From assembly GCF_900104085.1 (NCBI RefSeq), contig NZ_FNLD01000003.1:555001-619000 (forward strand): 64,000 nucleotides of DNA, written 5' to 3'. Within the stretch, counting starts at the first letter, position 1. Each line of letters begins with the position of its first letter. Shown here in pieces: positions 1 through 64,000 of the stretch. The notes under the pieces are model-generated. The model was not told where the DNA came from. It ran no database searches and saw nothing but the letters and a program-made list of their open reading frames with translations. Made by a program: the position numbers and the translations under genes. Source of the stretch: Pseudoxanthomonas sp. CF125 (GTDB lineage Bacteria; Pseudomonadota; Gammaproteobacteria; Xanthomonadales; Xanthomonadaceae).

Positions 1-889
1 GGCAGATTTCCGCCAGATCCAGCGATTCGCTGATTTCATCGCGGCCATCGCGGGCGTAGGCGATGAACTGGGTGAGGATGGCGTCGATCTCCTCGATGTC
101 GCGGCGGATACCGGCAAGCAGCTCCGGATCGGTCCCGGGCAACAGTTCGGTGGCGAACTGCACCCGCGTCAACGGAGTGCGCAGATCGTGCGAGATGCCG
201 GCCAGCATGAAGGCGCGCTCCTCGGCGGCGGCGCGGACTTCACGGCTGGCATCGGTCAAGGCGCGGGCCAGTTCGCTCACTTCCCGCGGGCCGGAGCTCA
301 GCATGGCTTCGGGCGGATCGCCGCGCACGATGTCGGGTGCGGCCTTGGCCAGCTGCCGCAGCGGCATCGCCAGACGGCGCGCGAAGTACGCCGCCGCCAG
401 CCATACCAGCAGCACGCAACCGGCCAGCAGCAGCACGGAAAAACGCCGCATGCCCTGGCCGCGGCGGTCGTAGGCGAACGACACCCACATCGGCGAGGCG
501 GTGTTCAATTTCAGCCAGACCGCGTTGGCGTGGGCGTTGCGGCCCAGGCGCACTTCGCGGCCGGGATCGAGGTTGCCGCGGGCCTGTTCTTCGAGTTCGC
601 GCATGAACGGCGCGACCCGCGGCGCGGTATCCGGCGGCGGCTCCGTGCGCACCTCCATGCCGGCCTCGCGCAGCAATTGCAGCGCGCGCGCATGCGACTG
701 GGTGCGGTCGAGTTCTTCCACCACGTCGGCAAAGCCATCCATCGCCCGCAGCAATTGTTCGGCCGCCGGCCGGGTTGCCATCTCGCGGCCCAGCAATACG
801 GCCAACACGCCGGCGCCGGCCAGGGTCAGTGCGATGACCAGCGCCAATTGGCCGAACACGCTTCTGGGGAGCAGGTTGCGCACGATCAT
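1..889 (-). CDS. Sensor histidine kinase, EnvZ/OmpB type (3' end outside window)
   Basis: Membrane sensor kinase that should phosphorylate the response regulator encoded just upstream. The 296 visible codons start at ATG 889-887, overlapping the regulator's TGA in an ATGA junction, so the two are translationally coupled. A first membrane segment lies near residues 11-33 and a second near 151-169, enclosing a periplasmic sensor region of about 115 residues. A HAMP-like linker follows, then the dimerisation box GISHDLRTPLTRV with the phospho-acceptor His at about 234. The ATP-binding domain lies beyond the window edge. The periplasmic region shows nothing that identifies a ligand. Confidence 0.93.
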   Translation of the reverse strand, partial: MIVRNLLPRSVFGQLALVIALTLAGAGVLAVLLGREMATRPAAEQLLRAMDGFADVVEELDRTQSHARALQLLREAGMEVRTEPPPDTAPRVAPFMRELEEQARGNLDPGREVRLGRNAHANAVWLKLNTASPMWVSFAYDRRGQGMRRFSVLLLAGCVLLVWLAAAYFARRLAMPLRQLAKAAPDIVRGDPPEAMLSSGPREVSELARALTDASREVRAAAEERAFMLAGISHDLRTPLTRVQFATELLPGTDPELLAGIRRDIEEIDAILTQFIAYARDGRDEISESLDLAEIC

Positions 890-1623
890 GTCTGCGCTCC
901 TGCCGGTGTTTCGCCCGGCGGCACGTACGCGTAACCCACGCCCCATACCGTTTGCAGGATGCGCGGGTGACGCGGGTCGTCTTCCAGCAGGCGGCGCAGG
1001 CGGGTGATGGTCACGTCGATGCTGCGCTCGAAAGCATCATGTTCGCGGCCGCGCGCCAGACTCATCAAACGATCGCGGCTGAGCGGCTGGCGCGGATGGC
1101 GCAACAGCACCGCCAGCACCGCGAATTCGCCGGAAGTGATTTTCAACGGCGCGCCATCGCGGCTCAGTTCGCGCCGGCCCAGGTCCAGACGGAACGGGCC
1201 GAAGCGGATTTCCCCGCCCTCGGCCTGCGGCGCGCCAGGGGCCGCTGCGCCGCTGCGGCGCAGTACCGAGCGGATGCGCGCCAGCAGTTCGCGCGGGTTG
1301 ACCGGCTTGGGCAGATAGTCATCGGCGCCGATTTCCAAGCCGACGATGCGATCGATCTCGTCGCCCTTGGCGGTGAGCATGACGATGGGCGTGGCGTCGC
1401 CCTGGCCGCGCAGGCGCCGGCAGATGTCCAGGCCGCTTTCGCCCGGCAGCATCAGATCCAGCACGATCAGATCGAAATGGCCGCGATCCAGCGCCTGGCG
1501 CATCTGCACGCCATCGCCCACGCCTTTCACGCTGAAGTCCTGCGATTCCAGATAGCGCACCAGCAGTTCGCGCAGGCGCGGATCGTCATCGACCAGGAGC
1601 AGGCGGGCGGTGGTTTCGTTCAT
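886..1623 (-). CDS. OmpR-family response regulator
   Basis: DNA-binding response regulator of 245 residues, partner of the adjacent kinase. The receiver domain begins LLLVDDDPRLREL. The phospho-acceptor Asp is about residue 56 (in LIVLDLMLP) and the conserved Lys about 106 (in DDYLPKP). A C-terminal winged helix follows, with the Trans_reg_C pattern ending in VWGVGYAYVP. The frame is open upstream to 1794, but ATG 1623 places the receiver domain exactly at the N-terminus and the upstream residues look non-coding. Sequence style is OmpR-like; the target genes are unknown. It is divergent from the exported protein at 1816. Confidence 0.93.
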   Translation of the reverse strand: MNETTARLLLVDDDPRLRELLVRYLESQDFSVKGVGDGVQMRQALDRGHFDLIVLDLMLPGESGLDICRRLRGQGDATPIVMLTAKGDEIDRIVGLEIGADDYLPKPVNPRELLARIRSVLRRSGAAAPGAPQAEGGEIRFGPFRLDLGRRELSRDGAPLKITSGEFAVLAVLLRHPRQPLSRDRLMSLARGREHDAFERSIDVTITRLRRLLEDDPRHPRILQTVWGVGYAYVPPGETPAGAQT

Positions 1624-1815
1624 GGCGCCACTATCGCGGTTGTCGGCCGGGCGCGGCAAATCGGGATCGCAGCCGCTTTGTAAGCAAATGTTTCGACCGG
1701 GCGCCTGCGAAACATTCGCTCGCAACCCGGCAACACCCGTGGGATCCGGGCCGGATAACTTGGCCTCACCGCGGCGCGACCGCTCCGCGATCACCCAGTC
1801 CCACAGGAGAAGCCC

Positions 1816-2355
1816 ATGAATACCAAGATCAATGCGCTACTGGCCGCCATTGCCCTGGCCGGCGTGTTTTCCGCCAGCATCGACGACGCTGGCGCCCGCG
1901 AGCGCACTCGCAGCCGCACCGCCAGCAACGTGGACGGTGTGCGCAGCGCCGCCACCAACGCCAGCGGCAGCGGCGTCAATGGCAGCTATGCGCGTGGCCG
2001 CCAGTGGCAGGCCGATGGCCAGGGCAATGCTTCTGGTAGCCGCGGCGCGACGGTCAACGGCGCCAACGGCGGTTCCGCCACAAGCCAAAGCGGCTTCTAC
2101 CGCAATGCGGATGGCAGCGCCGGCCGTCAGGGCAGCGCTTCAGTCAACGGACCGAACGGCGGCACCGCATCGACCAGTGGCGGCGTGACCCGCGACGCCA
2201 ACGGCAATGTGGTCGGCAGCCGCTCCACCACCGCAACCGGCCAGAACGGCAACAGCTATGACGGTTCCACGTCGATATCCAACGGCGCCGTCACCCATAC
2301 CGGCACCTGCACCAATGCCGCGGGCGAAGTGATCGCCTGCCCCGGCGGCAACTGA
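1816..2355 (+). CDS. Exported Gly/Ser/Asn-rich repeat protein, function unknown
   Basis: A 179-residue protein with an N-terminal signal peptide (about residues 1-28, ending near the DAGARERTR segment). A low-complexity mature part follows, built from loose repeats of the type NGxNGGxAxxxxG and RDANGNVVGSRS. A C-terminal pair of cysteines (TGTCTNAAGEVIACPGGN) could form a disulfide. A good ribosome site (CACAGGAGAAGCCC) precedes ATG 1816. The repeats resemble Gly-rich secreted or surface proteins, but I do not recognise a family. It is transcribed divergently from the two-component regulator, so regulation by it is possible but not shown. Confidence 0.75.
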   Translation: MNTKINALLAAIALAGVFSASIDDAGARERTRSRTASNVDGVRSAATNASGSGVNGSYARGRQWQADGQGNASGSRGATVNGANGGSATSQSGFYRNADGSAGRQGSASVNGPNGGTASTSGGVTRDANGNVVGSRSTTATGQNGNSYDGSTSISNGAVTHTGTCTNAAGEVIACPGGN

Positions 2356-2513
2356 GAACCCTTTCCGGCCATATCCACGGACGGATTGGCCGGAGCGTCC
2401 GCCGGCACTGCCGAAAAATCGGCTCTCCCCGGCGCTGCGGAGCGCTCCTCCTCCACTTGCCCGACCGCTCCGCAGCGCTTTCCTTCTCCGGTCGTCCATT
2501 GAGGATCCATCCC

Positions 2514-2795
2514 ATGAAAAGCAATTTCTTTCACCTTTGTCTTGGCTACGCGCTGCTGGCGGTTTCCATCGACGCCATGGCCCAGCAACCTTCCGCCGAA
2601 CAGAAGCAGGCCGCACTCGAACGCCTGCAGGCCGCCGACGCCAACAAGGACGGCTTCATCGACAAGGCCGAAGCCGATGCGAAGTTGCCGCGTATCGCCA
2701 AGAACTTCGACAAGGTCGACATCGACAACGACGGCAGATTGTCGCCCGACGAGTTCAAGGCAGTGGCGGCGAAGTTCGCCGGCCGCAATCGCTGA
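2514..2795 (+). CDS. Small exported EF-hand protein
   Basis: A 93-residue protein with a signal peptide (residues 1-23, cleavage likely after AMA). Two canonical calcium-binding EF-hand loops follow: DANKDGFIDKAE (about 42-53) and DIDNDGRLSPDE (about 69-80). Loop positions 1, 3, 5, 9 and 12 are suitable ligands in both. The frame is open from 2457, but ATG 2514 gives a proper signal peptide and has a preceding GAGGATCC-type ribosome site. Likely a periplasmic calcium-binding protein; no enzymatic domain. It lies 12 bp upstream of the hydroxylase gene and may be co-transcribed with it. Confidence 0.85.
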   Translation: MKSNFFHLCLGYALLAVSIDAMAQQPSAEQKQAALERLQAADANKDGFIDKAEADAKLPRIAKNFDKVDIDNDGRLSPDEFKAVAAKFAGRNR

Positions 2796-2807
2796 GCCTG
2801 CACGCGC

Positions 2808-3665
2808 ATGGATTTCAGCCGGTCCTTGTTGCTGTTCCCCGGTCTGCTGCTGGTGCTGATCGCCGCGATAGAAGGATGGGTGCTGGTGCGCCGTGGCAGC
2901 GACTACGACTGGAAAGGCTATTGGGCCTCGCTGGGCGATGTGCTGGGCCGCGGCGCGCTGAACCTGGCTATCCAGGGCGGCCTGACAGGTGTGCTGCTCT
3001 ACGGCATTTGGAACCTGCGCGCGGCCACCCTGGACATGGACCAGTGGTGGCACTGGGTGTCGCTCTTCGTGGGCCAGGAGTTCTGCTACTACTGGATGCA
3101 CCGCGCCGACCACCGCATCCGCTGGTTCTGGCTCAACCACTCGGTGCACCACTCATCCAACCAGTACAACCTGTCGGCCGCGTATCGCCTGGGCTGGACC
3201 GGCAAGCTCACCGGCGCGGCGGTCTTCTTCGGACCGCTGGTGTGGCTGGGCTTTCCAGTGCCGTACGTAGTCGGCGCGCTGTCGGTGAATCTGCTTTATC
3301 AGTTCTGGCTGCATACCGAACTGATCGGCAAGCTGCCGCGTCCGATCGAGTTCCTGTTCAACACACCGGCCCATCATCGCGTGCACCACGCCAGCAACCC
3401 GGAATATCTCGATTGCAACTATGGCGGTGTGCTGATTTTGTTCGACCGGCTGTTCGGCACTTTCCGCGGCCAACGCGTGGACGAACCGCCGCGCTATGGC
3501 CTGGTCGAACCGCTGCGGAGCTACAACCCGCTGCGTATCGCCAGCCATGCCTGGGTCGGCATGTTCCACGACCTGCGGCTTGCGCGCGGCTGGCGTGAAA
3601 CCTGGCTGACCGTATTCGGGCCGCCTGAGTACAAGCCGACAGCCGCCAAAAAACTCCACATATAG
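2808..3665 (+). CDS. Fatty acid hydroxylase / sterol desaturase superfamily membrane protein
   Basis: A 285-residue integral membrane di-iron enzyme. It has several hydrophobic segments (about 5-27, 52-70, 85-97, 138-166) and the superfamily's histidine boxes: HRADH (about 98-102), HSVHH (111-115), an HTELIG segment near 169 and HHRVHH (189-194). These eight-plus His residues coordinate the diiron centre in family members that hydroxylate or desaturate lipids. The exact substrate cannot be read from the sequence. It follows the EF-hand gene closely. Its stop codon lies only 2 bp before the -35 box of the nrdA promoter. Confidence 0.88.
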   Translation: MDFSRSLLLFPGLLLVLIAAIEGWVLVRRGSDYDWKGYWASLGDVLGRGALNLAIQGGLTGVLLYGIWNLRAATLDMDQWWHWVSLFVGQEFCYYWMHRADHRIRWFWLNHSVHHSSNQYNLSAAYRLGWTGKLTGAAVFFGPLVWLGFPVPYVVGALSVNLLYQFWLHTELIGKLPRPIEFLFNTPAHHRVHHASNPEYLDCNYGGVLILFDRLFGTFRGQRVDEPPRYGLVEPLRSYNPLRIASHAWVGMFHDLRLARGWRETWLTVFGPPEYKPTAAKKLHI

Positions 3666-3667
3666 TA

Positions 3668-3696
3668 TTGACGTATATCTGTAACCACACTATGTT
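3668..3696 (+). promoter_or_regulatory. Sigma70 promoter of the nrdAB riboswitch transcript
   Basis: TTGACG (3668-3673), a 17-bp spacer and TATGTT (3691-3696). The expected start of transcription falls a few bases further on, at the beginning of the cobalamin riboswitch. The metE leader has the same -35 hexamer and the same spacing. Confidence 0.75.
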
Positions 3697-3700
3697 GTGG
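3685..3700 (+). promoter_or_regulatory. Candidate NrdR box overlapping the nrdA -10 element
   Basis: The 16-bp dyad CCAC-N8-GTGG with core ACTATGTT resembles the NrdR operator pattern ACAC-N8-GTGT found in front of many ribonucleotide reductase operons. A weaker partner, CCAC followed by ATATAGTA, starts at 3656, 29 bp upstream. NrdR boxes normally occur in pairs about three helical turns apart. The matches are imperfect, so this is a suggestion only. Confidence 0.4.
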
Positions 3701-3895
3701 CTGTCGGTTCCGATGGCTCTCGCCTTCGGATGAAAAGGGAAGCCGGTGCGGCTCTTGCGAGCCCATCCCGGCACTGCCCCGCAGCGGTAGGTGGAAACGA
3801 AGTCGCGATACGCACTGGTGCGCTGCACCGGGAAGCAGCGGCCTAGGAGGAAGCGAAGCTTCCATGTCCACGAGTCCGAAGACCTGCCGACAGCC
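3699..3895 (+). ncRNA. Cobalamin (adenosylcobalamin) riboswitch upstream of nrdA
   Basis: All landmarks of the B12 riboswitch class occur in order. A closing stem P1 pairs GGCTGTCGG (3699-3707) with CCGACAGCC (3887-3895). Then come AAAAGGGAAGCCGGTG, CACTGCCCCGCAGCGGTAGG, an AACGAAG segment, CACTGG, CGGGAAG and the B12 box CACGAGTCCGAAGACCTGCC. It sits between a sigma70 promoter and nrdA. A GC-rich dyad follows directly (CCGCGCG at 3894-3900 with CGCGCGG at 3909-3915) and may belong to the expression platform. High B12 should reduce expression of the B12-independent reductase. About 180 bases separate the aptamer from the start codon; I see no gene in them. Confidence 0.93.
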
Positions 3896-4075
3896 GCGCG
3901 AAGCACACCGCGCGGTGCCGGCCACGGAATCTCCGGGGGGAGACAGGCTGGCGAAGCAAGGCAGGCGACTTTTCGTCGCGGTGCCTGCGACGCCGCTTTC
4001 CCATCCTGAGAGGCACAAGGCCTGCGCTGCCTGCGAGGGACAGGCCGCCGCGTGCATCATGATGGGAGATACACC

Positions 4076-6493
4076 GTGACACAGAACGAACAGGCGCTCG
4101 CAGAAGCGGCCGATGACACTTCCTTTTTGCTGACTCCGCCGCCCACCGCCACCGCGATGAGCGTGACCAAGCGCAATGGCGGCCAGGAACCGGTGGACCT
4201 CAACAAGATCGTGCGCGCGGTGCAGCGCAACTGCGAAGGCCTGCACGCGATCGATCCGATGCGCGTGGCCACGCGCACCATCTCCGGCCTGTACAACGGC
4301 GCCACCACGCGCGAGCTGGACGAACTGTCCATCCGCACCGCCGCGTTGCTGACCGCCGAAGAACCCGAGTACGGCCGCCTGGGCGCGCGCCTGCTGGCCA
4401 ACTACATCGCCAAGGAAGTCACCGGCCAGGAAATCCATGCCTTTTCGCAGTCGATCCTGCGCGGGCATGAAGTGGGCCTGATCAACGACCGCCTGCTCGG
4501 CTTCGTGCAGACCAACGCGCGCAAGTTGAACGATGCGCTGGATGCCTCGCTTGATCTGCGTTTCGACTACTTCGGCCTGCGCACCCTGTACGACCGCTAC
4601 CTGCTGCGCCATCCGCACACGCGCAAGGTCATCGAAACGCCGCAGCAGTTCTTCCTGCGCATCGCCTGCGCTTTGAGCGAGGATGTGCCGGAAGCATTGG
4701 CGCTGTATCGGCGCATGGGCAACCTGGACTATCTGCCCAGCTCGCCGACGCTGTTCAACGCCGGCACCACCCACGAGCAGCTGTCCAGCTGCTTCCTGCT
4801 GGACTCGCCGAACGATTCGCTGGAATCCATCTACCAGAAGTACGGCGACATCGCCCAGCTGTCCAAGTTCAGCGGCGGCATCGGCGTCAGCTTCACCCGC
4901 GTGCGTTCGCGCGGCTCGCTGATCAAGTCCACCAACGGCCATTCCAACGGCATCGTGCCGTGGCTGAAGACACTGGATTCGTCGGTGGCGGCGGTTAACC
5001 AGGGCGGCAAGCGCAAGGGCGCGGCCTGCGTGTACCTGGAGCCGTGGCATGCGGACGTGGAGGAATTCCTGGAGCTGCGCGACAACACCGGCGACGAAGC
5101 GCGGCGCACGCACAACCTGAATCTTGCCAACTGGATTCCCGATCTTTTCATGAAGCGGGTGGAAGCCGACGCCGACTGGTCGCTGTTCGATCCGCGCGTG
5201 GTGCCCGAATTCACCGACCTGTTCGGCGCCGATTTCGAGCGCGCCTACGAGCAGGCCGAGCTGCAGGGCAAGGCGGTGAAGTCGATCAAGGCACGCGAGC
5301 TGTACGGGCGGATGATGCGCACCCTGGCCCAGACCGGCAACGGCTGGATGACTTTCAAGGACAAGTGCAACCGCGCCAGCAACCAGACCGCCAAGGCCGG
5401 CAACGTCATCCATCTGTCCAACCTGTGCACCGAAATCCTGGAAGTCACTTCGGCCGAAGAGACCGCGGTATGCAACCTGGGCTCGATCAATCTCAGCCAT
5501 CACCTGGATGAGGACTCGCTCTTCGATTTCGACAAGCTGGCCGAGACCGTGCGCTTGGCCGTGCGTCAGCTGGACCGCGTGATCGACCTGAACTTCTACC
5601 CCATCGAAACCGCGCGCCGCGGCAACCTGCGCTGGCGCCCGGTCGGGCTGGGGGTGATGGGCCTGCAGGACGTGTTCTTCAAGCTGCGCCTGCCGTTCGA
5701 CAGCGCCGAAGCGCGCAAGCTTTCGGCCAAGATCGCCGAGACGATCTACTATCATGCGCTGGAGACGTCCGTGGAGTTGGCCGAAGAACGCGGGCGCCAT
5801 CCTTCATTCGCCGATACCCGTGCGGCTGCCGGTGAATTCCAGTTCGAAGCCTGGAACGTGACTCCCGAGCACATGGACCGTTGGGAGACGCTGCGCGGGC
5901 GCATCGTGGAAAGCGGCCTGCGCAATTCGCTGCTGATCGCCATCGCCCCCACCGCGACCATCGCCTCCATCGCCGGTTGCTACGAATGCGTGGAGCCGCA
6001 GACCAGCAACCTGTTCAAGCGCGAAACGCTGTCGGGCGATTTCCTGCAGGTCAACCGCTATCTGGTGGGCGAACTGAAGAAGCTGGGCATGTGGACCCCG
6101 GAAGTGCGCGACGAGATCAAGCAGGCCGAAGGCTCGATCCAGAACGTGCCGCGCATTCCCGACGCGTTGCGCGAGATCTACCGCACTACCTGGGAAGTGC
6201 CGATGCGTTCGTTGATCGACATGGCGGCCGACCGCGGCGCCTTCATCGACCAGTCGGCCTCGCTCAACCTGTTCATGGAAAGCCCGAACATCGGCGCTAT
6301 GTCGTCCATGTACATGTATGCGTGGAAGAAAGGCATCAAGACCACTTACTACCTGCGTTCGCGACCGGCCACCAAGATCGCCAAGACGACGCTGGGCAAT
6401 GTGGCCACCGAAGCGCCGAAGCCTGCCTACACACCGGTCGAGGCGGTTAGTTGCTCGCTGGAGAATCCGGAGAGTTGCGAGGCTTGTCAGTAA
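4076..6493 (+). CDS. nrdA: Ribonucleoside-diphosphate reductase class Ia, alpha (large) subunit
   Basis: Catalytic subunit reducing ribonucleoside diphosphates for DNA synthesis (805 residues). An N-terminal ATP-cone (from about residue 25, SVTKRNGGQEPVDLNKIVRA) is followed by the barrel. This carries NLCTEI, the segment CNLGSINLS with an active-site Cys, and the usual C-terminal redox Cys pair in the tail SCEACQ. I chose GTG 4076 because GGGAG at 4064-4068 lies 7 bases ahead; the frame also opens at GTG 4052. It is controlled by the upstream cobalamin riboswitch, consistent with a B12-independent enzyme duplicating a B12-dependent reductase encoded elsewhere (inference). nrdB follows after a 150-bp palindromic repeat. 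Confidence 0.97.
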   Translation: MTQNEQALAEAADDTSFLLTPPPTATAMSVTKRNGGQEPVDLNKIVRAVQRNCEGLHAIDPMRVATRTISGLYNGATTRELDELSIRTAALLTAEEPEYGRLGARLLANYIAKEVTGQEIHAFSQSILRGHEVGLINDRLLGFVQTNARKLNDALDASLDLRFDYFGLRTLYDRYLLRHPHTRKVIETPQQFFLRIACALSEDVPEALALYRRMGNLDYLPSSPTLFNAGTTHEQLSSCFLLDSPNDSLESIYQKYGDIAQLSKFSGGIGVSFTRVRSRGSLIKSTNGHSNGIVPWLKTLDSSVAAVNQGGKRKGAACVYLEPWHADVEEFLELRDNTGDEARRTHNLNLANWIPDLFMKRVEADADWSLFDPRVVPEFTDLFGADFERAYEQAELQGKAVKSIKARELYGRMMRTLAQTGNGWMTFKDKCNRASNQTAKAGNVIHLSNLCTEILEVTSAEETAVCNLGSINLSHHLDEDSLFDFDKLAETVRLAVRQLDRVIDLNFYPIETARRGNLRWRPVGLGVMGLQDVFFKLRLPFDSAEARKLSAKIAETIYYHALETSVELAEERGRHPSFADTRAAAGEFQFEAWNVTPEHMDRWETLRGRIVESGLRNSLLIAIAPTATIASIAGCYECVEPQTSNLFKRETLSGDFLQVNRYLVGELKKLGMWTPEVRDEIKQAEGSIQNVPRIPDALREIYRTTWEVPMRSLIDMAADRGAFIDQSASLNLFMESPNIGAMSSMYMYAWKKGIKTTYYLRSRPATKIAKTTLGNVATEAPKPAYTPVEAVSCSLENPESCEACQ

Positions 6494-6496
6494 AGC

Positions 6497-6628
6497 TTGA
6501 AGCCCCTCTCCCTGTGGGAGAGGGGTTGGGGTGAGGGTGCGGCGGAACCCGGATTGTTCGAGCGCCAATGCCTTCGCCGTACCCTCATCCGCCCTTCGGG
6601 CGCCTTCTCCCGACGGGAGAAGGGAAAA
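6497..6628. repeat. Extragenic palindromic repeat (CCCCTCTCCC family) between nrdA and nrdB
   Basis: Begins AAGCCCCTCTCCC with the stem partner GGGAGAGGGG, then TTGGGGTGAGGGTGCGGCGGA. It ends with a second stem, CCTTCTCCC/GGGAGAAGG. The same family recurs at 57000-57122 and inside hrpB at 32431-32580. Here it separates two genes that are normally adjacent and could form a partial terminator or an mRNA-stabilising hairpin within the nrd operon. Confidence 0.8.
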
Positions 6629-6645
6629 GCAACCGCGAGAGACAA

Positions 6646-7665
6646 ATGTCCACCCACCACCAGCAACTCCTCCTAGACCCCGGCTTCGAACTGACCCTGC
6701 GCCCCATGCGCTATCCGCAGTTCTACGAGATGTACCGCAATGCCATCCGCAACACCTGGACGGTGGAAGAGGTGGATTTCTCGCTGGACACCAAGGACCT
6801 GAAGGACAAGTTCGGCCCCGCCGAGCGGCACCTGATCGAGCGCCTGATCGCGTTCTTCGCTACCGGCGATTCCATCGTTTCCAACAATCTCGTGTTGAAC
6901 CTGTACCAGCACATCAACGCGCCCGAAGCGCGCATGTACCTGTCGCGGCAACTGTACGAGGAAGCGCTGCACGTGCAGTTCTACCTGACCTTGCTGGACA
7001 CCTACCTGCCCGACCCGAACGAGCGCGCCAAGGCTTTCGCTGCGGTGGAGAACATTCCCTCGATCCGGCGCAAGGCCGAGTTCTGCTTCAAGTGGATCGA
7101 CTCGCTGCAAGGCATCACGCGCATCGAGACGCGCGAGCAGCGCCGCCAGTTCCTGCTCAACATGGTCTGCTTCGCAGGCTGCATCGAAGGCCTGTTCTTC
7201 TTCGGCGCCTTCGCTTATGTGTACTACCTGCGTTCGCGCGGGCTGCTGCACGGCCTGGCCAGCGGCACCAACTGGGTATTCCGCGACGAGAGCGCGCACA
7301 TGGCCTTCGCCTTCGAAGTGATCCGCACCGCCCGCGAGGAAGAACCGGACCTGTTCGACGACGACCTCAAGGCGCAAGTGGTGCAGATGATGTCCGAGGC
7401 GGTCGACTGCGAAGTGGCCTTCGCCGAAGACACCCTGAGCGGCGGCGTCGCCGGCCTCTCGATTAGGGACATGCGCCAGTACCTGGAATACTGCGCCGAC
7501 CAGCGCATGGCCCAGCTGGGCATGCCCAAGCATTTCGGCTCGACCAATCCGTTCCCGTTCATGGACCTGCAGGACGTGCAGGAACTGACCAACTTCTTCG
7601 AGCGTCGCGTTTCGGCCTACCAGGTAGGCGTGCAGGGCGAGGTTGGTTTCGATCACGCGTTCTGA
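6646..7665 (+). CDS. nrdB: Ribonucleoside-diphosphate reductase class Ia, beta (small) subunit
   Basis: Radical-generating subunit (339 residues) that assembles with NrdA and houses the diferric-tyrosyl centre. Ligand segments are visible: the Glu/His helix EEALHVQFYL and the later DESAHMAF, with GDSIVSNN in the first ligand helix. The region around residues 175-205 (FLLNMVCFAGCIEGLFFFGAF) is a typical R2 core helix. ATG 6646 is preceded by CGCGAGAGAC; the frame runs upstream into the palindromic repeat, which is not coding. It is presumably expressed from the nrdA promoter through the repeat, hence under the same B12 control. Confidence 0.96.
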   Translation: MSTHHQQLLLDPGFELTLRPMRYPQFYEMYRNAIRNTWTVEEVDFSLDTKDLKDKFGPAERHLIERLIAFFATGDSIVSNNLVLNLYQHINAPEARMYLSRQLYEEALHVQFYLTLLDTYLPDPNERAKAFAAVENIPSIRRKAEFCFKWIDSLQGITRIETREQRRQFLLNMVCFAGCIEGLFFFGAFAYVYYLRSRGLLHGLASGTNWVFRDESAHMAFAFEVIRTAREEEPDLFDDDLKAQVVQMMSEAVDCEVAFAEDTLSGGVAGLSIRDMRQYLEYCADQRMAQLGMPKHFGSTNPFPFMDLQDVQELTNFFERRVSAYQVGVQGEVGFDHAF

Positions 7666-7683
7666 CCCGTCTTTGGAATTCGC

Positions 7684-8082
7684 ATGAACCCCAACGCGCA
7701 AACCCCGCTCACCGAGGCGCGGTTGCTGGAGATGGTCTTCCCCGACCACACCAACCATTTGGGCACCTTGTTCGGCGGACAGGCGCTGGCGTGGATGGAC
7801 AAGGCCGCTTTCATCGCGGCGTCGCGCTATGCGCGCCGCACCGTGGTCACCGCGCGTTCGGAGCAGGTGGACTTCCGCGTGCCGGTCCGGCAGGGACAAC
7901 TGGTGGAAGTCATCGCACGCGTGGCCAGCGTCGGCCGCAGTTCCATGCAGGTGGAAGTGGAGCTGTACGCCGAAGACCTGCTGGATGCACAGCGCGAGCT
8001 GTGCACCAGCGGGCGTTTCGTGATGATTGCGTTGGATGCCGAGGGCAAGCCCGCTGCTGTGGCTGAGCTATCGGTCGCCTGA
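7684..8082 (+). CDS. Acyl-CoA thioesterase, hotdog fold (YciA/acot-like)
   Basis: A 132-residue single-hotdog protein with the family segment PDHTNHLGTLFGGQALAWMD, in which Asn, His and Asp residues shape the active site. A VDFRVPVRQGQ strand follows. Members of this family hydrolyse acyl-CoA thioesters in the cytosol; chain-length preference cannot be told. It lies 18 bp after nrdB and could be read from the same transcript, although no functional link to nucleotide reduction is obvious. Confidence 0.87.
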   Translation: MNPNAQTPLTEARLLEMVFPDHTNHLGTLFGGQALAWMDKAAFIAASRYARRTVVTARSEQVDFRVPVRQGQLVEVIARVASVGRSSMQVEVELYAEDLLDAQRELCTSGRFVMIALDAEGKPAAVAELSVA

Positions 8083-8093
8083 TTTCTTTCAGT

Positions 8094-8178
8094 CGTCATC
8101 CCCGCGAAGGCGGGGACCCAGCGACTTTGAACCAGTCACAAGCCAAGGCACTGGGTTCCCGCCTTCGCGGGAATGACG
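8094..8178. repeat. Inverted repeat CGTCATCCCCGCG...CGCGGGAATGACG between convergent genes
   Basis: Arms at about 8094-8121 and 8150-8178 form a near-perfect hairpin of nearly 28 bp with a 28-base loop. It lies between the converging thioesterase and metE genes, so a bidirectional terminator role is plausible. It belongs to the same CGTCATCCC-ended family as the elements at 12298, 13358, 29446 and 47167. Confidence 0.75.
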
Positions 8179-8193
8179 ATAGGAAATATCGCG

Positions 8194-10470
8194 CTACCCT
8201 GCCCGCATCTCCTTCGCCGCAGCCACCATCGCCGTCAACGCCGCTCGCGTCTCCGGCCACCCGCGCGTCTTCAATCCGCAATCGGGATTGACCCAAATCT
8301 GTTCCGGCGCCAGCACGGCGCGCGCCTTCTTCAGCAGATCCAGCATCTCCTGCCCATCGGGCACGCGCGGCGAATGGATGTCGTATACGCCCGGCCCGAT
8401 TTCGTTGGGGTAGCGGAACTTCACGAACGCATCCAGCAACTCCATCCGCGAGCGCGAAGTCTCTATGGAGATCACGTCCGCGTCCATCGCAGCCACCGCT
8501 TCCATGATGTCGTTGAACTCGGAATAGCACATGTGGGTATGGATCTGGGTGACGTCGGCCACGCCCGATGCGGTGATGCGGAAGCATTCCACGGCCCAGT
8601 CCAGGTACGCCTTCCACTCGCCGCGCCGCAGCGGCAGGCCTTCGCGAATCGCCGGCTCGTCGATCTGGATCACGCCGATGCCCGCGACCTCCAGATCGGT
8701 CACCTCATCGCGCAGCGCCAGCGCGATCTGCCGGCAGGTTTGCGAACGCGCCTGGTCGTCGCGCACGAACGACCACTGCAGCACCGTCACCGGCCCGGTC
8801 AGCATGCCCTTCATCGGCTTGCCGGTCAGCGACTGCGCGTACTGCGACCAGCGCACGGTCATCGGCTGCGGACGGGTCACGTCGCCGTAGATGATCGGTG
8901 GCTTGACGCAGCGCGAGCCGTAGCTCTGCACCCAACCCAGCTTGGTGAAGGCGAAGCCTTCCAGCTGCTCGCCGAAGTATTCCACCATGTCGTTGCGCTC
9001 GAACTCGCCATGCACCAGCACGTCGATGCCGATGTCTTCCTGGAAGCGCACGCATTTTTCGGTTTCCGCGGCCAGAAACGCATCGTAGTCGGCATTGGAC
9101 AACGTGCCGGACTTGTTCTTCGCGCGCGCTTCGCGCACTTCCTGCGTCTGCGGGAACGAACCGATGGTAGTGGTGGGATAGGCCGGCAGGTTCAACGCCG
9201 CCTGTTGCAGCGACCGGCGCGCCTGATAACCGGACCCGCGCTGTGCGGAGGCTTCTGTCAGTGCGGCCAGGCGCGCGGCCACTTCCGGTTTGTGCACGCG
9301 GGAAGACCGGCGCCTGGATTCCAGTCGGTCGCGCGCGACGTCCAACGCCAACCCCGCGCCCGGACGACCCTGCAGCGAGTCGGCGATAGTCTTCAGTTCC
9401 TCTATTTTCTGCCGCGCGAACGACAACCATGAATGCAGATCGCCGGGCAAGGACTTCTCGCTGGCCAGATCTACCGGCACGTGCAGCAGCGAACACGAGG
9501 GCGCCAGCCACAGGTGGTCCGCACCGACATGGCCGCTGGCGTATTTGGCCAGGATCAGCGCGTCGTTCAGGTTGCTGCGCCAGATGTTGCGGCCGTCGAT
9601 CAGGCCAAGGGAAAGCACGCGTTGTTTGGGCAGCGCCTTCAGCACCGCGTCCAGTTGTTCCTTGCCGCGCACCAGGTCCACATGCAGACCTTCGATGGGC
9701 AACGAAGCCGCGAGAGCGAGATTGTCGTTGAGCGCGCCGAAGTAAGTGGCCAGCAGCAATTTCGGACGCGGTACGTTTGCAAGCGCGGCATAGGCCATGC
9801 GGTAAGCGGCATGGTCGTCGGCGTCCTGGTCCAGCACCAGGCAGGGCTCGTCTATCTGCACCCACTCGGCGCCGGCGTCTTTCAGTTTGCCGAGAAGTTC
9901 GGCATAGACCGGCAACAAACGGTCCAGCAGAGCCAGGCGGTCGCTGCCGTCCACGGTCTTGGACAGCAGCAGGAAGCTGACCGGCCCCAGCAGCACGGGC
10001 CGCGCGTTGAATCCCTGCGCCTTGGCTTCCAGGAATTCGGCCACCGGCTTGTCGCCGCGCAGGCGGAACCGCTGGTCGCGATGCAGTTCCGGCACCAGGT
10101 AGTGATAGTTGGTGTCGAACCATTTTGTCATTTCCAACGCATGCAGATCCACGCCGTCCTTCTGCAGGCCCCGGGCCAGAGCGAAGTAACCGGCCAGCGG
10201 ATCGCGGTCGGCCAGCGGCTTGTAACGGTCGGGTATGGCGTCGAACAGGAACGCCGTATCCAGCACGTGGTCGTACAGCGAGAAGTCGTTGCAGGGCACG
10301 GTGTCGGCACCGGCTTGCTTCTGCAATCGCCAATGGCGCTGACGCAGGTCGCGTGCGGTGTCCTGCAGCTGGTCGGCGGAAGTCTCGCCGCGCCAGCAGG
10401 CTTCCAGCGCGTGCTTGAGCTCGCGTTTGGCGCCGATGCGCGGGAAGCCCAGGTTGGTAACAGTGGTCAT
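8194..10470 (-). CDS. metE: Cobalamin-independent methionine synthase
   Basis: Transfers the methyl group of 5-methyltetrahydropteroyl-triglutamate to homocysteine (758 residues, normal length). The N-terminal half begins TNLGFPRIGAKRELKHALE, the usual MetE start. The C-terminal catalytic half has YPTTTIGSFPQT and the zinc ligands in HTHMCYSEFNDI and NPDCGLKTRGW. Start ATG 10470 has GAGGAAA 5-6 bases ahead. A cobalamin riboswitch precedes it by about 225 bases. B12 should therefore repress it, which makes sense only if the cell also has the B12-dependent MetH (inference). Confidence 0.97.
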   Translation of the reverse strand: MTTVTNLGFPRIGAKRELKHALEACWRGETSADQLQDTARDLRQRHWRLQKQAGADTVPCNDFSLYDHVLDTAFLFDAIPDRYKPLADRDPLAGYFALARGLQKDGVDLHALEMTKWFDTNYHYLVPELHRDQRFRLRGDKPVAEFLEAKAQGFNARPVLLGPVSFLLLSKTVDGSDRLALLDRLLPVYAELLGKLKDAGAEWVQIDEPCLVLDQDADDHAAYRMAYAALANVPRPKLLLATYFGALNDNLALAASLPIEGLHVDLVRGKEQLDAVLKALPKQRVLSLGLIDGRNIWRSNLNDALILAKYASGHVGADHLWLAPSCSLLHVPVDLASEKSLPGDLHSWLSFARQKIEELKTIADSLQGRPGAGLALDVARDRLESRRRSSRVHKPEVAARLAALTEASAQRGSGYQARRSLQQAALNLPAYPTTTIGSFPQTQEVREARAKNKSGTLSNADYDAFLAAETEKCVRFQEDIGIDVLVHGEFERNDMVEYFGEQLEGFAFTKLGWVQSYGSRCVKPPIIYGDVTRPQPMTVRWSQYAQSLTGKPMKGMLTGPVTVLQWSFVRDDQARSQTCRQIALALRDEVTDLEVAGIGVIQIDEPAIREGLPLRRGEWKAYLDWAVECFRITASGVADVTQIHTHMCYSEFNDIMEAVAAMDADVISIETSRSRMELLDAFVKFRYPNEIGPGVYDIHSPRVPDGQEMLDLLKKARAVLAPEQIWVNPDCGLKTRGWPETRAALTAMVAAAKEMRAG

Positions 10471-10674
10471 AACTTTTCCTCATGCGGTTTCGGATGAGGA
10501 ACGAAGGAACCGCGCGGCGATCGGGCCGCAATGCGGTCCGCTTCGCCACGTCAGCGACCTTCGCCCCCGCGGGCGAACCGGACTTCCATGAGGAACAGGC
10601 GAGAGGATGCTTCCGCAGACTGGCATCCCGGACGCAGGCTCCGGCCACCTCCCCTCGGAAGTTCCAGGTCATGC

Positions 10675-10696
10675 GGAAGGACGGTCTTGTCCTTCC
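10675..10696 (-). promoter_or_regulatory. Hairpin directly after the metE riboswitch (possible expression platform)
   Basis: On the minus strand GGAAGGAC (10696-10689) pairs with GTCCTTCC (10682-10675) around a 6-base loop, a perfect 8-bp stem immediately after the B12 box. No U-run follows, so it is not a classical terminator. It may be an on/off partner acting on translation or on an antiterminator. The rest of the leader down to the start codon shows no gene. Confidence 0.45.
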
Positions 10697-10917
10697 GGCC
10701 GGGGCAGGTCTTCGGGCTTATGGACGGGCGCACGGGACGGCGAGTGCGCTGGCCTACTTCCCGCCGCTTCCCAGTCCGTCCGGACCAGTGCGATGACGAG
10801 GTTCGTTTCCAAATACCGCTGCGGGGCAGCGCCGGAATTGGACTCTTGCGGAGTCCGCACCAGCTTCCCTTTTAATTCCATCGCTCTATCTGCATAAAGC
10901 GATGGAAACCTTGGCTT
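10696..10917 (-). ncRNA. Cobalamin riboswitch upstream of metE
   Basis: Read on the minus strand, the class landmarks occur in order: TTAAAAGGGAAGCTGGTG, CGCTGCCCCGCAGCGGTAT, GAAACGAA, GCACTGG, CTGGGAAG, and the B12 box CATAAGCCCGAAGACCTGCC at about 10722-10703. The outer stem is less regular than in the nrdA copy, so both ends are approximate. It begins right after a sigma70-like promoter. This is the second B12 riboswitch within 7 kb. The two aptamer sequences differ considerably outside the conserved core, so they are not a recent duplication. Confidence 0.93.
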
Positions 10918-10921
10918 GCGC

Positions 10922-10950
10922 AACTTACGCCGCCAACGGCGGGGCGTCAA
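10922..10950 (-). promoter_or_regulatory. Sigma70 promoter of the metE riboswitch transcript
   Basis: On the minus strand TTGACG (10950-10945), a 17-base spacer and TAAGTT (10927-10922). The expected start site is at the 5' edge of the riboswitch. The -35 hexamer and spacer length equal those of the nrdA promoter. Confidence 0.7.
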
Positions 10951-10994
10951 GCGATACGCTCGGATCGGATCGAAGAGTGGGCTTGCCGCGCAGA

Positions 10995-12287
10995 ATGGAA
11001 ACCTATCCAATGCCAGTGATGCCGGTCAGCCCCCCTCATTCGCCAAGCCGCCGCCGTTTGTTGGAGGCGAGCGTTCTTCTGTCCGGCCTTGCGGGGCTGG
11101 CGCCGCTCAACGCGCTTGCGGCAGCGTGCGCGAAGCAATCCGGACCGTGGATTCCTTCGGATGGCTTTCTCGCCGAGCTGCCGCGCATCATGCAGGCGTT
11201 CGCGGTGCCGGGCGTGGGGATTGCGGTGGTCGAAGACGGCGAGGTCGCCTGGAGCCGCGGCTTCGGCGTGACCCATGCGTTGACCCGCGCACCGGTGGAC
11301 GCGCGTACCGTGTTCGAAGACGCTTCGCTCAGCAAGCCGGTGTTCGCCTATCTGGTCATGCAGTTGGTCGATCAGGGCCTGATCGATCTGGACCGGCCGT
11401 TGGTGAGGTACCGACGCATGGATTACCTGGCCGATCATCCGTGGATCGAGTTGATCACCGCGCGCGACGTGCTGCGCCATTCCACCGGATTGCCGAACTG
11501 GCGCAAAGCGCCGGCGACCGAAAAGCTGGTGCCGATGGTCAAGCCCGGCACGCGCATCGACTATTCCGGCGAGGCGATTTTCTGGCTGCAGCTGGTGGTG
11601 GAAACCATCACCGGCCAGAGCCTGGACGAATCGATGCAGACGCATCTGTTCGGCCCGGCAGGGATGAAGGACAGCAGCTATACCTGGAATAACGATCTGG
11701 CGGCGCGCTCTGTGTACGGACACCGCAGGCACGACGCAACCGATCCGGGCATGCCGCCGCAGATGTTCCGCGAGCAATGGAGCATCGCCCAGCAGGTCGC
11801 CGAGCGCACGGGCAAGCCGCTTTCTTCGTGGAAGTACGACGATGCCGCACGTGCGCTGCCCGAAGTGATGGCGCTGGCGCCCGCGGGGCTGGTGACCTGG
11901 CCTGGCGACATCGTGGCCAATGCCGCGGCGAGCCTGCGCTCCACCGTGCAGGACTACGCGACCTTCCTGACCCTGATGATGGCGCGCAAACAGCGTGGAT
12001 CGTGGGAGGTTACCGAGGCCACGCGACAGGCCATGCTCACCCCGCAGATCAAGATTCCGGGGCGGTGGACGGAAAAAGGGCTGGGTTGGAACATGGAAGA
12101 AACCCGAGACGGGCCGGTGTTCTACCATTCCGGCAGCAACGGCGATATCTTCAAGAACTTCGCGGTCGGCGATGCGCAGCGACGGCGCGGCATCGTGGTG
12201 CTGACGAACGGCGGCAGTGGATCGTTCGTGCATCAGCGCGTGGTGCGCGCGGCGACCGGGTACGACCTGCTGTCCTACGACCTGTAA
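10995..12287 (+). CDS. Exported serine beta-lactamase-fold hydrolase (class C/PBP4-like family)
   Basis: A 430-residue protein of the beta-lactamase family (PF00144 type). It has a twin-arginine-like signal (SRRRLLEASVLLSGLAGLA), the SxxK nucleophile motif as SLSK in FEDASLSKPVF, a YSG tyrosine motif in IDYSGEAIF, and a late HSGSNG segment corresponding to the third motif. Such proteins are carboxypeptidases, esterases or true lactamases; the substrate is not predictable. The frame is open from 10902, but that start lies inside the metE promoter/riboswitch region on the other strand. ATG 10995 or ATG 11010 gives a proper export signal. Confidence 0.85.
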   Translation: METYPMPVMPVSPPHSPSRRRLLEASVLLSGLAGLAPLNALAAACAKQSGPWIPSDGFLAELPRIMQAFAVPGVGIAVVEDGEVAWSRGFGVTHALTRAPVDARTVFEDASLSKPVFAYLVMQLVDQGLIDLDRPLVRYRRMDYLADHPWIELITARDVLRHSTGLPNWRKAPATEKLVPMVKPGTRIDYSGEAIFWLQLVVETITGQSLDESMQTHLFGPAGMKDSSYTWNNDLAARSVYGHRRHDATDPGMPPQMFREQWSIAQQVAERTGKPLSSWKYDDAARALPEVMALAPAGLVTWPGDIVANAAASLRSTVQDYATFLTLMMARKQRGSWEVTEATRQAMLTPQIKIPGRWTEKGLGWNMEETRDGPVFYHSGSNGDIFKNFAVGDAQRRRGIVVLTNGGSGSFVHQRVVRAATGYDLLSYDL

Positions 12288-12297
12288 CCCTAAAGAT

Positions 12298-12429
12298 CGT
12301 CATCCCAGCGGTCTTTAACAGCCGAATGGCTGGTCAAGCTGGGATCCATTTTGACTTTGCTTCTAAAGACAGCGGGTGCTGCAGCCACAATCAAAATCAA
12401 GATGGATCCCAGCTTTCGCTGGGATGACG
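12298..12429. repeat. Composite inverted repeat left of purU (CGTCATCCCAGCG family)
   Basis: Outer arms CGTCATCCCAGCG and CGCTGGGATGACG enclose an inner unit containing GGTCTTTAACAGCCGAATGG and CTGGGATCCATTTTGAC. It is the reverse complement of the element at 13358-13485, so purU is bracketed by the two in opposite orientation. Confidence 0.8.
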
Positions 12430-12485
12430 ACGTCTTGGGTCTGGGCCGACGGGCCGGCGGAACGCGAAGCGATTAGTATTGCCCC

Positions 12486-13337
12486 ATGCGCCCCGACTAC
12501 ATCCTCACCCTTTCCTGTCCCGACCGCACCGGCATCGTCTATCGCGTGACCGGCCTTTTGTACGAGCTGGGTTGCAACATCCAGGACGCGCAGCAATTCG
12601 GCGACGAAGAGACGCGGCGCTTCTTCCTGCGCGTGCACTTCGATCTGCCCGCCGCGGCCGAAGCGGAAACGCTGCGGGAAAAGTTCGCCGTGCTGGCCGA
12701 AAGCTTCGGCATGGTCTGGCAGATCCACGATGCGCGCCGTCGTGCGCGGTTGCTGGTGCTGGTGAGCCGCCAAGGACACTGCCTCAACGATCTGCTGTTC
12801 CGCGCGCACAGCCGGCAATTGCCGGTGGATATCGCGGGCATCGTTTCCAACCACGAGGATTTCACGGCGCTGGCCGCCTCCTACGGCGTCCCTTTCCACT
12901 ACCTGCCGGTAACCGCGGCGTCCAAGCAGGCGCAGGAACAACGGATTCTCGATCTGGTGGCCAGGGAAAGCGTCGATCTGGTGGTGCTTGCGCGTTACAT
13001 GCAGATCCTGTCGCCGGAGTTATGCGATGCGCTGGCCGGGCGCGCCATCAACATCCATCACAGCTTCCTGCCCAGTTTCAAAGGCGCCAAGCCCTATCAT
13101 CAGGCGCACCAGCGCGGGGTCAAGATCATCGGCGCCACCGCGCACTACGTGACCGGCGATCTGGACGAAGGCCCGATCATCGAACAGGACGTGGCGCGCG
13201 TGGATCATGCGATGACGCCCAGGGAACTGGTGCGGGTAGGCAGCGATACCGAATCGCAGGTGCTGGCGCGCGCGGTGCGTAGGCATGTGGAGCATCGGAT
13301 TCTTTTGAACGGGCATCGCACGGTGGTGTTTCGTTGA
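12486..13337 (+). CDS. purU: Formyltetrahydrofolate deformylase
   Basis: Hydrolyses 10-formyl-tetrahydrofolate to formate and tetrahydrofolate, supplying formate for PurT and balancing one-carbon pools (283 residues, normal length). An N-terminal ACT domain (YILTLSCPDRTGIVYRVTG, residues 5-23) precedes a formyltransferase-fold domain. That domain has NIHHSFLPSFKGA (catalytic His) and YVTGDLDEGPII (catalytic Asp). The ACT domain in this family senses Gly/Met. The start ATG 12486 sits close to the left-hand repeat. The gene stands alone between two inverted copies of one repeat. Confidence 0.95.
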   Translation: MRPDYILTLSCPDRTGIVYRVTGLLYELGCNIQDAQQFGDEETRRFFLRVHFDLPAAAEAETLREKFAVLAESFGMVWQIHDARRRARLLVLVSRQGHCLNDLLFRAHSRQLPVDIAGIVSNHEDFTALAASYGVPFHYLPVTAASKQAQEQRILDLVARESVDLVVLARYMQILSPELCDALAGRAINIHHSFLPSFKGAKPYHQAHQRGVKIIGATAHYVTGDLDEGPIIEQDVARVDHAMTPRELVRVGSDTESQVLARAVRRHVEHRILLNGHRTVVFR

Positions 13338-13357
13338 GACGACCAGATAAAAATCTC

Positions 13358-13485
13358 CGTCATCCCAGCGAACGCTGGGATCCATTTTGACTTTCGCTTA
13401 GGCCAGTCACGCCGAGCAAAGAGCAAGATCAAGATGGATCCCAGCTTGACCAGCCATTCGGCTGTTAAAGACCGCTGGGATGACG
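13358..13485. repeat. Composite inverted repeat right of purU
   Basis: Outer arms CGTCATCCCAGCG and CGCTGGGATGACG. The right half (TGGATCCCAGCTTGACC, then AGCCATTCGGCTGTTAAAG) is the exact reverse complement of the left half of the element at 12298. A short derivative without the central part is at 29446-29497. Confidence 0.8.
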
Positions 13486-13519
13486 AGCGAGAGTTTCGCG
13501 GCTACAGGTGGACACCGAC

Positions 13520-14272
13520 ATGACAACCGATTACCACATCATCGGAAACTACATCTCTCCCTACGTGCGCAAAGTGCTGGTGTGCATGGAGCTGAAGGGT
13601 CTGGATTACACCATCGACCCCATCGCCCCGTTCGTGGGCAACGAGCGCTTCAGCGAATTGAGTCCACTGCGCCGCATCCCGGTGCTGATCGACGACGACC
13701 GGGTCGTCAACGATTCTTCGGTGATCTGCCAGTACCTGGACGAACGCCATCCGCAACCGGCGCTGTATCCGGCCGACATCGGCGACCGCGCGCAGGCGCG
13801 GTGGCTGGAGGAATACGCCGATTCGTGGCTGGGCGATGTGGTGATCTGGGGCATGTTCTACCAGATCGGAGTCAAGCGTTTCCTGTTCGGCGAACAGGCG
13901 GACGAAGCCATCGTCAGCCATGCGCGCGAGGAGCAGCTGCCGCAGACGCTGGACTATCTGGAGTCGGTCTTGCCGGCCGAAGGATTCCTGTTCGGCACGC
14001 TGTCGGTGGCCGACATCAGCATCGCCAGCTTCTTCCGCAATGCGGCTTTCGTGCGTTACACCGTGGATGCGCAACGCTGGCCGCGCGCTGCCGCTTTCCT
14101 CGAACGTACCCTGGCTCTGCCCGCGTTCCGCAAGTTGGCCACGTACGAAGAACGCATGCTGCGTACGCCGCTGCCGGAGCAGAGAGAAATGCTGAGGGAG
14201 CTGGGCGCGCCGGTCAGCGCGGAAACGCTGGGGTGCGCGACGGCGCGCAAGAGCATGGCGCGCCGCGACTAG
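13520..14272 (+). CDS. Glutathione S-transferase family protein
   Basis: A 250-residue cytosolic GST-fold protein. The N-terminal thioredoxin-like domain starts YHIIGNYISPYVRKVLVCME, with a Ser/Tyr-rich loop at the glutathione site. It contains RRIPVLIDDDRVVNDSSVICQYLDE, the classic Pro-cis and glutamate-Ser glutathione-binding motif. The all-helical C-terminal domain contains LPAEGFLFGTLSVADISIAS, the N-capping box pattern. ATG 13520 was chosen over the in-frame GTG 13508. Substrate unknown. Its TAG overlaps the stop of the convergent permease gene in the palindrome CTAG. Confidence 0.9.
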   Translation: MTTDYHIIGNYISPYVRKVLVCMELKGLDYTIDPIAPFVGNERFSELSPLRRIPVLIDDDRVVNDSSVICQYLDERHPQPALYPADIGDRAQARWLEEYADSWLGDVVIWGMFYQIGVKRFLFGEQADEAIVSHAREEQLPQTLDYLESVLPAEGFLFGTLSVADISIASFFRNAAFVRYTVDAQRWPRAAAFLERTLALPAFRKLATYEERMLRTPLPEQREMLRELGAPVSAETLGCATARKSMARRD

Positions 14273-15609
14273 GAGTTATCCCCTAGCGACGGCCTGGATA
14301 CGCGCAACACTCCATACACAAGCACCAGTCCCGCCAGCGCCACCCCGATCGCCATCCATTCCTTGCCGGTCAGCGTGGTCACGATAAGCGCCATCGCCAC
14401 CACGCCGAGCAGCGGCACCAGCGGACCGCCCCATAACACGAAGGGTTCGCCGCGTTCGCGCAGACCGACCTGTTGCCCGCGCCACGCCGCCAGACTGACC
14501 AGCGCATACACCAGGCAGATCGCACCGCCGGAAATCAGCGCCAGCGCATCGAAGGTACCGCCCAGCGCCAGCAGCCAGGCCAGTCCCGCATGCGTGGCCA
14601 GCGCCAGCAACGGCACGCGGTGAGCGGCACTGACTCGGCCGTAGACGTGTGGCAGGTAGCCGTCGCGTCCCAAAGCGAACAGCAGCCGCGAGGACCCGAG
14701 CAGATTGCCGAGCAGAAAGCCCGCCATCGAAATACAGGCGGTGACCAGCAACACGATGCGGCCCGGCGCCCACAGCACGCCGGCCGTATCGGCGATAGGC
14801 ACGCCGCTGCCGGCCAGCGCCGGCCCCAGCAGGCCCTGGCTGACGATCTGCAGCCCCATGTACAGCAGCACCACCAGCAGGATCGCCACCATGGTCGCGC
14901 GCGGCACGCTACGCGAGGGATCGCGCACTTCGCCAGACGGCACCAGTGCGGTTTCCATGCCCGAGTACGCGAACATCACCAGCACCATGCCGGTACCCAG
15001 CGCGGTCCACGACGGCAGATCGCCGACCGCAAAACTTATCTGATTCCAATCCACGAAGAACAGGCCGACTCCCGTCAGCAGGAACAACGGCGTCAGCTTC
15101 AATGCGGCCAACGTGGTGATGGCGCGGGCGCCCAGTTTCACCCCGAAAGCGTTCAAGGCGAACAACAGCAGATAGAGAACCGTCAGCAAGCCGGCGCGCG
15201 GCAGCGGCTGCGCGAACCAGGGCACTAGGTTGGCCATCTGCACGGCGAATGCCGCGGCCACGCCGGCGCTGGAGGCCACGTTGCTGATCCACATCAACGA
15301 GCCGGCGATGAAGCCGGCGAAGCTGCCGAAGGTCGCTCCCAGATAACTGATGGGCCCGCCGGTGGCGACCGCGCGGCTGCCGATGGCTGCGAAGCACAGC
15401 GCCACCGGGATGATGGCCAGCGCGCCCGCCACCAAGGCCAGCGGCGCAGCCGTGCCGAGTTGCGCGGACAAGGCGGCCGGCATGCGGAAGATGCCGCCGC
15501 CGACGATGATGTTCATCACCGCCGCGGCCAGCGCGAACGATCCGACCGCTCGGATCAGCGCGGCATCGCCTTCCAGCGGTTTGGTTTGGGCAACGGGTTC
15601 GGGGCTCAT
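14269..15609 (-). CDS. APC-superfamily amino-acid permease
   Basis: A 446-residue cytoplasmic-membrane transporter with about 12 hydrophobic segments. The first begins at VGSFALAAAVMNIIVGGGIFRMP, the substrate-loop GGGIF signature of APC transporters. I chose ATG 15609; the upstream in-frame extension to 15699 is Arg-rich and overlaps the intergenic repeat. The cargo is probably an amino acid or polyamine but cannot be specified. It converges with the GST gene. Confidence 0.9.
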   Translation of the reverse strand: MSPEPVAQTKPLEGDAALIRAVGSFALAAAVMNIIVGGGIFRMPAALSAQLGTAAPLALVAGALAIIPVALCFAAIGSRAVATGGPISYLGATFGSFAGFIAGSLMWISNVASSAGVAAAFAVQMANLVPWFAQPLPRAGLLTVLYLLLFALNAFGVKLGARAITTLAALKLTPLFLLTGVGLFFVDWNQISFAVGDLPSWTALGTGMVLVMFAYSGMETALVPSGEVRDPSRSVPRATMVAILLVVLLYMGLQIVSQGLLGPALAGSGVPIADTAGVLWAPGRIVLLVTACISMAGFLLGNLLGSSRLLFALGRDGYLPHVYGRVSAAHRVPLLALATHAGLAWLLALGGTFDALALISGGAICLVYALVSLAAWRGQQVGLRERGEPFVLWGGPLVPLLGVVAMALIVTTLTGKEWMAIGVALAGLVLVYGVLRVSRPSLGDNS

Positions 15610-15698
15610 GGGCGTCCTCGGTCGGGGCGCACGCAGCGTCGCATGTCTTGCGGATGGATTGCGAGCCATGCGCGGTCTATCGATATGCCATTCCCTCA

Positions 15699-15769
15699 TG
15701 TAGGAGCGGGCCCTGCCCGCGACGGGCTTTACCGGTAACGCCCGGTCGCGGGCAGGGCCCGCTCCTACA
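15699..15769. repeat. Palindromic repeat GTAGGAGCGGGCCCTGCCCGCGAC
   Basis: Perfect 25-bp arms (TGTAGGAGCGGGCCCTGCCC... and its complement) around about 20 bases, between the divergent permease and amidohydrolase genes. An identical arm pair with a different centre occurs at 30083-30155. Since the flanking genes diverge, this copy is not a terminator for either. Confidence 0.85.
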
Positions 15770-15821
15770 GGTGCATGGTTTTATCGCGCTACCATCCTTG
15801 TCCCCCACATGGAATATCCGG

Positions 15822-17132
15822 ATGTCTTTTTCAAACCGAATCGCCATGCGTACTCTGCTCTTCGCTTTGCTGCCGGCCAGCGCAATCACTGCGCAGGCGC
15901 AGACCTCCGTCGCGGCGGATGCCTTGCAACGCCTGCAGCCTGAGATCGTCCAATGGCGCCGCGATATCCATGAGCACCCGGAACTGGGCACCCATGAAGT
16001 CCGCACCGCCAAACTGGTCGCCGACCAACTGCGCGCGCTGGGGCTGCAACCGAAGACGGGCATCGCCCAGACCGGCGTCACCGCCATCCTCAAAGGCGGC
16101 AAGCCCGGTCCGCGCATCGCCATCCGCGCCGACATGGACGCGCTGCCGGTCACCGAGCAGACCGGACTGCCCTTCGCGTCGAAGGTGACCGGCGAATATC
16201 GCGGCCAGCCGGTCGGTGTCATGCACGCCTGCGGCCACGATGCGCACGTGGCGATGCTGCTGGGCGTGGCCTCGGCCCTGGTGGCGATGAAGGACCAGTT
16301 GCCGGGCGAGGTGATGTTCGTGTTCCAGCCGGCTGAAGAAGGCCCACCGAACGCGGGCGAGGAATTCGGCGCGGCGCTGATGCTGAAGCAAGGCATCTTC
16401 GCCGACTTCAAACCGCAGGCGGTATTCGGCCTGCATGTCTGGGCGGGTTTGCCGGTGGGCAAGGTCGGCACCCGCAGCGGCGCGGTGATGGCCAGCGCCG
16501 ACGAGTGGACGTTGACCGTGCATGGCAAGCAGACCCATGGTTCGCGGCCGTGGGACGGCGTGGACCCGATCACCCTCGGCGCGCAGATCCTGCTGGGCAC
16601 GCAATCGATCATCGCGCGCCAGGTCAACATCGCCGCCACGCCAGTGGTGCTGACCGCCGGACAGTTCCAGAGCGGCGTGCGCTTCAACATCATTCCCGAC
16701 GAAGCCAAGCTGGTGGGAACCCTTCGCACCTTCGATCCGGCGGTACGCCAGGACGTGATCGATCGCTTCCATCGCACCGCGCAAGACTTCGCCCATGCCG
16801 GTGGCGGCACGGCGGAGCTGCAGGTCGTGAACAACGCACCGGCCACGATCAACGACCCGGCGCTGGCGCAACGCGGCCGCGCTTCGCTGGAAAGCGCGCT
16901 GGGCGCAGGCAACGTGGTGGAGATGCCGCTGGTCACCGTGGCCGAGGATTTCTCGCAGTACGCCACCGCCGCCCCGACTTTCTTTTTCTTCGTCGGATCG
17001 ACCTCCCTCGGCACCGATCCCGCCACCGCGCCGATCAATCATTCGCCGCAGTTCCTGCTAGACGAGCAGTCGCTGCAGGTCGGCAGCAAGGCGATGCTGC
17101 AGGTGGCACTGGATTATCTGAGCAGTCCTTAG
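15822..17132 (+). CDS. Exported M20D-family amidohydrolase (first of tandem pair)
   Basis: A 436-residue metallohydrolase of the hippurate hydrolase/IAA-amino-acid hydrolase type, which removes acyl groups from amino acids. A signal peptide (MRTLLFALLPASAITAQAQ) is followed by the M20 core: RADMDALPVTEQTGLPF, the metal-binding HACGHDAH, the catalytic PAEEGP and a late PQFLLDE-type motif. A lid-domain His lies in KQTHGSRPWDGVDP. ATG 15822 (or 15846) gives the signal peptide. The next gene is a close paralogue, 157 bp away, with a palindromic repeat between them. Confidence 0.9.
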   Translation: MSFSNRIAMRTLLFALLPASAITAQAQTSVAADALQRLQPEIVQWRRDIHEHPELGTHEVRTAKLVADQLRALGLQPKTGIAQTGVTAILKGGKPGPRIAIRADMDALPVTEQTGLPFASKVTGEYRGQPVGVMHACGHDAHVAMLLGVASALVAMKDQLPGEVMFVFQPAEEGPPNAGEEFGAALMLKQGIFADFKPQAVFGLHVWAGLPVGKVGTRSGAVMASADEWTLTVHGKQTHGSRPWDGVDPITLGAQILLGTQSIIARQVNIAATPVVLTAGQFQSGVRFNIIPDEAKLVGTLRTFDPAVRQDVIDRFHRTAQDFAHAGGGTAELQVVNNAPATINDPALAQRGRASLESALGAGNVVEMPLVTVAEDFSQYATAAPTFFFFVGSTSLGTDPATAPINHSPQFLLDEQSLQVGSKAMLQVALDYLSSP

Positions 17133-17138
17133 CAAGCC

Positions 17139-17238
17139 GTAGGAGCGACGTAAGTCGCGAATGCACATTCGGTAGCGTGCATCGGCATCGGGATGGAACG
17201 CACGGCTCTTTTCCCTTCGCGACTTACGTCGCTCCTAC
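17139..17238. repeat. Palindromic repeat GTAGGAGCGACGTAAGTCGCGA between the tandem amidohydrolases
   Basis: Arms GTAGGAGCGACGTAAGTCGCGA and TCGCGACTTACGTCGCTCCTAC are perfect complements and enclose about 56 bases. The start is the GTAGGAGCG of the elements at 15699 and 30083, but the inner arm differs, so it is a subfamily. Confidence 0.8.
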
Positions 17239-17289
17239 GCGCCCCCCCCAGAACGGGTTAGCATCGGTGCACTTCCTCTGGAGCCGACG

Positions 17290-18606
17290 ATGACCATCCA
17301 ACTTCGAATCGCACCGCTGATGCTGGCCGCACTGGCGACCACGTTTGTCGCTGAAGCTCAGGAAACGCCTGGCCAGCGCGCCGAGGTCGCCGCGGCGGCA
17401 AGTGAGCTCGACGCGAAGATCGTCGCCTGGCGCCGCGATTTCCACGCGCATCCGGAGCTTTCCAATCGCGAGGAACGCACTTCGGCCAAGGTGGCCGAAC
17501 ACCTGCGCGCGCTGGGCTTGCAACCGAAGATCATGGCCGGCCACGGCGTGGTGGCGATCATCGCTGGCGGCAAGCCGGGCCCGAAGATCGCCCTGCGCGC
17601 GGACATGGACGCGCTGCCGGTGACCGAACAGACCGGCCTGCCGTTCGCGTCGAAGGCCACTTCCACCTATCGCGGAGAGAACGTCGGCGTCATGCACGCC
17701 TGCGGACACGATGCGCATACCGGCATCCTGATGGGCGTGGCCGAGGCGCTGGTGGCGATGCGCAAGGATTTGCCGGGCTCGGTGATGCTGATCTTCCAGC
17801 CGGCCGAGGAAGGCGCGCCGCCACCGGAGGAAGGCGGCGCTTCGCTGATGCTGAAAGAAGGTCTGTTCAAAGACTTCAAGCCGGAAGCGGTGTTCGGACT
17901 GCATGTTTTTTCCAGCGTGCAGGCAGGACAGATCGCCGTGCGGCAGGGGCCGCTGATGGCCGCGTCGGACCGGTTCTCCATCAAGGTGACGGGCCGGCAG
18001 ACGCACGGCTCGGCGCCGTGGAACGGCATCGACCCCATCGTGGCGGCGGCCGACATGATCGGCACCGCGCAGACCATCGTCAGCCGGCGCACCAACATCG
18101 CCAAGCTGCCGGCGGTGGTGACCTTCGGCGCCATCAAGGGCGGCATCCGCTACAACATCATTCCCGACGACGTGGAAATGGTCGGCACCATCCGCACCTT
18201 CGACCCGAAGATGCGCCAGCAGGTCTTCGCCGACCTACGCAACGTGGCCGAGCACACCGCCGCCGCGCACGGCGCCACCGCAAAGACCGACATCTACGAG
18301 AAAGACGGCAATCCGCCCACGGTCAACGATCCGGCGTTGACTGCGAAGATGCTGCCCAGCCTGCAGGCGGTAGTCGGCAAGGACAATGTGTACGAGCCGC
18401 CGTTGCAGATGGGATCCGAGGATTTCTCGCTGTATGCCCTGGAAGTGCCGTCGATGTTCTTCTTCGTCGGATCGACTTCCAAGGGCATCGATCCCGCTAC
18501 TGCGCCCAGCAACCATTCGCCGAAGTTCCTGCTGGACGAATCGTCGCTGGACATCGGTTTCCGTGCGCTGATGCAGGTAACGCTGGATTACCTGCACGCC
18601 CCGTAG
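17290..18606 (+). CDS. Exported M20D-family amidohydrolase (second of tandem pair)
   Basis: A 438-residue paralogue of the preceding gene with signal peptide (PLMLAALATTFVAEAQ) and the same motifs: RADMDALPVTEQTGLPF, HACGHDAH, PAEEGAP, and QTHGSAPWNGIDP in the lid. Conservation of all metal ligands suggests both copies are active. Differences in the loop after PAEEG and in the lid domain may give different substrates. The stop TAG (18604-18606) is the second to fourth base of a GTAGGTCGGGG repeat arm that follows. Confidence 0.9.
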   Translation: MTIQLRIAPLMLAALATTFVAEAQETPGQRAEVAAAASELDAKIVAWRRDFHAHPELSNREERTSAKVAEHLRALGLQPKIMAGHGVVAIIAGGKPGPKIALRADMDALPVTEQTGLPFASKATSTYRGENVGVMHACGHDAHTGILMGVAEALVAMRKDLPGSVMLIFQPAEEGAPPPEEGGASLMLKEGLFKDFKPEAVFGLHVFSSVQAGQIAVRQGPLMAASDRFSIKVTGRQTHGSAPWNGIDPIVAAADMIGTAQTIVSRRTNIAKLPAVVTFGAIKGGIRYNIIPDDVEMVGTIRTFDPKMRQQVFADLRNVAEHTAAAHGATAKTDIYEKDGNPPTVNDPALTAKMLPSLQAVVGKDNVYEPPLQMGSEDFSLYALEVPSMFFFVGSTSKGIDPATAPSNHSPKFLLDESSLDIGFRALMQVTLDYLHAP

Positions 18607-18632
18607 GTCGGGGCTACGCCCCCGACACCACG

Positions 18633-19076
18633 TTATTCCACCACCACCCTGTAGGTGGCGGTCCGGATCGGTTCGACTCCCTTTTCCCAGGAGCGCCTGT
18701 ACACCAGGCGCAGCGTCGCCGTTCCAGCCTGCGCCGCGCGGTAACGCCAGCGCGAGGTTCCGCCGGCTCCCGGCATGGGCGGAACGGCCGGTGCGGCGCG
18801 CGCCGGCACCGGTGCTGGCTCGAGCACTGGACTTCCGTCTTCGACGATTTCCCAGGCATAGCCCGTGCTGGCGTTGCTATCGAGTTCGATCGCCAATATC
18901 TGTCCAAGCCGCAGGCGTGTTTCGCCGTCCGCGCTCGCTTCGACCACCGTCGCTTCCGCTGCGTTTGCGGAAGCCTTGTCGGCCGACGGCGCGTCGTCCG
19001 TTCCAGAGGCGCATCCGGGCAATGCCACGGCGCATGCCAGAAGGACGATGGCGCCGGCAGTCGGGTTTAGGGACAT
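18633..19076 (-). CDS. Chagasin-type cysteine-peptidase inhibitor lipoprotein (ICP family)
   Basis: A 147-residue protein with a lipobox (ALPGC, Cys about residue 22), hence likely lipid-anchored. The C-terminal 100 residues show the inhibitor_I42 pattern: NASTGYAWEI (the NPTTGY loop), a Gly-rich loop MPGAGGTSRWRY, and RRSWEKG in place of the RPW loop. Family members block papain-like peptidases with three loops. Partner peptidase unknown; the role could be protection against its own or other organisms' secreted proteases (inference). It converges with the second amidohydrolase gene. Confidence 0.82.
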   Translation of the reverse strand: MSLNPTAGAIVLLACAVALPGCASGTDDAPSADKASANAAEATVVEASADGETRLRLGQILAIELDSNASTGYAWEIVEDGSPVLEPAPVPARAAPAVPPMPGAGGTSRWRYRAAQAGTATLRLVYRRSWEKGVEPIRTATYRVVVE

Positions 19077-19152
19077 GACTGGATCCTGTGGCCAAGGGCT
19101 GAAGTCCGCCGTTTATACACCCGGCCTACCGGCGCATCCGTAAAATGAGCCC

Positions 19153-19968
19153 ATGAATACCCCACAAGATTCCAGCCTGGGTCGGGAAGTCGCCTACCCG
19201 TCGCAGTACGACGCCGGACTGCTGTTCCCGATTCCCCGCGCCGCCGGCCGCGCCGAAATAGGCGTCGCCGACGACGCCCTGCCCTTCATCGGCCATGACC
19301 GCTGGCAGGCCTACGAACTCAGCTGGCTGGATGCGCGCGGCAAGCCGTGCGTGGCCACGGCCACTTTCACCGTGCCCTGCGATTCGCCGCATCTGGTGGA
19401 ATCCAAATCGCTGAAGCTCTATCTCAATTCGTTGAACTCCGAGCGCTTCAACAGCGACGAGGCGGCGCGCGAACGCATCGCCATCGATCTGTCCGCACGC
19501 GCGGGCGCGGACGTGGCGGTCGCATTGGGTCTGCCGGAGATGGTCGAGGCGGAGGCTGGCGAATCCATCGACGCACAGGACATCGAGATCAGCGACTACG
19601 GTCCGCCGAATCCCAGCTACCTTTCGTCGGATCAGGCGCAGATCGTAGAAGAGTTACTTTTCTCACATTTGCTGAAATCCAATTGCCCGGTCACCGGCCA
19701 GCCGGACTGGGGCAGCGTGGTGCTGGCCTATCGCGGGCCGCGCATCGAACGTACGGGACTGCTGCGCTACCTGGTGAGCTTCCGCGAGCACGCCGGATTC
19801 CACGAGCAATGCGTGGAGCGCATATTTCAGGACATTTTGACCTTCTGCCAGCCCAGCCAGTTATCGGTGGAAGCACATTACACCCGCCGCGGCGGACTGG
19901 ACATAAACCCGTGGCGCGCGACGCCTGGAACCGAATCGCCCATCGCCCTGCGCGAGGTCCGTCAATAG
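19153..19968 (+). CDS. queF: NADPH-dependent 7-cyano-7-deazaguanine reductase
   Basis: Reduces preQ0 to preQ1 in queuosine tRNA biosynthesis (271 residues, the long two-domain form). The C-terminal tunnel-fold half has the catalytic Cys in [13 protein letters not shown] and the signature [20 protein letters not shown]. The N-terminal half has [13 protein letters not shown], the NADPH-binding segment. The start ATG 19153 is convincing. A stand-alone gene, with no other queuosine genes nearby. Confidence 0.96.
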
Positions 19969-20074
19969 CGCGTGAAGGCCGTATGCCGGTTTCACCGGCA
20001 GGCCATGAATTCTTAACAACGCATGTGTAGATTTGGCTTCCCCAGCACCCCACTCCCTCAGGGAGGAGCCACGC

Positions 20075-20386
20075 ATGAGTACCGAAAAGAAAGCAGATTT
20101 TTCAGGCGTCACCGCTAAGGTAGATAGCACCGCTCCGCAGGTAGAGAAGGCTGACTTCTCCGGGGTCTCCGCCACAGTCGATAGTACCGCCGAGATCGTA
20201 GGCGAGCGCACCTACACGATCGAGAAGGGCGACACGCTCTCCAAGATTGCCAAGGAGCAGCTTGGTCACGCCAGCGCGTGGAAGCAGATCTTCGAAGCCA
20301 ACCGCGATGTGTTGGACGATCCCGACCGCATCTTCCCGGGTCAGGTGATCAAGTTGCCGCCCGCCGACACCGATACGACCGCCTGA
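20075..20386 (+). CDS. LysM-domain protein with two N-terminal 19-residue repeats
   Basis: A 103-residue protein without a signal peptide. Residues 6-24 and 25-43 are two imperfect copies of KADFSGVxAxVDSTA. A LysM domain fills about 46-95 (RTYTIEKGDTLSKIAKE... IFPGQVIKLPP) and should bind peptidoglycan or related glycans. The LysM part resembles that of Kbp/YgaU-type proteins, but the BON domain is absent. A strong ribosome site GGGAGGAG precedes ATG 20075. Export route unclear. The following lipoprotein gene is 41 bp away. Confidence 0.83.
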   Translation: MSTEKKADFSGVTAKVDSTAPQVEKADFSGVSATVDSTAEIVGERTYTIEKGDTLSKIAKEQLGHASAWKQIFEANRDVLDDPDRIFPGQVIKLPPADTDTTA

Positions 20387-20427
20387 TCTTCTTCTCTCCC
20401 CATCAAATCATTTCAAGGACCGACACT

Positions 20428-20913
20428 ATGAAACTCAATCGCATCTCCTATGCCCTGATCGTCGCCCTGGCCGGCACCGTCGCCTTGGCCGGTTGCAAGA
20501 AGAAGGAAGAGGCCGCGGCTCCGGCGCCGGTCGTGACCGAGCCAGCAGCACCGGCTCCCGCTCCGGTCGAGCCGGCACCGGCTCCGGTCAGCGCCACCAG
20601 CGTTACCATCGGCAATACCGCTGCAGCGGACAAGTCGGTTGCCGCGCTTTCCACTTTCGGTACCAAGGATAAGATCATCGTGTCGGTCAAAACCGATGCT
20701 GCCACGCCCGCCAATGCCGCTATCGATGCCAAGCTGACCTTCCAAGATGGTCAGGTTGCGGGACAGAAGGCCGCAACCGTGGTTGCGGGTGGCGTCGACA
20801 CCACGAATGTGGAGTTCACCAACACCAACCCATGGCCGGCCGGCAAGTACAAGGTCGACGTGACCGTGAACGGCCAGCCCGCCGGCATGACCCAGGAAAT
20901 CGAAGTCAAGTAA
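20428..20913 (+). CDS. Lipoprotein with Pro/Ala-rich linker, function unknown
   Basis: A 161-residue protein with a lipobox (TVALAGC; Cys about residue 23) followed by KKKEE and a Pro/Ala/Val-rich linker to about residue 56. A globular C-terminal domain of about 100 residues includes LTFQDGQVAGQKAATV and NTNPWPAGKYKVDVTVNG. This beta-rich domain resembles Ig-like extracellular modules, but I do not assign a family. It follows the LysM gene in the same direction and ends at a strong terminator, so the two probably form one transcript. Confidence 0.82.
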   Translation: MKLNRISYALIVALAGTVALAGCKKKEEAAAPAPVVTEPAAPAPAPVEPAPAPVSATSVTIGNTAAADKSVAALSTFGTKDKIIVSVKTDAATPANAAIDAKLTFQDGQVAGQKAATVVAGGVDTTNVEFTNTNPWPAGKYKVDVTVNGQPAGMTQEIEVK

Positions 20914-20940
20914 TCCACCCTCTCCCCAGGGTGGCAGCTC

Positions 20941-20969
20941 GGGCGCGGAGCGATCCGCGCCCTTTTTTT
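20941..20969 (+). terminator. Rho-independent terminator after the lipoprotein gene
   Basis: Perfect 9-bp stem GGGCGCGGA/TCCGCGCCC with a GCGA loop, followed by seven T residues (20963-20969). Confidence 0.95.
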
Positions 20970-21087
20970 GTCCGCGACAAAGGCCGGCTTTGCCCTGCGC
21001 GCCGCTAAGCGCGACAATGCCGGTCCGCTTCACACGCATTGCGCGCAGCCCCCGCGGCGCGCCCCGTTCAACCCCAGGAGCAACTCC

Positions 21088-22416
<1,329 letters not shown>

Positions 22417-22440
22417 GCGGATAGTTGTTCGTATCGAAGA

Positions 22441-22470
22441 GAAGCCCGGATCATCCGGGCTTCTTTTTTT
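22441..22470 (+). terminator. Rho-independent terminator of icd
   Basis: Stem GAAGCCCGGA/TCCGGGCTTC with a TCA loop and seven T residues (22464-22470). The same stem is used for the terminator at 24494. Confidence 0.95.
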
Positions 22471-22508
22471 CCGATGCCGTTGTCGGCGATTTTGTCGGGA
22501 TTCTGAAG

Positions 22509-22574
22509 GTAGGTCGGGGCTACGCCCCCGACCCTGGAATTCTCGCGCGTGTCGGGGGCGTAGCCCCGACCTAC
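22509..22574. repeat. Palindromic repeat GTAGGTCGGGGCTACGCCCCCGAC
   Basis: Perfect 24-bp inverted arms around about 18 bases, between convergent icd and the MHYT gene. Further copies of this family are at 36114, 52777, 55730 and 56898; single or mixed arms occur at 18603 and 28386. Confidence 0.88.
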
Positions 22575-22579
22575 GGCGT

Positions 22580-23335
22580 TCAGATGGTGACGGCCGCGCG
22601 GCGCTGGCGGCGCAGCATGGTCATCACCAGCATCGTGGTCAGCAGCAGGGTCGAGACGGCGAACACGCCCATGCCCAGGTATTCGCCCACCAGACCGCCC
22701 GCGGTCGCGACGGCCGCATCCTCGCCGGTCGGCATGAAGTGCGCCGCGTACATGCCGGTGTAATGCATGCCGCACACGGCCACGCCCATGACCAGCGCGC
22801 TGCCCAGCATCTGCGCCCAGCCGCGCAGGTTGAAGGCCAGCCACAGCGCCACGGTCGAAGCGACCACGGCTATCAGCACCGACACCGCGACAATATTGGT
22901 GTCGTACATGGTCGTCGCCGGCATGCGCATCGCCGCCATGCCGGTGTAATGCATGCCGGCCACGCCAAGACCCATGAACGTTCCCGCCGCCACCAGCTTG
23001 CCCCAAGAGAAGACGCCGCTACCGGCGATAGCCAGTCCGATGGTGCAGGCGCCGATCGCGAACACCGCCGACAGCACGGTCAACCCTGGATCGTAGGCGA
23101 CCGGAATCTCCATCCGGCAAGCCAGCATGGCGATGAAGTGCATCGCCCAGATTGCGCCGCCGCCCATGGCCACGCCCGCCGCCAGCAATGCCTGCCAGCG
23201 TTGCGCCGAGGTGCGCGCCGCCGGGATGCTTATCGCCATCTGCAAGGCGGTGAACGAACCGAGCACCGAGACCAGGAAAGACAGTGCGACCAGCACCGGA
23301 TCGTGGATACATTGCACAGCATGATCATGCGGCAT
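22580..23335 (-). CDS. Stand-alone MHYT-domain membrane sensor protein
   Basis: A 251-residue protein with seven hydrophobic segments and three MHYT-type motifs: WAMHFIAM (about 64-70), AGMHYTGMAAMRM (about 125-137) and CGMHYTGMYAAHFM (about 187-200). Conserved Met and His residues of the domain are thought to hold copper and sense O2, NO or CO (family knowledge). There is no GGDEF, EAL or kinase domain after residue 225, so any signal must pass through a partner. It lies 55 bp downstream of the V4R gene and is probably co-transcribed with it. Confidence 0.88.
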   Translation of the reverse strand: MPHDHAVQCIHDPVLVALSFLVSVLGSFTALQMAISIPAARTSAQRWQALLAAGVAMGGGAIWAMHFIAMLACRMEIPVAYDPGLTVLSAVFAIGACTIGLAIAGSGVFSWGKLVAAGTFMGLGVAGMHYTGMAAMRMPATTMYDTNIVAVSVLIAVVASTVALWLAFNLRGWAQMLGSALVMGVAVCGMHYTGMYAAHFMPTGEDAAVATAGGLVGEYLGMGVFAVSTLLLTTMLVMTMLRRQRRAAVTI

Positions 23336-23390
23336 GACCTTGACCTCCAGGGGTTGAACAACAGTTAGGGGAACCGGAACGATCCCGGCG

Positions 23391-24194
23391 TCAGACGTGG
23401 AATACGAACTTGCAGGAATCCGAACCGTTGGCCCGGCAGGCGACTTCGCTGACCCGCACCATGCCCAGATAGCCGCATTCGTTGAGCGAGCCCTCGAGGA
23501 ATCCGCGCAGGAAGTGGCATTGCGGCGCCGTCGAGCGCTCCATTCCGCAGAACGGACTGCTGCCGGTCGACAGCGTTTCGCCTTCCAGCTCGGTCGGCAG
23601 CAATTGCCGCATCGCGGGCAGCGCGATGTGCTTGATCGAATCGGAAAGCGGCAACCGCGCGCCCAGCGCGAAGTCGCGCTTGTACACCCATGCGCCTACC
23701 CGCGCGCCGACGTAGCGCATGGACGCTTCGCGCTGCGTCGGTTCCATGTTGCGCTCCAATCCCATCACCGCACCGAAGATCTGCGGATAATCGCGCGCGA
23801 CCTGCGGCAGCAACGCTTCGATGCGCTTCTTATCGGCGCCGCCGTTGCCGGCGCTGGCGACGGCCTGCGTTTGCGCCGGCACCGAGGGAGCGGACGCCGG
23901 TGGAAGCGACGCGCTCGCTACGGGCGCGGGCGGCGGCGTCAATGGCGCGGTAGCGTTCGGATCGTAGGGTCCGGCCTCCAGACTTTTCACCATCCAATGG
24001 GTACCCAGCTGCTCTTCCAGCGACAGCAGATTGGCCTCAGGTCCTTGCACGACAAGCGACATCAGCACGCCCGCGTCCGTGTTCATGCGGCGGTGGCGCA
24101 GCAATAGAAAACGGTTGGCGACCAGAACTTCGCCCAACGCGATCAACAAACCGTCCCGATGATCGGAAACGATCTTCAACTCGACTTCTGCCAT
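23391..24194 (-). CDS. V4R-like sensory protein, function unknown
   Basis: A 267-residue cytosolic protein in three parts. An N-terminal ACT-like region (about 1-80: EVELKIVSDHRDGLLIALGE) is followed by a Pro/Ala-rich linker (about 85-120). The C-terminal domain ends with CGYLGMVRVSEVACRANGSDSCKFVFHV, which has the paired-Cys ending of V4R/4-vinyl-reductase domains used as small-molecule or metal sensors. No DNA-binding or enzymatic domain is visible. It heads a likely two-gene unit with the MHYT protein. Confidence 0.72.
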   Translation of the reverse strand: MAEVELKIVSDHRDGLLIALGEVLVANRFLLLRHRRMNTDAGVLMSLVVQGPEANLLSLEEQLGTHWMVKSLEAGPYDPNATAPLTPPPAPVASASLPPASAPSVPAQTQAVASAGNGGADKKRIEALLPQVARDYPQIFGAVMGLERNMEPTQREASMRYVGARVGAWVYKRDFALGARLPLSDSIKHIALPAMRQLLPTELEGETLSTGSSPFCGMERSTAPQCHFLRGFLEGSLNECGYLGMVRVSEVACRANGSDSCKFVFHV

Positions 24195-24584
24195 GTATGT
24201 ATTCCCCCTGCGCCGAACATGCTTGTCCGCCGTCTCATTTCATCCGCTCCCCAGCGGCTCTGAAATGCATGGAATTAAATATCATGTCCATGAATGGATT
24301 TTTTGCGACGTTATGCACACATCCCGGCAACGGTCGCAGACTCACAGAAGTGAGGTCGGTGTCTCTATCCGATGTCAGTGAAGACGATGGCGCGGACAAT
24401 GAGTCGGATACGCATCGACATGAAAGGACACGATCAGGACAACGAGATCGCCGACCCGATCATCAAGCCTTTTGAACGATGCGCCTCTTGCACAAGAAAG
24501 AAGCCCGGACAATCCGGGCTTCCTTTCTTTTACCGTAGTGGCGGTTACCGTAGGTGGCGTTGCGGCACGCCATGTTCGCCACTG
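24195..24584. other. 390-bp gap between two minus-strand genes: leader and terminator only
   Basis: The part next to 24194 is less GC-rich than its surroundings and should hold the promoter of the V4R-MHYT pair. Short frames on the plus strand (24258-24475, 24372 onward) have no recognisable product and run into the terminator at 24494. I see no supported gene. Confidence 0.6.
24494..24531 (-). terminator. Terminator of the three-gene operon 25648-24585 (bidirectional shape)
   Basis: Stem GAAGCCCGGA/TCCGGGCTTC with a 3-base loop, flanked by T-rich tracts on both strands (TTTCTT on the minus strand, TTTCTTTT on the plus strand). Confidence 0.85.
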
Positions 24585-24890
24585 TCATGCGGGAGCATGC
24601 ACTTCGTAATGCTGCACCGTCGGTTCGAACTCCAGCAGGAAATCCACGTCTTCGCGGTAGTACTTTGCGCGGCCGATGTCGGCTCCGGCGAAGGCTTCGA
24701 TCGCCTGCGTCGATTCCCAATGGGTGACGATCATGTAATGGGTCACCGTGCCTGTCGTGCGATGCAGGATGTCCACCGACAGATTGCCCGGGGTCGCGCG
24801 ATAATCGGGTACCGCGCGGGCCTGCAGGAAGGCGAGATATTCCGCTGTTTTTTCGGCGAGGGTAACGCCATGCCAGAGACGGGCGATCAC
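24585..24890 (-). CDS. Antibiotic-biosynthesis-monooxygenase (ABM) domain protein
   Basis: A 101-residue ferredoxin-like alpha+beta-barrel protein starting MIARLWHGVT, with THYMIVTHWESTQAIEAFAG in the middle, the normal ABM/heme-degrading-like core. Such small proteins act as dimers, as oxygenases on quinones or heme, or have unknown roles. No cofactor site can be assigned. Last gene of a minus-strand unit; its start is only 9 bp after the preceding stop. Confidence 0.85.
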   Translation of the reverse strand: MIARLWHGVTLAEKTAEYLAFLQARAVPDYRATPGNLSVDILHRTTGTVTHYMIVTHWESTQAIEAFAGADIGRAKYYREDVDFLLEFEPTVQHYEVHAPA

Positions 24891-24899
24891 GATGTCGCC

Positions 24900-25238
24900 T
24901 CAGCGCGCGGCAAGCGCATTGGCGACGGCCAGCTGCCTGTCCAGCACCGAGGCCTGCGGCGACAGCACCGGCGAGTGAACGATGCGCGCCGTGTTGTCCG
25001 CCAGGAACAGCGCCAGGTCGGCCGACTCCGGACGCACCGTGATCCGGGGGAGGTCTACGATGCGGTGCGCCCGGAAATAGGCGGCATCTTGCGGTGACGC
25101 GCGTACGGTGACCGCGGGCAGATCGACGATGCGGCCATCGACCGGTGCGTCGGCTGGGAAGCTTACGAGACTCGCCGCGGCCGTGGCCGTTGCCAGGAAT
25201 GCCAGAACAGCGAGTGGAAAAACGAGATTGGTGTTCAT
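24900..25238 (-). CDS. Exported protein with repeated RIVDLPxVTVR motif, unknown
   Basis: A 112-residue protein with a signal peptide (about 1-22, LAFLATATAAA). An internal duplication follows: residues 36-58 and 59-82 each begin RIVDLP and continue (A/R)(V/I)TVR. A degenerate third unit, RIVHSP, starts near 85. No family recognised. ATG 25238 was preferred to 25256 because it starts the signal peptide cleanly. Middle gene of the minus-strand operon facing the LysR regulator. Confidence 0.72.
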   Translation of the reverse strand: MNTNLVFPLAVLAFLATATAAASLVSFPADAPVDGRIVDLPAVTVRASPQDAAYFRAHRIVDLPRITVRPESADLALFLADNTARIVHSPVLSPQASVLDRQLAVANALAAR

Positions 25239-25282
25239 GGTGTGGGCTCCATGCATTCCTGCATGGCGGTCTGCCGGCTGGT

Positions 25283-25648
25283 TCAGCAGGTCGCGCAGGT
25301 TTGCGATTGCAGGGTCCTGGCGCGCTTCGGCAGCCGGGACCGGGTTGCTGTTGCTGGCGCAGGTTCGTCTTCGTCGATCTGCGGGAAGGGTTCGTTGATG
25401 TCGTCGTTGTGGCCGGGCGTCACCGGACGTCCGCCCAGCAGCAGGAAATCCCGGTACAGGCGATCGGCCTTTTTCCTGAGCCCTGCGGAGATCGACTGCG
25501 GCCGACCGTTCGCTGTCGGAACGCTATGTGCGGTGGGTGCGGTACGGTCCAACGAGGCCGGGGTCGCGGTATTGCCTTCGATGAACATCATTCCGCGGCT
25601 GATGGCGCCCATTTCCCGCCACCAGGATTTGTAGAAGCTGCTGGTCAT
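25283..25648 (-). CDS. Hypothetical 121-residue protein, first gene of LysR-facing operon
   Basis: Starts ATG 25648 with a clear AGGAGA ribosome site 5 bases ahead; the much longer frame through this region is antisense to the LysR and aceK genes. The N-terminus MTSSFYKSWWREMGAISRGM is aromatic and amphipathic. A Ser/Thr/Pro-rich middle, a basic helix RKKADRLYRDFLLLGG and an acidic stretch (PQIDEDE) follow. The end is CATC (Cys-x-x-Cys). No signal peptide and no recognised domain. Its real status rests on the ribosome site, the operon position and high GC in third codon positions. Confidence 0.65.
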   Translation of the reverse strand: MTSSFYKSWWREMGAISRGMMFIEGNTATPASLDRTAPTAHSVPTANGRPQSISAGLRKKADRLYRDFLLLGGRPVTPGHNDDINEPFPQIDEDEPAPATATRSRLPKRARTLQSQTCATC

Positions 25649-25687
25649 GGCATTCTCCTCTGCCGGCCCATCCGGCTTGAATGACAG

Positions 25688-25708
25688 CCAAGTTAGGCTC
25701 ATTCTTGG
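25688..25708. promoter_or_regulatory. Dyad CCAAG-N11-CTTGG in the divergent promoter region
   Basis: A 5-bp inverted repeat with an 11-base centre, between the LysR gene and the divergent operon. Its size and place suit a LysR-type operator, but only the dyad itself is seen. Confidence 0.4.
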
Positions 25709-25756
25709 TCTTGAAAAAGCGAAACTTCGGCAAGTCAGACTTGAGGTGAATTCAAT

Positions 25757-26629
25757 ATGAGCCGCCCGCCGCTGGACCAGATAGACGCCTTCGTCATCGC
25801 CGCCCGCCTGGGCAACCTGACCCGTGCCGCCGAGGCCATGCATCTGACCGTCAGCGCCCTTAGCCATCGCATGCGCTTGCTGGAGGAACGCGTCGGCCAG
25901 CGGCTCTTGGCGCGCGGCCCGCGCGGAGTGGTGCTGACCCCGCAAGGGCAACGCCTGTTCGATGCAGTGGCCGAGCCCATCGACGCCATCGAGCACGCCT
26001 TGCGCCGGCTCAGCGCGCGCACCGACAACCTGCTGACGCTCAGCCTGATCCCGTCGATGGCCACGGCGTGGCTGGTGCCGCGCCTGCCGCATTTCCTTTC
26101 CCGCCATCCCGAGCTGGGCCTGAGCCTGCAGGCGAGCACGCATGTGGTCGACTTCGAGCGCGAGCCGGTCGACGCCGCGTTGCGGCTGGGCGCCGGCAAG
26201 TGGCCGGGCATCAAGGCCGAGTTCCTGTTCGACGAATGGATCACTCCGGTGGCCAGTCCCGGCTTCCTGCAAAAGCACGGTAAACCGGCGCTGGCGAAGA
26301 TCGCCACCTTGCCGTTGCTGGGCGATCCGGCCGATCGATGGAAGGACTGGTTCGCCGCGTTCGGCGGCAAGCCGCCGGCGCGGCATGTCGCCGCCTTCGA
26401 CGATACCGAAACCCTGCACCAGGCCGCCGCGCAAGGCCTGGGCGTGGCGCTGGCGCGGCTGACCCTGGCGCAGCCGTTGATCGATAGCGGGCGCCTGGTG
26501 CGGCTGACCAGTAAACGGCTCAAGGCCGAGTTCGCGCATTACCTGGTTTATCCCGAACGCAGCCTGCAGCTTCCCGGTTTCCAGGCCATGCGTACGTGGT
26601 TGCTGGGGCAGGCGACGCCCGCCAAGTAA
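25757..26629 (+). CDS. LysR-family transcriptional regulator
   Basis: A 290-residue regulator. The N-terminal winged helix (LDQIDAFVIAARLGNLTRAAEAMHLTVSALSHRM, cited as its span 6-40) is of the GcvA-like subgroup. A periplasmic-binding-like effector domain spans about 92-285. It is transcribed divergently from the three-gene operon at 25648, the usual arrangement for a LysR regulator and its target. The effector is unknown. Confidence 0.92.
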   Translation: MSRPPLDQIDAFVIAARLGNLTRAAEAMHLTVSALSHRMRLLEERVGQRLLARGPRGVVLTPQGQRLFDAVAEPIDAIEHALRRLSARTDNLLTLSLIPSMATAWLVPRLPHFLSRHPELGLSLQASTHVVDFEREPVDAALRLGAGKWPGIKAEFLFDEWITPVASPGFLQKHGKPALAKIATLPLLGDPADRWKDWFAAFGGKPPARHVAAFDDTETLHQAAAQGLGVALARLTLAQPLIDSGRLVRLTSKRLKAEFAHYLVYPERSLQLPGFQAMRTWLLGQATPAK

Positions 26630-26677
26630 ACCCGCTACCGAAGGTTGTTCGCGGACGATTGCCATTACGATGCGGCC

Positions 26678-28384
26678 ATGGAAACCACCGAGATCTACGC
26701 CACCCTCATCCGCGATGCGTTCGAGGACTACCACGCGCGCTTCGCCGATATCAGCCGGCGGGCCAAACTGCGTTTCGAGACGCGCGACTGGGCGGCGGCG
26801 CGGGTGGATGCGGTGGAACGCATCGAGCTGTACGACCAGTGCATCGCCGAATGCATGCTGCGCCTGGAGGCCACGCTGCAGGAACGCGCGCACGACCATG
26901 CCTTGTGGTCTTCGATACGCGACGCCTACGAGCGGTTGATCGACGGCCTGATAGACCGCGAACTGTTCAAGACTTTCTACAACACCCTCACTCGCCGCTT
27001 CTTCAGCACCCAGGGCGTGGATACGACGGTGGAATTCGTGGCTCTGGATATCGAACCCACCGACGCCATCACCCATCCGGTGGAACGGCACAGCTATGCG
27101 GTGTCGGAGCTGCGCCCGGTCGATACCTTCACCCGGGTGCTGGGCGACTACCGCTTCAACGTGCCCTACGCGCACCGCACGCGGTGCGCCGCGTCGATAG
27201 CAGTACGCCTGCAGGACGATCTGGCGCACTGGGGCCCGAATCCGCTGCGTTCGGTGGAGCTGCTGGAAACGGTGTTCTACCGCGAGCGCCGTGCCTACCT
27301 AATCGGCCGCGTGTTCGGCGAACACCGCTTCTCCCCTTTCGTCATCGCACTGGTCAACGATGCCGCCGGCCTGCGCGTGGATGCGGTGCTGACCCATCGC
27401 GCCGACGTGGTGCACCTCTTCAGTTATTCGCGCAGCTATTTCCATGCCGACCTGGGCACGGTGGGCGATGCGGTGGTGTTCCTGCGCACGCTGCTGCCCG
27501 GCAAACCCATCGACGAGATCTACACCGTGCTGGGGCGCGCCAAGCAGGGCAAGACCGAACGCTTCCGCACCTTCTTCCGCCATTTTGCCGCGCAGCGCCA
27601 CGAGCAATTGACCCAGGCCGAGGGCGAACGCGGCATGGTCATGGCGGTGTTCACCCTGCCCAGCTATCCGCTGGTGTTCAAGGTGATACGCGACCGTTTC
27701 GCCTACCCGAAGGAAATGAACCGCGCCGAGGTGGAAGCCAAGTATTCGCTGGTCTTCCACCATGACCGCGTCGGCCGGCTGGTGGATGCGCAGCCTTACC
27801 GGTTCCTGCGTTTTCCGCGCGCGCGTTTCGCGCCGGCCCTGCTGCAGGAGTTGCGCGAAACCTGCGCCAATGGCATCAGCGAGGACGGCGAGGACATCGT
27901 GGTGCACCTGTGCTACGTGGAACGGCGCATGCGTCCGCTGAACCTGTACGTGCGCGAGCAGTCGCTGGAGGCCGCGCGCCTGGCCGCGATCGACTACGGG
28001 CAGGCGATCAAGGACCTGGCCCGCAACAACATCTTTCCCGGCGACATGCTGCTGAAGAATTTCGGCGTATCGGGGCACGGCCGCGCGGTGTTCTACGACT
28101 ACGATGAATTGTGCCTGATGACCGAGTGCAACTTCCGCGCCATCCCGCCGCCGCACCATCATGAGGAAGAGATGGAGGACGGCTGGTTCTACGCTGCGCC
28201 CAACGATATTTTTCCGGAACAGTTCCCCAAATTCCTCGGCCTGTCTCCGCCGCTGATGGAGGCGTTGAAGGCGGCGCATGGCGAGATCTTCGACGTGGAA
28301 TGGTGGCGCGCTTTGCAGGCCCGGTTGCGGGCGGGCGATTATCCGGACACACCGCCTTATCCGGATGCGTTGCGGCTGGCGTAG
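26678..28384 (+). CDS. aceK: Isocitrate dehydrogenase kinase/phosphatase
   Basis: Bifunctional enzyme that phosphorylates and dephosphorylates Icd to divert isocitrate into the glyoxylate shunt (568 residues, normal length). Family segments include [18 protein letters not shown] (nucleotide site with the catalytic Lys), [31 protein letters not shown] and [17 protein letters not shown] (metal-binding Asp). ATG 26678 was chosen; GTT/TTG-type starts lie upstream. No aceA or aceB adjoins it, so the shunt enzymes must be elsewhere. Confidence 0.96.
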
Positions 28385-28385
28385 C

Positions 28386-28482
28386 GTAGGTCGGCCCCGT
28401 ATCGAGTACGGGGCCGGCTCTACGTGGCCGACAGAAGCTTTACCCGTGCGCCAAGAGCGTCGGGGGCGTAGCCCCGACCTAC
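28386..28482. repeat. Mixed GTAGGTCGG repeat arms between aceK and the methyltransferase gene
   Basis: A short hairpin GGCCCCGTATCGAGTACGGGGCC (given as its span 28394-28416) is followed by the arm GTCGGGGGCGTAGCCCCGAC ending in CTAC at 28482. The left arm is diverged, so only the right half matches the main family. Confidence 0.65.
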
Positions 28483-28547
28483 TTTGCAACGGGTCTTTGC
28501 GGAGCGCGTGCTAGGCTCGCCGCACTTTCAAACGCGGAGTGCTTTGC

Positions 28548-29405
28548 ATGAATCGTATTTCCCTGTTTCTTGGCGTCGCCATGGCCCTGTCCGCAGCGAC
28601 CGGCGCGCATGCGCAAAGCGCGCCCGCATCGGCAACCAAGAGCGAAACCACCGCCGCTTCGGCCCTGGACGCCGTGTTGGCGGGCAGCTGGCGCGATCCG
28701 GCCAACGTGGCGCGCGACGGCTACCGCCATCCGAAGGAAACGCTGACCTTCTTCGGTCTTTCGCCCGCACAGACGGTGATCGAGATCACTCCCGGCGGCG
28801 GCTGGTATTCGGAAATCCTGGCGCCTTACCTGCGCGACGGCGGTCAGTACATCGCCGCCGTGGTCGATCCGGCCAGCGTGGCCGAAGGCCGCAGCCGCGA
28901 CTATCAACAGAAGAACAAGACCACCCTGGAAACCAAGTTCGGCGCTGCGTCGGCGCAGTACGGCAAAGCGAAAGTGGTGGGCTACGACCCCAAGGCGCCG
29001 GTGTTCGGCCCGGCCGATTCGGCGGATCTGGTGCTGACCTTCCGCAACGTGCACAACTGGCGCAGCGCGGGCCAGGCCGAGGGTATGTTCAAGGGCTTCT
29101 TCGCCGTGCTCAAGCCGGGCGGAGTGCTGGGCGTGGTGGAGCATCGCGCCAAGGCGGACGTGCCGGCCGACGACAAGAGCGGCTACGTGGGCCAGGCGCA
29201 AGTGATAGCGATGGCCGAGGCGGCCGGCTTCAAACTGCAGGAAAAGAGCGAGGTCAACGCCAATCCGCGCGACACCAAGGACTATCCCAACGGCGTGTGG
29301 ACGTTGCCGCCGGTAAACGGCCACGAGGCCGCGGACGATGCCAAGTACAAGGCGATCGGGGAAAGCGACCGGATGACGTTGCGGTTCGTGAAGCCGGCCT
29401 CGTAA
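28548..29405 (+). CDS. Exported SAM-methyltransferase-like protein (COG4798 type)
   Basis: A 285-residue protein with a signal peptide (MNRISLFLGVAMALSAATGA, cleavage near AHAQ). A class I methyltransferase fold follows: VIEITPGGGWYSEILAPYL as motif I, ADLVLTFRNVHNW as motif IV and FFAVLKPGGVLGVVEHRA as motif V. An exported methyltransferase is puzzling because SAM is cytosolic. The family may have lost or changed catalysis. ATG 28548 was preferred to TTG 28539. Confidence 0.83.
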   Translation: MNRISLFLGVAMALSAATGAHAQSAPASATKSETTAASALDAVLAGSWRDPANVARDGYRHPKETLTFFGLSPAQTVIEITPGGGWYSEILAPYLRDGGQYIAAVVDPASVAEGRSRDYQQKNKTTLETKFGAASAQYGKAKVVGYDPKAPVFGPADSADLVLTFRNVHNWRSAGQAEGMFKGFFAVLKPGGVLGVVEHRAKADVPADDKSGYVGQAQVIAMAEAAGFKLQEKSEVNANPRDTKDYPNGVWTLPPVNGHEAADDAKYKAIGESDRMTLRFVKPAS

Positions 29406-29445
29406 GGCTTCGGCGGGAGTAACGGTACCCCAGTAGAGTTTGAGT

Positions 29446-29497
29446 CGTCATCCCAGCGGTCTTTAACAGCCAAATGACTGGTCAAGCTGGGATGACG
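29446..29497. repeat. Short derivative of the purU-flanking repeat
   Basis: CGTCATCCCAGCGGTCTTTA...CAAGCTGGGATGACG. It is the outer half of the elements at 12298 and 13358 closed on itself, without the ATCCATTTTGAC centre. Confidence 0.8.
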
Positions 29498-29549
29498 ATC
29501 AAACGGATTACCTCTCGCCGGCTACGCTTTTTTCTACCTTGCTGTCCGC

Positions 29550-30086
29550 ATGCTCATAGCCCTCAACAAACCCTTCAATGTCCTCTGCCAGTTCACCGAC
29601 CGCAGCGAACCGGCGCGCCGCACGCTGGCCGAGTTTGGCTTGCCGGCGAACGTGTATGCGGCCGGCCGCTTGGATTACGACAGCGAAGGACTATTGCTGT
29701 TGACCGATGACGGCGCACTGGCGCACCGGCTGACCGATCCACGGCACAAGCAACCGAAAACCTATTGGGTGCAAGTGGAGGGCATGGTGATGGAAGAACA
29801 ATTGTCGCTGCTGCGCGACGGGGTGAGGTTGAACGACGGAGTTACTCTGCCGGCCAAGGCACGCACGCTGGAGACGGCACCGGATCTGTGGCCGCGCGAT
29901 CCGCCGGTGCGTTTCCGCAAAACAGTGCACGATGCGTGGATAGAACTGACCATCAGCGAAGGCCGCAACCGGCAGGTCCGTCGCATGACCGCAGCAGTCG
30001 GATTGCCGACTCTGCGGCTGGTGCGGGTTGCGGTCGGCGAACATCGCTTGAACGGACTTCCGCCCGGCCAATGGAAAGCCTTGTAG
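29550..30086 (+). CDS. rluE: 23S rRNA pseudouridine synthase, RluE-type
   Basis: A 178-residue member of the RsuA/RluB/E/F group lacking the S4 domain, as RluE does. Catalytic Asp in AAGRLDYDSEGLLLLT; also KTYWVQVEG and the C-terminal EGRNRQVRRMTAAVGLPTLRL motif. E. coli RluE makes pseudouridine at U2457 of 23S rRNA. Its TAG stop (30084-30086) is contributed by the GTAGGAGCGGG repeat that follows. Confidence 0.9.
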   Translation: MLIALNKPFNVLCQFTDRSEPARRTLAEFGLPANVYAAGRLDYDSEGLLLLTDDGALAHRLTDPRHKQPKTYWVQVEGMVMEEQLSLLRDGVRLNDGVTLPAKARTLETAPDLWPRDPPVRFRKTVHDAWIELTISEGRNRQVRRMTAAVGLPTLRLVRVAVGEHRLNGLPPGQWKAL

Positions 30087-30155
30087 GAGCGGGCCCTGCC
30101 CGCGACGCTTTTAATTGCCACAAACAAAAGCGTCGCGGGCAGGGCCCGCTCCTAC
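30083..30155. repeat. Palindromic repeat GTAGGAGCGGGCCCTGCCCGCGAC overlapping the rluE stop
   Basis: Perfect arms, extended inward by GCGACGCTTTT/AAAAGCGTCGC to more than 30 bp of pairing. Bases 2-4 are the rluE stop codon. It lies between convergent genes and could end transcription from both sides. Confidence 0.88.
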
Positions 30156-30173
30156 AACAACAACGTATCGTCC

Positions 30174-30554
30174 TCAGGCTTCGGCGGAAGGCGCCGCTGG
30201 CTTGCGGGCGCGCGGTGCGCGCGCAGTCGTCGAACTGCGCGTCTTGCCGGTGCCATTGACTCGTTTGGCTTCGATGCGCTTGGACTTGCCCTCGATCGGC
30301 GCATTTGCCTCATCTCTTTTGCGCTTGCGGTGCGCGGCATAGGCCAACACGCCAATACCCAATGCGGCGGCGACGGCCACCACCGGGTTACGGCGGACGA
30401 ACTTCACCGCCACGCGGCCGCCGGTTTTCACGGCACCCATCGCGGCGCCGGTCTGCAGGAGTTTGCTGGCGCTGGGTCCGACGTGCTTGAGACTGGTACC
30501 GGCTTGGCTGACCAGCTCCATGGCGCGGTCGGTAATGATGGTGAGCCTGCTCAT
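30174..30554 (-). CDS. Small membrane-anchored basic protein, unknown
   Basis: A 126-residue protein with one hydrophobic segment (about 63-80, NPVVAVAAALGIGVLAYAA). It is preceded by VKFVRR and followed by HRKRKRDE and a Lys/Arg/Ala-rich tail (KTRSSTTARAPRARKPAAP). The layout resembles ElaB/YqjD-type ribosome-associated inner-membrane proteins, but the resemblance is to overall style only. ATG 30554 removes an unconvincing upstream extension. Confidence 0.7.
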   Translation of the reverse strand: MSRLTIITDRAMELVSQAGTSLKHVGPSASKLLQTGAAMGAVKTGGRVAVKFVRRNPVVAVAAALGIGVLAYAAHRKRKRDEANAPIEGKSKRIEAKRVNGTGKTRSSTTARAPRARKPAAPSAEA

Positions 30555-30661
30555 ATGTGTCGTCCCATAGTTCCTGTGGAAGGTTTGCAGTGTCCGCCGT
30601 CGGATGTTCAAAGCGTGTTAGCGCGTGCGTGCGTGGCCTACCCCACGCTGAATGCGCGGCG

Positions 30662-33280
30662 TCATGTGCCGCGCGGCTTAGCGCGGTGCGTGGCCATCGC
30701 GGTCCAGGGATCATCAGGCCACGGATGCCGCGGATACCTTCCCTTCATCTCCTTCTTCACTTCCGGATAAGTGCGCTCCCAGAAACCGCGCAGATCCTGG
30801 GTGACCTGCAACGGCTTTCCGCCCGGCGACAGCAGATGCAAGGTGACGGGGATGCGCCCGTCGGCGACGCGCGGCGTATCGGCCAGGCCGAACAGTTCCT
30901 GCAGTTTCACCGCCAATACCGGCGAATGGCCGTGCGTGTATTCGATCTTGCGCTCCATGCCGGACGGCACCGCGATGCGGACGGGCGCGAGCTGATCCAC
31001 CCGCTGGCGCTGGCTCCAGTCGAGACCGGACTTCAGGGCGTCGGCGAGTTCTTCTTCGCCAAGAGCATCCAGGCGGGTCTTGCCGACAAAGGCCGGTCTG
31101 AGCCAATCGGCCAGGGAGGCGATCAACGCTTCATCGGAGAGATCGGGCAGTCCGAGTTCCGGCATCCATTGGCGCAGCGAGCGAACCCGCTCCCGCCATT
31201 GCCGCAACGGCTCGCTCCATGGCAGCGAATCCAGCCCCAGTTCGCGCACCGCCTCGGTCAATGCGGCGGCGGCGTGCTGCGGATCGACACGGCCGGCCGG
31301 TCTGGTTTCCAGCACTATCTGATCGAAGCGGGTCTCGCGCTGCGCTTGCAGCACGCGCCTGGCCGCGTCCCAGCGCACTGCGTCTTCGCTGACGAAACGT
31401 TGTGGGAAGTCGTGGCGCAACCGTGCTTCGTCGACAGGCGCGGCGCGCAGAATCAGTGCGTCCTTGGTTTCGTAGCGCAACTCGCTGGCCACTATCCAGG
31501 GTTCGCCGTAGATCGCGCTGTCGTCGAACACCCGGGCCATGCGTCCGTTGGCCAACTGGTAGCGGCGCGGGTCGAGTGGGTGCTGATGCGCGATGCGGTC
31601 GGGAAAGGCATGCGCCAGCAGATCGCCGAGACGGTGCGCTTCGATGTCTCGCGGTGGCGTGCTGTCGACACGCAGGCGGCGACGCCACTGTTTGGCTGCC
31701 GCATCGATGGCAGCCAGACCGGAACGGTGCGCGTCGCCGGCAACGCGGCCTTGCCGGAAGGAGGACAGCGCACGCCAGCGCGCGGCCAGCGCATCGCCAC
31801 CATTGCGCAATGGATCGCGCGCTTCCACCAGTGCCGCCAGATCGCAGGCCAGCGCCCGGTCTTCTTCGCCCTGCGCCGACAGCAGCATCGCCGCCAGACG
31901 CGGATGGGTGCCGAGCGTGAGCATGCGTTTGCCCAGCGCGGTAATGGAGTCCGACTCGGCCAATGCGCCCAGGCGACGCAATAGGTCGCGCGCCGCCGAC
32001 AGCGCGCCTGCCGGCGATGTGTCTACGAAGCGCAAGGCGTCGCTGCCCCATGCCGCGAGTTCGAGTGCGAGCGACGCCAGCTCGACTTGCGCGATCTCGG
32101 GACGGCGCTGCGGTTCCAGCCGTTGCGACTGCGGCCACAGGCGATACGCCCAGCCTTCGGCGACACGGCCCGCGCGTCCGGCGCGCTGGTCGGCCGAAGC
32201 TTGCGAAATGTTGACGATCTGCAGTCGTGCGAAACCGCTGTTGGGGTCGTAGCGCGGCTCGCGCGCCAGGCCGCTGTCGATCACCACGCGCACGCCGGGC
32301 AGGGTGACGCTGGATTCGGCGACGTTGGTGGCCAGCACCACGCGGCGGCGGCCTTGCGGATCGGGTTGCAGGGCTTGGGATTGTTGTTCGATGGAGAGTT
32401 CGCCGTGGAGGGGGAGGACGACGATCTCTTTCCCTTCTCCCACTGGGAGAGGGTGGCAGGCAGCGCCGGGTATCGAAGCCGCCTCAAGCGGCTGAGGTGC
32501 GGCGAAGTCAGCCATGTCCGAACCATCGCTACTCCGCCGTACCCTCACCCCAACCCCTGTCCCGGGGGGAGAGGGGCTTAAAGCCGCCTCTACTCGCGCT
32601 ATCTCCCGCTGCCCCGGCAAGAAAACCAGCACATCGCCCGGATGCTTTTCCAGCGACTCTTCCACCGCGCGCCTGGCCTGCGATTCGAGCGATTCGTCGC
32701 GTCGTCCCGGGAAGTGCGCGACAGTCACCGGATAACTGCGGCCTTCGCTGCTCAACCTGGGCGCGTCGAGGAAGCGGGCGAGCTTCTCGCTATCGAGCGT
32801 GGCCGACATCACCACGATGCGCAGATCCTCGCGCAACTGCTCCTGCACATCGAGCGCCAGCGCCAGGCCCAGATCGCCGGCGAGGTGGCGTTCGTGGAAT
32901 TCGTCGAACAGCAGCGCGCCGATACCCTCCAGCATCGGATCGTCCTGCAGCATGCGGGTGAAGATGCCTTCGGTGACCACTTCTACGCGGGTACGGGCGG
33001 AGACCTTGTTCTCGAAACGGATCCGGTAGCCCACGGTTTCGCCCACCGCTTCGCCCAGCTGCCCGGCCATGAAACCGGCGGCGGCGCGCGCGGCTACCCG
33101 GCGCGGCTCCAGCATCACTATCTTGCGTCCGGCCAGCCACGCCTCGTCGAGCAAGGCCAGTGGCACCTGGGTGGTCTTGCCGGCGCCGGGCGGCGCTTCC
33201 AGCACCAGACGCGGATGCGCCGCCAGCGAGGTGCGGATCTGCGGCAGCAGGGCCTGGATGGGAAAAGACGGCAATACCAT
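30662..33280 (-). CDS. hrpB: ATP-dependent RNA helicase HrpB with in-frame repeat insertion
   Basis: DExH-box helicase of the HrpB family (872 residues; family members are usually about 810-850). Visible are Walker A APPGAGKTTQVPL, FDEFHERH, SATLD, VLATNVAESSVTLPGV, QRAGRAGR and the HrpB-specific C-terminal region. Between VLVFLPGQREIARVEAAL and VVLPLHGELSIEQQ the protein contains about 50 extra residues (about 234-284). These are encoded by an in-frame copy of the CCCCTCTCCC palindromic repeat (32431-32580). The helicase core resumes intact after it. ATG 33280 was preferred to TTG 33286. Confidence 0.94.
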   Translation of the reverse strand: MVLPSFPIQALLPQIRTSLAAHPRLVLEAPPGAGKTTQVPLALLDEAWLAGRKIVMLEPRRVAARAAAGFMAGQLGEAVGETVGYRIRFENKVSARTRVEVVTEGIFTRMLQDDPMLEGIGALLFDEFHERHLAGDLGLALALDVQEQLREDLRIVVMSATLDSEKLARFLDAPRLSSEGRSYPVTVAHFPGRRDESLESQARRAVEESLEKHPGDVLVFLPGQREIARVEAALSPSPPGTGVGVRVRRSSDGSDMADFAAPQPLEAASIPGAACHPLPVGEGKEIVVLPLHGELSIEQQSQALQPDPQGRRRVVLATNVAESSVTLPGVRVVIDSGLAREPRYDPNSGFARLQIVNISQASADQRAGRAGRVAEGWAYRLWPQSQRLEPQRRPEIAQVELASLALELAAWGSDALRFVDTSPAGALSAARDLLRRLGALAESDSITALGKRMLTLGTHPRLAAMLLSAQGEEDRALACDLAALVEARDPLRNGGDALAARWRALSSFRQGRVAGDAHRSGLAAIDAAAKQWRRRLRVDSTPPRDIEAHRLGDLLAHAFPDRIAHQHPLDPRRYQLANGRMARVFDDSAIYGEPWIVASELRYETKDALILRAAPVDEARLRHDFPQRFVSEDAVRWDAARRVLQAQRETRFDQIVLETRPAGRVDPQHAAAALTEAVRELGLDSLPWSEPLRQWRERVRSLRQWMPELGLPDLSDEALIASLADWLRPAFVGKTRLDALGEEELADALKSGLDWSQRQRVDQLAPVRIAVPSGMERKIEYTHGHSPVLAVKLQELFGLADTPRVADGRIPVTLHLLSPGGKPLQVTQDLRGFWERTYPEVKKEMKGRYPRHPWPDDPWTAMATHRAKPRGT
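32431..32580 (-). repeat. Copy of the CCCCTCTCCC extragenic repeat inside hrpB
   Basis: On the minus strand it reads AAGCCCCTCTCCC, TTGGGGTGAGGGTACGGCGG, GATGGTTC, TGACTTCGCCGCACC and CCCTCTCCCAGTGGGAGAAGG. These landmarks are shared, in order, with the intergenic copies at 57000-57122 and 6497-6628. Its length of 150 bp keeps the reading frame. Confidence 0.88.
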
Positions 33281-33397
33281 CGACAAAGGCTAACGGTAAC
33301 GCGCGTCGATTGCAGGCCCGAACTGCGATGGGATGCGGTGGCGGCCGTCATCTGCATGGGCTAGATTCCGGACAGACCCCTTCGAAAGGATTCGCCG

Positions 33398-35155
33398 ATG
33401 TCGTCTAAGTCCGCTTTTTCCCACCTGCTCGCCCTCGCTCTGCTGCCGCTGTGCGGCCACGCCCACGCCGAGGTCTTCATCAACGAATTGCATTACGACG
33501 ACGCCACCGCCAGCGGCGATGTCGGCGAACGCATCGAGGTGGTGGCCACTGCCGGCGAAAGCCTCGGCGCCTACCGCATCTATCTGTACAACGGCTCCTC
33601 GCCGGGCTCTGCGACCACTTACGACAACGATCTGGTGCCCGCCGGCAGCCTGGTGAACTGCGGCGGCAGCGTGCGCATCGCCACGCTCAGCTATCCCAGC
33701 AACGGCATCCAGAACGGCAGCAACGATGGCCTGGCGCTGGTCAACGGCAGCGGCGCCGTGGTCCAGTTCCTGAGCTACGAAGGCGCCATCACCGCCAGCA
33801 ACGGCCCGGCCGCAGGCCTCACCAGCAGCAACCTGCCGGTGTCGGAAACCGGCAGCACCGCCGCCGGCACTTCGCTGCAACTGGGCGGCAGCGGCGCCCT
33901 GGCCAATTTCACCTGGCGCAGTTCGGCTACGCAGACTTTCGGCGGCTGCAACAACAACCAGAGTTTTTCGGCGCCCAATCCGCCGCCGGCAGTGACCAGC
34001 ACCAATCCTGCCCAGGGTGCGACCGGCTTTCCCGCCGCGGGCGATCTTTCGGTCGGCTTCAGCGAATCGGTAACCCTGGCCAGCGGCGCCTTCACCCTGG
34101 TCTGCGGTACTTCGGGCAATGTGCCGTTGAGCCATGCAAGCTCCGGCAGCGCCTTTCTGATTTCCACCAATACCGCGCTGTACGGCGGCGAAAGCTGCGC
34201 CTTCCGCGTAGTGGCCAGCAAAGTCTCTGATGCCGGCGGCGCGCATCCCGCGCAGGACACGGCGATCGATTTCAGCGTCGCCGGCGGCGGCGGCGGTGGC
34301 GACTACTATTCGCACGTCAACGCCAGCAGCGCACAGCAACTGCGCTGCTCGCTGCACGCCACCATCAAGGGCCACACCGCGTATCCGTACAGCGGCGGCA
34401 CCACCAACACCTGGACCATCCTGGAGATCGCCGACGAAGACCCCAACAACGCCGGCCGCATCCTCGACGTCTACCGCAACCGCAGCTACCTCAAGGGCAG
34501 CGAGCGCGCGGGCACCGGCAGCGGCATCACCTACAACCGCGAGCATACCTGGCCCAACTCGCTCGGCTTCGGCAGCGCCACCGGCGATCTGGGCCTGCCG
34601 TATGCGCCGTACACCGACACCCACATGCTGTATCTCAGCGACACCGGCTACAACTCCGATCGCGGCAACAAGCCGTATGCGGCCTGTGCGCAGTCGTCCG
34701 GCTGCAGCGAGCGCGCCACCGAAGCGAACAACGGCTTCGGCGGCGGCAGCGGGACCTACCCGGGCAACGGCAATTGGTTCAAGGGTCCGGACGGCAACAG
34801 CGGCTCGTTCGAAACCTGGGGCCATCGCCGCGGCGACATCGCCCGCGCCGTGCTGTACATGGCGATCCGCTACGAAGGCGGCACCCATCCGGGCACCGGC
34901 CAGTCCGAGCCGGATCTGGAACTGACCGACAACCGCAGCCTGATCGTCATCACTTCCGCCTCGCCCGCTTACATGGGTCTGCTCTCCACGCTGCTGGCAT
35001 GGCATCAGGCCGATCCGCCGGATGCGGCCGAGCAGGAGCGCAACGAGGTGATCTACAGCTTCCAGGGCAATCGCAACCCGTTCATCGATCATCCCGAGTG
35101 GGCGACCAATGCTTTGTTCACCTCGTCCAAACCCGCAACCTGCCAGTTGAACTGA
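33398..35155 (+). CDS. Exported endonuclease I (NucM/EndA-like) with N-terminal lamin-tail-like and Ig-like regions
   Basis: A 585-residue secreted nuclease. A signal peptide (to about 25, GHAHA) precedes a lamin-tail-type domain (about 26-185, starting EVFINELHYDD), a SbsA/Ig-like domain (about 195-300) and a Gly hinge. The endonuclease I domain (about 308-580) has the catalytic YNREHTWPNS, DTHMLYLSD, NSDRGNKPY, RRGDIARAVLYMAIRY and QGNRNPFIDHPEW. It probably digests extracellular DNA for nutrients or defence. Modular fusion of this kind is known in marine and predatory bacteria. Confidence 0.92.
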   Translation: MSSKSAFSHLLALALLPLCGHAHAEVFINELHYDDATASGDVGERIEVVATAGESLGAYRIYLYNGSSPGSATTYDNDLVPAGSLVNCGGSVRIATLSYPSNGIQNGSNDGLALVNGSGAVVQFLSYEGAITASNGPAAGLTSSNLPVSETGSTAAGTSLQLGGSGALANFTWRSSATQTFGGCNNNQSFSAPNPPPAVTSTNPAQGATGFPAAGDLSVGFSESVTLASGAFTLVCGTSGNVPLSHASSGSAFLISTNTALYGGESCAFRVVASKVSDAGGAHPAQDTAIDFSVAGGGGGGDYYSHVNASSAQQLRCSLHATIKGHTAYPYSGGTTNTWTILEIADEDPNNAGRILDVYRNRSYLKGSERAGTGSGITYNREHTWPNSLGFGSATGDLGLPYAPYTDTHMLYLSDTGYNSDRGNKPYAACAQSSGCSERATEANNGFGGGSGTYPGNGNWFKGPDGNSGSFETWGHRRGDIARAVLYMAIRYEGGTHPGTGQSEPDLELTDNRSLIVITSASPAYMGLLSTLLAWHQADPPDAAEQERNEVIYSFQGNRNPFIDHPEWATNALFTSSKPATCQLN

Positions 35156-35168
35156 TCGCCACTGACGA

Positions 35169-35290
35169 AAACCCCTCTCCCGCTTTGCGGCGCCCGAAGG
35201 GTGTGCAAGGCTGGGAGGGGAGCGCGAAGCGCAGGGTGAGGGCCCGGCTTTTCGCGAAGAACTTGGCCATTCTCCCCAGAATCGGGAAGA
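35169..35290. repeat. Degenerate CCCTCTCCC-family element upstream of tatD
   Basis: ACCCCTCTCCCGC, then GGGAGGGGAGCGCGAAGCGC, AGGGTGAGGGCCCGG and a late TTCTCCC. Related to the family at 6497 but rearranged. Confidence 0.55.
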
Positions 35291-35328
35291 GAAACCCAAA
35301 GCTCGCCACACCCTCTAAACTTCGCCGC

Positions 35329-36117
35329 ATGCAACTTATCGACATCGGCGCCAACCTCACCCATGACAGTTTCGACCCCGACCGCGACGCGGTTCTGCAG
35401 CGCGCGCGCGATGCCGGGATCGTGCAGATGGTGATCACCGGCGCCAGCCGCGAGCATTCGCCCAAGGCGCTGGCGTTGGCTCAGGCGCACCCGGGCTTTT
35501 TGTTCGCCACCGCCGGCGTGCACCCGCATCACGCGCTGGAATACACCGACGAATGCGACGCTGAGATGCGCACCCTGCACGCGCATCCGCAAGTGGTGGC
35601 GGTGGGCGAATGCGGCCTGGATTACTTCCGCGACTTTTCCCCGCGCCCGGCCCAGCGCAAAGCATTCGAGCGCCAGCTACAGCTTGCTTCGGAGAACGGC
35701 AAGCCGCTGTTCCTGCACCAGCGCGACGCGCACGCCGATTTCATGGCGGTAATGAAGAACTTCGAGGGGCGGATCGGGCCGGCGGTGGTGCATTGCTTCA
35801 CCGGCACCCGCGAGGAAATGTTCGATTACCTGGACCGCGACTGGCACATCGGCATCACCGGCTGGCTATGCGACGAGCGCCGCGGCCTGCACCTGCGCGA
35901 GCTGGTGAAGAGCATTCCCGCCAACCGGCTGATGATCGAAACCGACGCGCCCTACCTGCTGCCGCGCACGGTCAAGCCAAAGCCTTCGCACCACCGCAAT
36001 GAACCCAGGTACCTGGCTCACATCGTGGAAGAGCTGGCGCGCGATCGCGGCGAGGACGTGGCGACCACGGCGGCGATAACCACGGCAAACGCGCGCGAGT
36101 TCTTCCGCCTGCCGTAG
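35329..36117 (+). CDS. tatD: TatD-family 3'-5' DNA/RNA exonuclease
   Basis: A 262-residue metal-dependent TIM-barrel hydrolase. Segments: IDIGANLTHDSF, GVHPHHA, VGECGLDYFRDFS (metal-bridging Glu), LFLHQRDAH, VHCFTGTREEM and MIETDAPYLLPR (catalytic Asp). The IGANLT start is that of the TatD branch rather than YcfH. It acts in DNA repair and RNA quality control. The stop TAG (36115-36117) lies in the first bases of a GTAGGTCGGGG repeat. Confidence 0.94.
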   Translation: MQLIDIGANLTHDSFDPDRDAVLQRARDAGIVQMVITGASREHSPKALALAQAHPGFLFATAGVHPHHALEYTDECDAEMRTLHAHPQVVAVGECGLDYFRDFSPRPAQRKAFERQLQLASENGKPLFLHQRDAHADFMAVMKNFEGRIGPAVVHCFTGTREEMFDYLDRDWHIGITGWLCDERRGLHLRELVKSIPANRLMIETDAPYLLPRTVKPKPSHHRNEPRYLAHIVEELARDRGEDVATTAAITTANAREFFRLP

Positions 36118-36181
36118 GTCGGGGCTACGTCCCCGACGCTCGGCCAATTTTCAGAGCGTCGGGGACGTAGCCCCGACCTAC
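36114..36181. repeat. Palindromic repeat GTAGGTCGGGGCTACGTCCCCGAC overlapping the tatD stop
   Basis: Perfect inverted arms (with GTCCCC instead of GCCCCC in the loop side) around GCTCGGCC...GAGC. Bases 2-4 are the tatD stop codon. Convergent genes lie on both sides. Confidence 0.88.
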
Positions 36182-36186
36182 AGGCG

Positions 36187-36651
36187 TCATTCCTTCGGCA
36201 CCGGGGTCGACTGGTGAATGACCAGCTGCCAGTGCCCGTCACGGCGCACGAATACGTTGAGGAAGCGCAGCGCCATGGCGCCGTAATTTCCCTTGTAGGT
36301 GCCGGCCACGTTCTCGATACCGGTCACCAATGCCGTGTCGCCGTACACGGAGACTTCCATGTCCTGGTCTTCGACTCGATCCGGCTTCAGTTCTCCCGAA
36401 GCGAATACTCCGATATCGGCCTCGCGGCTTACGACCGAGCCATTCATGGAATGGACGCGGAATTCTTTGGCGTACAGGCGCTCGAGATACGCGACATCGC
36501 GCTTGACCCGCGCCGCCGCCCATTCGTCCTGGATCCTGAGCAGTTCCTTCCCGCTCTCTCCGGCAGATTGAGCAACACCAGGGGCAGTCGGGGCGAGCCA
36601 CAGCGCAACCACAACCGCTGCCGATTTCACCAGGGAGGTGAACTCGATCAT
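36187..36651 (-). CDS. Exported SnoaL/DUF4440-like (NTF2-fold) protein
   Basis: A 154-residue protein with signal peptide (AAVVVALWLAPTAPGVAQ). A cystatin/NTF2-like domain follows: ELLRIQDEWAAARVKRDVAYLERLYAKEF, cited by its span 31-59, then VSVYGDTALVTGIENVAGTY and a C-terminal RDGHWQLVIHQSTPV. The fold commonly holds small ligands or acts as an isomerase-like enzyme; the role is unknown. ATG 36651 gives the signal peptide. It lies 25 bp after another exported minus-strand gene. Confidence 0.83.
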   Translation of the reverse strand: MIEFTSLVKSAAVVVALWLAPTAPGVAQSAGESGKELLRIQDEWAAARVKRDVAYLERLYAKEFRVHSMNGSVVSREADIGVFASGELKPDRVEDQDMEVSVYGDTALVTGIENVAGTYKGNYGAMALRFLNVFVRRDGHWQLVIHQSTPVPKE

Positions 36652-36676
36652 GGGATTCTCCTGGGTGGCATGGACT

Positions 36677-36994
36677 TCACCGCGAAGCATTCGTCTGCGC
36701 GACCGTGCGGGTGGATTCGCGTACGGATGGCTCCATCACCAGCCGAACCCGCGTTACGCCCTCGCGCTGGCAGGCGCGGCGGGCTTCGGACATCAGGCGG
36801 GCGCGGGTGGCATAGACCTGGCTGAAGTTGTACTGACCGGTTGTCTCGCCGACTTCGCGCTGGCTGGGCAGGGCCGGTTTGGCGCAATCGACCACGATGC
36901 TGGCTTCGCCAACAGGCACTTCGGTCGCATGGGTGGAAGCGATGCCGAAGGAGGAGGACAGGGACAGAAGGGTGAGGCAGGTGCGGATGTTCAT
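36677..36994 (-). CDS. Small exported protein, unknown
   Basis: A 105-residue protein with a signal peptide (MNIRTCLTLLSLSSSFGIAS, cleavage near THA). The mature region contains two cysteines (VVDCAKPALPSQ and RRACQREG) that could form a disulfide, and a helix YNFSQVYATRARLMSEARRAC. The last part slightly recalls UrcA-like proteins, but I do not assign it. It is upstream of, and probably co-transcribed with, the NTF2-like gene, and divergent from the CadC-like regulator. Confidence 0.7.
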   Translation of the reverse strand: MNIRTCLTLLSLSSSFGIASTHATEVPVGEASIVVDCAKPALPSQREVGETTGQYNFSQVYATRARLMSEARRACQREGVTRVRLVMEPSVRESTRTVAQTNASR

Positions 36995-37184
36995 GGCGGT
37001 TTCCTTGGCGGTGAACCGGGTCGTTCCCGGCGTCGCCAGCTTCCTGCCGCCACGCCGGCCGGTCTTGAGGACGCCCGCAGGCTGCGCAGATGCTTTGTCG
37101 GAAAAGCTTGGGGAATGCTTAGGCCGGGCCAATGGGCTTTGCGCGTATGCTTGAAAGCACAGGGTTTTTTCGACAATACCCGCC

Positions 37185-39167
37185 ATGCCCCCACCCCAAC
37201 CGGCCAATCTAGCCTTCGACGATGTGGTGATCGATTTCGCCGGCCGCCGCTTGTTGCGCGGTGGCGCCGAGCAGCCGCTGGAGCCCAAGGCCTTCGCCGT
37301 GCTGTCCTTGCTGGCGTGCGCGCCCGGGCAGGTCTTTACCCGCGACGACATCCTGGATGCGGTCTGGGGTCATCGCCATGTCACCCCGGGTGTACTGAAC
37401 CGGGTGGTGACCCTGCTGCGGCATGCGCTGGGCGAAGACGCGCAGCATCCGCGCCTGCTGCATACCCTGCATGGCACGGGGTATCGTTTCGACCTGCCTG
37501 CGCGGGAGGAGGCGGCCGATTCCGTGACGCTGCAGGAAGAGCGGCGTGTCCAATCCGATCGTCGCGCTCTGGAGGTTGACGGCTCGGGCGCAATCCCGGC
37601 ACCGAGCGGCAAGCGTCGTCTTTGGCTGATTGCCGTGGTCGTGGCGGCGTTGTTGGCGGCAGTGCTGGCCTGGTGGCGTGATGCGTCTTCTCCGCCCCCG
37701 GTTTCCCCCGCTCCGAAAGCCGGGCCGGCCACTATGCCGACCCTGGTGGTGATGCCTCTCAAAGCCATCGGCAACGACGGTGCCGGCCGCGAACTTGCCG
37801 ACGGCCTGGGCGAAGAATTGATCGGCACGCTGGCGCAGATCGACGGTCTGCGCGTGATCGCGCGCGAGTCCACCGTGATTGCCGCGGCCGAATCCACCGA
37901 CCCGACCCGACTGACCCAGCGCCTGGGCATCACCCATGCCCTGGAAGGCAGCCTGCAACAGGCCGGACAGCACCTGCGCATTCGCCTGCGCCTGATCGAG
38001 GCCGGCAGCGGCCGCGCGCTATGGGCCAGGGATTTCGACCGCGATGCCACCGAAGTACTGGCCCTTCAGCGCGAGATCGCGCAGGCCGTGGCGACTTCAC
38101 TCACCTTGAAGATGGGCCTGACGGCAGGATCAACGGCGAAAAGCGGCGATGCCGAATTTCTGCGCCGCTATCTGGCCGCGCAAGCCTTGCTGCGCAGCCG
38201 ACAAGGCGCCGTCGATAGAACGGTCGAACCGGCGGAAGCCGAATTCCGCGCATTGATCCGTGAGCGTCCGGACGATGCGCGCGCCCATGCGGGACTGGCC
38301 TCAGCACTGGGTACGCGCGCCTACCGGCGCCCGCATCTGGCCGCCGCGCTGCGCGCCGAGGCCATGCAGGAAGCCGCCATCACCCAGCGGCTGGATCCGT
38401 CCCTGCCCGAACCTTACTTCCTGCAGGCCACCGCGGCATGCCGCGACAACCGATGGGAGCCTTGTCTGGCTTTGCTGGCGAAAACCACCACGCTGGCACC
38501 GAACTTCTATCCGGCCCGCTACCAGCAAGCCATGACAATGTCGCAACTCGGTTACCTGCAGCAAGCCGAGGCGATAGTGCGCGAGGACGTGGCGCGCGAT
38601 CCCATCAATCCAGGCAAACGCTTTACCCTGGGCCGTATCCTCGACACTCTGGGACGGCACGAAGACGCGCGTGCGCAGTTCGAGCGCAGCGATATCTTCG
38701 CCGTCTACGGGCGTTGGTTCAACGCGGTCTGGCGCAAAGACTACGCCGCCGCCGTACGCATCGCCGAGCAGGATTTGGGCAACGAGGCCCTGCGCGATAC
38801 CGAAGCCGGACGACTCAAGGCGTCCTACGTCGCCAGCTCTCGCGCGCTGGTCGATCCGTCGTTTTGGCCGCAGGCCGAGGCCGAGATGCGTACGTTCGAA
38901 GCGAAGACCGGGCTGCTGAACTTCAATCGCGTGCTGATGCCCGACGCCGGCAACCACGCCGCCGAACTGATCCACAAACTCGACGTGCTGCGCGAGCGCT
39001 CGTATTCGAGCTGGGACCTGTTGCTGTGGACCAAGGACCTGGCCTATCTGCGTCGCGATCCTGCCTTCCAGGATTATCTGCGCGACAACGGCATTCTGGC
39101 CTACTGGAAGAAGCACGGTTTTCCTGAGCAATGCCGCCCGCAGGACGAGGGTGCCGTTTGCGATTGA
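37185..39167 (+). CDS. CadC-like membrane transcriptional regulator with TPR sensor region
   Basis: A 660-residue regulator. A cytosolic OmpR-type winged helix (about 10-104, ending LLHTLHGTGYRFDLP) is followed by a linker and one transmembrane helix (about 146-164). A large periplasmic part has a TolB/adenylate-cyclase-associated region (TLVVMPLKAIGNDGAGRELA onward) and TPR-like helices (about 330-560). This layout is common for ToxR/CadC-type proteins that bind DNA from the membrane. Signal and targets are unknown; the divergent pair of exported genes is a candidate target (inference). Confidence 0.88.
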   Translation: MPPPQPANLAFDDVVIDFAGRRLLRGGAEQPLEPKAFAVLSLLACAPGQVFTRDDILDAVWGHRHVTPGVLNRVVTLLRHALGEDAQHPRLLHTLHGTGYRFDLPAREEAADSVTLQEERRVQSDRRALEVDGSGAIPAPSGKRRLWLIAVVVAALLAAVLAWWRDASSPPPVSPAPKAGPATMPTLVVMPLKAIGNDGAGRELADGLGEELIGTLAQIDGLRVIARESTVIAAAESTDPTRLTQRLGITHALEGSLQQAGQHLRIRLRLIEAGSGRALWARDFDRDATEVLALQREIAQAVATSLTLKMGLTAGSTAKSGDAEFLRRYLAAQALLRSRQGAVDRTVEPAEAEFRALIRERPDDARAHAGLASALGTRAYRRPHLAAALRAEAMQEAAITQRLDPSLPEPYFLQATAACRDNRWEPCLALLAKTTTLAPNFYPARYQQAMTMSQLGYLQQAEAIVREDVARDPINPGKRFTLGRILDTLGRHEDARAQFERSDIFAVYGRWFNAVWRKDYAAAVRIAEQDLGNEALRDTEAGRLKASYVASSRALVDPSFWPQAEAEMRTFEAKTGLLNFNRVLMPDAGNHAAELIHKLDVLRERSYSSWDLLLWTKDLAYLRRDPAFQDYLRDNGILAYWKKHGFPEQCRPQDEGAVCD

Positions 39168-39171
39168 CGGA

Positions 39172-40110
39172 TTACGCGATCAGTCCCGCTTCGTAAGCCT
39201 GCAGGTGGCACCACGCCGCCGCCAACAGCGGCGCCTGCTGTTGCGCCTGCTGCGCGCGATGCAGCATGTCGCCGACGATGTGCGCTGCTTCCACTTTCTG
39301 TCCTGCCTCCAGGTCGCGCAGCATCGACGCCTTCACCGGCGAATCGGATTGCGTGAGCGTGGCCAGCGCCGTGGCCTGCGCGGTTTCTGGAACGGCTTGG
39401 CCGGCCGCTTCGGCTACCGCCGCGCATTCGCGATACAACGCATGCATGAAGTCGGCACCGCCCTCGCCTGCCACAATGCGCCCCACGCTGGCGCGCATCA
39501 GGCAGGTCCCTGCAGCCAGCGTGGCGAGGAAGCTGTATTTGATCCAGAGCTGCTGGTTGATGTCCGCGGCAGCGAGATGATCCAGCCCGGCTCGTTCGCA
39601 GAGCAGCGCGAAGTCGCGTACACGCTGGCTGTCGGCATCGCCTTCGCGTTCGCCGAAGGTGATCGAGGCCGGCTTGCCCAGATGCAACACTTCGCCATCG
39701 GGTCCTTTCGTCGCGCTGATGAAGCACAACCCGCCCAGCACACGTTCGCGTCCGAAGCGCGTGTCCAACGCCGCATAGTGCAGCAGACCGTTGAGGATGG
39801 GCATGACCGTGGTTTGCGGGCCAACCGCAGGAGCGATGGCGTCGAGCGAGCTGTCCAGGTCGTAGGCCTTGCAGCTGAGCAACACCAGATCGAATGGCTT
39901 TTCGGCCGCCAGCGGCTTCAGATTTTCGGCGACGACGTACGCGACCGGAAAATCCGCATCGCCGAGCGGGCTGCGGATCTGCAGCCCGTTGCGCTCCAGT
40001 TGCAGCGCGCGCGCAGAGCGCACGAGAAAAGTCACGTCCGCTCCGGATTGCGCCAGTCGACCACCGAAGTAGCCTCCGGTTCCGCCCGCTCCCAACACCA
40101 GGACTCGCAT
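39172..40110 (-). CDS. 2-dehydropantoate 2-reductase family protein
   Basis: A 312-residue NADPH-dependent reductase of the ApbA/PanE family. Rossmann motif MRVLVLGAGGTGGYFGGRLA at the N-terminus; later LLSCKAYDLDSSL (catalytic Lys) and the C-terminal domain with KYSFLATLAAGTCLMR. It may be the pantothenate-pathway enzyme or one of several paralogues acting on other 2-oxoacids, so no symbol is given. ATG 40110 begins directly at the nucleotide-binding strand. It converges with the CadC-like gene, 4 bp apart. Confidence 0.88.
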   Translation of the reverse strand: MRVLVLGAGGTGGYFGGRLAQSGADVTFLVRSARALQLERNGLQIRSPLGDADFPVAYVVAENLKPLAAEKPFDLVLLSCKAYDLDSSLDAIAPAVGPQTTVMPILNGLLHYAALDTRFGRERVLGGLCFISATKGPDGEVLHLGKPASITFGEREGDADSQRVRDFALLCERAGLDHLAAADINQQLWIKYSFLATLAAGTCLMRASVGRIVAGEGGADFMHALYRECAAVAEAAGQAVPETAQATALATLTQSDSPVKASMLRDLEAGQKVEAAHIVGDMLHRAQQAQQQAPLLAAAWCHLQAYEAGLIA

Positions 40111-40127
40111 GCAATGCTCCTCGCTTT

Positions 40128-40210
40128 GTAGAGCCGAGCTTGCTCGGCTGCTCTTTAACACGCAAAGACCTGAGTCCCCGCGAAGGGCAGCCGAGCAAGC
40201 TCGGCTCTAC
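40128..40210. repeat. Palindromic repeat GTAGAGCCGAGCTTGCTCGGCT
   Basis: Outer arms GTAGAGCCGAGC and GCTCGGCTCTAC with inner complementary halves, forming a hairpin similar to the GTAG-type elements of Stenotrophomonas/Xanthomonas. It lies between the ABC permease and the reductase genes, both on the minus strand. Confidence 0.82.
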
Positions 40211-40216
40211 AGGCCG

Positions 40217-41011
40217 CTAGCTGCGCAGACCTACGCCGCGCTTCAACAACCACAGACCCAAGGCGCCCAACCCGCCCACGAAGCTCAGCATCAACGCGTA
40301 CGCCACCCACACCGGCACATCGCTGGTGCCCAGCAGGCCGTAGCGGAACGCATTGACCATGTAGAAGATGGGATTGGCGTGGGTAGCGGCCTCGGCCCAC
40401 GGCGGCAGCAGCTTGACCGAATAGAACACGCCGCCCAGGTAAGTCAGTGGGGTGAGGATGAAGGTCGGCACGATGGCCACGTCGTCGAACTTCTTCGCAT
40501 ACACCGCGTTGATGAAGCCGGCCAGCGAGAAGATGGTGGCGCCCAGCAGCACCGTGGTCAGGGTGATGAAAGGATGCGGGATGCGCACCTTGGTGAAGAA
40601 CATGGCGATCACCAGCACGATGCTGCCGACCATCAGCCCGCGCAGCACCGCGCCGGCCACGTAGCCGCCCAGGATCACCCAGTTGGGCATCGGGCTGACC
40701 AGCAATTCCTCGATATGGCGGCCGAACTTGGCGCCGAAGAAACTGGAGGAGATGTTGCCGTAGCTGTTCTGGATGACGCTCATCATCACCAACCCGGGCA
40801 CGATGAACTCCATGTAGCTGTAGCCGCCCATGTCGCCGATGCGCGAACCGATCAGCCCGCCGAAGATCAGGAAGTACAAAGTCATGGTGATCGCCGGCGG
40901 CACCAGGGTCTGCCCCCAGATGCGCAGGATGCGCATGATCTCGCGGCGCACGATGGTGCCGAGGGCGACGAAGTTCTTTTGCAGTGAGGTGGTGGCAACG
41001 GCTTGGGTCAT
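40217..41011 (-). CDS. ABC-2 type export permease (YadH-like)
   Basis: A 264-residue integral membrane protein with about six hydrophobic segments and the ABC-2 signature near LGGVFYSVKLLPPW. The N-terminus RREIMRILRIWGQTLVPPAI matches the YadH type. It should form an exporter with the ATPase encoded upstream on the same strand. The 170-bp gap between them holds a palindromic repeat. Substrate unknown. Confidence 0.9.
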   Translation of the reverse strand: MTQAVATTSLQKNFVALGTIVRREIMRILRIWGQTLVPPAITMTLYFLIFGGLIGSRIGDMGGYSYMEFIVPGLVMMSVIQNSYGNISSSFFGAKFGRHIEELLVSPMPNWVILGGYVAGAVLRGLMVGSIVLVIAMFFTKVRIPHPFITLTTVLLGATIFSLAGFINAVYAKKFDDVAIVPTFILTPLTYLGGVFYSVKLLPPWAEAATHANPIFYMVNAFRYGLLGTSDVPVWVAYALMLSFVGGLGALGLWLLKRGVGLRS

Positions 41012-41044
41012 TCTCTATCTCAGCATCTCTTGCGTTTGCTCTTG

Positions 41045-41178
41045 CCCCCTCCCTTGCGAAGCAGGGGAGGGTTGGGGAGGGGTGCTCTTGATCTTGCCTT
41101 TAGCTCTTCTCAAAGCAACAACAACAGCAAAATCAAAAGCACCCCTCCCTAGCCCTCCCCTGCTTCGCAAGGGAGGGG
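41045..41178. repeat. Inverted repeat CCCCTCCCTTGCGAAGCAGGGGAGGG within the ABC operon
   Basis: Arms of about 40 bp (CCTTGCGAAGCAGGGGAGGG and its complement) around a 50-base AT-richer centre containing CAACAACAACAGC. It separates the ATPase gene from the permease gene of one transporter. Confidence 0.85.
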
Positions 41179-41183
41179 ATTAA

Positions 41184-42155
41184 TCATGCCGCTTGTTCCC
41201 GCTTCGCCGCCGCTTCATCGCCGGTCAACCGCACGAACAATTCTTCCAACCGATTGCTCTTGGTCCGCATCGAACGCACGCGGATACCCGCCTCGCCCAA
41301 CGCTGCGAACACACGGTTGAGATCCATCGCCCGCGGCATGTCCAAGTCCAAAGTATGGTCGTCGGTGGCGACCAGCGTGGTCCCTTCGATCGCCGGCAAT
41401 TGCGAAGGCAACACGCCATCGATGTCGAACACGAATCCTTCCACATCCAGCTTGGCCAGCAACGCGCGCATCGGCCCCTGCTCGACGATGGTGCCGCGGT
41501 CGATGATGGCCACGTTGCGGCACAGGCTCTCGGCTTCTTCCAGGTAATGCGTGGTCAGGATGATGGTGGTGCCGGCAGTATTGATTTCCTTCAGCGTCTT
41601 CCACATGCCGCGGCGGATCTCGATGTCCACGCCGGCGGTGGGTTCGTCCAGGATCAGCAGGCGCGGACGGGTCATCATGGCGCGGGCGATCATCAGCCGG
41701 CGCTTCATGCCACCGGACAGAGTGCGCGACATGCTGGTGGCCTTGTCCCACAGCTGGGCGCGCTTGAGTTCCTCTTCGGCCCGCACCAGCGCCTCGGCCC
41801 GCGGAATTCCGTAGAAACCGGCGTAGTTGACCAGGATGTCGATGGGCTTCTCGAACATGTTGAAGTTCAGCTCCTGCGGCACCAGGCCGAGCAGGCGCAT
41901 GGCGCCGTCGCGGTCCTTGGACAGATTGACGCCGAATACTTCCACTTCCCCGGCGCTCTTGTTGACCAGCGAGCTGACGATCCCGATCAAGGTGGACTTG
42001 CCGGCGCCATTGGGGCCCAGCAGGGCGAAGAAATCGCCCGGAGCGACCTGCAGCGAGACGCCCTTGAGCGCCTGCACGCCGGTGTCGTAGGTCTTGCGCA
42101 AGTCGGTGATGGAGAGCGCGGCCGCATTGGCGGCAGGTGCAGCTTGGGAAACCAT
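41184..42155 (-). CDS. ABC transporter ATPase (YadG-like)
   Basis: A 323-residue ATPase. Walker A LLGPNGAGKSTLIG, Q-loop VPQELNFN, signature LSGGMKRR, Walker B LLILDEPTAGVD, H-loop TTHYLEEAE. A C-terminal extension (about 235-310) includes an LDLDMPRAMDLNRVF region typical of drug or polysaccharide exporter ATPases. It works with the YadH-like permease. Divergent from the ferredoxin reductase gene. Confidence 0.93.
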   Translation of the reverse strand: MVSQAAPAANAAALSITDLRKTYDTGVQALKGVSLQVAPGDFFALLGPNGAGKSTLIGIVSSLVNKSAGEVEVFGVNLSKDRDGAMRLLGLVPQELNFNMFEKPIDILVNYAGFYGIPRAEALVRAEEELKRAQLWDKATSMSRTLSGGMKRRLMIARAMMTRPRLLILDEPTAGVDIEIRRGMWKTLKEINTAGTTIILTTHYLEEAESLCRNVAIIDRGTIVEQGPMRALLAKLDVEGFVFDIDGVLPSQLPAIEGTTLVATDDHTLDLDMPRAMDLNRVFAALGEAGIRVRSMRTKSNRLEELFVRLTGDEAAAKREQAA

Positions 42156-42257
42156 GTAGGACCTTACGGCGCCCGCCGGGCGCCTGAAGTATGCAAACGC
42201 TTATTATAGGCGTCCCGTCGGGCCGGCCCCGGCACCAGACTGTTCCGGTTCCGAACC

Positions 42258-43010
42258 TTGGCCATCGTCCATTTCCCGCTCAAGTTGGTAGAACGCCGCA
42301 TGCTGGCGCCCTCCGTCGGCCACTACGTATTCGTACGCGGCGACGGGCTTCCCTTGGATTTCATCCCGGGCCAGTTCATCCAGGTGCATTTCAGCTACGC
42401 CGATGGCACCGCCACCAAGCGCAGCTATTCGCTGGCCACCATCCACGACCATGCCCTGGGCGCCGGCGAAACCGTCGAAATCGCCGTCAGTTACGTGGCC
42501 GGCGGTGCGGCCACCGCGCTGTTCGAAGGGCTGGAGACCGGTGGCCAGATCGACGCCAGCGGCCCGTACGGGCGCTTCTGCCTGATGCCGGGCGACGCCA
42601 ACAGGCGCTATCTGTTCATCGGCACCGGCACCGGCGTCACCCCTTACCGCGCCATGCTGCCGCTGGTGGAAAAGCTGATCGCCGAGCGCGGCATCGAGGT
42701 GGTGCTGCTGTTCGGCGCGCGCACGCCCGAGGAATTGCTGTACGGCGAGGATTTCCGCGCCTTCGCCGACAAGCACCCGCAGTTCCGCTTCGTGCCCTGC
42801 TTCTCCCGCGAGCTGCCGGACAACCCCCACCCCGATGTGCGCCGCGGTTACGTGCAGCAATTCCTGGCCGAGTTCTCGCCCAACCCGCAAACCGACATCG
42901 CCTACCTGTGCGGCAATCCCAACATGGTGGATGCGTGCTTCGAATCGCTGAAGGCCGACGGACTGCCGATTCCGCAGATCCGGCGGGAGAAGTACGTTTC
43001 GTCGAAGTGA
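42258..43010 (+). CDS. fpr: Ferredoxin/flavodoxin-NADP+ reductase
   Basis: A 250-residue FAD protein moving electrons between NADPH and ferredoxin or flavodoxin. FAD-binding segment TKRSYSLATI (RxYS), NADP-binding IGTGTGVTPYRAML and CGNPNMVDACFESL. The C-terminus REKYVSSK is of the bacterial FPR type. No ATG begins the frame: TTG 42258 is the best start, since ATG 42300 would remove the first strand. The leader lacks an obvious ribosome site. Confidence 0.9.
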   Translation: MAIVHFPLKLVERRMLAPSVGHYVFVRGDGLPLDFIPGQFIQVHFSYADGTATKRSYSLATIHDHALGAGETVEIAVSYVAGGAATALFEGLETGGQIDASGPYGRFCLMPGDANRRYLFIGTGTGVTPYRAMLPLVEKLIAERGIEVVLLFGARTPEELLYGEDFRAFADKHPQFRFVPCFSRELPDNPHPDVRRGYVQQFLAEFSPNPQTDIAYLCGNPNMVDACFESLKADGLPIPQIRREKYVSSK

Positions 43011-43012
43011 CG

Positions 43013-43041
43013 CTTTTCCTTCTCCCGGTGGGAGAAGGAAA
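43013..43041 (+). terminator. Terminator-like hairpin after fpr
   Basis: TTTTCCTTCTCCC/GGGAGAAGGAAAA with a 3-base loop, symmetrical A and T tracts. The stem is the outer part of the CCTTCTCCC repeat family. Confidence 0.7.
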
Positions 43042-43128
43042 AACCCATGCCCTGCCTTTGGTCACATCCGCCGCCGCTCTCCGTCGTGACAACATAGGGT
43101 CTGGAAGAGACCGCTCACCGGAGACGCC

Positions 43129-44595
43129 ATGCGTCGAATACAGATTGCCGCCGCTGTTGCTCTGTTGGCCCTGGCCTGCGCCCCCGACGCGCAGGCGCGC
43201 AAGCTGGGCTCCCTGGAGTTCAAGACCTGCTCGCTGAGCACGCCGTTTTCCGACGAGGCGTTGCCCGCGCAGTGCGCTACGTTGCAGGTGCCGGAAAATC
43301 CGGCCAGCCCGGCGGGCCGCAAGATCGGCCTGAAGATCGCGTGGATACCCGCCGACAAGGACGATGCCGCCGAGCCGGATCCGGTCTTCATGCTCGCCGG
43401 CGGACCGGGCCAATCGGCGCTGGAAAGCTACCCGCAAACCGCCAATGCCTTCGCCGAGACCCGCAAGAAACGCCACATCATCTTGGTGGACCAGCGCGGC
43501 ACGGGTGGTTCCAATGCGCTGAGCTGCAAGGAGCCGTTCGATGAAACCGAACTGCCCACGCCGCAGGCTGCCACCGACTACACCAAGCGCTGCCTGGCCG
43601 CACTGTCCAAGCGCGCCGATCCGCGCTTCTACACCACCACCGAAGCGATCCAGGACCTGGACGCGGTGCGCAAGGCAATCGGCGCCGAGAAGATCAATCT
43701 GGTCGGCATCTCTTACGGCACGCGCGTGGCCCAGCAGTACGCGGCGAAGTATCCGGCCAGCACGCGCACGATCGTGCTGGACAGCGTGGCGCCCAATTCG
43801 CTGGTGCTGGGCAACGAGTTCGCGCGCAACCTGGAAGAGGCGCTGGATCTGCAGTTCGCACTCTGCGCCAAGACTTCAGCCTGTCTGCAACGCATGGGCG
43901 ACCCGCGCGCGAAGCTACGCGCACTGATGGCCAAGCTGGAATCCGATCCGCCCTTGGTGGCCTATCGCGACGGCATTACCGGCGAAAGCAAGCAGGAAAA
44001 ATTGACGCCCGCGCTGGTCGCGGGCTTGGTGCGCATGTACGCGTACATGCCGCTGGCCTCGTCGCTGCTGCCCTTGCAGTTGAACGAAGCGGCCAACGGA
44101 CGTTACGACGCGCTGATGGCGCTGTCGAAGATGCTGGGCGACCAGATGTCCGAAAGCATCACCATGGGCATGCAGCTTTCGGTGATCTGCAGCGAGGACG
44201 GCAGCGAACTAAAAGCCGACCCGGCCGACGAAGGCACTCTGCTCGGCAACGATCTCGCGGATTATCTGGTCGCCCAATGCGCGGTCTGGCCGAAAGGCAC
44301 GCGTCCGGCGGGTTTCCGTGCGCCGCTGAAGACCGCCGTGCCTGCCTTGCTGTTGTCCGGCGAGTTCGATCCGGTGACCCCGCCGCGCTACGGCGAGGCA
44401 GTGGTCAAGCCGCTTGCGAACGGACGCCATCTGGTGCTGCGCGGCCAGGGCCACAACGTGATCGGCGTCGGCTGCATGCCCAGGCTGATGGCTCAGTTCA
44501 TCGACAGCGCAGACGCCAGGAGGCTCGACGCCAAGTGTTTGGCCAAGTTGGCCTACACACCGCCCTTCACCGGCTTTTATGGATGGGAACCATGA
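43129..44595 (+). CDS. Exported S33-family alpha/beta-hydrolase (proline iminopeptidase/TAP-like)
   Basis: A 488-residue protein with a signal peptide (AAAVALLALACAPDAQA). An alpha/beta-hydrolase fold follows: oxyanion region AGGPGQSA, VDQRGTGGSN, nucleophile elbow GISYGT, then the acid in SGEFDPVTPP and the base in RGQGHNV. The C-terminal TAP-like region fits tripeptidyl-aminopeptidase-type periplasmic peptidases. Peptide substrates are likely. Confidence 0.9.
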   Translation: MRRIQIAAAVALLALACAPDAQARKLGSLEFKTCSLSTPFSDEALPAQCATLQVPENPASPAGRKIGLKIAWIPADKDDAAEPDPVFMLAGGPGQSALESYPQTANAFAETRKKRHIILVDQRGTGGSNALSCKEPFDETELPTPQAATDYTKRCLAALSKRADPRFYTTTEAIQDLDAVRKAIGAEKINLVGISYGTRVAQQYAAKYPASTRTIVLDSVAPNSLVLGNEFARNLEEALDLQFALCAKTSACLQRMGDPRAKLRALMAKLESDPPLVAYRDGITGESKQEKLTPALVAGLVRMYAYMPLASSLLPLQLNEAANGRYDALMALSKMLGDQMSESITMGMQLSVICSEDGSELKADPADEGTLLGNDLADYLVAQCAVWPKGTRPAGFRAPLKTAVPALLLSGEFDPVTPPRYGEAVVKPLANGRHLVLRGQGHNVIGVGCMPRLMAQFIDSADARRLDAKCLAKLAYTPPFTGFYGWEP

Positions 44596-44600
44596 GTGCC

Positions 44601-44742
44601 GGGAATGGGGATTCGGGATTGGGGATTGGGGATTCGGAACGGCAAAAACGGAGGACATCTTTCATGGTGGTTGCATCGCATGCGGCAAGGATCGGGGCTT
44701 TTCCCCAATCCCAAATCCCCAATCCCGAATCCCCATTCCCGG
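44601..44742. repeat. Inverted repeat GGGAATGGGGATTCGGGATT...AATCCCGAATCCCCATTCCC
   Basis: G-rich arm 44601-44637 and C-rich arm about 44702-44741 enclose about 63 unrelated bases. Arms contain tandem GGGGATTGGG/GGGATTCGG units. It sits between the S33 peptidase and natA-like genes. Confidence 0.82.
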
Positions 44743-44749
44743 TGTCGCC

Positions 44750-45496
44750 ATGATCCAAGTACAGGCGCTGCATAAGTCCTTCACCGCCGCCAAGACGGTG
44801 GTCAAAGCCGTTGACGGCGTGAGTTTCGAAGCGCGCGATGGCGAGATCACCGGTCTTCTGGGTCCCAACGGCGCCGGCAAGACCACCACCTTGCGCATGC
44901 TGTACACGCTGATGAAGCCCGACAGCGGGCGCGTGCTGGTGGACGGCCACGACACGGCCAGCGAAGCCGAAGCGGTAAGACGCGCGCTGGGCGTGTTGCC
45001 GGATGCGCGCGGCGTATACAAGCGCCTGACCGCACGCGAGAACATCGCCTATTTCGGCGAATTGCACGGCCTGGATGCGGCCACCATCGCCACGCGAACC
45101 GACAGTCTGGTGCGCGCGCTGAACATGCAGGACTTCATTGATCGTCGCACTGAAGGATTTTCGCAAGGCCAGCGCACCAAGACCGCGATCGCACGCGCGC
45201 TTGTCCACGATCCGGGCAACGTGATCCTGGACGAGCCCACCAACGGCCTGGACGTGATGACCACGCGCGGCCTGCGCGAATTTCTCAAGCAATTGCGCGC
45301 CGAAGGGCGCTGCGTGGTCTTCTCCAGCCACATCATGCAAGAGGTCGCTGCGCTGTGCGACCGCATCGTGATCATCGCGCGCGGCCAGGTGGTGGCCTCG
45401 GGCACCGCCGACGAACTGCGCGCGTTGACCGGCGAAGAGAACCTGGAAGACGCGTTCGTGAAAGCCATCGGCTCGGAAGAAGGACTGCTCGCATGA
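44750..45496 (+). CDS. natA: ABC transporter ATPase, NatA-like
   Basis: A 248-residue ATPase: Walker A LLGPNGAGKTTTLRM, signature FSQGQRTKTAIARAL (SQGQ variant), Walker B VILDEPTNGLDV and H-loop SSHIMQEV. Sequence type is the sodium-extrusion NatA group. Its TGA overlaps the permease start in ATGA, so the two are coupled. ATG 44750 excludes an upstream extension that is translated repeat. Confidence 0.93.
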   Translation: MIQVQALHKSFTAAKTVVKAVDGVSFEARDGEITGLLGPNGAGKTTTLRMLYTLMKPDSGRVLVDGHDTASEAEAVRRALGVLPDARGVYKRLTARENIAYFGELHGLDAATIATRTDSLVRALNMQDFIDRRTEGFSQGQRTKTAIARALVHDPGNVILDEPTNGLDVMTTRGLREFLKQLRAEGRCVVFSSHIMQEVAALCDRIVIIARGQVVASGTADELRALTGEENLEDAFVKAIGSEEGLLA

Positions 45497-46674
45497 AATC
45501 TTTCCGTGCCTTGATGACCGTGATGCGCAAGGAATTGCGCGACCTGTTCCGCGACCGCCGCACCTTGCTGCTGGCCCTGGGGCTCAGCCCGTTGCTCACT
45601 CCCCTGCTGATCATCGGCCTGGGCACACTGGGCGAAAGCCGCGCCCGTAGCCAGATCGAAAAACCGTTAGAACTGCCTGTGGTCGGCCGCGAACATGCGC
45701 CCAACCTGATCGCCTGGCTGGAGGGCCAGAACGTGACGATCAAGGCGCCGCCGAAAGACATCAATGCGGCCATCGCAAGCCAGGAAGAAGACGTGGTCCT
45801 GCGGATCGGTCCCGAATTTCCGGAGCAATGGCGCAAAAGCCTGCCGGCACCGCTGGAGATCATCCAGGACAGCACCCGCCAGGATGCCGAAATCCCGGTG
45901 CGTCGCCTGCAAGGATTGTTGTCCGCCTATGGCGGACAAGCCGGTTCGCTGCGCCTGCTCGCACGCGGCGTCAGCCCCGGCGCGGCCAGCGCCATCCAGA
46001 TACGGAAAACCGACCTGGCCACGCCCGAAGCGCAACGCGGGCGCGTGCTGTCCTTCATCCTTCCCTATTTCCTGATCATCAGCGCCTTCCTGGGCGGCGT
46101 TTCCCTGATCCTGGATGCGACCGCCGGCGAGCGCGAGCGCCAATCGCTGGAGCCCTTGCTGGCCACGCCCGCGCCGCGCGGCGCCATCGTCAGCGGCAAG
46201 ATCGCGGCGGCGTGCGTGATCGCCTTGATTTCGCTGTTGCTCACCCTGCTCGCGTTCAAGCTGGGGGCGCTGCTGTCGCCATCGGTCGGCCGGCAGATGG
46301 AAGTCAGCTTCATGGCCATCGGCAAGCTGCTGCTGATCCTGATGCCGATGGTGTTCATCGGCACCACCCTGCTGACCTACCTGGCCGCCGCGGCCAAGAG
46401 CATGAAGGAAGCGCAGAGCCACATGACCTGGCTGATGCTGCTGCCGATGCTGCCGACCATCGTGCTGATGGTGAACCCGGTGAAGACCCAGCTCTGGCAG
46501 TTCGCGGTGCCTTTCCTGGCTCAGAACCAGCTGATCCTGAAAGTGGTGCGCGGCGAAGTCATCACCGCGCAGCAATGGGCGGTCTACCTGGCAACGGGTT
46601 TCGGCTTGGCGGCGATCCTGTGGTTCGCGGCGACGCGTCGTTACCAGCAGGAGCGTTTGGCCATCTCGGGTTGA
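45493..46674 (+). CDS. natB: ABC-2 permease, NatB-like
   Basis: A 393-residue membrane protein. One N-terminal hydrophobic helix (LLLALGLSPLLTPLLIIGLG) is followed by a large extracytoplasmic domain (about 45-195) and then five or six membrane helices (LSFILPYFLIISAFLGGVSL onward). The segment LDATAGERERQSLEPLLATP is the NatB/ABC-2 signature. It pairs with the preceding ATPase; Na+ or peptide export is possible. Confidence 0.92.
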   Translation: MKSFRALMTVMRKELRDLFRDRRTLLLALGLSPLLTPLLIIGLGTLGESRARSQIEKPLELPVVGREHAPNLIAWLEGQNVTIKAPPKDINAAIASQEEDVVLRIGPEFPEQWRKSLPAPLEIIQDSTRQDAEIPVRRLQGLLSAYGGQAGSLRLLARGVSPGAASAIQIRKTDLATPEAQRGRVLSFILPYFLIISAFLGGVSLILDATAGERERQSLEPLLATPAPRGAIVSGKIAAACVIALISLLLTLLAFKLGALLSPSVGRQMEVSFMAIGKLLLILMPMVFIGTTLLTYLAAAAKSMKEAQSHMTWLMLLPMLPTIVLMVNPVKTQLWQFAVPFLAQNQLILKVVRGEVITAQQWAVYLATGFGLAAILWFAATRRYQQERLAISG

Positions 46675-46694
46675 GCCCACTCCAACAAAAGCAA

Positions 46695-46775
46695 CCCGAG
46701 GGATTGCGCGGCGGTCAATTCAAACGCCACCGCGCCACCGTCAACGAAGACGGAACCGTTCGAACCTTGGACTAG
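46695..46775 (+). pseudogene. Possible remnant of a larger protein's C-terminus
   Basis: After the natB stop, the frame ending at TAG 46773-46775 encodes EGLRGGQFKRHRATVNEDGT and then VRTLD. It looks like the natural end of a protein (charged, beta-turn rich) rather than random high-GC sequence. Upstream the frame merely continues as the antiframe of natB. The next gene starts 2 bases after the stop. It could be the leftover tail of a toxin or cell-surface protein; this is inference. Confidence 0.35.
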
Positions 46776-46777
46776 CC

Positions 46778-47104
46778 GTGCTGGACATTTACTACACAGA
46801 TCCATCCACCACCGATATGCCCGACGATCCCAGCGGCCTTGAACTGGCGGGCTCCATCGATCTCGATGCCCACCGCTCGCTGGCGTTTTTGTTCGACAAG
46901 GGCAGCCTGGCCGGCGCAGGTCTCAGATACTTCGAGGATTCCTTTCTGCAGCCTGCCCAGGTCGCCACGCTCATGAAGATATTCACGGCCAACGTGAGCG
47001 AACTCGGCGGCAACCGCGAGGCGCTGGAGGCGTTTGAGGCGATGCGCAGCCTCTTCGAGGCGGCATTGGTCAGGGGTGCAGGCCTGGCTGCCTTCTGCGA
47101 CTGA
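46778..47104 (+). CDS. Small acidic protein, unknown (possible orphan immunity protein)
   Basis: A 108-residue acidic protein beginning at GTG 46778, two bases after a TAG that closes a short coding-like remnant. It reads LDIYYTDPSTTDMPDDPSG, then a helix-rich part with LQPAQVATLMKIFTANVSEL and REALEAFEAMRSLFEAA. No signal peptide, no membrane segment, no recognised family. Size, acidity and position directly behind a protein tail resemble immunity genes of contact toxins. Confidence 0.6.
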   Translation: MLDIYYTDPSTTDMPDDPSGLELAGSIDLDAHRSLAFLFDKGSLAGAGLRYFEDSFLQPAQVATLMKIFTANVSELGGNREALEAFEAMRSLFEAALVRGAGLAAFCD

Positions 47105-47166
47105 GCTTGCGTCGAAAAGGAAATGGACCGCCTGGATGGTTTCCCTGAAGAAAAGAAAGGAAACAA

Positions 47167-47352
47167 CCGTCATCCCGGCGAATGCCGGGACCCAACTTCC
47201 AGTTGATGCAATGTCGGAACGTGCGCCGTGAGAAATTGACCGGCACGTACGTTGTTCATGCGTAATGACAGGGCGTGCACAGATCATTTCCCACCGCTGA
47301 CCAACCACTTCAATCGCTGTTAGTTGGGTCCCGGCATTCGCCGGGATGACGG
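47167..47352. repeat. MITE-like element with perfect 31-bp terminal inverted repeats
   Basis: Arms 47167-47197 and 47322-47352 (CCGTCATCCCGGCGAATGCC..., perfect complements) flank 124 bases of less GC-rich sequence. The ends resemble the CGTCATCCC elements at 8094, 12298 and 13358, but this is the longest copy. Confidence 0.8.
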
Positions 47353-47436
47353 TCTTTAATTTTAGAACCGGCCTTCTTCATTTCCAGCCCGTACCCGGCA
47401 TCGCGCTTCGTGCGATTTCTGTACAGAACTTCCGGC

Positions 47437-47468
47437 TAAAACAAGAAGGCCGGCTTGCGCCGGCCTTC
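47437..47468 (-). terminator. Rho-independent terminator of the TonB-domain lipoprotein gene
   Basis: On the minus strand GAAGGCCGGC/GCCGGCCTTC with a GCAA loop and then TTGTTTT. Confidence 0.9.
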
Positions 47469-47489
47469 CGTCAACGATTGCTTTGCAAT

Positions 47490-48494
47490 TCAACCCGGAT
47501 TGAACGCCAGCGTGCGGCGCGTGGTGGTCGGCGCGTCGATGGGTTCGAACTTCCAGCGGCGTACCGCATTCAAGGCTTCGCGATCGAACACGCGCGGCGG
47601 CGTGGCGCGCACCACGCGCGCATTGGTCACCGAACCGTCGGTGCCGATGGTGATCTCCACCAGCACTTCACCGGCGGTGCCGGCGCGCAGCGCTTCGGGC
47701 GGGTACCGCGGCGAGGGCGAACTGACCACCTTCAGCGACGTGCTGGCGGCCGGCCGTGCAGCCGCGGGCGCCGCCGTTGCGGTCGAGGCCGGGGTGGTAG
47801 TGCGGGCGGCGGCTTCGCGCTGGGCCGCTTCACGCTGGGCGGCGGCAACACGCTCGGCTTCCGCCGCACGCGCTGCGTCCTGCTGTTGCTGCGTCGCCAG
47901 GGCGGCGGCGGCGGCCCGCTGCTGTTCGGCCTGTTGCGCCAGACGCTGCTCTTCCAGCGCCTTGGTCTCGGCAGCGGTGACTTCCTTGGTCTTCTCGGTC
48001 TCGGCGCGCGCTGCGACCGCCAGCTGCGCATTGGCAATGGTCTGCTTCAGGCGCGGCAGGGCCGGGGCTTTGGGATCGGCTTTTTCGAGCAGCGCAGAAA
48101 GGCGCTGCGCCTCGAGGAAGTCCTCGCGGCCGATGCTTTGTTCGGTAGCGATCAGCGTATAGGGCATCAGATCGGTCAATGCGCTGGTCACGGCCGGGTC
48201 ACTGGGCAATTTGTCGCGCAGCGCCAGGTAGTACTCCATGGCGTTGTCCCCGCCCGGGGCGTAGATACGGTTCTCGCTCAGCGCCTTGGTGGCGGCTTCG
48301 CGCAGCTGCTCGGCGCTCATCGCCTGAACCTGCGCCGAAACGGCCGGTGCGGGTGGAGCGGCGGCCGGCGCGGCGGCCGGTGCTGCGGTGGTCGCTTCCG
48401 TGCCGGCTTGCTCGTCCTTGGAACAGGCGGCAAGGGCGACCATCAGCGACAGTGCGACCCAGCGCGACCTCTTTGAAATCGTGGCAACAGACAT
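47490..48494 (-). CDS. Lipoprotein with coiled coil and C-terminal TonB domain
   Basis: A 334-residue protein with a lipobox (LMVALAAC, Cys about residue 24). A Pro/Ala linker, a helical region with TPR-like character (about 60-140) and a long Ala/Gln/Glu/Arg coiled coil (about 145-215, TolA-like) follow. The C-terminal TonB domain (about 250-334) has SPRYPPEALRAGTAGEVLVE and ALNAVRRWKFEP. A lipid anchor instead of the usual transmembrane helix is unusual for an energy transducer. ATG 48494 was chosen because it starts the signal sequence. Confidence 0.87.
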   Translation of the reverse strand: MSVATISKRSRWVALSLMVALAACSKDEQAGTEATTAAPAAAPAAAPPAPAVSAQVQAMSAEQLREAATKALSENRIYAPGGDNAMEYYLALRDKLPSDPAVTSALTDLMPYTLIATEQSIGREDFLEAQRLSALLEKADPKAPALPRLKQTIANAQLAVAARAETEKTKEVTAAETKALEEQRLAQQAEQQRAAAAALATQQQQDAARAAEAERVAAAQREAAQREAAARTTTPASTATAAPAAARPAASTSLKVVSSPSPRYPPEALRAGTAGEVLVEITIGTDGSVTNARVVRATPPRVFDREALNAVRRWKFEPIDAPTTTRRTLAFNPG

Positions 48495-48576
48495 TCGTTT
48501 ACTCCCCAAGACAAACAATCGAAAAAAACCCCTTACCAGCCAAGCATGAAGCATGCCATCGCATTCGTCGGCTTGC

Positions 48577-49926
48577 TCACTTGCCGATGCAGAAAGTCGA
48601 GAAAATGCGGCCCAGCATGTCATCCGGCGAAATCCTCCCGGTGATTTCGCCCAAGGCTTCGTGGGACAGCCTTAATTCTTCGGCGGCCAGCTCCAGCCTT
48701 TCGTGATCCAGTTCACGCTTTGCCGTATCCGCATGTTCCTGCGCCCTGCGCAGCGCGTCTACATGGCGGGCGCGCGCAGAGAACTCGCCGGCGCCGGCTT
48801 GCTGGGTGTTTCCCATGGCCAGCGAGCGCAAACGGGCATGCAGCGTTTCCAGACCCCGACCGTCCTTGGCCGAGACATGCACCGTGGTCTCGTTGTCCGT
48901 GGGCGGCGCAGCCAGCAGATCGCTTTTGTTGTGGATCAGCAGGCGCAGCGGCACTGTCGCCAGCACGCCTTCCACCGCCGCCAGCCCGGCGGCGGGGTCG
49001 CGCGCATCCAGCACCACCAGGGCCAGGTCGGCGGTTTCCAGTTCGGCCCGGGCGCGGCGCATGCCCTCGCGTTCGATGGCATCGCCCCCCTCGCGCAAGC
49101 CCGCGGTGTCCACCAGCGTCAGTTCCAGACCATCCAGGCGCATGGTTTCGCGCAGGACATCGCGGGTGGTGCCGGGAATGTCGGTGACGATGGCGCGGTC
49201 GCCGCCGGCCAGCGCATTGAGCAACGAGCTCTTGCCGGCGTTGGGCGGACCCACGATCACCGCATGCAGGCCGTCGCGCAGTTTGCGGCCGCGTTCGGCG
49301 TCGGCCAGCAGGTGCGACAGGTCGGCCTGCGTGGCCGCGAGCTTTTCGCGCACCGCCGGGCCACCCAGCGTGTCGATGGACTCGTCGGCGAAGTCGATGG
49401 CCGCCTCCACATGCACGCGCAAGGCCGAGAAACTGTCGGCGATGGCCTCCACGCGTTGCGAGAACACGCCCTCCAGCGCGCGCCGTGCAGCGCGCGCAGC
49501 GCGCGTGTCGGAAGCGGCGATCAGGTCGGCGATGGCTTCAGCCTGGGCCAGATCGAGTCGGTCGTTGAGAAAAGCGCGCTCGCTGAATTCGCCCGGGCGC
49601 GCATGTCGGGCGCCCAGCGAACAGGCGCGCATCACCAGTTGCTGCAGCACTACCGGACTGCCGTGGGCCTGCAGCTCGACCACGTCTTCGCCAGTGAAGC
49701 TGTTGGGCGCGGGAAAGGACAGCGCCAGGCCGTCATCGATGATTTCGCCGTCGTGTTCGGAAAAACGCACATGATGCGCGTGGCGCGGCTGCAGGCTTCG
49801 TCCGCAGATGTTTTCGGCGATCGCAAGCGAGTGTGGCCCCGACAGGCGCACGATGCCGACGCCGCCCGCGCCCGGCGCGGTGGCGACAGCGACGATGGTG
49901 TCGGTGCTGTGGTTGGCGTTGTTCAT
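48577..49926 (-). CDS. mnmE: tRNA modification GTPase MnmE
   Basis: With MnmG it adds the carboxymethylaminomethyl group at wobble U34 of tRNAs (449 residues, normal). An N-terminal folate-binding domain ([23 protein letters not shown], span 7-29) precedes a helical domain with inserted G domain. The latter has [29 protein letters not shown] and NKSD. The C-terminus ends FCIGK, the conserved C-x-G-K catalytic end. Confidence 0.97.
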
Positions 49927-50041
49927 CGGCCTGCGGAATTCATGGAGCGGAGTCTTGCATATTCTCGAATCAAATCCGGTTCAACCAACGCTTTCGCGGC
50001 GAAGCTTCCAAGAATCCCGTTGGCCCTGATTTCCAGGAGTC

Positions 50042-50147
50042 CCGTTCGTGGTGAGCCTGTCGAACCATGCTTTTCGAGTGAAAACCAAGCGCTGGCTTTC
50101 GACTGGTTACCGCCAGGAGCGTGGTTCGACAGGCTCACCACGAACGG
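50042..50147. repeat. Inverted repeat CCGTTCGTGGTGAGCCTGTCGAACCA
   Basis: Perfect 26-bp arms (CCGTTCGTGGTGAGCCTGTC... and complement) separated by about 54 bases. The TTCGTGGTGAGCCTGTCGAA unit is a frequent extragenic repeat motif in several proteobacteria. Confidence 0.85.
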
Positions 50148-50162
50148 ATGCGTGGAGTGGGA

Positions 50163-50200
50163 TTCTCAAAAACAGGAAACCCGCCTTCCGGCGGGTTTCC
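50163..50200 (-). terminator. Rho-independent terminator of yidC
   Basis: On the minus strand GGAAACCCGCC/GGCGGGTTTCC with a GGAA loop, followed by TGTTTTTG. Confidence 0.9.
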
Positions 50201-50223
50201 CATGTTGTTGCCGATGCGGTCGT

Positions 50224-51969
50224 TTACTTGCTGATTGCCTTGCCCTTGGCTTCAGGTGCAGCCGGCGGCTTGCCGTGTTTCTTGCCGACCCACCATTGCT
50301 GCAGCAGGCCCAGGCTGCCGTTGGTTACCCAGTACAGCACCAGGCCCGACGGGAAGAACGCCATCATCACGCCGAACACCAGCGGCATGAACTGCATCAT
50401 CTTCTGCTGCATCGGGTCCATGCCCACCGCAGGCGTCATCTTCTGCGTGGTCCACATCACCAACATGTTGAGCGCGGGCAGAATGAAATACGGATCGCGT
50501 GCGGTCAGATCCTGGATCCACAGGAACCACGGCGCCTGCCGCAGCTCCACCGATTCCACCAGCACCCAGTACAAGGCCAGGAAGATCGGCATGGTCACCA
50601 GGATGGGCAGACAGCCGCCCATCGGGTTGACCTTCTCTTTCTTGTACAGCTCCATCATCGCCGCTTGCTGCTTGGCGCGGTCGTCGCCGTAGCGCTCGCG
50701 CAGCTGGGCCACGCGCGGCGCAAGCGCGCGCATCTTGTTGGCGCTCTCGTACTGCTTGTTGGCCAGCGGATACAGCGCAAGTTTCACCAGAACCACCAAG
50801 CCGATGATCGACCAGCCCCAATTGCCGAACAGCGAATGCAGGTGGCTGAGGATCCAGAACAGACCTTGGCCGATGACGGCGAAGATGGAGAACTGGCTGT
50901 AGTCGACCGCGCGGTCGAGACCGGGCACGCCCTGCGCTTTCATCTGCTGGATCAGCTTCGGTCCCACGTACAGGCGCGCATCGGTGGACACGCGCTGGCC
51001 GGGCGCGACGTTGAAGCCCGGGCCCAGCTCGCGGATCAGCGCACGGCCGGAAATCTCGTCGGTCTGCAGTTTCACTTCGGCCTTAGGATCCGGAATCCAG
51101 GCGCTGAAGAAGTGGTGCTGCAGCATGGCAATCCAGCTGCCGCTCGCGTCCTGGTTAAGCTTGCCGTCGTCCATGTACTTGGCGAACTTCAGACGCTCGT
51201 ACTGCTTCTGCACGCTATACCAGGTCGCGCCGCTGAAGCTGAAGGATTCCGGATTGGTCATGCCGGTCTTGATCACCGGTGGCTGGCGCTCCAGCTGGCG
51301 ATAGATCGTGCCCTCCCAGGGCGCGCCGCCGTTGTTGACCACTTCGTCGCGCACGTCCACCGCGTAGTTGTCGCGCTTGAGCGTGTAGGTGCGGCGAATG
51401 ACCACGCCCGACGGGCCGTTCCACACGAACGGCACCGACACCGACGCCGCACCGGGCGCCAGGTTGACTGCGCCTGCGCCGTTCTCCGGAACAAAACCGC
51501 TCAAGTGATTGGGTGCAGGATTCTTGGAGCTGGTCCAGCCGCTTTGCGCCGTGTAGTAGTGCGCCGGATCCTGGGTGAACAACACCACGGGCGGGCTGCC
51601 GGCGGCTTTGCTCTGCGGATACTTCAGCAGCACCGCTTCCAGCACGTTGCCGCCGTCGATGGTCAGGCGCAGCAGATCGCTGCTGACCACCACGCTCTGC
51701 CGGGCGGGAGCCGCGGTAGCGGTAGCGGTGGCATTGTTGGCAGCGGCGCTGACCGCGGGCGCCACGGGCACACCGGCACTGGCCGCAGTTGCGGCGGACT
51801 GCGGGACCGGCGAGGCGGAAGGCACCGAGCCTACGTTTGCGGGTTGCGGCTGGCTCGTGGCGGTCGCCAGTCCGGCCGGCTTGGGCGCATTGAACTTGCC
51901 CCACTCCATCCACAACAAGGTCGCCACCATCAGCCAGGCGAAAAACAGGAATACACGGGTCTGGTTCAT
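50224..51969 (-). CDS. yidC: Membrane protein insertase YidC
   Basis: Inserts and folds inner-membrane proteins with or without SecYEG (581 residues). The N-terminal anchor [20 protein letters not shown] is followed by an Ala/Pro-rich linker and the large periplasmic P1 domain (about 95-345). The conserved five-helix core has [40 protein letters not shown] and [22 protein letters not shown] 51969 lies 13 bp after the rnpA stop. No yidD gene is seen between rnpA and yidC. Confidence 0.97.
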
Positions 51970-51982
51970 CGGGCAGGCATTC

Positions 51983-52417
51983 TCAACCGGCGGAAGCGTC
52001 CGGTTTGGGCGTGTTGCGGGAAAGGGAAGGAAGAGGTTTCTTGACCGGCGGCATTGTGCCGGGCGCAGACGACGCGGGCAATGCGCCGGCACGTATCAGC
52101 GTGCGCAAAAAAGTCTCGCGCAACTGCGTGTTGTCGGCGTTGCGTGCGGCGACGCGGGCCACCACCACGTACTCGCCGCCTGGCAGGTGCTCGCGCAACT
52201 TGCGGAACTGATCGCGGAATACGCGTTTGATGCGGTTGCGGCCCACCGCATTGGGATCGACCTTGCGCGAAACGGCCAGGCCCAGCTTCGCTGGCGTTTC
52301 ACCGGCCAGCCAATGCAGACTCAGCAGCGGGTCGGAGGTGCGGCGGGCTTGTTCGAATACGCGCGCGTATTCGGCGCCCGTGCGTACTCGCGCAGAGGGT
52401 GGGAAGGTGGCGTTCAT
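51983..52417 (-). CDS. rnpA: Ribonuclease P protein component
   Basis: Basic protein partner of RNase P RNA in tRNA 5' processing. 144 residues, longer than the usual 110-125 because of a Pro/Ser-rich C-terminal tail (about 112-144). The RNR motif is present as [16 protein letters not shown], preceded by [13 protein letters not shown]. Located between rpmH and yidC as in most bacteria. Confidence 0.95.
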
Positions 52418-52482
52418 GGGATCATGCTCATGAAGGCCTGCTCATGAAGGCGTTCTCATGCGGACATGAACATGCGGACATG

Positions 52483-52515
52483 AAAAAGTCCGCACAAGGG
52501 CTGCGCGGACTTTTT
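52483..52515. terminator. Bidirectional hairpin between rpmH and rnpA
   Basis: AAAAAGTCCGC (52483-52493) and GCGGACTTTTT (52505-52515) form an 11-bp stem with A and T tracts on both sides. On the minus strand it could attenuate transcription from rpmH into rnpA, matching the usual excess of L34 mRNA. Confidence 0.78.
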
Positions 52516-52561
52516 GCGGAAGGCGTACATGGATGACTCGGCCGCTAATGCGGCAGAAGCA

Positions 52562-52702
52562 TCAGGCGCTCAGGCGTGAGCGGCCCTTGGCACGGCGACG
52601 GGCCAGGATCTTGCGGCCATCGGCGGTCTTCATGCGGGCACGAAAGCCATGGTCGCGCTTGCGCTTGAGGTTGCTGGGTTGGTAAGTGCGCTTGGTGGCC
52701 AT
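52562..52702 (-). CDS. rpmH: 50S ribosomal protein L34
   Basis: 46 residues: [20 protein letters not shown], then [20 protein letters not shown] and RSRLSA. This is the complete canonical L34. First gene of the rpmH-rnpA-yidC-mnmE series reading away from the origin. Confidence 0.98.
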
Positions 52703-52998
52703 GGGGCCCTCGGGCGGTTTGCGGTGGAAAGAACCGGAAATTCTATAGGGACACCCGGGCTCCGGTCAACCATGGCGTAGGTCGGGGCTACGCCCCCGAC
52801 GCCCGCCAACTCGGCCACGCGTGCTGTCGGGGACGTAGCCCCGACCTACCGCGGTGGCCTAGCGGTGTTGCTGAACGCGGTGGATAACTCCCGTGCCGCG
52901 CGCCGTCGCGTGATAATGTGGCCGACTGTATTTCACCCGCGTCCCGCGCCGTTCGACTGCCGCGTGCACGCCCTTTCGAAGACCGATCGCCGCCCTCG
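52703..52998. other. 296-bp divergent region between rpmH and dnaA
   Basis: Contains the palindromic repeat 52777-52849, a single near-consensus DnaA box (GGTGGATAA, 52880-52888, complement TTATCCACC) and a GTGATAAT -10-like element around 52909-52916, likely for dnaA. The rpmH promoter should lie next to 52703-52760. No gene seen. Confidence 0.6.
52777..52849. repeat. Palindromic repeat GTAGGTCGGGGCTACGCCCCCGAC upstream of dnaA
   Basis: Left arm with GCCCCC, right arm with GTCCCC (one mismatch pair) around about 25 bases. This copy lies between divergent genes, so a terminator role is unlikely here. Confidence 0.85.
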
Positions 52999-54324
52999 AT
53001 GGATGCCTGGCCCCGCTGCCTCGAACGCCTGGAAGCCGAACTGCCGGCCGAAGATGTACACACCTGGCTCAAACCCCTGCAGGCCGAACAGCGCCTCGAC
53101 GCCATGGTCCTGTACGCGCCCAACGCCTTCATCGTGGAGCAGGTGCGCGAGCGCTATCTGTCGCGCATCCAGGAGTTGCTGGGCCACTTCGCCGGCCACC
53201 GCGACGTGTCGGTGGAAATCGGATCGCGCGCGCGCATCGTCGAGCCCGCGTTGTCGGCATCGGCATCGGCCGCCGCGAATTTCGCCGCCACCGAGCCTTA
53301 CGCCGGCAACCTGGATTCGCACTACAGCTTCGACAACTTCGTCGAAGGCCGCAGCAATCAACTGGGCCGCGCCGCTGCCTGGCAGGCCGCGCAGAAGCCT
53401 GGCGACCGTTCGCACAACCCCCTGCTGCTGTACGGCGGCACCGGCCTGGGCAAGACCCATTTGATGTTCGCCGCCGGCAACGAACTACGCCGGCAGAATC
53501 CGAATGCGCGCGTGCTGTACCTGCGTTCGGAACAGTTCTTCAGCGCCATGACCAAGGCGCTGATCGAGAAATCGATGGACCAGTTCAAGCGCCGCTTCCA
53601 ACAGGTGGATGCGCTGCTGATCGACGACATCCAGTTCTTCGCCGGCAAGGACCGCACCCAGGAAGAGTTCTTCCACACCTTCAACGCGTTGTTCGACGGC
53701 CGCCAGCAGATCATCCTGACCTGCGACCGCTATCCGCGCGAAGTGGAAGGCCTGGAGCCGCGTTTGAAATCGCGCCTGGCCTGGGGCTTGTCGGTGGCGA
53801 TCGAACCCCCCGATTTCGAGACCCGCGCGGCCATCGTGCTGGCCAAGGCGCGCGAACGCGGCGCGCAGATTCCCGACGATGTCGCTTTCCTGCTGGCCAA
53901 GAAAATGCGCTCCAACGTGCGCGACCTGGAAGGCGCCTTGAACACCCTGACCGCGCGCGCCAACTTCACCGGCCGCGCCATCACCACCGAGTTCGCCCAG
54001 GAAACCCTGCGCGATCTGTTGCGCGCGCAGCAGCAAGCCATCAGCATCCCCAACATACAGAAGACCGTGGCAGACTATTACGGTCTGCAGATCAAGGATT
54101 TGCTGTCCAAGCGACGCACGCGCTCACTGGCGCGTCCGCGACAGGTGGCGATGGCCTTGGCCAAGGAACTGACCGAACACAGCCTGCCGGAAATCGGCGA
54201 TGCCTTCGCCGGTCGCGACCACACCACCGTTTTGCATGCCTGCCGGCAGATCCGCAACCTGATGGAAACCGACGGCAAGCTGCACGAAGACTGGGACAAA
54301 CTGATCCGTAAGCTCAGTGAGTAA
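52999..54324 (+). CDS. dnaA: Chromosomal replication initiator DnaA
   Basis: Initiator AAA+ protein (441 residues). N-terminal domain I starts [20 protein letters not shown], then a linker (about 85-110). The ATPase has Walker [14 protein letters not shown], Walker [21 protein letters not shown] and sensor II. Domain IV has the DnaA signature [17 protein letters not shown] 52999 matches the family N-terminus; the frame opens earlier at GTG 52918. Confidence 0.98.
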
Positions 54325-54338
54325 CTAGCCCCAGGCTC

Positions 54339-54382
54339 TGTGGATAAGTTGGGGACGAAAATCGCCTTCAAACTTATCCACA
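54339..54382. promoter_or_regulatory. Two perfect DnaA boxes in the dnaA-dnaN intergenic region (candidate oriC part)
   Basis: TGTGGATAA (54339-54347) and TTATCCACA (54374-54382) are exact DnaA boxes in inverted orientation. An AT-rich stretch (TTTTTGATTTAATACTCTTTC, span 54497-54517) follows. The 224-bp region is the least GC-rich part of the cluster. More boxes would be expected in a full origin, so the assignment is tentative. Confidence 0.65.
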
Positions 54383-54548
54383 AGTTGCACCACAGATCCA
54401 ACGTTCTTGATACATGGCTTGGCGGTATCGAAAAACGAATAAGATTCAAAGGGTTGCGCTGCTTCTCCACCGAAATCGGCGAAACCATCACCACCAGTTT
54501 TTGATTTAATACTCTTTCAAGATCCAGTGCATAAGGGGCCAGCACCAC

Positions 54549-55649
54549 ATGCGTTTCAGTCTGCAACGCGAAGCATTCCTGAAGCCGTTGGCGCAAGTCG
54601 TCAACGTGGTCGAACGCCGGCAGACGTTGCCGGTCCTCGCCAACTTCCTTGTCCAAGTGCAGGGCGGGCAACTCTCGCTCACCGGTACCGATCTGGAAGT
54701 GGAGATGATCGCGCGCAGCGCGGTCGACGACGCCCAGGACGGTGAAACCACGATCCCGGCGCGCAAGCTGTTCGAGATCATCCGGGCCCTGCCCGACGGC
54801 AGCAAGATCACCGTCAGCCAGACCGGCGACAAGGTCACCGTCTCGGCTGGGCGCAGCCGCTTCACCTTGGCAACGCTTCCGGCCAACGATTTCCCTTCGG
54901 TGGATGAAGTTGAGGCGACCGAACGGGTCAACGTGCCCGAAGCCGCGCTGAAGGAGCTGATCGAGCGCACCGCGTTCGCCATGGCCCAGCAGGACGTGCG
55001 CTACTACCTCAACGGCCTGCTGTTCGACCTGGGCGACAAGCTACTGCGTTGCGTGGCCACCGACGGCCACCGCCTAGCCTTGTGCGAAACCCCGCTGGAC
55101 GGCGCCGCCGGCGCCAAGCGCCAGATCATCGTGCCGCGCAAAGGCGTGACCGAGCTGCAGCGGTTGCTGGAGAATGGCGACCGCGAACTGGAACTGGAAA
55201 TCGGCCGCAGTCATATCCGCGTCAAGCGTGACGATGTGACCTTCACCTCCAAGCTGATCGACGGCCGTTTCCCCGACTACGCCGCGGTGATTCCGATCGG
55301 CGCCGACCGTGAGGTCAAGCTGGATCGCGAAGTCCTGCGCGCCGCTCTGCAGCGTGCGGCCATTCTGTCCAACGAGAAGTACCGCGGCGTCCGCGTCGAG
55401 GTTTCTCCGGGCCAATTGAAGATCAGCGCCCACAACCCCGAGCAGGAAGAAGCCCAGGAAGAGATCGAGGCCGACACCAAGGTCAGCGATCTGGCCATCG
55501 GCTTCAACGTCAATTACCTGCTCGATGCCCTCTCCGCCCTGCGCGACGAGCACATCATCATCCAGTTGCGGGACGCCAACTCCTCGGCACTGGTGCGTGA
55601 AGCCAGCAGCGAGAAGTCCCGGCACGTGGTGATGCCGCTGCGCCTGTGA
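54549..55649 (+). CDS. dnaN: DNA polymerase III sliding clamp, beta subunit
   Basis: Ring-shaped processivity factor (366 residues). Starts MRFSLQREAFLKPLAQVVNV; three similar domains, each with a typical KVTVSAGRSRFTLATLPANDFP-type segment (span 98-119). The C-terminus is REASSEKSRHVVMPLRL, a conserved clamp ending (PMRL type). Standard position after dnaA. Confidence 0.98.
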   Translation: MRFSLQREAFLKPLAQVVNVVERRQTLPVLANFLVQVQGGQLSLTGTDLEVEMIARSAVDDAQDGETTIPARKLFEIIRALPDGSKITVSQTGDKVTVSAGRSRFTLATLPANDFPSVDEVEATERVNVPEAALKELIERTAFAMAQQDVRYYLNGLLFDLGDKLLRCVATDGHRLALCETPLDGAAGAKRQIIVPRKGVTELQRLLENGDRELELEIGRSHIRVKRDDVTFTSKLIDGRFPDYAAVIPIGADREVKLDREVLRAALQRAAILSNEKYRGVRVEVSPGQLKISAHNPEQEEAQEEIEADTKVSDLAIGFNVNYLLDALSALRDEHIIIQLRDANSSALVREASSEKSRHVVMPLRL

Positions 55650-55658
55650 TTCCACCCT

Positions 55659-55674
55659 TGTTTCACGTGGAACA
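55659..55674. promoter_or_regulatory. parS-like site 1 (dnaN-recF intergenic)
   Basis: TGTTTCACGTGGAACA, one base away from the ParB-binding consensus TGTTTCACGTGAAACA and one from the symmetric form TGTTCCACGTGGAACA. Ten bases after the dnaN stop. Confidence 0.85.
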
Positions 55675-55679
55675 TCCTC

Positions 55680-55711
55680 AACGCCCGGAGATCTCCGGGC
55701 GTTCTGGTTTT
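55680..55711 (+). terminator. Hairpin after dnaN
   Basis: AACGCCCGGAG/CTCCGGGCGTT as a 24-base perfect palindrome with AT at the centre, followed by a weak CTGGTTTT tract. A partial terminator is plausible. Confidence 0.65.
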
Positions 55712-55729
55712 GCGGGGGGCCTTTTCGCC

Positions 55730-55801
55730 GTAGGTCGGGGCTACGCCCCCGACGCTCGGGTAGGTTGGTTCCTCTTTGTCGGGGACGTAGCCCCGACCTA
55801 C
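55730..55801. repeat. Palindromic repeat GTAGGTCGGGGCTACGCCCCCGAC before recF
   Basis: Left arm with GCCCCC, right arm with GTCCCC around about 25 bases. It ends 14 bp before the recF start codon, so a hairpin in the mRNA could influence recF translation. Confidence 0.87.
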
Positions 55802-55815
55802 GCAGGGGCCGGCGG

Positions 55816-56901
55816 ATGCAAGTAACCCGCCTCACCGCCTCCGGCCTACGTCGCTTCGAAAGCGTGGCGATCGAACCCGCTGCTGGCCTCAACCTGATTA
55901 CCGGCGACAACGGCGCCGGCAAGACCAGCTTGCTGGAGGCCCTACACCTGATGGCTTACGGGCGCAGTTTCCGTGGGCGGGTGCGGGATGGGCTGGTGAG
56001 GACGGGTTCGGACGCCGTCGAGGTCTTCGTGGAATGGCGGGAAGGCCCGGACGCCCGGCACCGCCGCGCCGGCCTGCGCCACACCGGCCAGACTTGGGTC
56101 GGACGCCTGGATGGCGAGAACGTGGCCCAACTGGGCGAACTCTGCGCCGCGCTGGCAGTGGTCAGCTTCGAACCCGGCAGCCATGCTCTGGTAACCGGCG
56201 GCGGCGAACCCCGGCGCCGGTTCGTGGATTGGGGGTTGTTCCACGTGGAACAAGGTTTCCTGTTGCTCTGGCGCCGTTATGCCCGCGCCCTGAAACAGCG
56301 CAATGCTCTGCTGAAGTCGGGCGCAGGCGGGCAGCAGCTGGATGCCTGGGATCATGAGCTGGCGGAAGCCGGGGAGCCCCTCACCCGCCATCGACGCCAA
56401 TACCTGGAACAACTCCAGCTTCGCCTATCTGCGGTCGCCGCGGACCTAGTGCCGGCGCTGGGCGCCAGCAACCTCGAATTCCAACCGGGCTGGCGCAGCA
56501 GCGAGCTGTCGCTGGCCGACGCCCTGTTGCTTGCCCGGGATCGCGACCGGAGCCTGGGCTACACCTCCGTCGGCCCGCACCGAGCCGACTGGCGGATCGA
56601 ATATGCGGGCCATCCCAACCGCGAAGCGCTGTCGCGGGGCCAAGCCAAGCTTTCTGCCCTGTCCGCCCTGCTCGCGCAAGCCGAGGACTACGCCCAGCGG
56701 CGCGGTGAGTGGCCTATCGTCGCCCTGGACGATCTTTCCTCGGAGCTGGACCGCAAGCACCAGCAACGGGTGCTGCAGCGCCTCCTGGCCAGCGGCGCTC
56801 AGATATTCATTACCGGCACCGAAGCCCCGGCCGCTCTGGAAAGTATTGAGGCGACACCGGCGGTGTTCCACGTGGAACAAGGCCAAGTTCTGCGCACGTA
56901 G
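55816..56901 (+). CDS. recF: DNA repair and recombination protein RecF
   Basis: SMC-like ATPase loading RecA at gaps with RecOR (361 residues). Walker A ITGDNGAGKTSLLEALHLM, signature LSRGQAKLSALSALLAQ, Walker B WPIVALDDLSSELD and D-loop. ATG 55816 starts MQVTRLTASGLRRFES, the usual RecF N-terminus. Two perfect parS-type palindromes lie within the coding sequence and translate as FHVEQ. The stop TAG belongs to the downstream GTAGGTCGGGG repeat. Confidence 0.97.
   Translation: MQVTRLTASGLRRFESVAIEPAAGLNLITGDNGAGKTSLLEALHLMAYGRSFRGRVRDGLVRTGSDAVEVFVEWREGPDARHRRAGLRHTGQTWVGRLDGENVAQLGELCAALAVVSFEPGSHALVTGGGEPRRRFVDWGLFHVEQGFLLLWRRYARALKQRNALLKSGAGGQQLDAWDHELAEAGEPLTRHRRQYLEQLQLRLSAVAADLVPALGASNLEFQPGWRSSELSLADALLLARDRDRSLGYTSVGPHRADWRIEYAGHPNREALSRGQAKLSALSALLAQAEDYAQRRGEWPIVALDDLSSELDRKHQQRVLQRLLASGAQIFITGTEAPAALESIEATPAVFHVEQGQVLRT
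56237..56252. promoter_or_regulatory. parS-like site 2 (inside recF)
   Basis: TGTTCCACGTGGAACA, a perfect 16-bp palindrome extended to 18 bp (TTGTTCCACGTGGAACAA), identical to the symmetric parS form known from Pseudomonas. Confidence 0.9.
56864..56879. promoter_or_regulatory. parS-like site 3 (inside recF, near its end)
   Basis: TGTTCCACGTGGAACA again, perfect over 16 bp, 627 bp from site 2. Confidence 0.9.
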
Positions 56902-56969
56902 GTCGGGGCTACGCCCCCGACGCTCAGGAAGCCAGGATTCCCTGTGTCGGGGGCGTAGCCCCGACCTAC
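56898..56969. repeat. Palindromic repeat GTAGGTCGGGGCTACGCCCCCGAC overlapping the recF stop
   Basis: Perfect 24-bp arms around about 24 bases. Bases 2-4 are the recF stop codon. Together with the next element it fills the 333-bp recF-gyrB gap. Confidence 0.88.
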
Positions 56970-56999
56970 CCGCTTCTCTCTGAGGAAGAAGACGCCGGA

Positions 57000-57122
57000 A
57001 GAGCCTGCCCCGCGCTTGATGCGGGGCGGATGAGGGTGCGGCGAAGTCATTAGCGTGTGAACTATCCTGGTTTCGCCGTACCCTCACCCCAACCCCTCTC
57101 CCGCCGGGAGAGGGGCTTCAAG
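57000..57122. repeat. CCCCTCTCCC-family repeat upstream of gyrB
   Basis: On the minus strand: AAGCCCCTCTCCC/GGGAGAGGGG, TTGGGGTGAGGGTACGGCG, GGATAGTTC, then TGACTTCGCCGCACCCTC and a CCCCGC stem. It is the best intergenic match to the copy inside hrpB. A -10-like TATAAT (57136-57141) follows, so the gyrB promoter abuts the repeat; the remaining leader to 57234 shows nothing else. Confidence 0.83.
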
Positions 57123-57165
57123 GCGGCCGAAATGCTATAATTCCTGCCTCACTCCCTATAGCTAA

Positions 57166-59679
<2,514 letters not shown>

Positions 59680-59686
59680 GGCGAGC

Positions 59687-60502
59687 GTGAGCCAGGCGGT
59701 GGAGTCGCACGGCGCATCGCCTCCGCGTTCGCGCACAGGGCGTCCGCTTGCCGGATTCTTCCTGGATCTGGCGATTGCCATCGGCGCGCTGTTGGTTCTT
59801 TCCTTCGCCTGCGGAGCGGTCTGGGCCGCATTCAAGGGCGTGCAGATCGTCGTCCAGGGCGGGGCCACCGATCCGGCCAGCGTCATGCGTGCGCTGGGCG
59901 AACCCGGCGCCATCGCCATGATCTGGATGACGCTAGTCAGTACCGGCGGTGCGGCACTGCTGGTGTATGGGTGGCGGCGCCGGGCCACGCGCGAGGAGCG
60001 CGCGGTTTCCCGTCAGGCCATCCGGCGCATCGGCACCTGGGGTTGGGTGGTTGCGACGGGGGCGACCACCTTCCTGGTCAGTTCGGGCCTGGGCTTTCTT
60101 GGCCAGCATTTCGGCATCAAACCGCAACCGACCAACCTGGCATTGATCGAAGCCGCTTTCGCCGCGAGCCCGGTTTTCATGCTGTTGTTCGGGGTGTTCA
60201 TCGCGCCGGCTTACGAAGAATTGCTGTTCCGCAGAGTGCTGTTCGGCAGACTGTGGGCGTCCGGGCGTCCCTGGCTGGGCGTGCTGCTGAGCAGCGCCGC
60301 GTTCGCCTTGATGCATGAAATTCCCGGCACCACCGGCAACAGCTGGCAGGCGACGGGCGTGCTTTGGCTTACCTATGGATTCATGGGCGCGGCCTTCGCG
60401 TTCGTCTACTGGCGTACGCGCACGCTGTGGGCCGCGATCGGAGCCCACGCGCTGAACAATGCCATAGCGCTGGCTTTGTTGAACCTGTCTGCAGGCAATT
60501 GA
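59687..60502 (+). CDS. CPBP-family intramembrane metalloprotease
   Basis: A 271-residue membrane protein (about six hydrophobic segments) with the Abi/CAAX-protease motifs: [13 protein letters not shown] (EExxxR), FALMHEI and [10 protein letters not shown]. It begins at GTG 59687, 7 bp after gyrB, with GAGGCGA as the ribosome site inside the end of gyrB. The conserved place behind gyrB is typical for Xanthomonadaceae. Substrate unknown. Confidence 0.88.
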
Positions 60503-60570
60503 AAGCCTTTGGTTTGACGAAAAGTTAAGACGCCACTCGCCACACTCTGCATTCACAGGAGGGGCGTTGG

Positions 60571-61362
60571 ATGAAGCACTGGATACTCTCGGCGGCGATC
60601 GTTGCCGCGCTGGCGGCTTGCGCCACCACAACGTCCTCCACGGGTCGCAGGCAGTACGTGGGCGGCGTTTCGGAACAGCAGCTCAATCAGCTGGGAGCGC
60701 AGGCTTTCGTCGAGGCGAAAAGCAAAGGCCCCCTGAGCAACGACGCCAAGCAGAACGCGTACGTGCGTTGCGTGGTCAATGCGCTGACCCGGCAACTGCC
60801 GGCGCAGGCCCAAAGCGTGGGTTGGGAGACGGCGGTGTTCGCCAACAGCGAACCCAATGCCTTCGCGCTCCCTGGCGGCAAGGTCGGCGTAAACACCGGT
60901 ATTTTTACGGTGGCCAAGAACCAGGATCAGTTGGCGGCAGTGCTGGCGCACGAGATCGGACACGTGGTCGAGCGGCATCACGACGAACGCATCACCCGGC
61001 AGATGGGCGCCTCCAGCGCCGTGCAAGTGCTTGGAGCATTGGCCGGCGATTACGGCGCTCTGGCGACCCAGGGCGGCGGCCTGCTGGCGCAGACGGGTTT
61101 CCTGCTTCCGGGTTCGCGCGTGCAGGAAACCGAAGCCGATGTAGTGGGGCAGCGCTTGATGGCCGAGGCCGGATTCGATCCCGCCCAGGCCGTCAATCTA
61201 TGGCAGAACATGATCGCCGCAGGCGGCGGCCGCCCGCCTGAATGGCTCTCTACTCATCCCAATCCGCAATCGCGCATTCAAGAACTGCGCAACCGCGCTG
61301 GAACGTTGACGCCCGCCTACCAGCAGGCGCGGGCTTCCGGGCGTATTCCGAAGTGCGGGTGA
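60571..61362 (+). CDS. M48-family metalloprotease lipoprotein
   Basis: A 263-residue zinc protease of the LoiP/YcaL/BepA-like group. Lipobox IVAALAAC (Cys about residue 17), zinc site LAHEIGHVVERHHDE and the third ligand in VQETEADVVGQRLM. The segment WLSTHPNPQSRIQEL is typical of this family. Likely acts in outer-membrane protein quality control. Strong ribosome site AGGAGGGGCG. Confidence 0.92.
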   Translation: MKHWILSAAIVAALAACATTTSSTGRRQYVGGVSEQQLNQLGAQAFVEAKSKGPLSNDAKQNAYVRCVVNALTRQLPAQAQSVGWETAVFANSEPNAFALPGGKVGVNTGIFTVAKNQDQLAAVLAHEIGHVVERHHDERITRQMGASSAVQVLGALAGDYGALATQGGGLLAQTGFLLPGSRVQETEADVVGQRLMAEAGFDPAQAVNLWQNMIAAGGGRPPEWLSTHPNPQSRIQELRNRAGTLTPAYQQARASGRIPKCG

Positions 61363-61494
61363 CGAGGGATTTGCTGCGCCGCACCATGTCCAACCCTGTT
61401 TCCGAGCCATAGCCGTTTCTGTTAGCGTTGCCGCCCCCGAGCCCAGCCCGACGGCGTTCAAACCGGTCTTCGCAGTCCTTTAGAGGTGATCCCC

Positions 61495-62667
61495 ATGTTG
61501 TTCCGCAATTGCAAACAAGCTTTGCTTTCCCTGGCAATCGTCAGCCTGCTGGGTACGGCCGCCGTCGGCGTCGACGCGCAGACGCGCGACCGATCGGAGC
61601 GCAGCAGCAAGAAGCAGGAAAACCTGTACCCCAACGCCACCCGCGAAGAGCCCAAGGCCAAAGGTGCGCCCAAGCTGCAAAGCAAACTGCAGAAGCTGAT
61701 CGACATTTACAACAAGGACGACTACGCCGCTACCCGCACCCAGGCCGACGAGCTGGCAGCCAACCCGGCCGCCACCGATTACGACAAGGCCGTCGCCGCG
61801 CAGCTCGCTTCGCAGGCGGCCTACAACCTGGACGACATGCCCGGGACGATCGCTTACCTGAAACAGGCGGTGCAGCTCAACGCGCTCGACAACAACAGCC
61901 ACTACCAACTGCTGTACATGCTGGCCGGCCTGCAGCTGCAGGAAGATCAATTGGCCGACGGCATCGCCACGCTCGACCGCTACTTCGCCGAAACCAAATC
62001 GCAAAAACCCGAAGAACTGGCGTTGAAGGGCCAGGCCCTGTACCAGCAGGAAAAATACGCTGAAGCCATTCCGGTGCTGAAGCAGGCCATCGAATCCTCG
62101 CCCGAACCCAAGGACAACTGGCAGCAGTTGCTGATGGCGTCCTACGCCGAGGCGGGCCAAGCGGGCGAAGCCACGCAGATGGCGGAGAAGATCGCCGCCA
62201 AGACCCCTGGCGACAAGAAGGCGCAGATGAACCTGGCCAGCGTGTACCTGCAAGCCGACAAGTACGACCAGGCCGCGGCCATCCTGGAGAAGCTGCGCAG
62301 CTCCGGCCAGATGACCGACGAGAAGGAATACCGTCAGCTCTACACCACCTACGCCAATATGGACGGCAAGGAGAAGGAAGTCATCGCCGTGATCAACGAC
62401 GGCATGCAGAAGGGCGTGCTCAAGCCCGACCAGCAGACCTACCTGGCCCTGGCGCAGTCCTACTACTACTCCGACCAGATCGCGCCGGCGATCGAGGCCT
62501 GGCAGAAGGCTGCGCCGTTGTCAAAGGACGGCGAAACCTATCTGAACCTGGCCAAGGTGCTGTGGCAGGAAGACCGTATTCCCGAAGCCAAGCAGGCGGC
62601 CAAGTCGGCGCTGGAAAAAGGCGTCAAAAAACCCGAAGAAGCAAAGAAAATCATCGCTTTGCCCTGA
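61495..62667 (+). CDS. Exported TPR protein upstream of tonB
   Basis: A 390-residue protein with a signal peptide (LLSLAIVSLLGTAAVGVDAQ). About eight TPR-like helical pairs follow (for example LASQAAYNLDDMPGTIAYLK and ALKGQALYQQEKYAEAIPVL). Probably a periplasmic scaffold. Its invariable place before tonB-exbB in this family suggests a role with the TonB machinery (inference). ATG 61495 is preferred to the in-frame GTG 61486 because AGAGGTGATC then serves as ribosome site. Confidence 0.87.
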   Translation: MLFRNCKQALLSLAIVSLLGTAAVGVDAQTRDRSERSSKKQENLYPNATREEPKAKGAPKLQSKLQKLIDIYNKDDYAATRTQADELAANPAATDYDKAVAAQLASQAAYNLDDMPGTIAYLKQAVQLNALDNNSHYQLLYMLAGLQLQEDQLADGIATLDRYFAETKSQKPEELALKGQALYQQEKYAEAIPVLKQAIESSPEPKDNWQQLLMASYAEAGQAGEATQMAEKIAAKTPGDKKAQMNLASVYLQADKYDQAAAILEKLRSSGQMTDEKEYRQLYTTYANMDGKEKEVIAVINDGMQKGVLKPDQQTYLALAQSYYYSDQIAPAIEAWQKAAPLSKDGETYLNLAKVLWQEDRIPEAKQAAKSALEKGVKKPEEAKKIIALP

Positions 62668-62727
62668 TTGTGAGATCCGGAAATTAGAGCTCCGGCACCC
62701 TGAAAAGATGGTACAGGCGTGGAAGAT

Positions 62728-62736
62728 TGGTATAAG
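62728..62736 (+). promoter_or_regulatory. Extended -10 element upstream of tonB
   Basis: TGGTATAAG is an extended -10 (TGn-TATAAG) in the TPR-tonB gap, with no clear -35. It would place a start site about 85 bp before tonB. No Fur-box-like sequence was recognised. Confidence 0.45.
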
Positions 62737-62824
62737 CTCGACACCCCCGCGCCGGAAACGGTTGCGGGTCCCCAAAATTTTGATGGCGCCGCTCCGTCGG
62801 CCCAAGAACTGAGCTCACTGGCGC

Positions 62825-63493
62825 ATGGCTGAACAACTGGTCATTAACAACAGGTACCGCGACGAAGAGCAACCAGGCTTGAACTGGTCGCGCATCATCG
62901 GTATCGCTTTCGTCATCGCGCTGCACATGGCCGCATTCCTGTTGCTGCTGATCCCGGCCGTGGCCCCGCCTGCGGAAAAAGAGCAGGAACAGAAGACGAT
63001 CGTGACCATCGTCGACGCGCCGCCGCCGCCACCCCCGCCGCCGCCGCCGCCGCCGCCGGACGAAACTCCGCCGCCGCCGATCAAGAACCTGGCGCCGCCC
63101 ACCACCACCCCGTTGCCGCCGCCGCCCGAAGCGCCGCCGATCGACGTGGCCGAACCGCGCCCGACCGACACCTTCGTGCCGCCCTCACCGCCGGCTCCGC
63201 CCGCCCCGGTCCAGAGCATCGGCGCCAGCGTGGACATCTCGTCCAAGAACATGAATCCGCCGAAGTACCCGCCTGCCGCCGCCCGCGCCGGCATCCAGGG
63301 CACGGTGGTCCTGATCATCGACGTCGATGCCAGCGGCAACGTCACCAACGTAGCCGTCGAGAAATCCAGCCGTAACCGCGACCTGGACCGTGCCGCCATG
63401 GATGCTGCGCGTAAATGGCGCTTCAACCCCGGTAAACAGGGAGCCCAGAGCGTCGCCGGCCGCGTACGCGTGCCCGTTGACTTCAAGATGTAA
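62825..63493 (+). CDS. tonB: Energy transducer TonB
   Basis: Couples the proton motive force from ExbBD to outer-membrane TonB-dependent receptors (222 residues). Membrane anchor at about 25-46 (IGIAFVIALHMAAFLLLLIP). A Pro-rich spacer with a run of more than ten prolines near 66-78 and further Pro/Ala/Glu follows. The TonB domain (about 135-222) has NPPKYPPAAARAGIQGTVVL and ARKWRFNPG. exbB follows. Confidence 0.95.
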   Translation: MAEQLVINNRYRDEEQPGLNWSRIIGIAFVIALHMAAFLLLLIPAVAPPAEKEQEQKTIVTIVDAPPPPPPPPPPPPPDETPPPPIKNLAPPTTTPLPPPPEAPPIDVAEPRPTDTFVPPSPPAPPAPVQSIGASVDISSKNMNPPKYPPAAARAGIQGTVVLIIDVDASGNVTNVAVEKSSRNRDLDRAAMDAARKWRFNPGKQGAQSVAGRVRVPVDFKM

Positions 63494-63596
63494 AGCGCGG
63501 ACAAGCTTCAAGCCGCACTAGCCGAAAACCGCATACACACCGCTGCAACCCCTAAACCCGCATCATTCTCATCATCACAAATAAAAGGTAAGCGTC

Positions 63597-64000
63597 ATGC
63601 TGCAGGAAACCACCGCCGCTGCTGGAGGCAACAACGCCGCCCAGGCCCTGAACAACATGGGCTTTGAGCACCTTATTAGCGAAATGACCGCCACCCCCGG
63701 CTCGTATGTTGTTTCCTGGGTCGTGTTGATCACGCTGCTGATCATGTCCGCCCTGGCCTGGTACTGGACGATCATCAACTTCATCAAGAGCATGCGCCTG
63801 AAGGGCCAGGCCGAACGCGTCACCGGAAGCTTCTGGGACACGGCCAACGCCCAGGACGCCATCCGCCTGATGGAAGAACAGCCGCGCAACGAGCCGTTCT
63901 CCAAGATCGCGCTGGACGCCGCCCAGGCCGCTGCCCACCACCAGCGCAGCGAAGGCTCCAAGCTGGCCGAATCGCTGAACCGTTCCGAGTTCGTCGATCG
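63597..64000 (+). CDS. exbB: Biopolymer transport protein ExbB (3' end outside window)
   Basis: First 134 codons of the TonB-system proton channel subunit. Residues 40-63 form the first membrane helix (SWVVLITLLIMSALAWYWTI), followed by FIKSMRLKGQAERVTGSFWD, the start of the cytosolic domain. ATG 63597 has AAAAGGTAAG ahead. exbD is expected beyond the window. Confidence 0.93.
   Translation, partial: MLQETTAAAGGNNAAQALNNMGFEHLISEMTATPGSYVVSWVVLITLLIMSALAWYWTIINFIKSMRLKGQAERVTGSFWDTANAQDAIRLMEEQPRNEPFSKIALDAAQAAAHHQRSEGSKLAESLNRSEFVD

Follow-up and report, generated by a model that had tools for sequence, protein, structure and literature searches.

A palindromic repeat read in frame in the HrpB helicase of Pseudoxanthomonas sp. 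CF125, probably the relic of a DUF559-bearing element

PMC2229807 describes, and PMC5896051 cites, the Rickettsia palindromic elements (RPE; Ogata et al. 2000, 2002): palindromic repeats of 105-146 bp that lie between genes and also, stop-free and in frame, within conserved proteins. In-frame repeats are already known from free-living bacteria too: Di Nocera et al. (2013; PMC3733652) reported REPs wholly inside ORFs of several such species, with cases in recB of X. campestris and X. oryzae (where the sites roughly coincide), in S. maltophilia and in RNA helicases of O. terrae, and enterobacterial 127-bp repeats have been found in frame as well (Delihas 2007, PMC2229807). The CGTC REPs appear to lack a dedicated transposase (PMC3733652). 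We examined a 64,000-nucleotide stretch of Pseudoxanthomonas sp. CF125 DNA (the window), for which an initial annotation had proposed that an otherwise intergenic repeat was absorbed in frame into the HrpB helicase, and that this RPE-like process was new to a free-living gammaproteobacterium. The likeness in process holds, on a repeat profile, a PDB alignment, the insert junctions and an AlphaFold2 model; the novelty does not, because REPs in ORFs, those of Xanthomonas included, had been described before (PMC3733652).

The repeat family and its copy in HrpB

The host gene, hrpB (30662..33286, minus strand), encodes a DEAH-box RNA helicase of 874 residues, identified from its ORF, Pfam HrpB_C, NCBIfam TIGR01970 (1157 bits) and PDB entry 6EUD. 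Within it, the 150 nt from AGCCCCTCTCCC at 32578 to GGGAGAAGGGAAA at 32429 (32429..32578, minus strand; within 2 bases of the coordinates first annotated) form a complete copy of the repeat: a T1 end of 42 nt (AGCCCCTCTCCC...GACAGGGGTTGGGGTGAGGGTACGG; 32537..32578, minus strand), a centre, and a T2 end with the hairpin CCCTCTCCCAGTGGGAGAAGGGAAA (32429..32453, minus strand). A near-identical T1 sequence of 42-44 nt flanks DUF559 genes, and T2 flanks the DUF559 carried in a Mur-ligase gene. A profile built from 19 other copies of the same genome, the hrpB copy itself being left out, finds the stretch at E = 3.5e-22. The copy is stop-free, as had been claimed, and in frame with the host ORF, both ends being open in one frame (SPSPxGRGVGxR...LLPxGEGK). 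Judged by its sequence, the segment comprising HrpB residues 237-286 is confirmed as a copy of a palindromic dispersed repeat read in frame; its 50 residues are presumably translated and neutral. Residues 3-237 and 285-870 are covered by the alignment with E. coli HrpB (6EUD), which has a loop of 3 residues where the insert sits. In the AlphaFold2 model (mean pLDDT 79.4, pTM 0.57) residues 239-285 are predicted to be disordered (pLDDT < 50), between a helix at 226-236 and a strand at 288-293, and this prediction fits the surface loop originally suggested. The loop is presumably the variable one between what we take to be helicase motif IV and the PLHG strand.

Similar intergenic copies had been noted near 6497 and 57000, and both were found: a complete T1-T2 copy at 6501..6626 (plus strand; fold z -5.1) and one at 56969..57117 (minus strand) with a degraded T2 end and an approximate outer edge, neither with coding support. 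The hrpB copy shares gapless similarity of 76% and 79% with them over 89-91 nt (6495-6583 and 57035-57125, respectively). The window also holds a pair of T3 repeats in inverted order, 29 nt apart (41046..41178), of a type that flanks other DUF559 genes, and a solo T2 hairpin, CCTTCTCCCggtGGGAGAAGG, at 43018..43038; CCCCTCTCCC occurs 6 times against 0.15 expected. The ends read AGCCCC (T1), CCCTTCTCCC (T2) and CTCCCTCCC (T3), and a GTAG or CGTC tag at the hairpin foot is absent from all three. Gene-less repeats measure 120-200 nt, with two ends head to head. An Rfam scan of the window returned two cobalamin riboswitches only. T1 was counted by exact matches, which gave one control match in all; with up to 2 mismatches a reversed-pattern control reached 41 against 45, a figure that its resemblance to T3 probably explains.

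Six of the 69 repeat places examined in the genome are in frame; they are distributed over hrpB, purL, priA, folC and a Mur-ligase homologue, five genes in all. The inserts comprise 50 residues in PurL, 51 in PriA and 44 in FolC, against 9, 7 and 0 in the respective PDB homologues, and that of the Mur-ligase homologue includes DUF559 (Pfam). The Mur-ligase site is filled in 5 genomes and empty in 12 orthologues. DUF559 is also found in frame within MmeI proteins; an intein is not indicated in either host, as Pfam lists no Hint or splicing domain around the nuclease in the six loci checked (L169, L217, L218, L220, L222 and L225).

DUF559 genes between T repeats

DUF559, a 'protein of unknown function' in Pfam, is a Vsr-like nuclease encoded by small genes; its nearest PDB entry is 3HRL, an endonuclease-like protein (E 3e-24). 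Its fold class is PD-(D/E)XK, and a Caulobacter methyltransferase mutant needs a DUF559 protein for its response to DNA damage (both PMC12907096). A role in defence was considered and dropped, two DUF559 proteins having no PADLOC match. DUF559 matches, a few of them weak, occur in 34/38 Pseudoxanthomonas and 39/60 family genomes. Among 42 loci tested out of 81 family matches, the border profile test places T repeats within 350 bp of the gene at 29, against 2 farther out (p = 4.8e-10), and inverted repeats join the flanks at 24/42 against 0/42 at 800-1150 bp. Further loci from the genus (26 of 28 fetched) have T repeats near the gene in 13/26 and far from it in 0/26; at hrpB gene ends, taken as a control, a T repeat lies within 350 bp in 3/73, all on one side. 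The unit is 438-440 bp long in 7 of the 9 measured. Across the family, T1 is present in 30/39 genomes with DUF559 and 1/21 without (p = 4.5e-8), the exceptions being 9/39 DUF559 genomes that lack T1 and one genome (G104) with 3 T1 copies and no DUF559; the genus taken alone shows a weak co-occurrence (24/34 with, 1/4 without). Moreover, border type follows the nuclease tree, with 7 label changes against a shuffled mean of 16.8, and none of 200 shuffles was as low. Many bordered DUF559 genes share one conserved site, hpd-hmgA, so that neither loci nor genomes are independent in these counts. An earlier best-hit comparison with DUF559 flanks matched 32/43 long and 0/73 short hrpB loops; it did not discriminate, because outer segments (31/43 long, 4/73 short) and 8/116 control hrpB segments also matched, and it was replaced by the per-locus test. 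A cross-pair border control (16/150 at the cut-off) was left out, as homologous host genes seem to have compromised it.

Border association, co-occurrence of T1 with DUF559 and the tracking of nuclease lineage by border type lead us to regard the HrpB insert as probably (about 0.77) a MITE-like, non-autonomous relic of a small mobile element of the form TIR-DUF559-TIR. The full element, of about 440 bp, would consist of a DUF559 gene with a palindromic terminal inverted repeat (TIR; T1, T2 or T3) on one side and the same repeat, inverted, on the other; with the gene missing, the two ends would come to lie head to head as the 120-200 nt interspersed repeat. In hrpB such a repeat landed directly behind a Leu codon, within the variable loop before the PLHG strand, and with one open frame through both ends HrpB would have gained a disordered linker and stayed intact. 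DNA cutting by DUF559 would move or copy the element, and mobilization by DUF559 is what we infer. Against this explanation, a nuclease by itself does not make a transposase, and 26/68 DUF559 loci have none of T1-T3 within 350 bp (some of them, L188, L193, L197, L201 and L208, have other inverted repeats, others none). There is an even chance that a broader reading is right, namely that TIR-DUF559-TIR elements form a distinct, palindrome-bordered class driven by a Vsr-like nuclease, each lineage with its own repeat type and preferred sites; gene-less copies would then be interspersed repeats of Xanthomonadaceae, with one nuclease lineage specialized in an in-frame, unspliced life inside Mur ligase and MmeI, and HrpB, PurL, PriA and FolC hosting gene-less copies in the same way.

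The HrpB loop among relatives and competing explanations

Stop-free, in-frame versions occupy the same place in 11 of 30 genus hrpB loci read, each from a separate genome, and the repeat profile matches 26/46 long loops (25/43 once two duplicates and one misparsed row are removed) and 0/74 short ones. No match was obtained elsewhere in hrpB (120 loci, for 20 of which only about 2 kb was covered), presumably because insertions at other positions would destroy the helicase. The 11 genomes with an hrpB insert have more T1 copies than do 26 without (p = 1.7e-4). Clade-2 inserts replace about 6 host codons, and a duplication is not evident there. Long-tract recombination was rejected as the source of the patchy distribution, as flanks show no exchange in 90-bp windows and junction letters, those of L009 and L006 following their empty sisters.

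Repeats can collapse in assemblies, and the initial annotation had allowed for such an error; the 11 separate genus assemblies, joined by other genera, exclude this, and an assembly or annotation artefact can practically be dismissed. That a single ancient insertion, vertically kept or lost, gave rise to all hrpB inserts would agree with the one orientation and mostly identical Leu|Ser boundary of the T1-T2 inserts, and with a tree in which 7 inserts from a single Pseudoxanthomonas clade form a group (FastTree support 0.89) separate from 40 further copies of G021, G030, G029 and G023. Inserts of other lineages, however, fall among other copies (on about 130 aligned bases, at low resolution), at least two repeat types occupy the same loop (those of L013 and L281 match T3), and the insert label changes 7 times on the hrpB tree, with at least 5 changes forced. 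Empty loops, moreover, have outgroup-like residues (xDVLPxD-like) that deletion would not restore, and we consider a single origin unlikely. The recurrence of orientation and frame, despite reverse frames that are open in 19, 12 and 13 of 32 other copies, could instead point to a functional peptide module selected in HrpB rather than a tolerated parasite. This is rather improbable: the insert is predicted to be disordered, the length of the filled loop ranges across the genus from 69 to 93 residues, some loops resemble decayed Gly/Ser/Ala-rich linkers, and most species lack the insert, the HrpB match being broken at the loop in 22/138.

The repeats might also be ordinary REPs moved by a RAYT (a Y1 tyrosine transposase), with DUF559 genes near them merely through shared intergenic crowding. 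The genome has six Y1_Tnp matches, and REPs within genes are known from the GTAG/CGTC families, tags that the T ends lack. RAYT was rejected as the mover, since none of the four Y1_Tnp loci examined has T1-T3 within 350 bp; two of them (L142 and L143) have GTAGGAGC repeats, as expected of a RAYT. Crowding is at odds with the scarcity of T repeats at hrpB gene ends relative to DUF559 loci and leaves the inverted pairs and the match to nuclease lineage unexplained. This account, too, is improbable, and relics of a DUF559 element remain the preferred reading.

Linking DUF559 to palindromic repeat families would assign the domain a function and identify what moves the repeats; no such connection appears among the titles and abstract openings listed from open-access journals. 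At the hrpB loop, states ranging from fresh insert to apparent decayed linker exist in nature, so that the formation of protein segments out of mobile DNA can be traced stepwise. The case also calls for caution in annotation, as 'SPSPxGRGVG' or 'LLPxGEGK' stretches can derive from repeats.

Comparison with known systems

Like RPE, the repeat described here is a palindrome of 100-150 bp in frame in conserved proteins, its translation being presumed; the likeness is one of description. The host, in contrast, is a free-living member of the Xanthomonadaceae (Pseudoxanthomonas) and not Rickettsia, one protein loop has been filled repeatedly, and a nuclease whose borders match is a candidate partner. 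Intragenic GTAG/CGTC REPs are likewise short palindromes in ORFs of free-living bacteria, including Xanthomonas (PMC3733652, whose main text mentions neither DUF559, Vsr nor hrpB), whereas T1-T3 have neither tag and the hrpB inserts of the genus are composite, adding about 42-67 residues. REPtrons with RAYT, and TIRtrons, also place a nuclease-type gene within palindromic repeats or TIRs and have many gene-less copies, but with an HUH tyrosine transposase where DUF559 stands here (PMC3733652; PMC2817692). Bacterial MITEs (Delihas, PMC2229807; the Coxiella QMITE, PMC5896051) are gene-less, have terminal inverted repeats and form in-frame fusions; the present repeats differ in their palindromic, G+C-rich ends, the lack of a 5'-TA, the absence of a visible duplication and the DUF559 partner. 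As in a MITE, the ends are common to a gene-bearing partner, DUF559, where they stand in inverted order.

Vsr-like free-standing homing endonucleases are small nuclease genes, patchily distributed among species and found at fixed sites where they recur. The DUF559 elements differ from these in their palindromic borders, in lying in frame without an intron or intein, and in the lack of a co-conversion tract at hrpB, a site without the nuclease gene; they share with them fixed sites across species and patchy occupancy, as seen at hpd-hmgA, in Mur ligase and in hrpB.

The repeat copy within HrpB

The hrpB gene (30662-33286, minus strand; the window covers 555001-619000 of contig C3 of the CF125 genome, G000) contains a complete interspersed repeat at 32429-32578, which encodes HrpB residues 237-286 and retains both palindromic ends, T1 and T2. 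The intact copy at 6501-6626 gives the anatomy of the repeat: T1, the leading hairpin end (AGCCCCTCTCCC-n-GGGAGAGGGGTTGGGGTGAGGGTACGG), is followed by a centre with the pairing arms TGAGGGTGCGGCG / CGCCGTACCCTCA, and T2 is the hairpin at the far end (CCTTCTCCC-n-GGGAGAAGGG). Stretches holding three copies in the window have folding z-scores of -3.5 (hrpB), -5.1 and -5.4, and CCCCTCTCCC occurs 6 times against 0.15 expected. None of the 19 other G000 copies used to build a repeat profile, from which the hrpB and purL copies were excluded, has coding support by frame and codon use (0/19). The proposal of the initial annotation, that HrpB carries a copy of this repeat in frame, is borne out, since this profile matches the hrpB copy at E = 3.5e-22 and the segment, 47 residues facing 3 in E. 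coli HrpB (6EUD), is unaligned. Residues 239-285 have pLDDT < 50, with a helix before and a strand after them (AlphaFold2, 30-sequence alignment).

HrpB is not the only such protein. In G000 we examined 69 places with a repeat. They come from 67 loci out of 68 retrieved, L164 having yielded none, and form an incomplete list: 7 of 57 T2 palindromes are absent from it, and only 40 of 84 candidates were scored for it. Six places in five genes have a stop-free frame and coding-like codon use on both sides of the repeat: hrpB, purL (L126), priA (L147), folC (L154) and, twice, a Mur-ligase homologue (L169). The segment measures 50 aa in PurL, 51 in PriA and 44 in FolC, against 9, 7 and 0 in the respective PDB homologues.

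The window also holds a GTAG-type REP family (GTAGGTCGGGGC...; 18600-18632, 22506-22581, 28444-28489, 36111-36188, 52774-52856, 55727-55808 and 56895-56976), several members of which form inverted pairs, and palindromic repeats of the CGTCATCCC... type (8093-8179, 12297-12444, 13343-13486, 29445-29493 and 47166-47353), which resemble CGTC REPs. Two cobalamin riboswitches lie at 3688-3905 (+) and 10686-10928 (-). Direct repeats, two in number, 211-277 nt long and 72-77% identical, lie 1.47 kb from each other within 16073-18594 and are probably tandem paralogous genes.

Filled and empty loops among relatives

Comparison with relatives placed the insertion boundaries. Thirty hrpB loci were compared within the genus. 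The stretch between two motifs is filled in 11 (69-93 residues) and short in 19 (29-40 residues), L013 of P. wuyuanensis, among the latter, having a T3-like stretch of 15 residues. In all 11 filled genes the insert starts directly 3' of a Leu codon and ends in T2; in L004 the start that follows this codon is a mutated one, ACTCCC. Across the family, hrpB was matched in 138 of 139 genomes (54 genera), the match being broken at the loop in 22; we examined the loci of G000 and of 20 of the other 21, leaving out G177. These 20 loops span 63-117 residues by motif, and many show clear or decayed repeat residues, for example SPSPAGRGVGER...LLPRGEGN or PSSGAAGHLLLEGEG; for L279, L280 and L282-L284 there was no match to any repeat used. 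Overall, the profile of 19 G000 copies matches 26 of 46 long loops (25/43 after removal of the duplicates L285 and L286 and the misparsed row L063), none of 74 short loops and nothing elsewhere in hrpB (about 2 kb of sequence for 20 loci); matches outside the gene occur at 4 loci, and 3 unparsed loci stand outside the loop counts. The HrpB loops of L037, L053 and L284 share a stretch, PESGQDA.TEGKA, unmatched by the repeats used, possibly a fourth repeat family.

On an hrpB tree with the loop removed, the filled state requires 7 changes, of which well supported branches force at least 5. In one clade, the seven inserts make up a group of their own (support 0.89), separate from 40 copies in G021, G030, G029 and G023 that were taken irrespective of location. 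The inserts of G000/G033, G019, G003, G091/G181, G073, G088, a Thermomonas MAG and another MAG are scattered among other copies, in a tree of about 130 aligned bases with low resolution and a partial G120 row. Because inserts of other lineages thus fall among other copies, and because the loops of L013 and L281 match T3, several separate arrivals of the repeat in this loop seem likely from the sequences. Within the clade of the seven inserts, the closest sequences to the filled L009 in the 90-bp windows adjoining the junction, on both sides, are those of its empty sisters, with agreement to within about 10 bp of the junction. The empty alleles retain an outgroup-like loop. The patchiness is thus accounted for neither by an exchange of long tracts nor by a simple deletion. 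Filled and empty genes alternate between sister species without exchanged flanks (L009 against L022, L024 and L025; L006 against L023).

The reading frames of the repeat are permissive: among 32 other copies, the three forward frames are open in 25, 3 and 21, and the reverse frames in 19, 12 and 13. Only 11 of the 32 are open with T2 in the hrpB phase; all 13 parsed hrpB inserts are (5 were skipped). Openness alone does not explain the one orientation that recurs in hrpB.

DUF559 nuclease genes and the repeats

All four strong DUF559 genes of G000 adjoin T1, T2 or T3; a fifth match is weak. Among 42 of the 81 family matches, inverted repeats join the flanks at 24 loci (0/42 control flanks), and the profiles find borders at 29, on both sides at 15 (2/42 controls). 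Borders were likewise found at 13 of 26 further genus loci, with none in the controls, and at 3 of 73 hrpB gene ends. At four Y1_Tnp loci T repeats are absent (0/4), and GTAGGAGC repeats occur at two, the pattern expected for REP-associated tyrosine transposases (RAYTs). The DUF559 genes at L188, L193, L197, L201 and L208 have inverted-repeat borders of other kinds, outside the three profiles. At family level, T1 occurs in 30 of 39 genomes that have DUF559 and in 1 of 21 that lack it; within the genus, where the association is weak, the corresponding counts are 24 of 34 and 1 of 4.

Nine of ten candidate T1-DUF559-T1 units were measured, seven at 438-440 bp and two at 410 and 498 bp. Their inner 45 bp are mostly 76-98% identical, and the outer 58-bp flanks 12-41% identical between pairs, except for two pairs that both sit at the start of hmgA (76% and 66%); L194 was not alignable. 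Motifs of hpd and hmgA are present at eight of these loci (L185, L189, L198, L210, L211, L302, L305 and L312). The nucleases of these eight make up a single clade (99/90) in a smaller tree, which is unresolved in a tree of 68 domains; the DUF559 loci are therefore not independent. The recurrence of the T1-bordered unit at hpd/hmgA in several genera may reflect either a conserved site or homing. On the 68-domain tree, border type changes 7 times against 16.8 in shuffles, and 8 of 10 T3-bordered domains fall in one clade (87/94, bootstrap not settled).

DUF559 itself also lies within host proteins. In the Mur-ligase (cyanophycin-synthetase-like) homologue's gene L169 (G000:C6:192465-195770), a whole DUF559 domain is in frame, enclosed by two T2 hairpins. 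It occupies the same linker in five genomes (L169/L237, L238, L220, L222 and L225), with no intein parts around it, and 12 orthologues without DUF559 (L239-L243 and L246-L252; L244 and L245, not parsed, are outside the comparison) join the same host segments directly. Three proteins with MmeI-type restriction-methylase domains also carry DUF559 in frame: between the domains MmeI_TRD and MmeI_C in L217, together with MmeI_C in L230, and following the target-recognition domain in L218. The rows inside Mur-ligase or MmeI frames (n = 7: L186, L220, L222, L225, L212, L217 and L218) form one clade (100/95, bootstrap not settled). Outside it are five frames in which DUF559 precedes a host domain and is joined to it at that end alone, namely in a SpoU methylase (L221, L301), a class II tRNA-synthetase-like protein/tRNA-synt_2 (L223, L311) and TilS (L219); these may be no more than upstream extensions. 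Front-joined DUF559 recurs on the same host gene across genomes of different genera.

Proposed mechanism and known elements

We propose that the DUF559 protein most likely cuts DNA, that the bordered unit, or a border pair lacking the gene, would be copied into the break, and that selection would retain only extragenic copies or copies harmless in frame. In Caulobacter, a methyltransferase mutant depends on VsrA, a DUF559 protein, for its response to DNA damage; the paper on this protein does not contain the word "palindrome" (PMC12907096). No paper linking DUF559 to repeats was found in the literature searched. The likeness drawn earlier to Rickettsia palindromic elements (RPEs) is fair, but repeats within genes are not themselves new: RPEs (PMC2229807, PMC5896051), MITEs of enterobacteria (PMC2229807) and Coxiella (PMC5896051), and GTAG/CGTC REPs inside genes (PMC3733652) were already known. 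What the present elements add to these systems is the link with DUF559 and the repeated use of the same protein loop.
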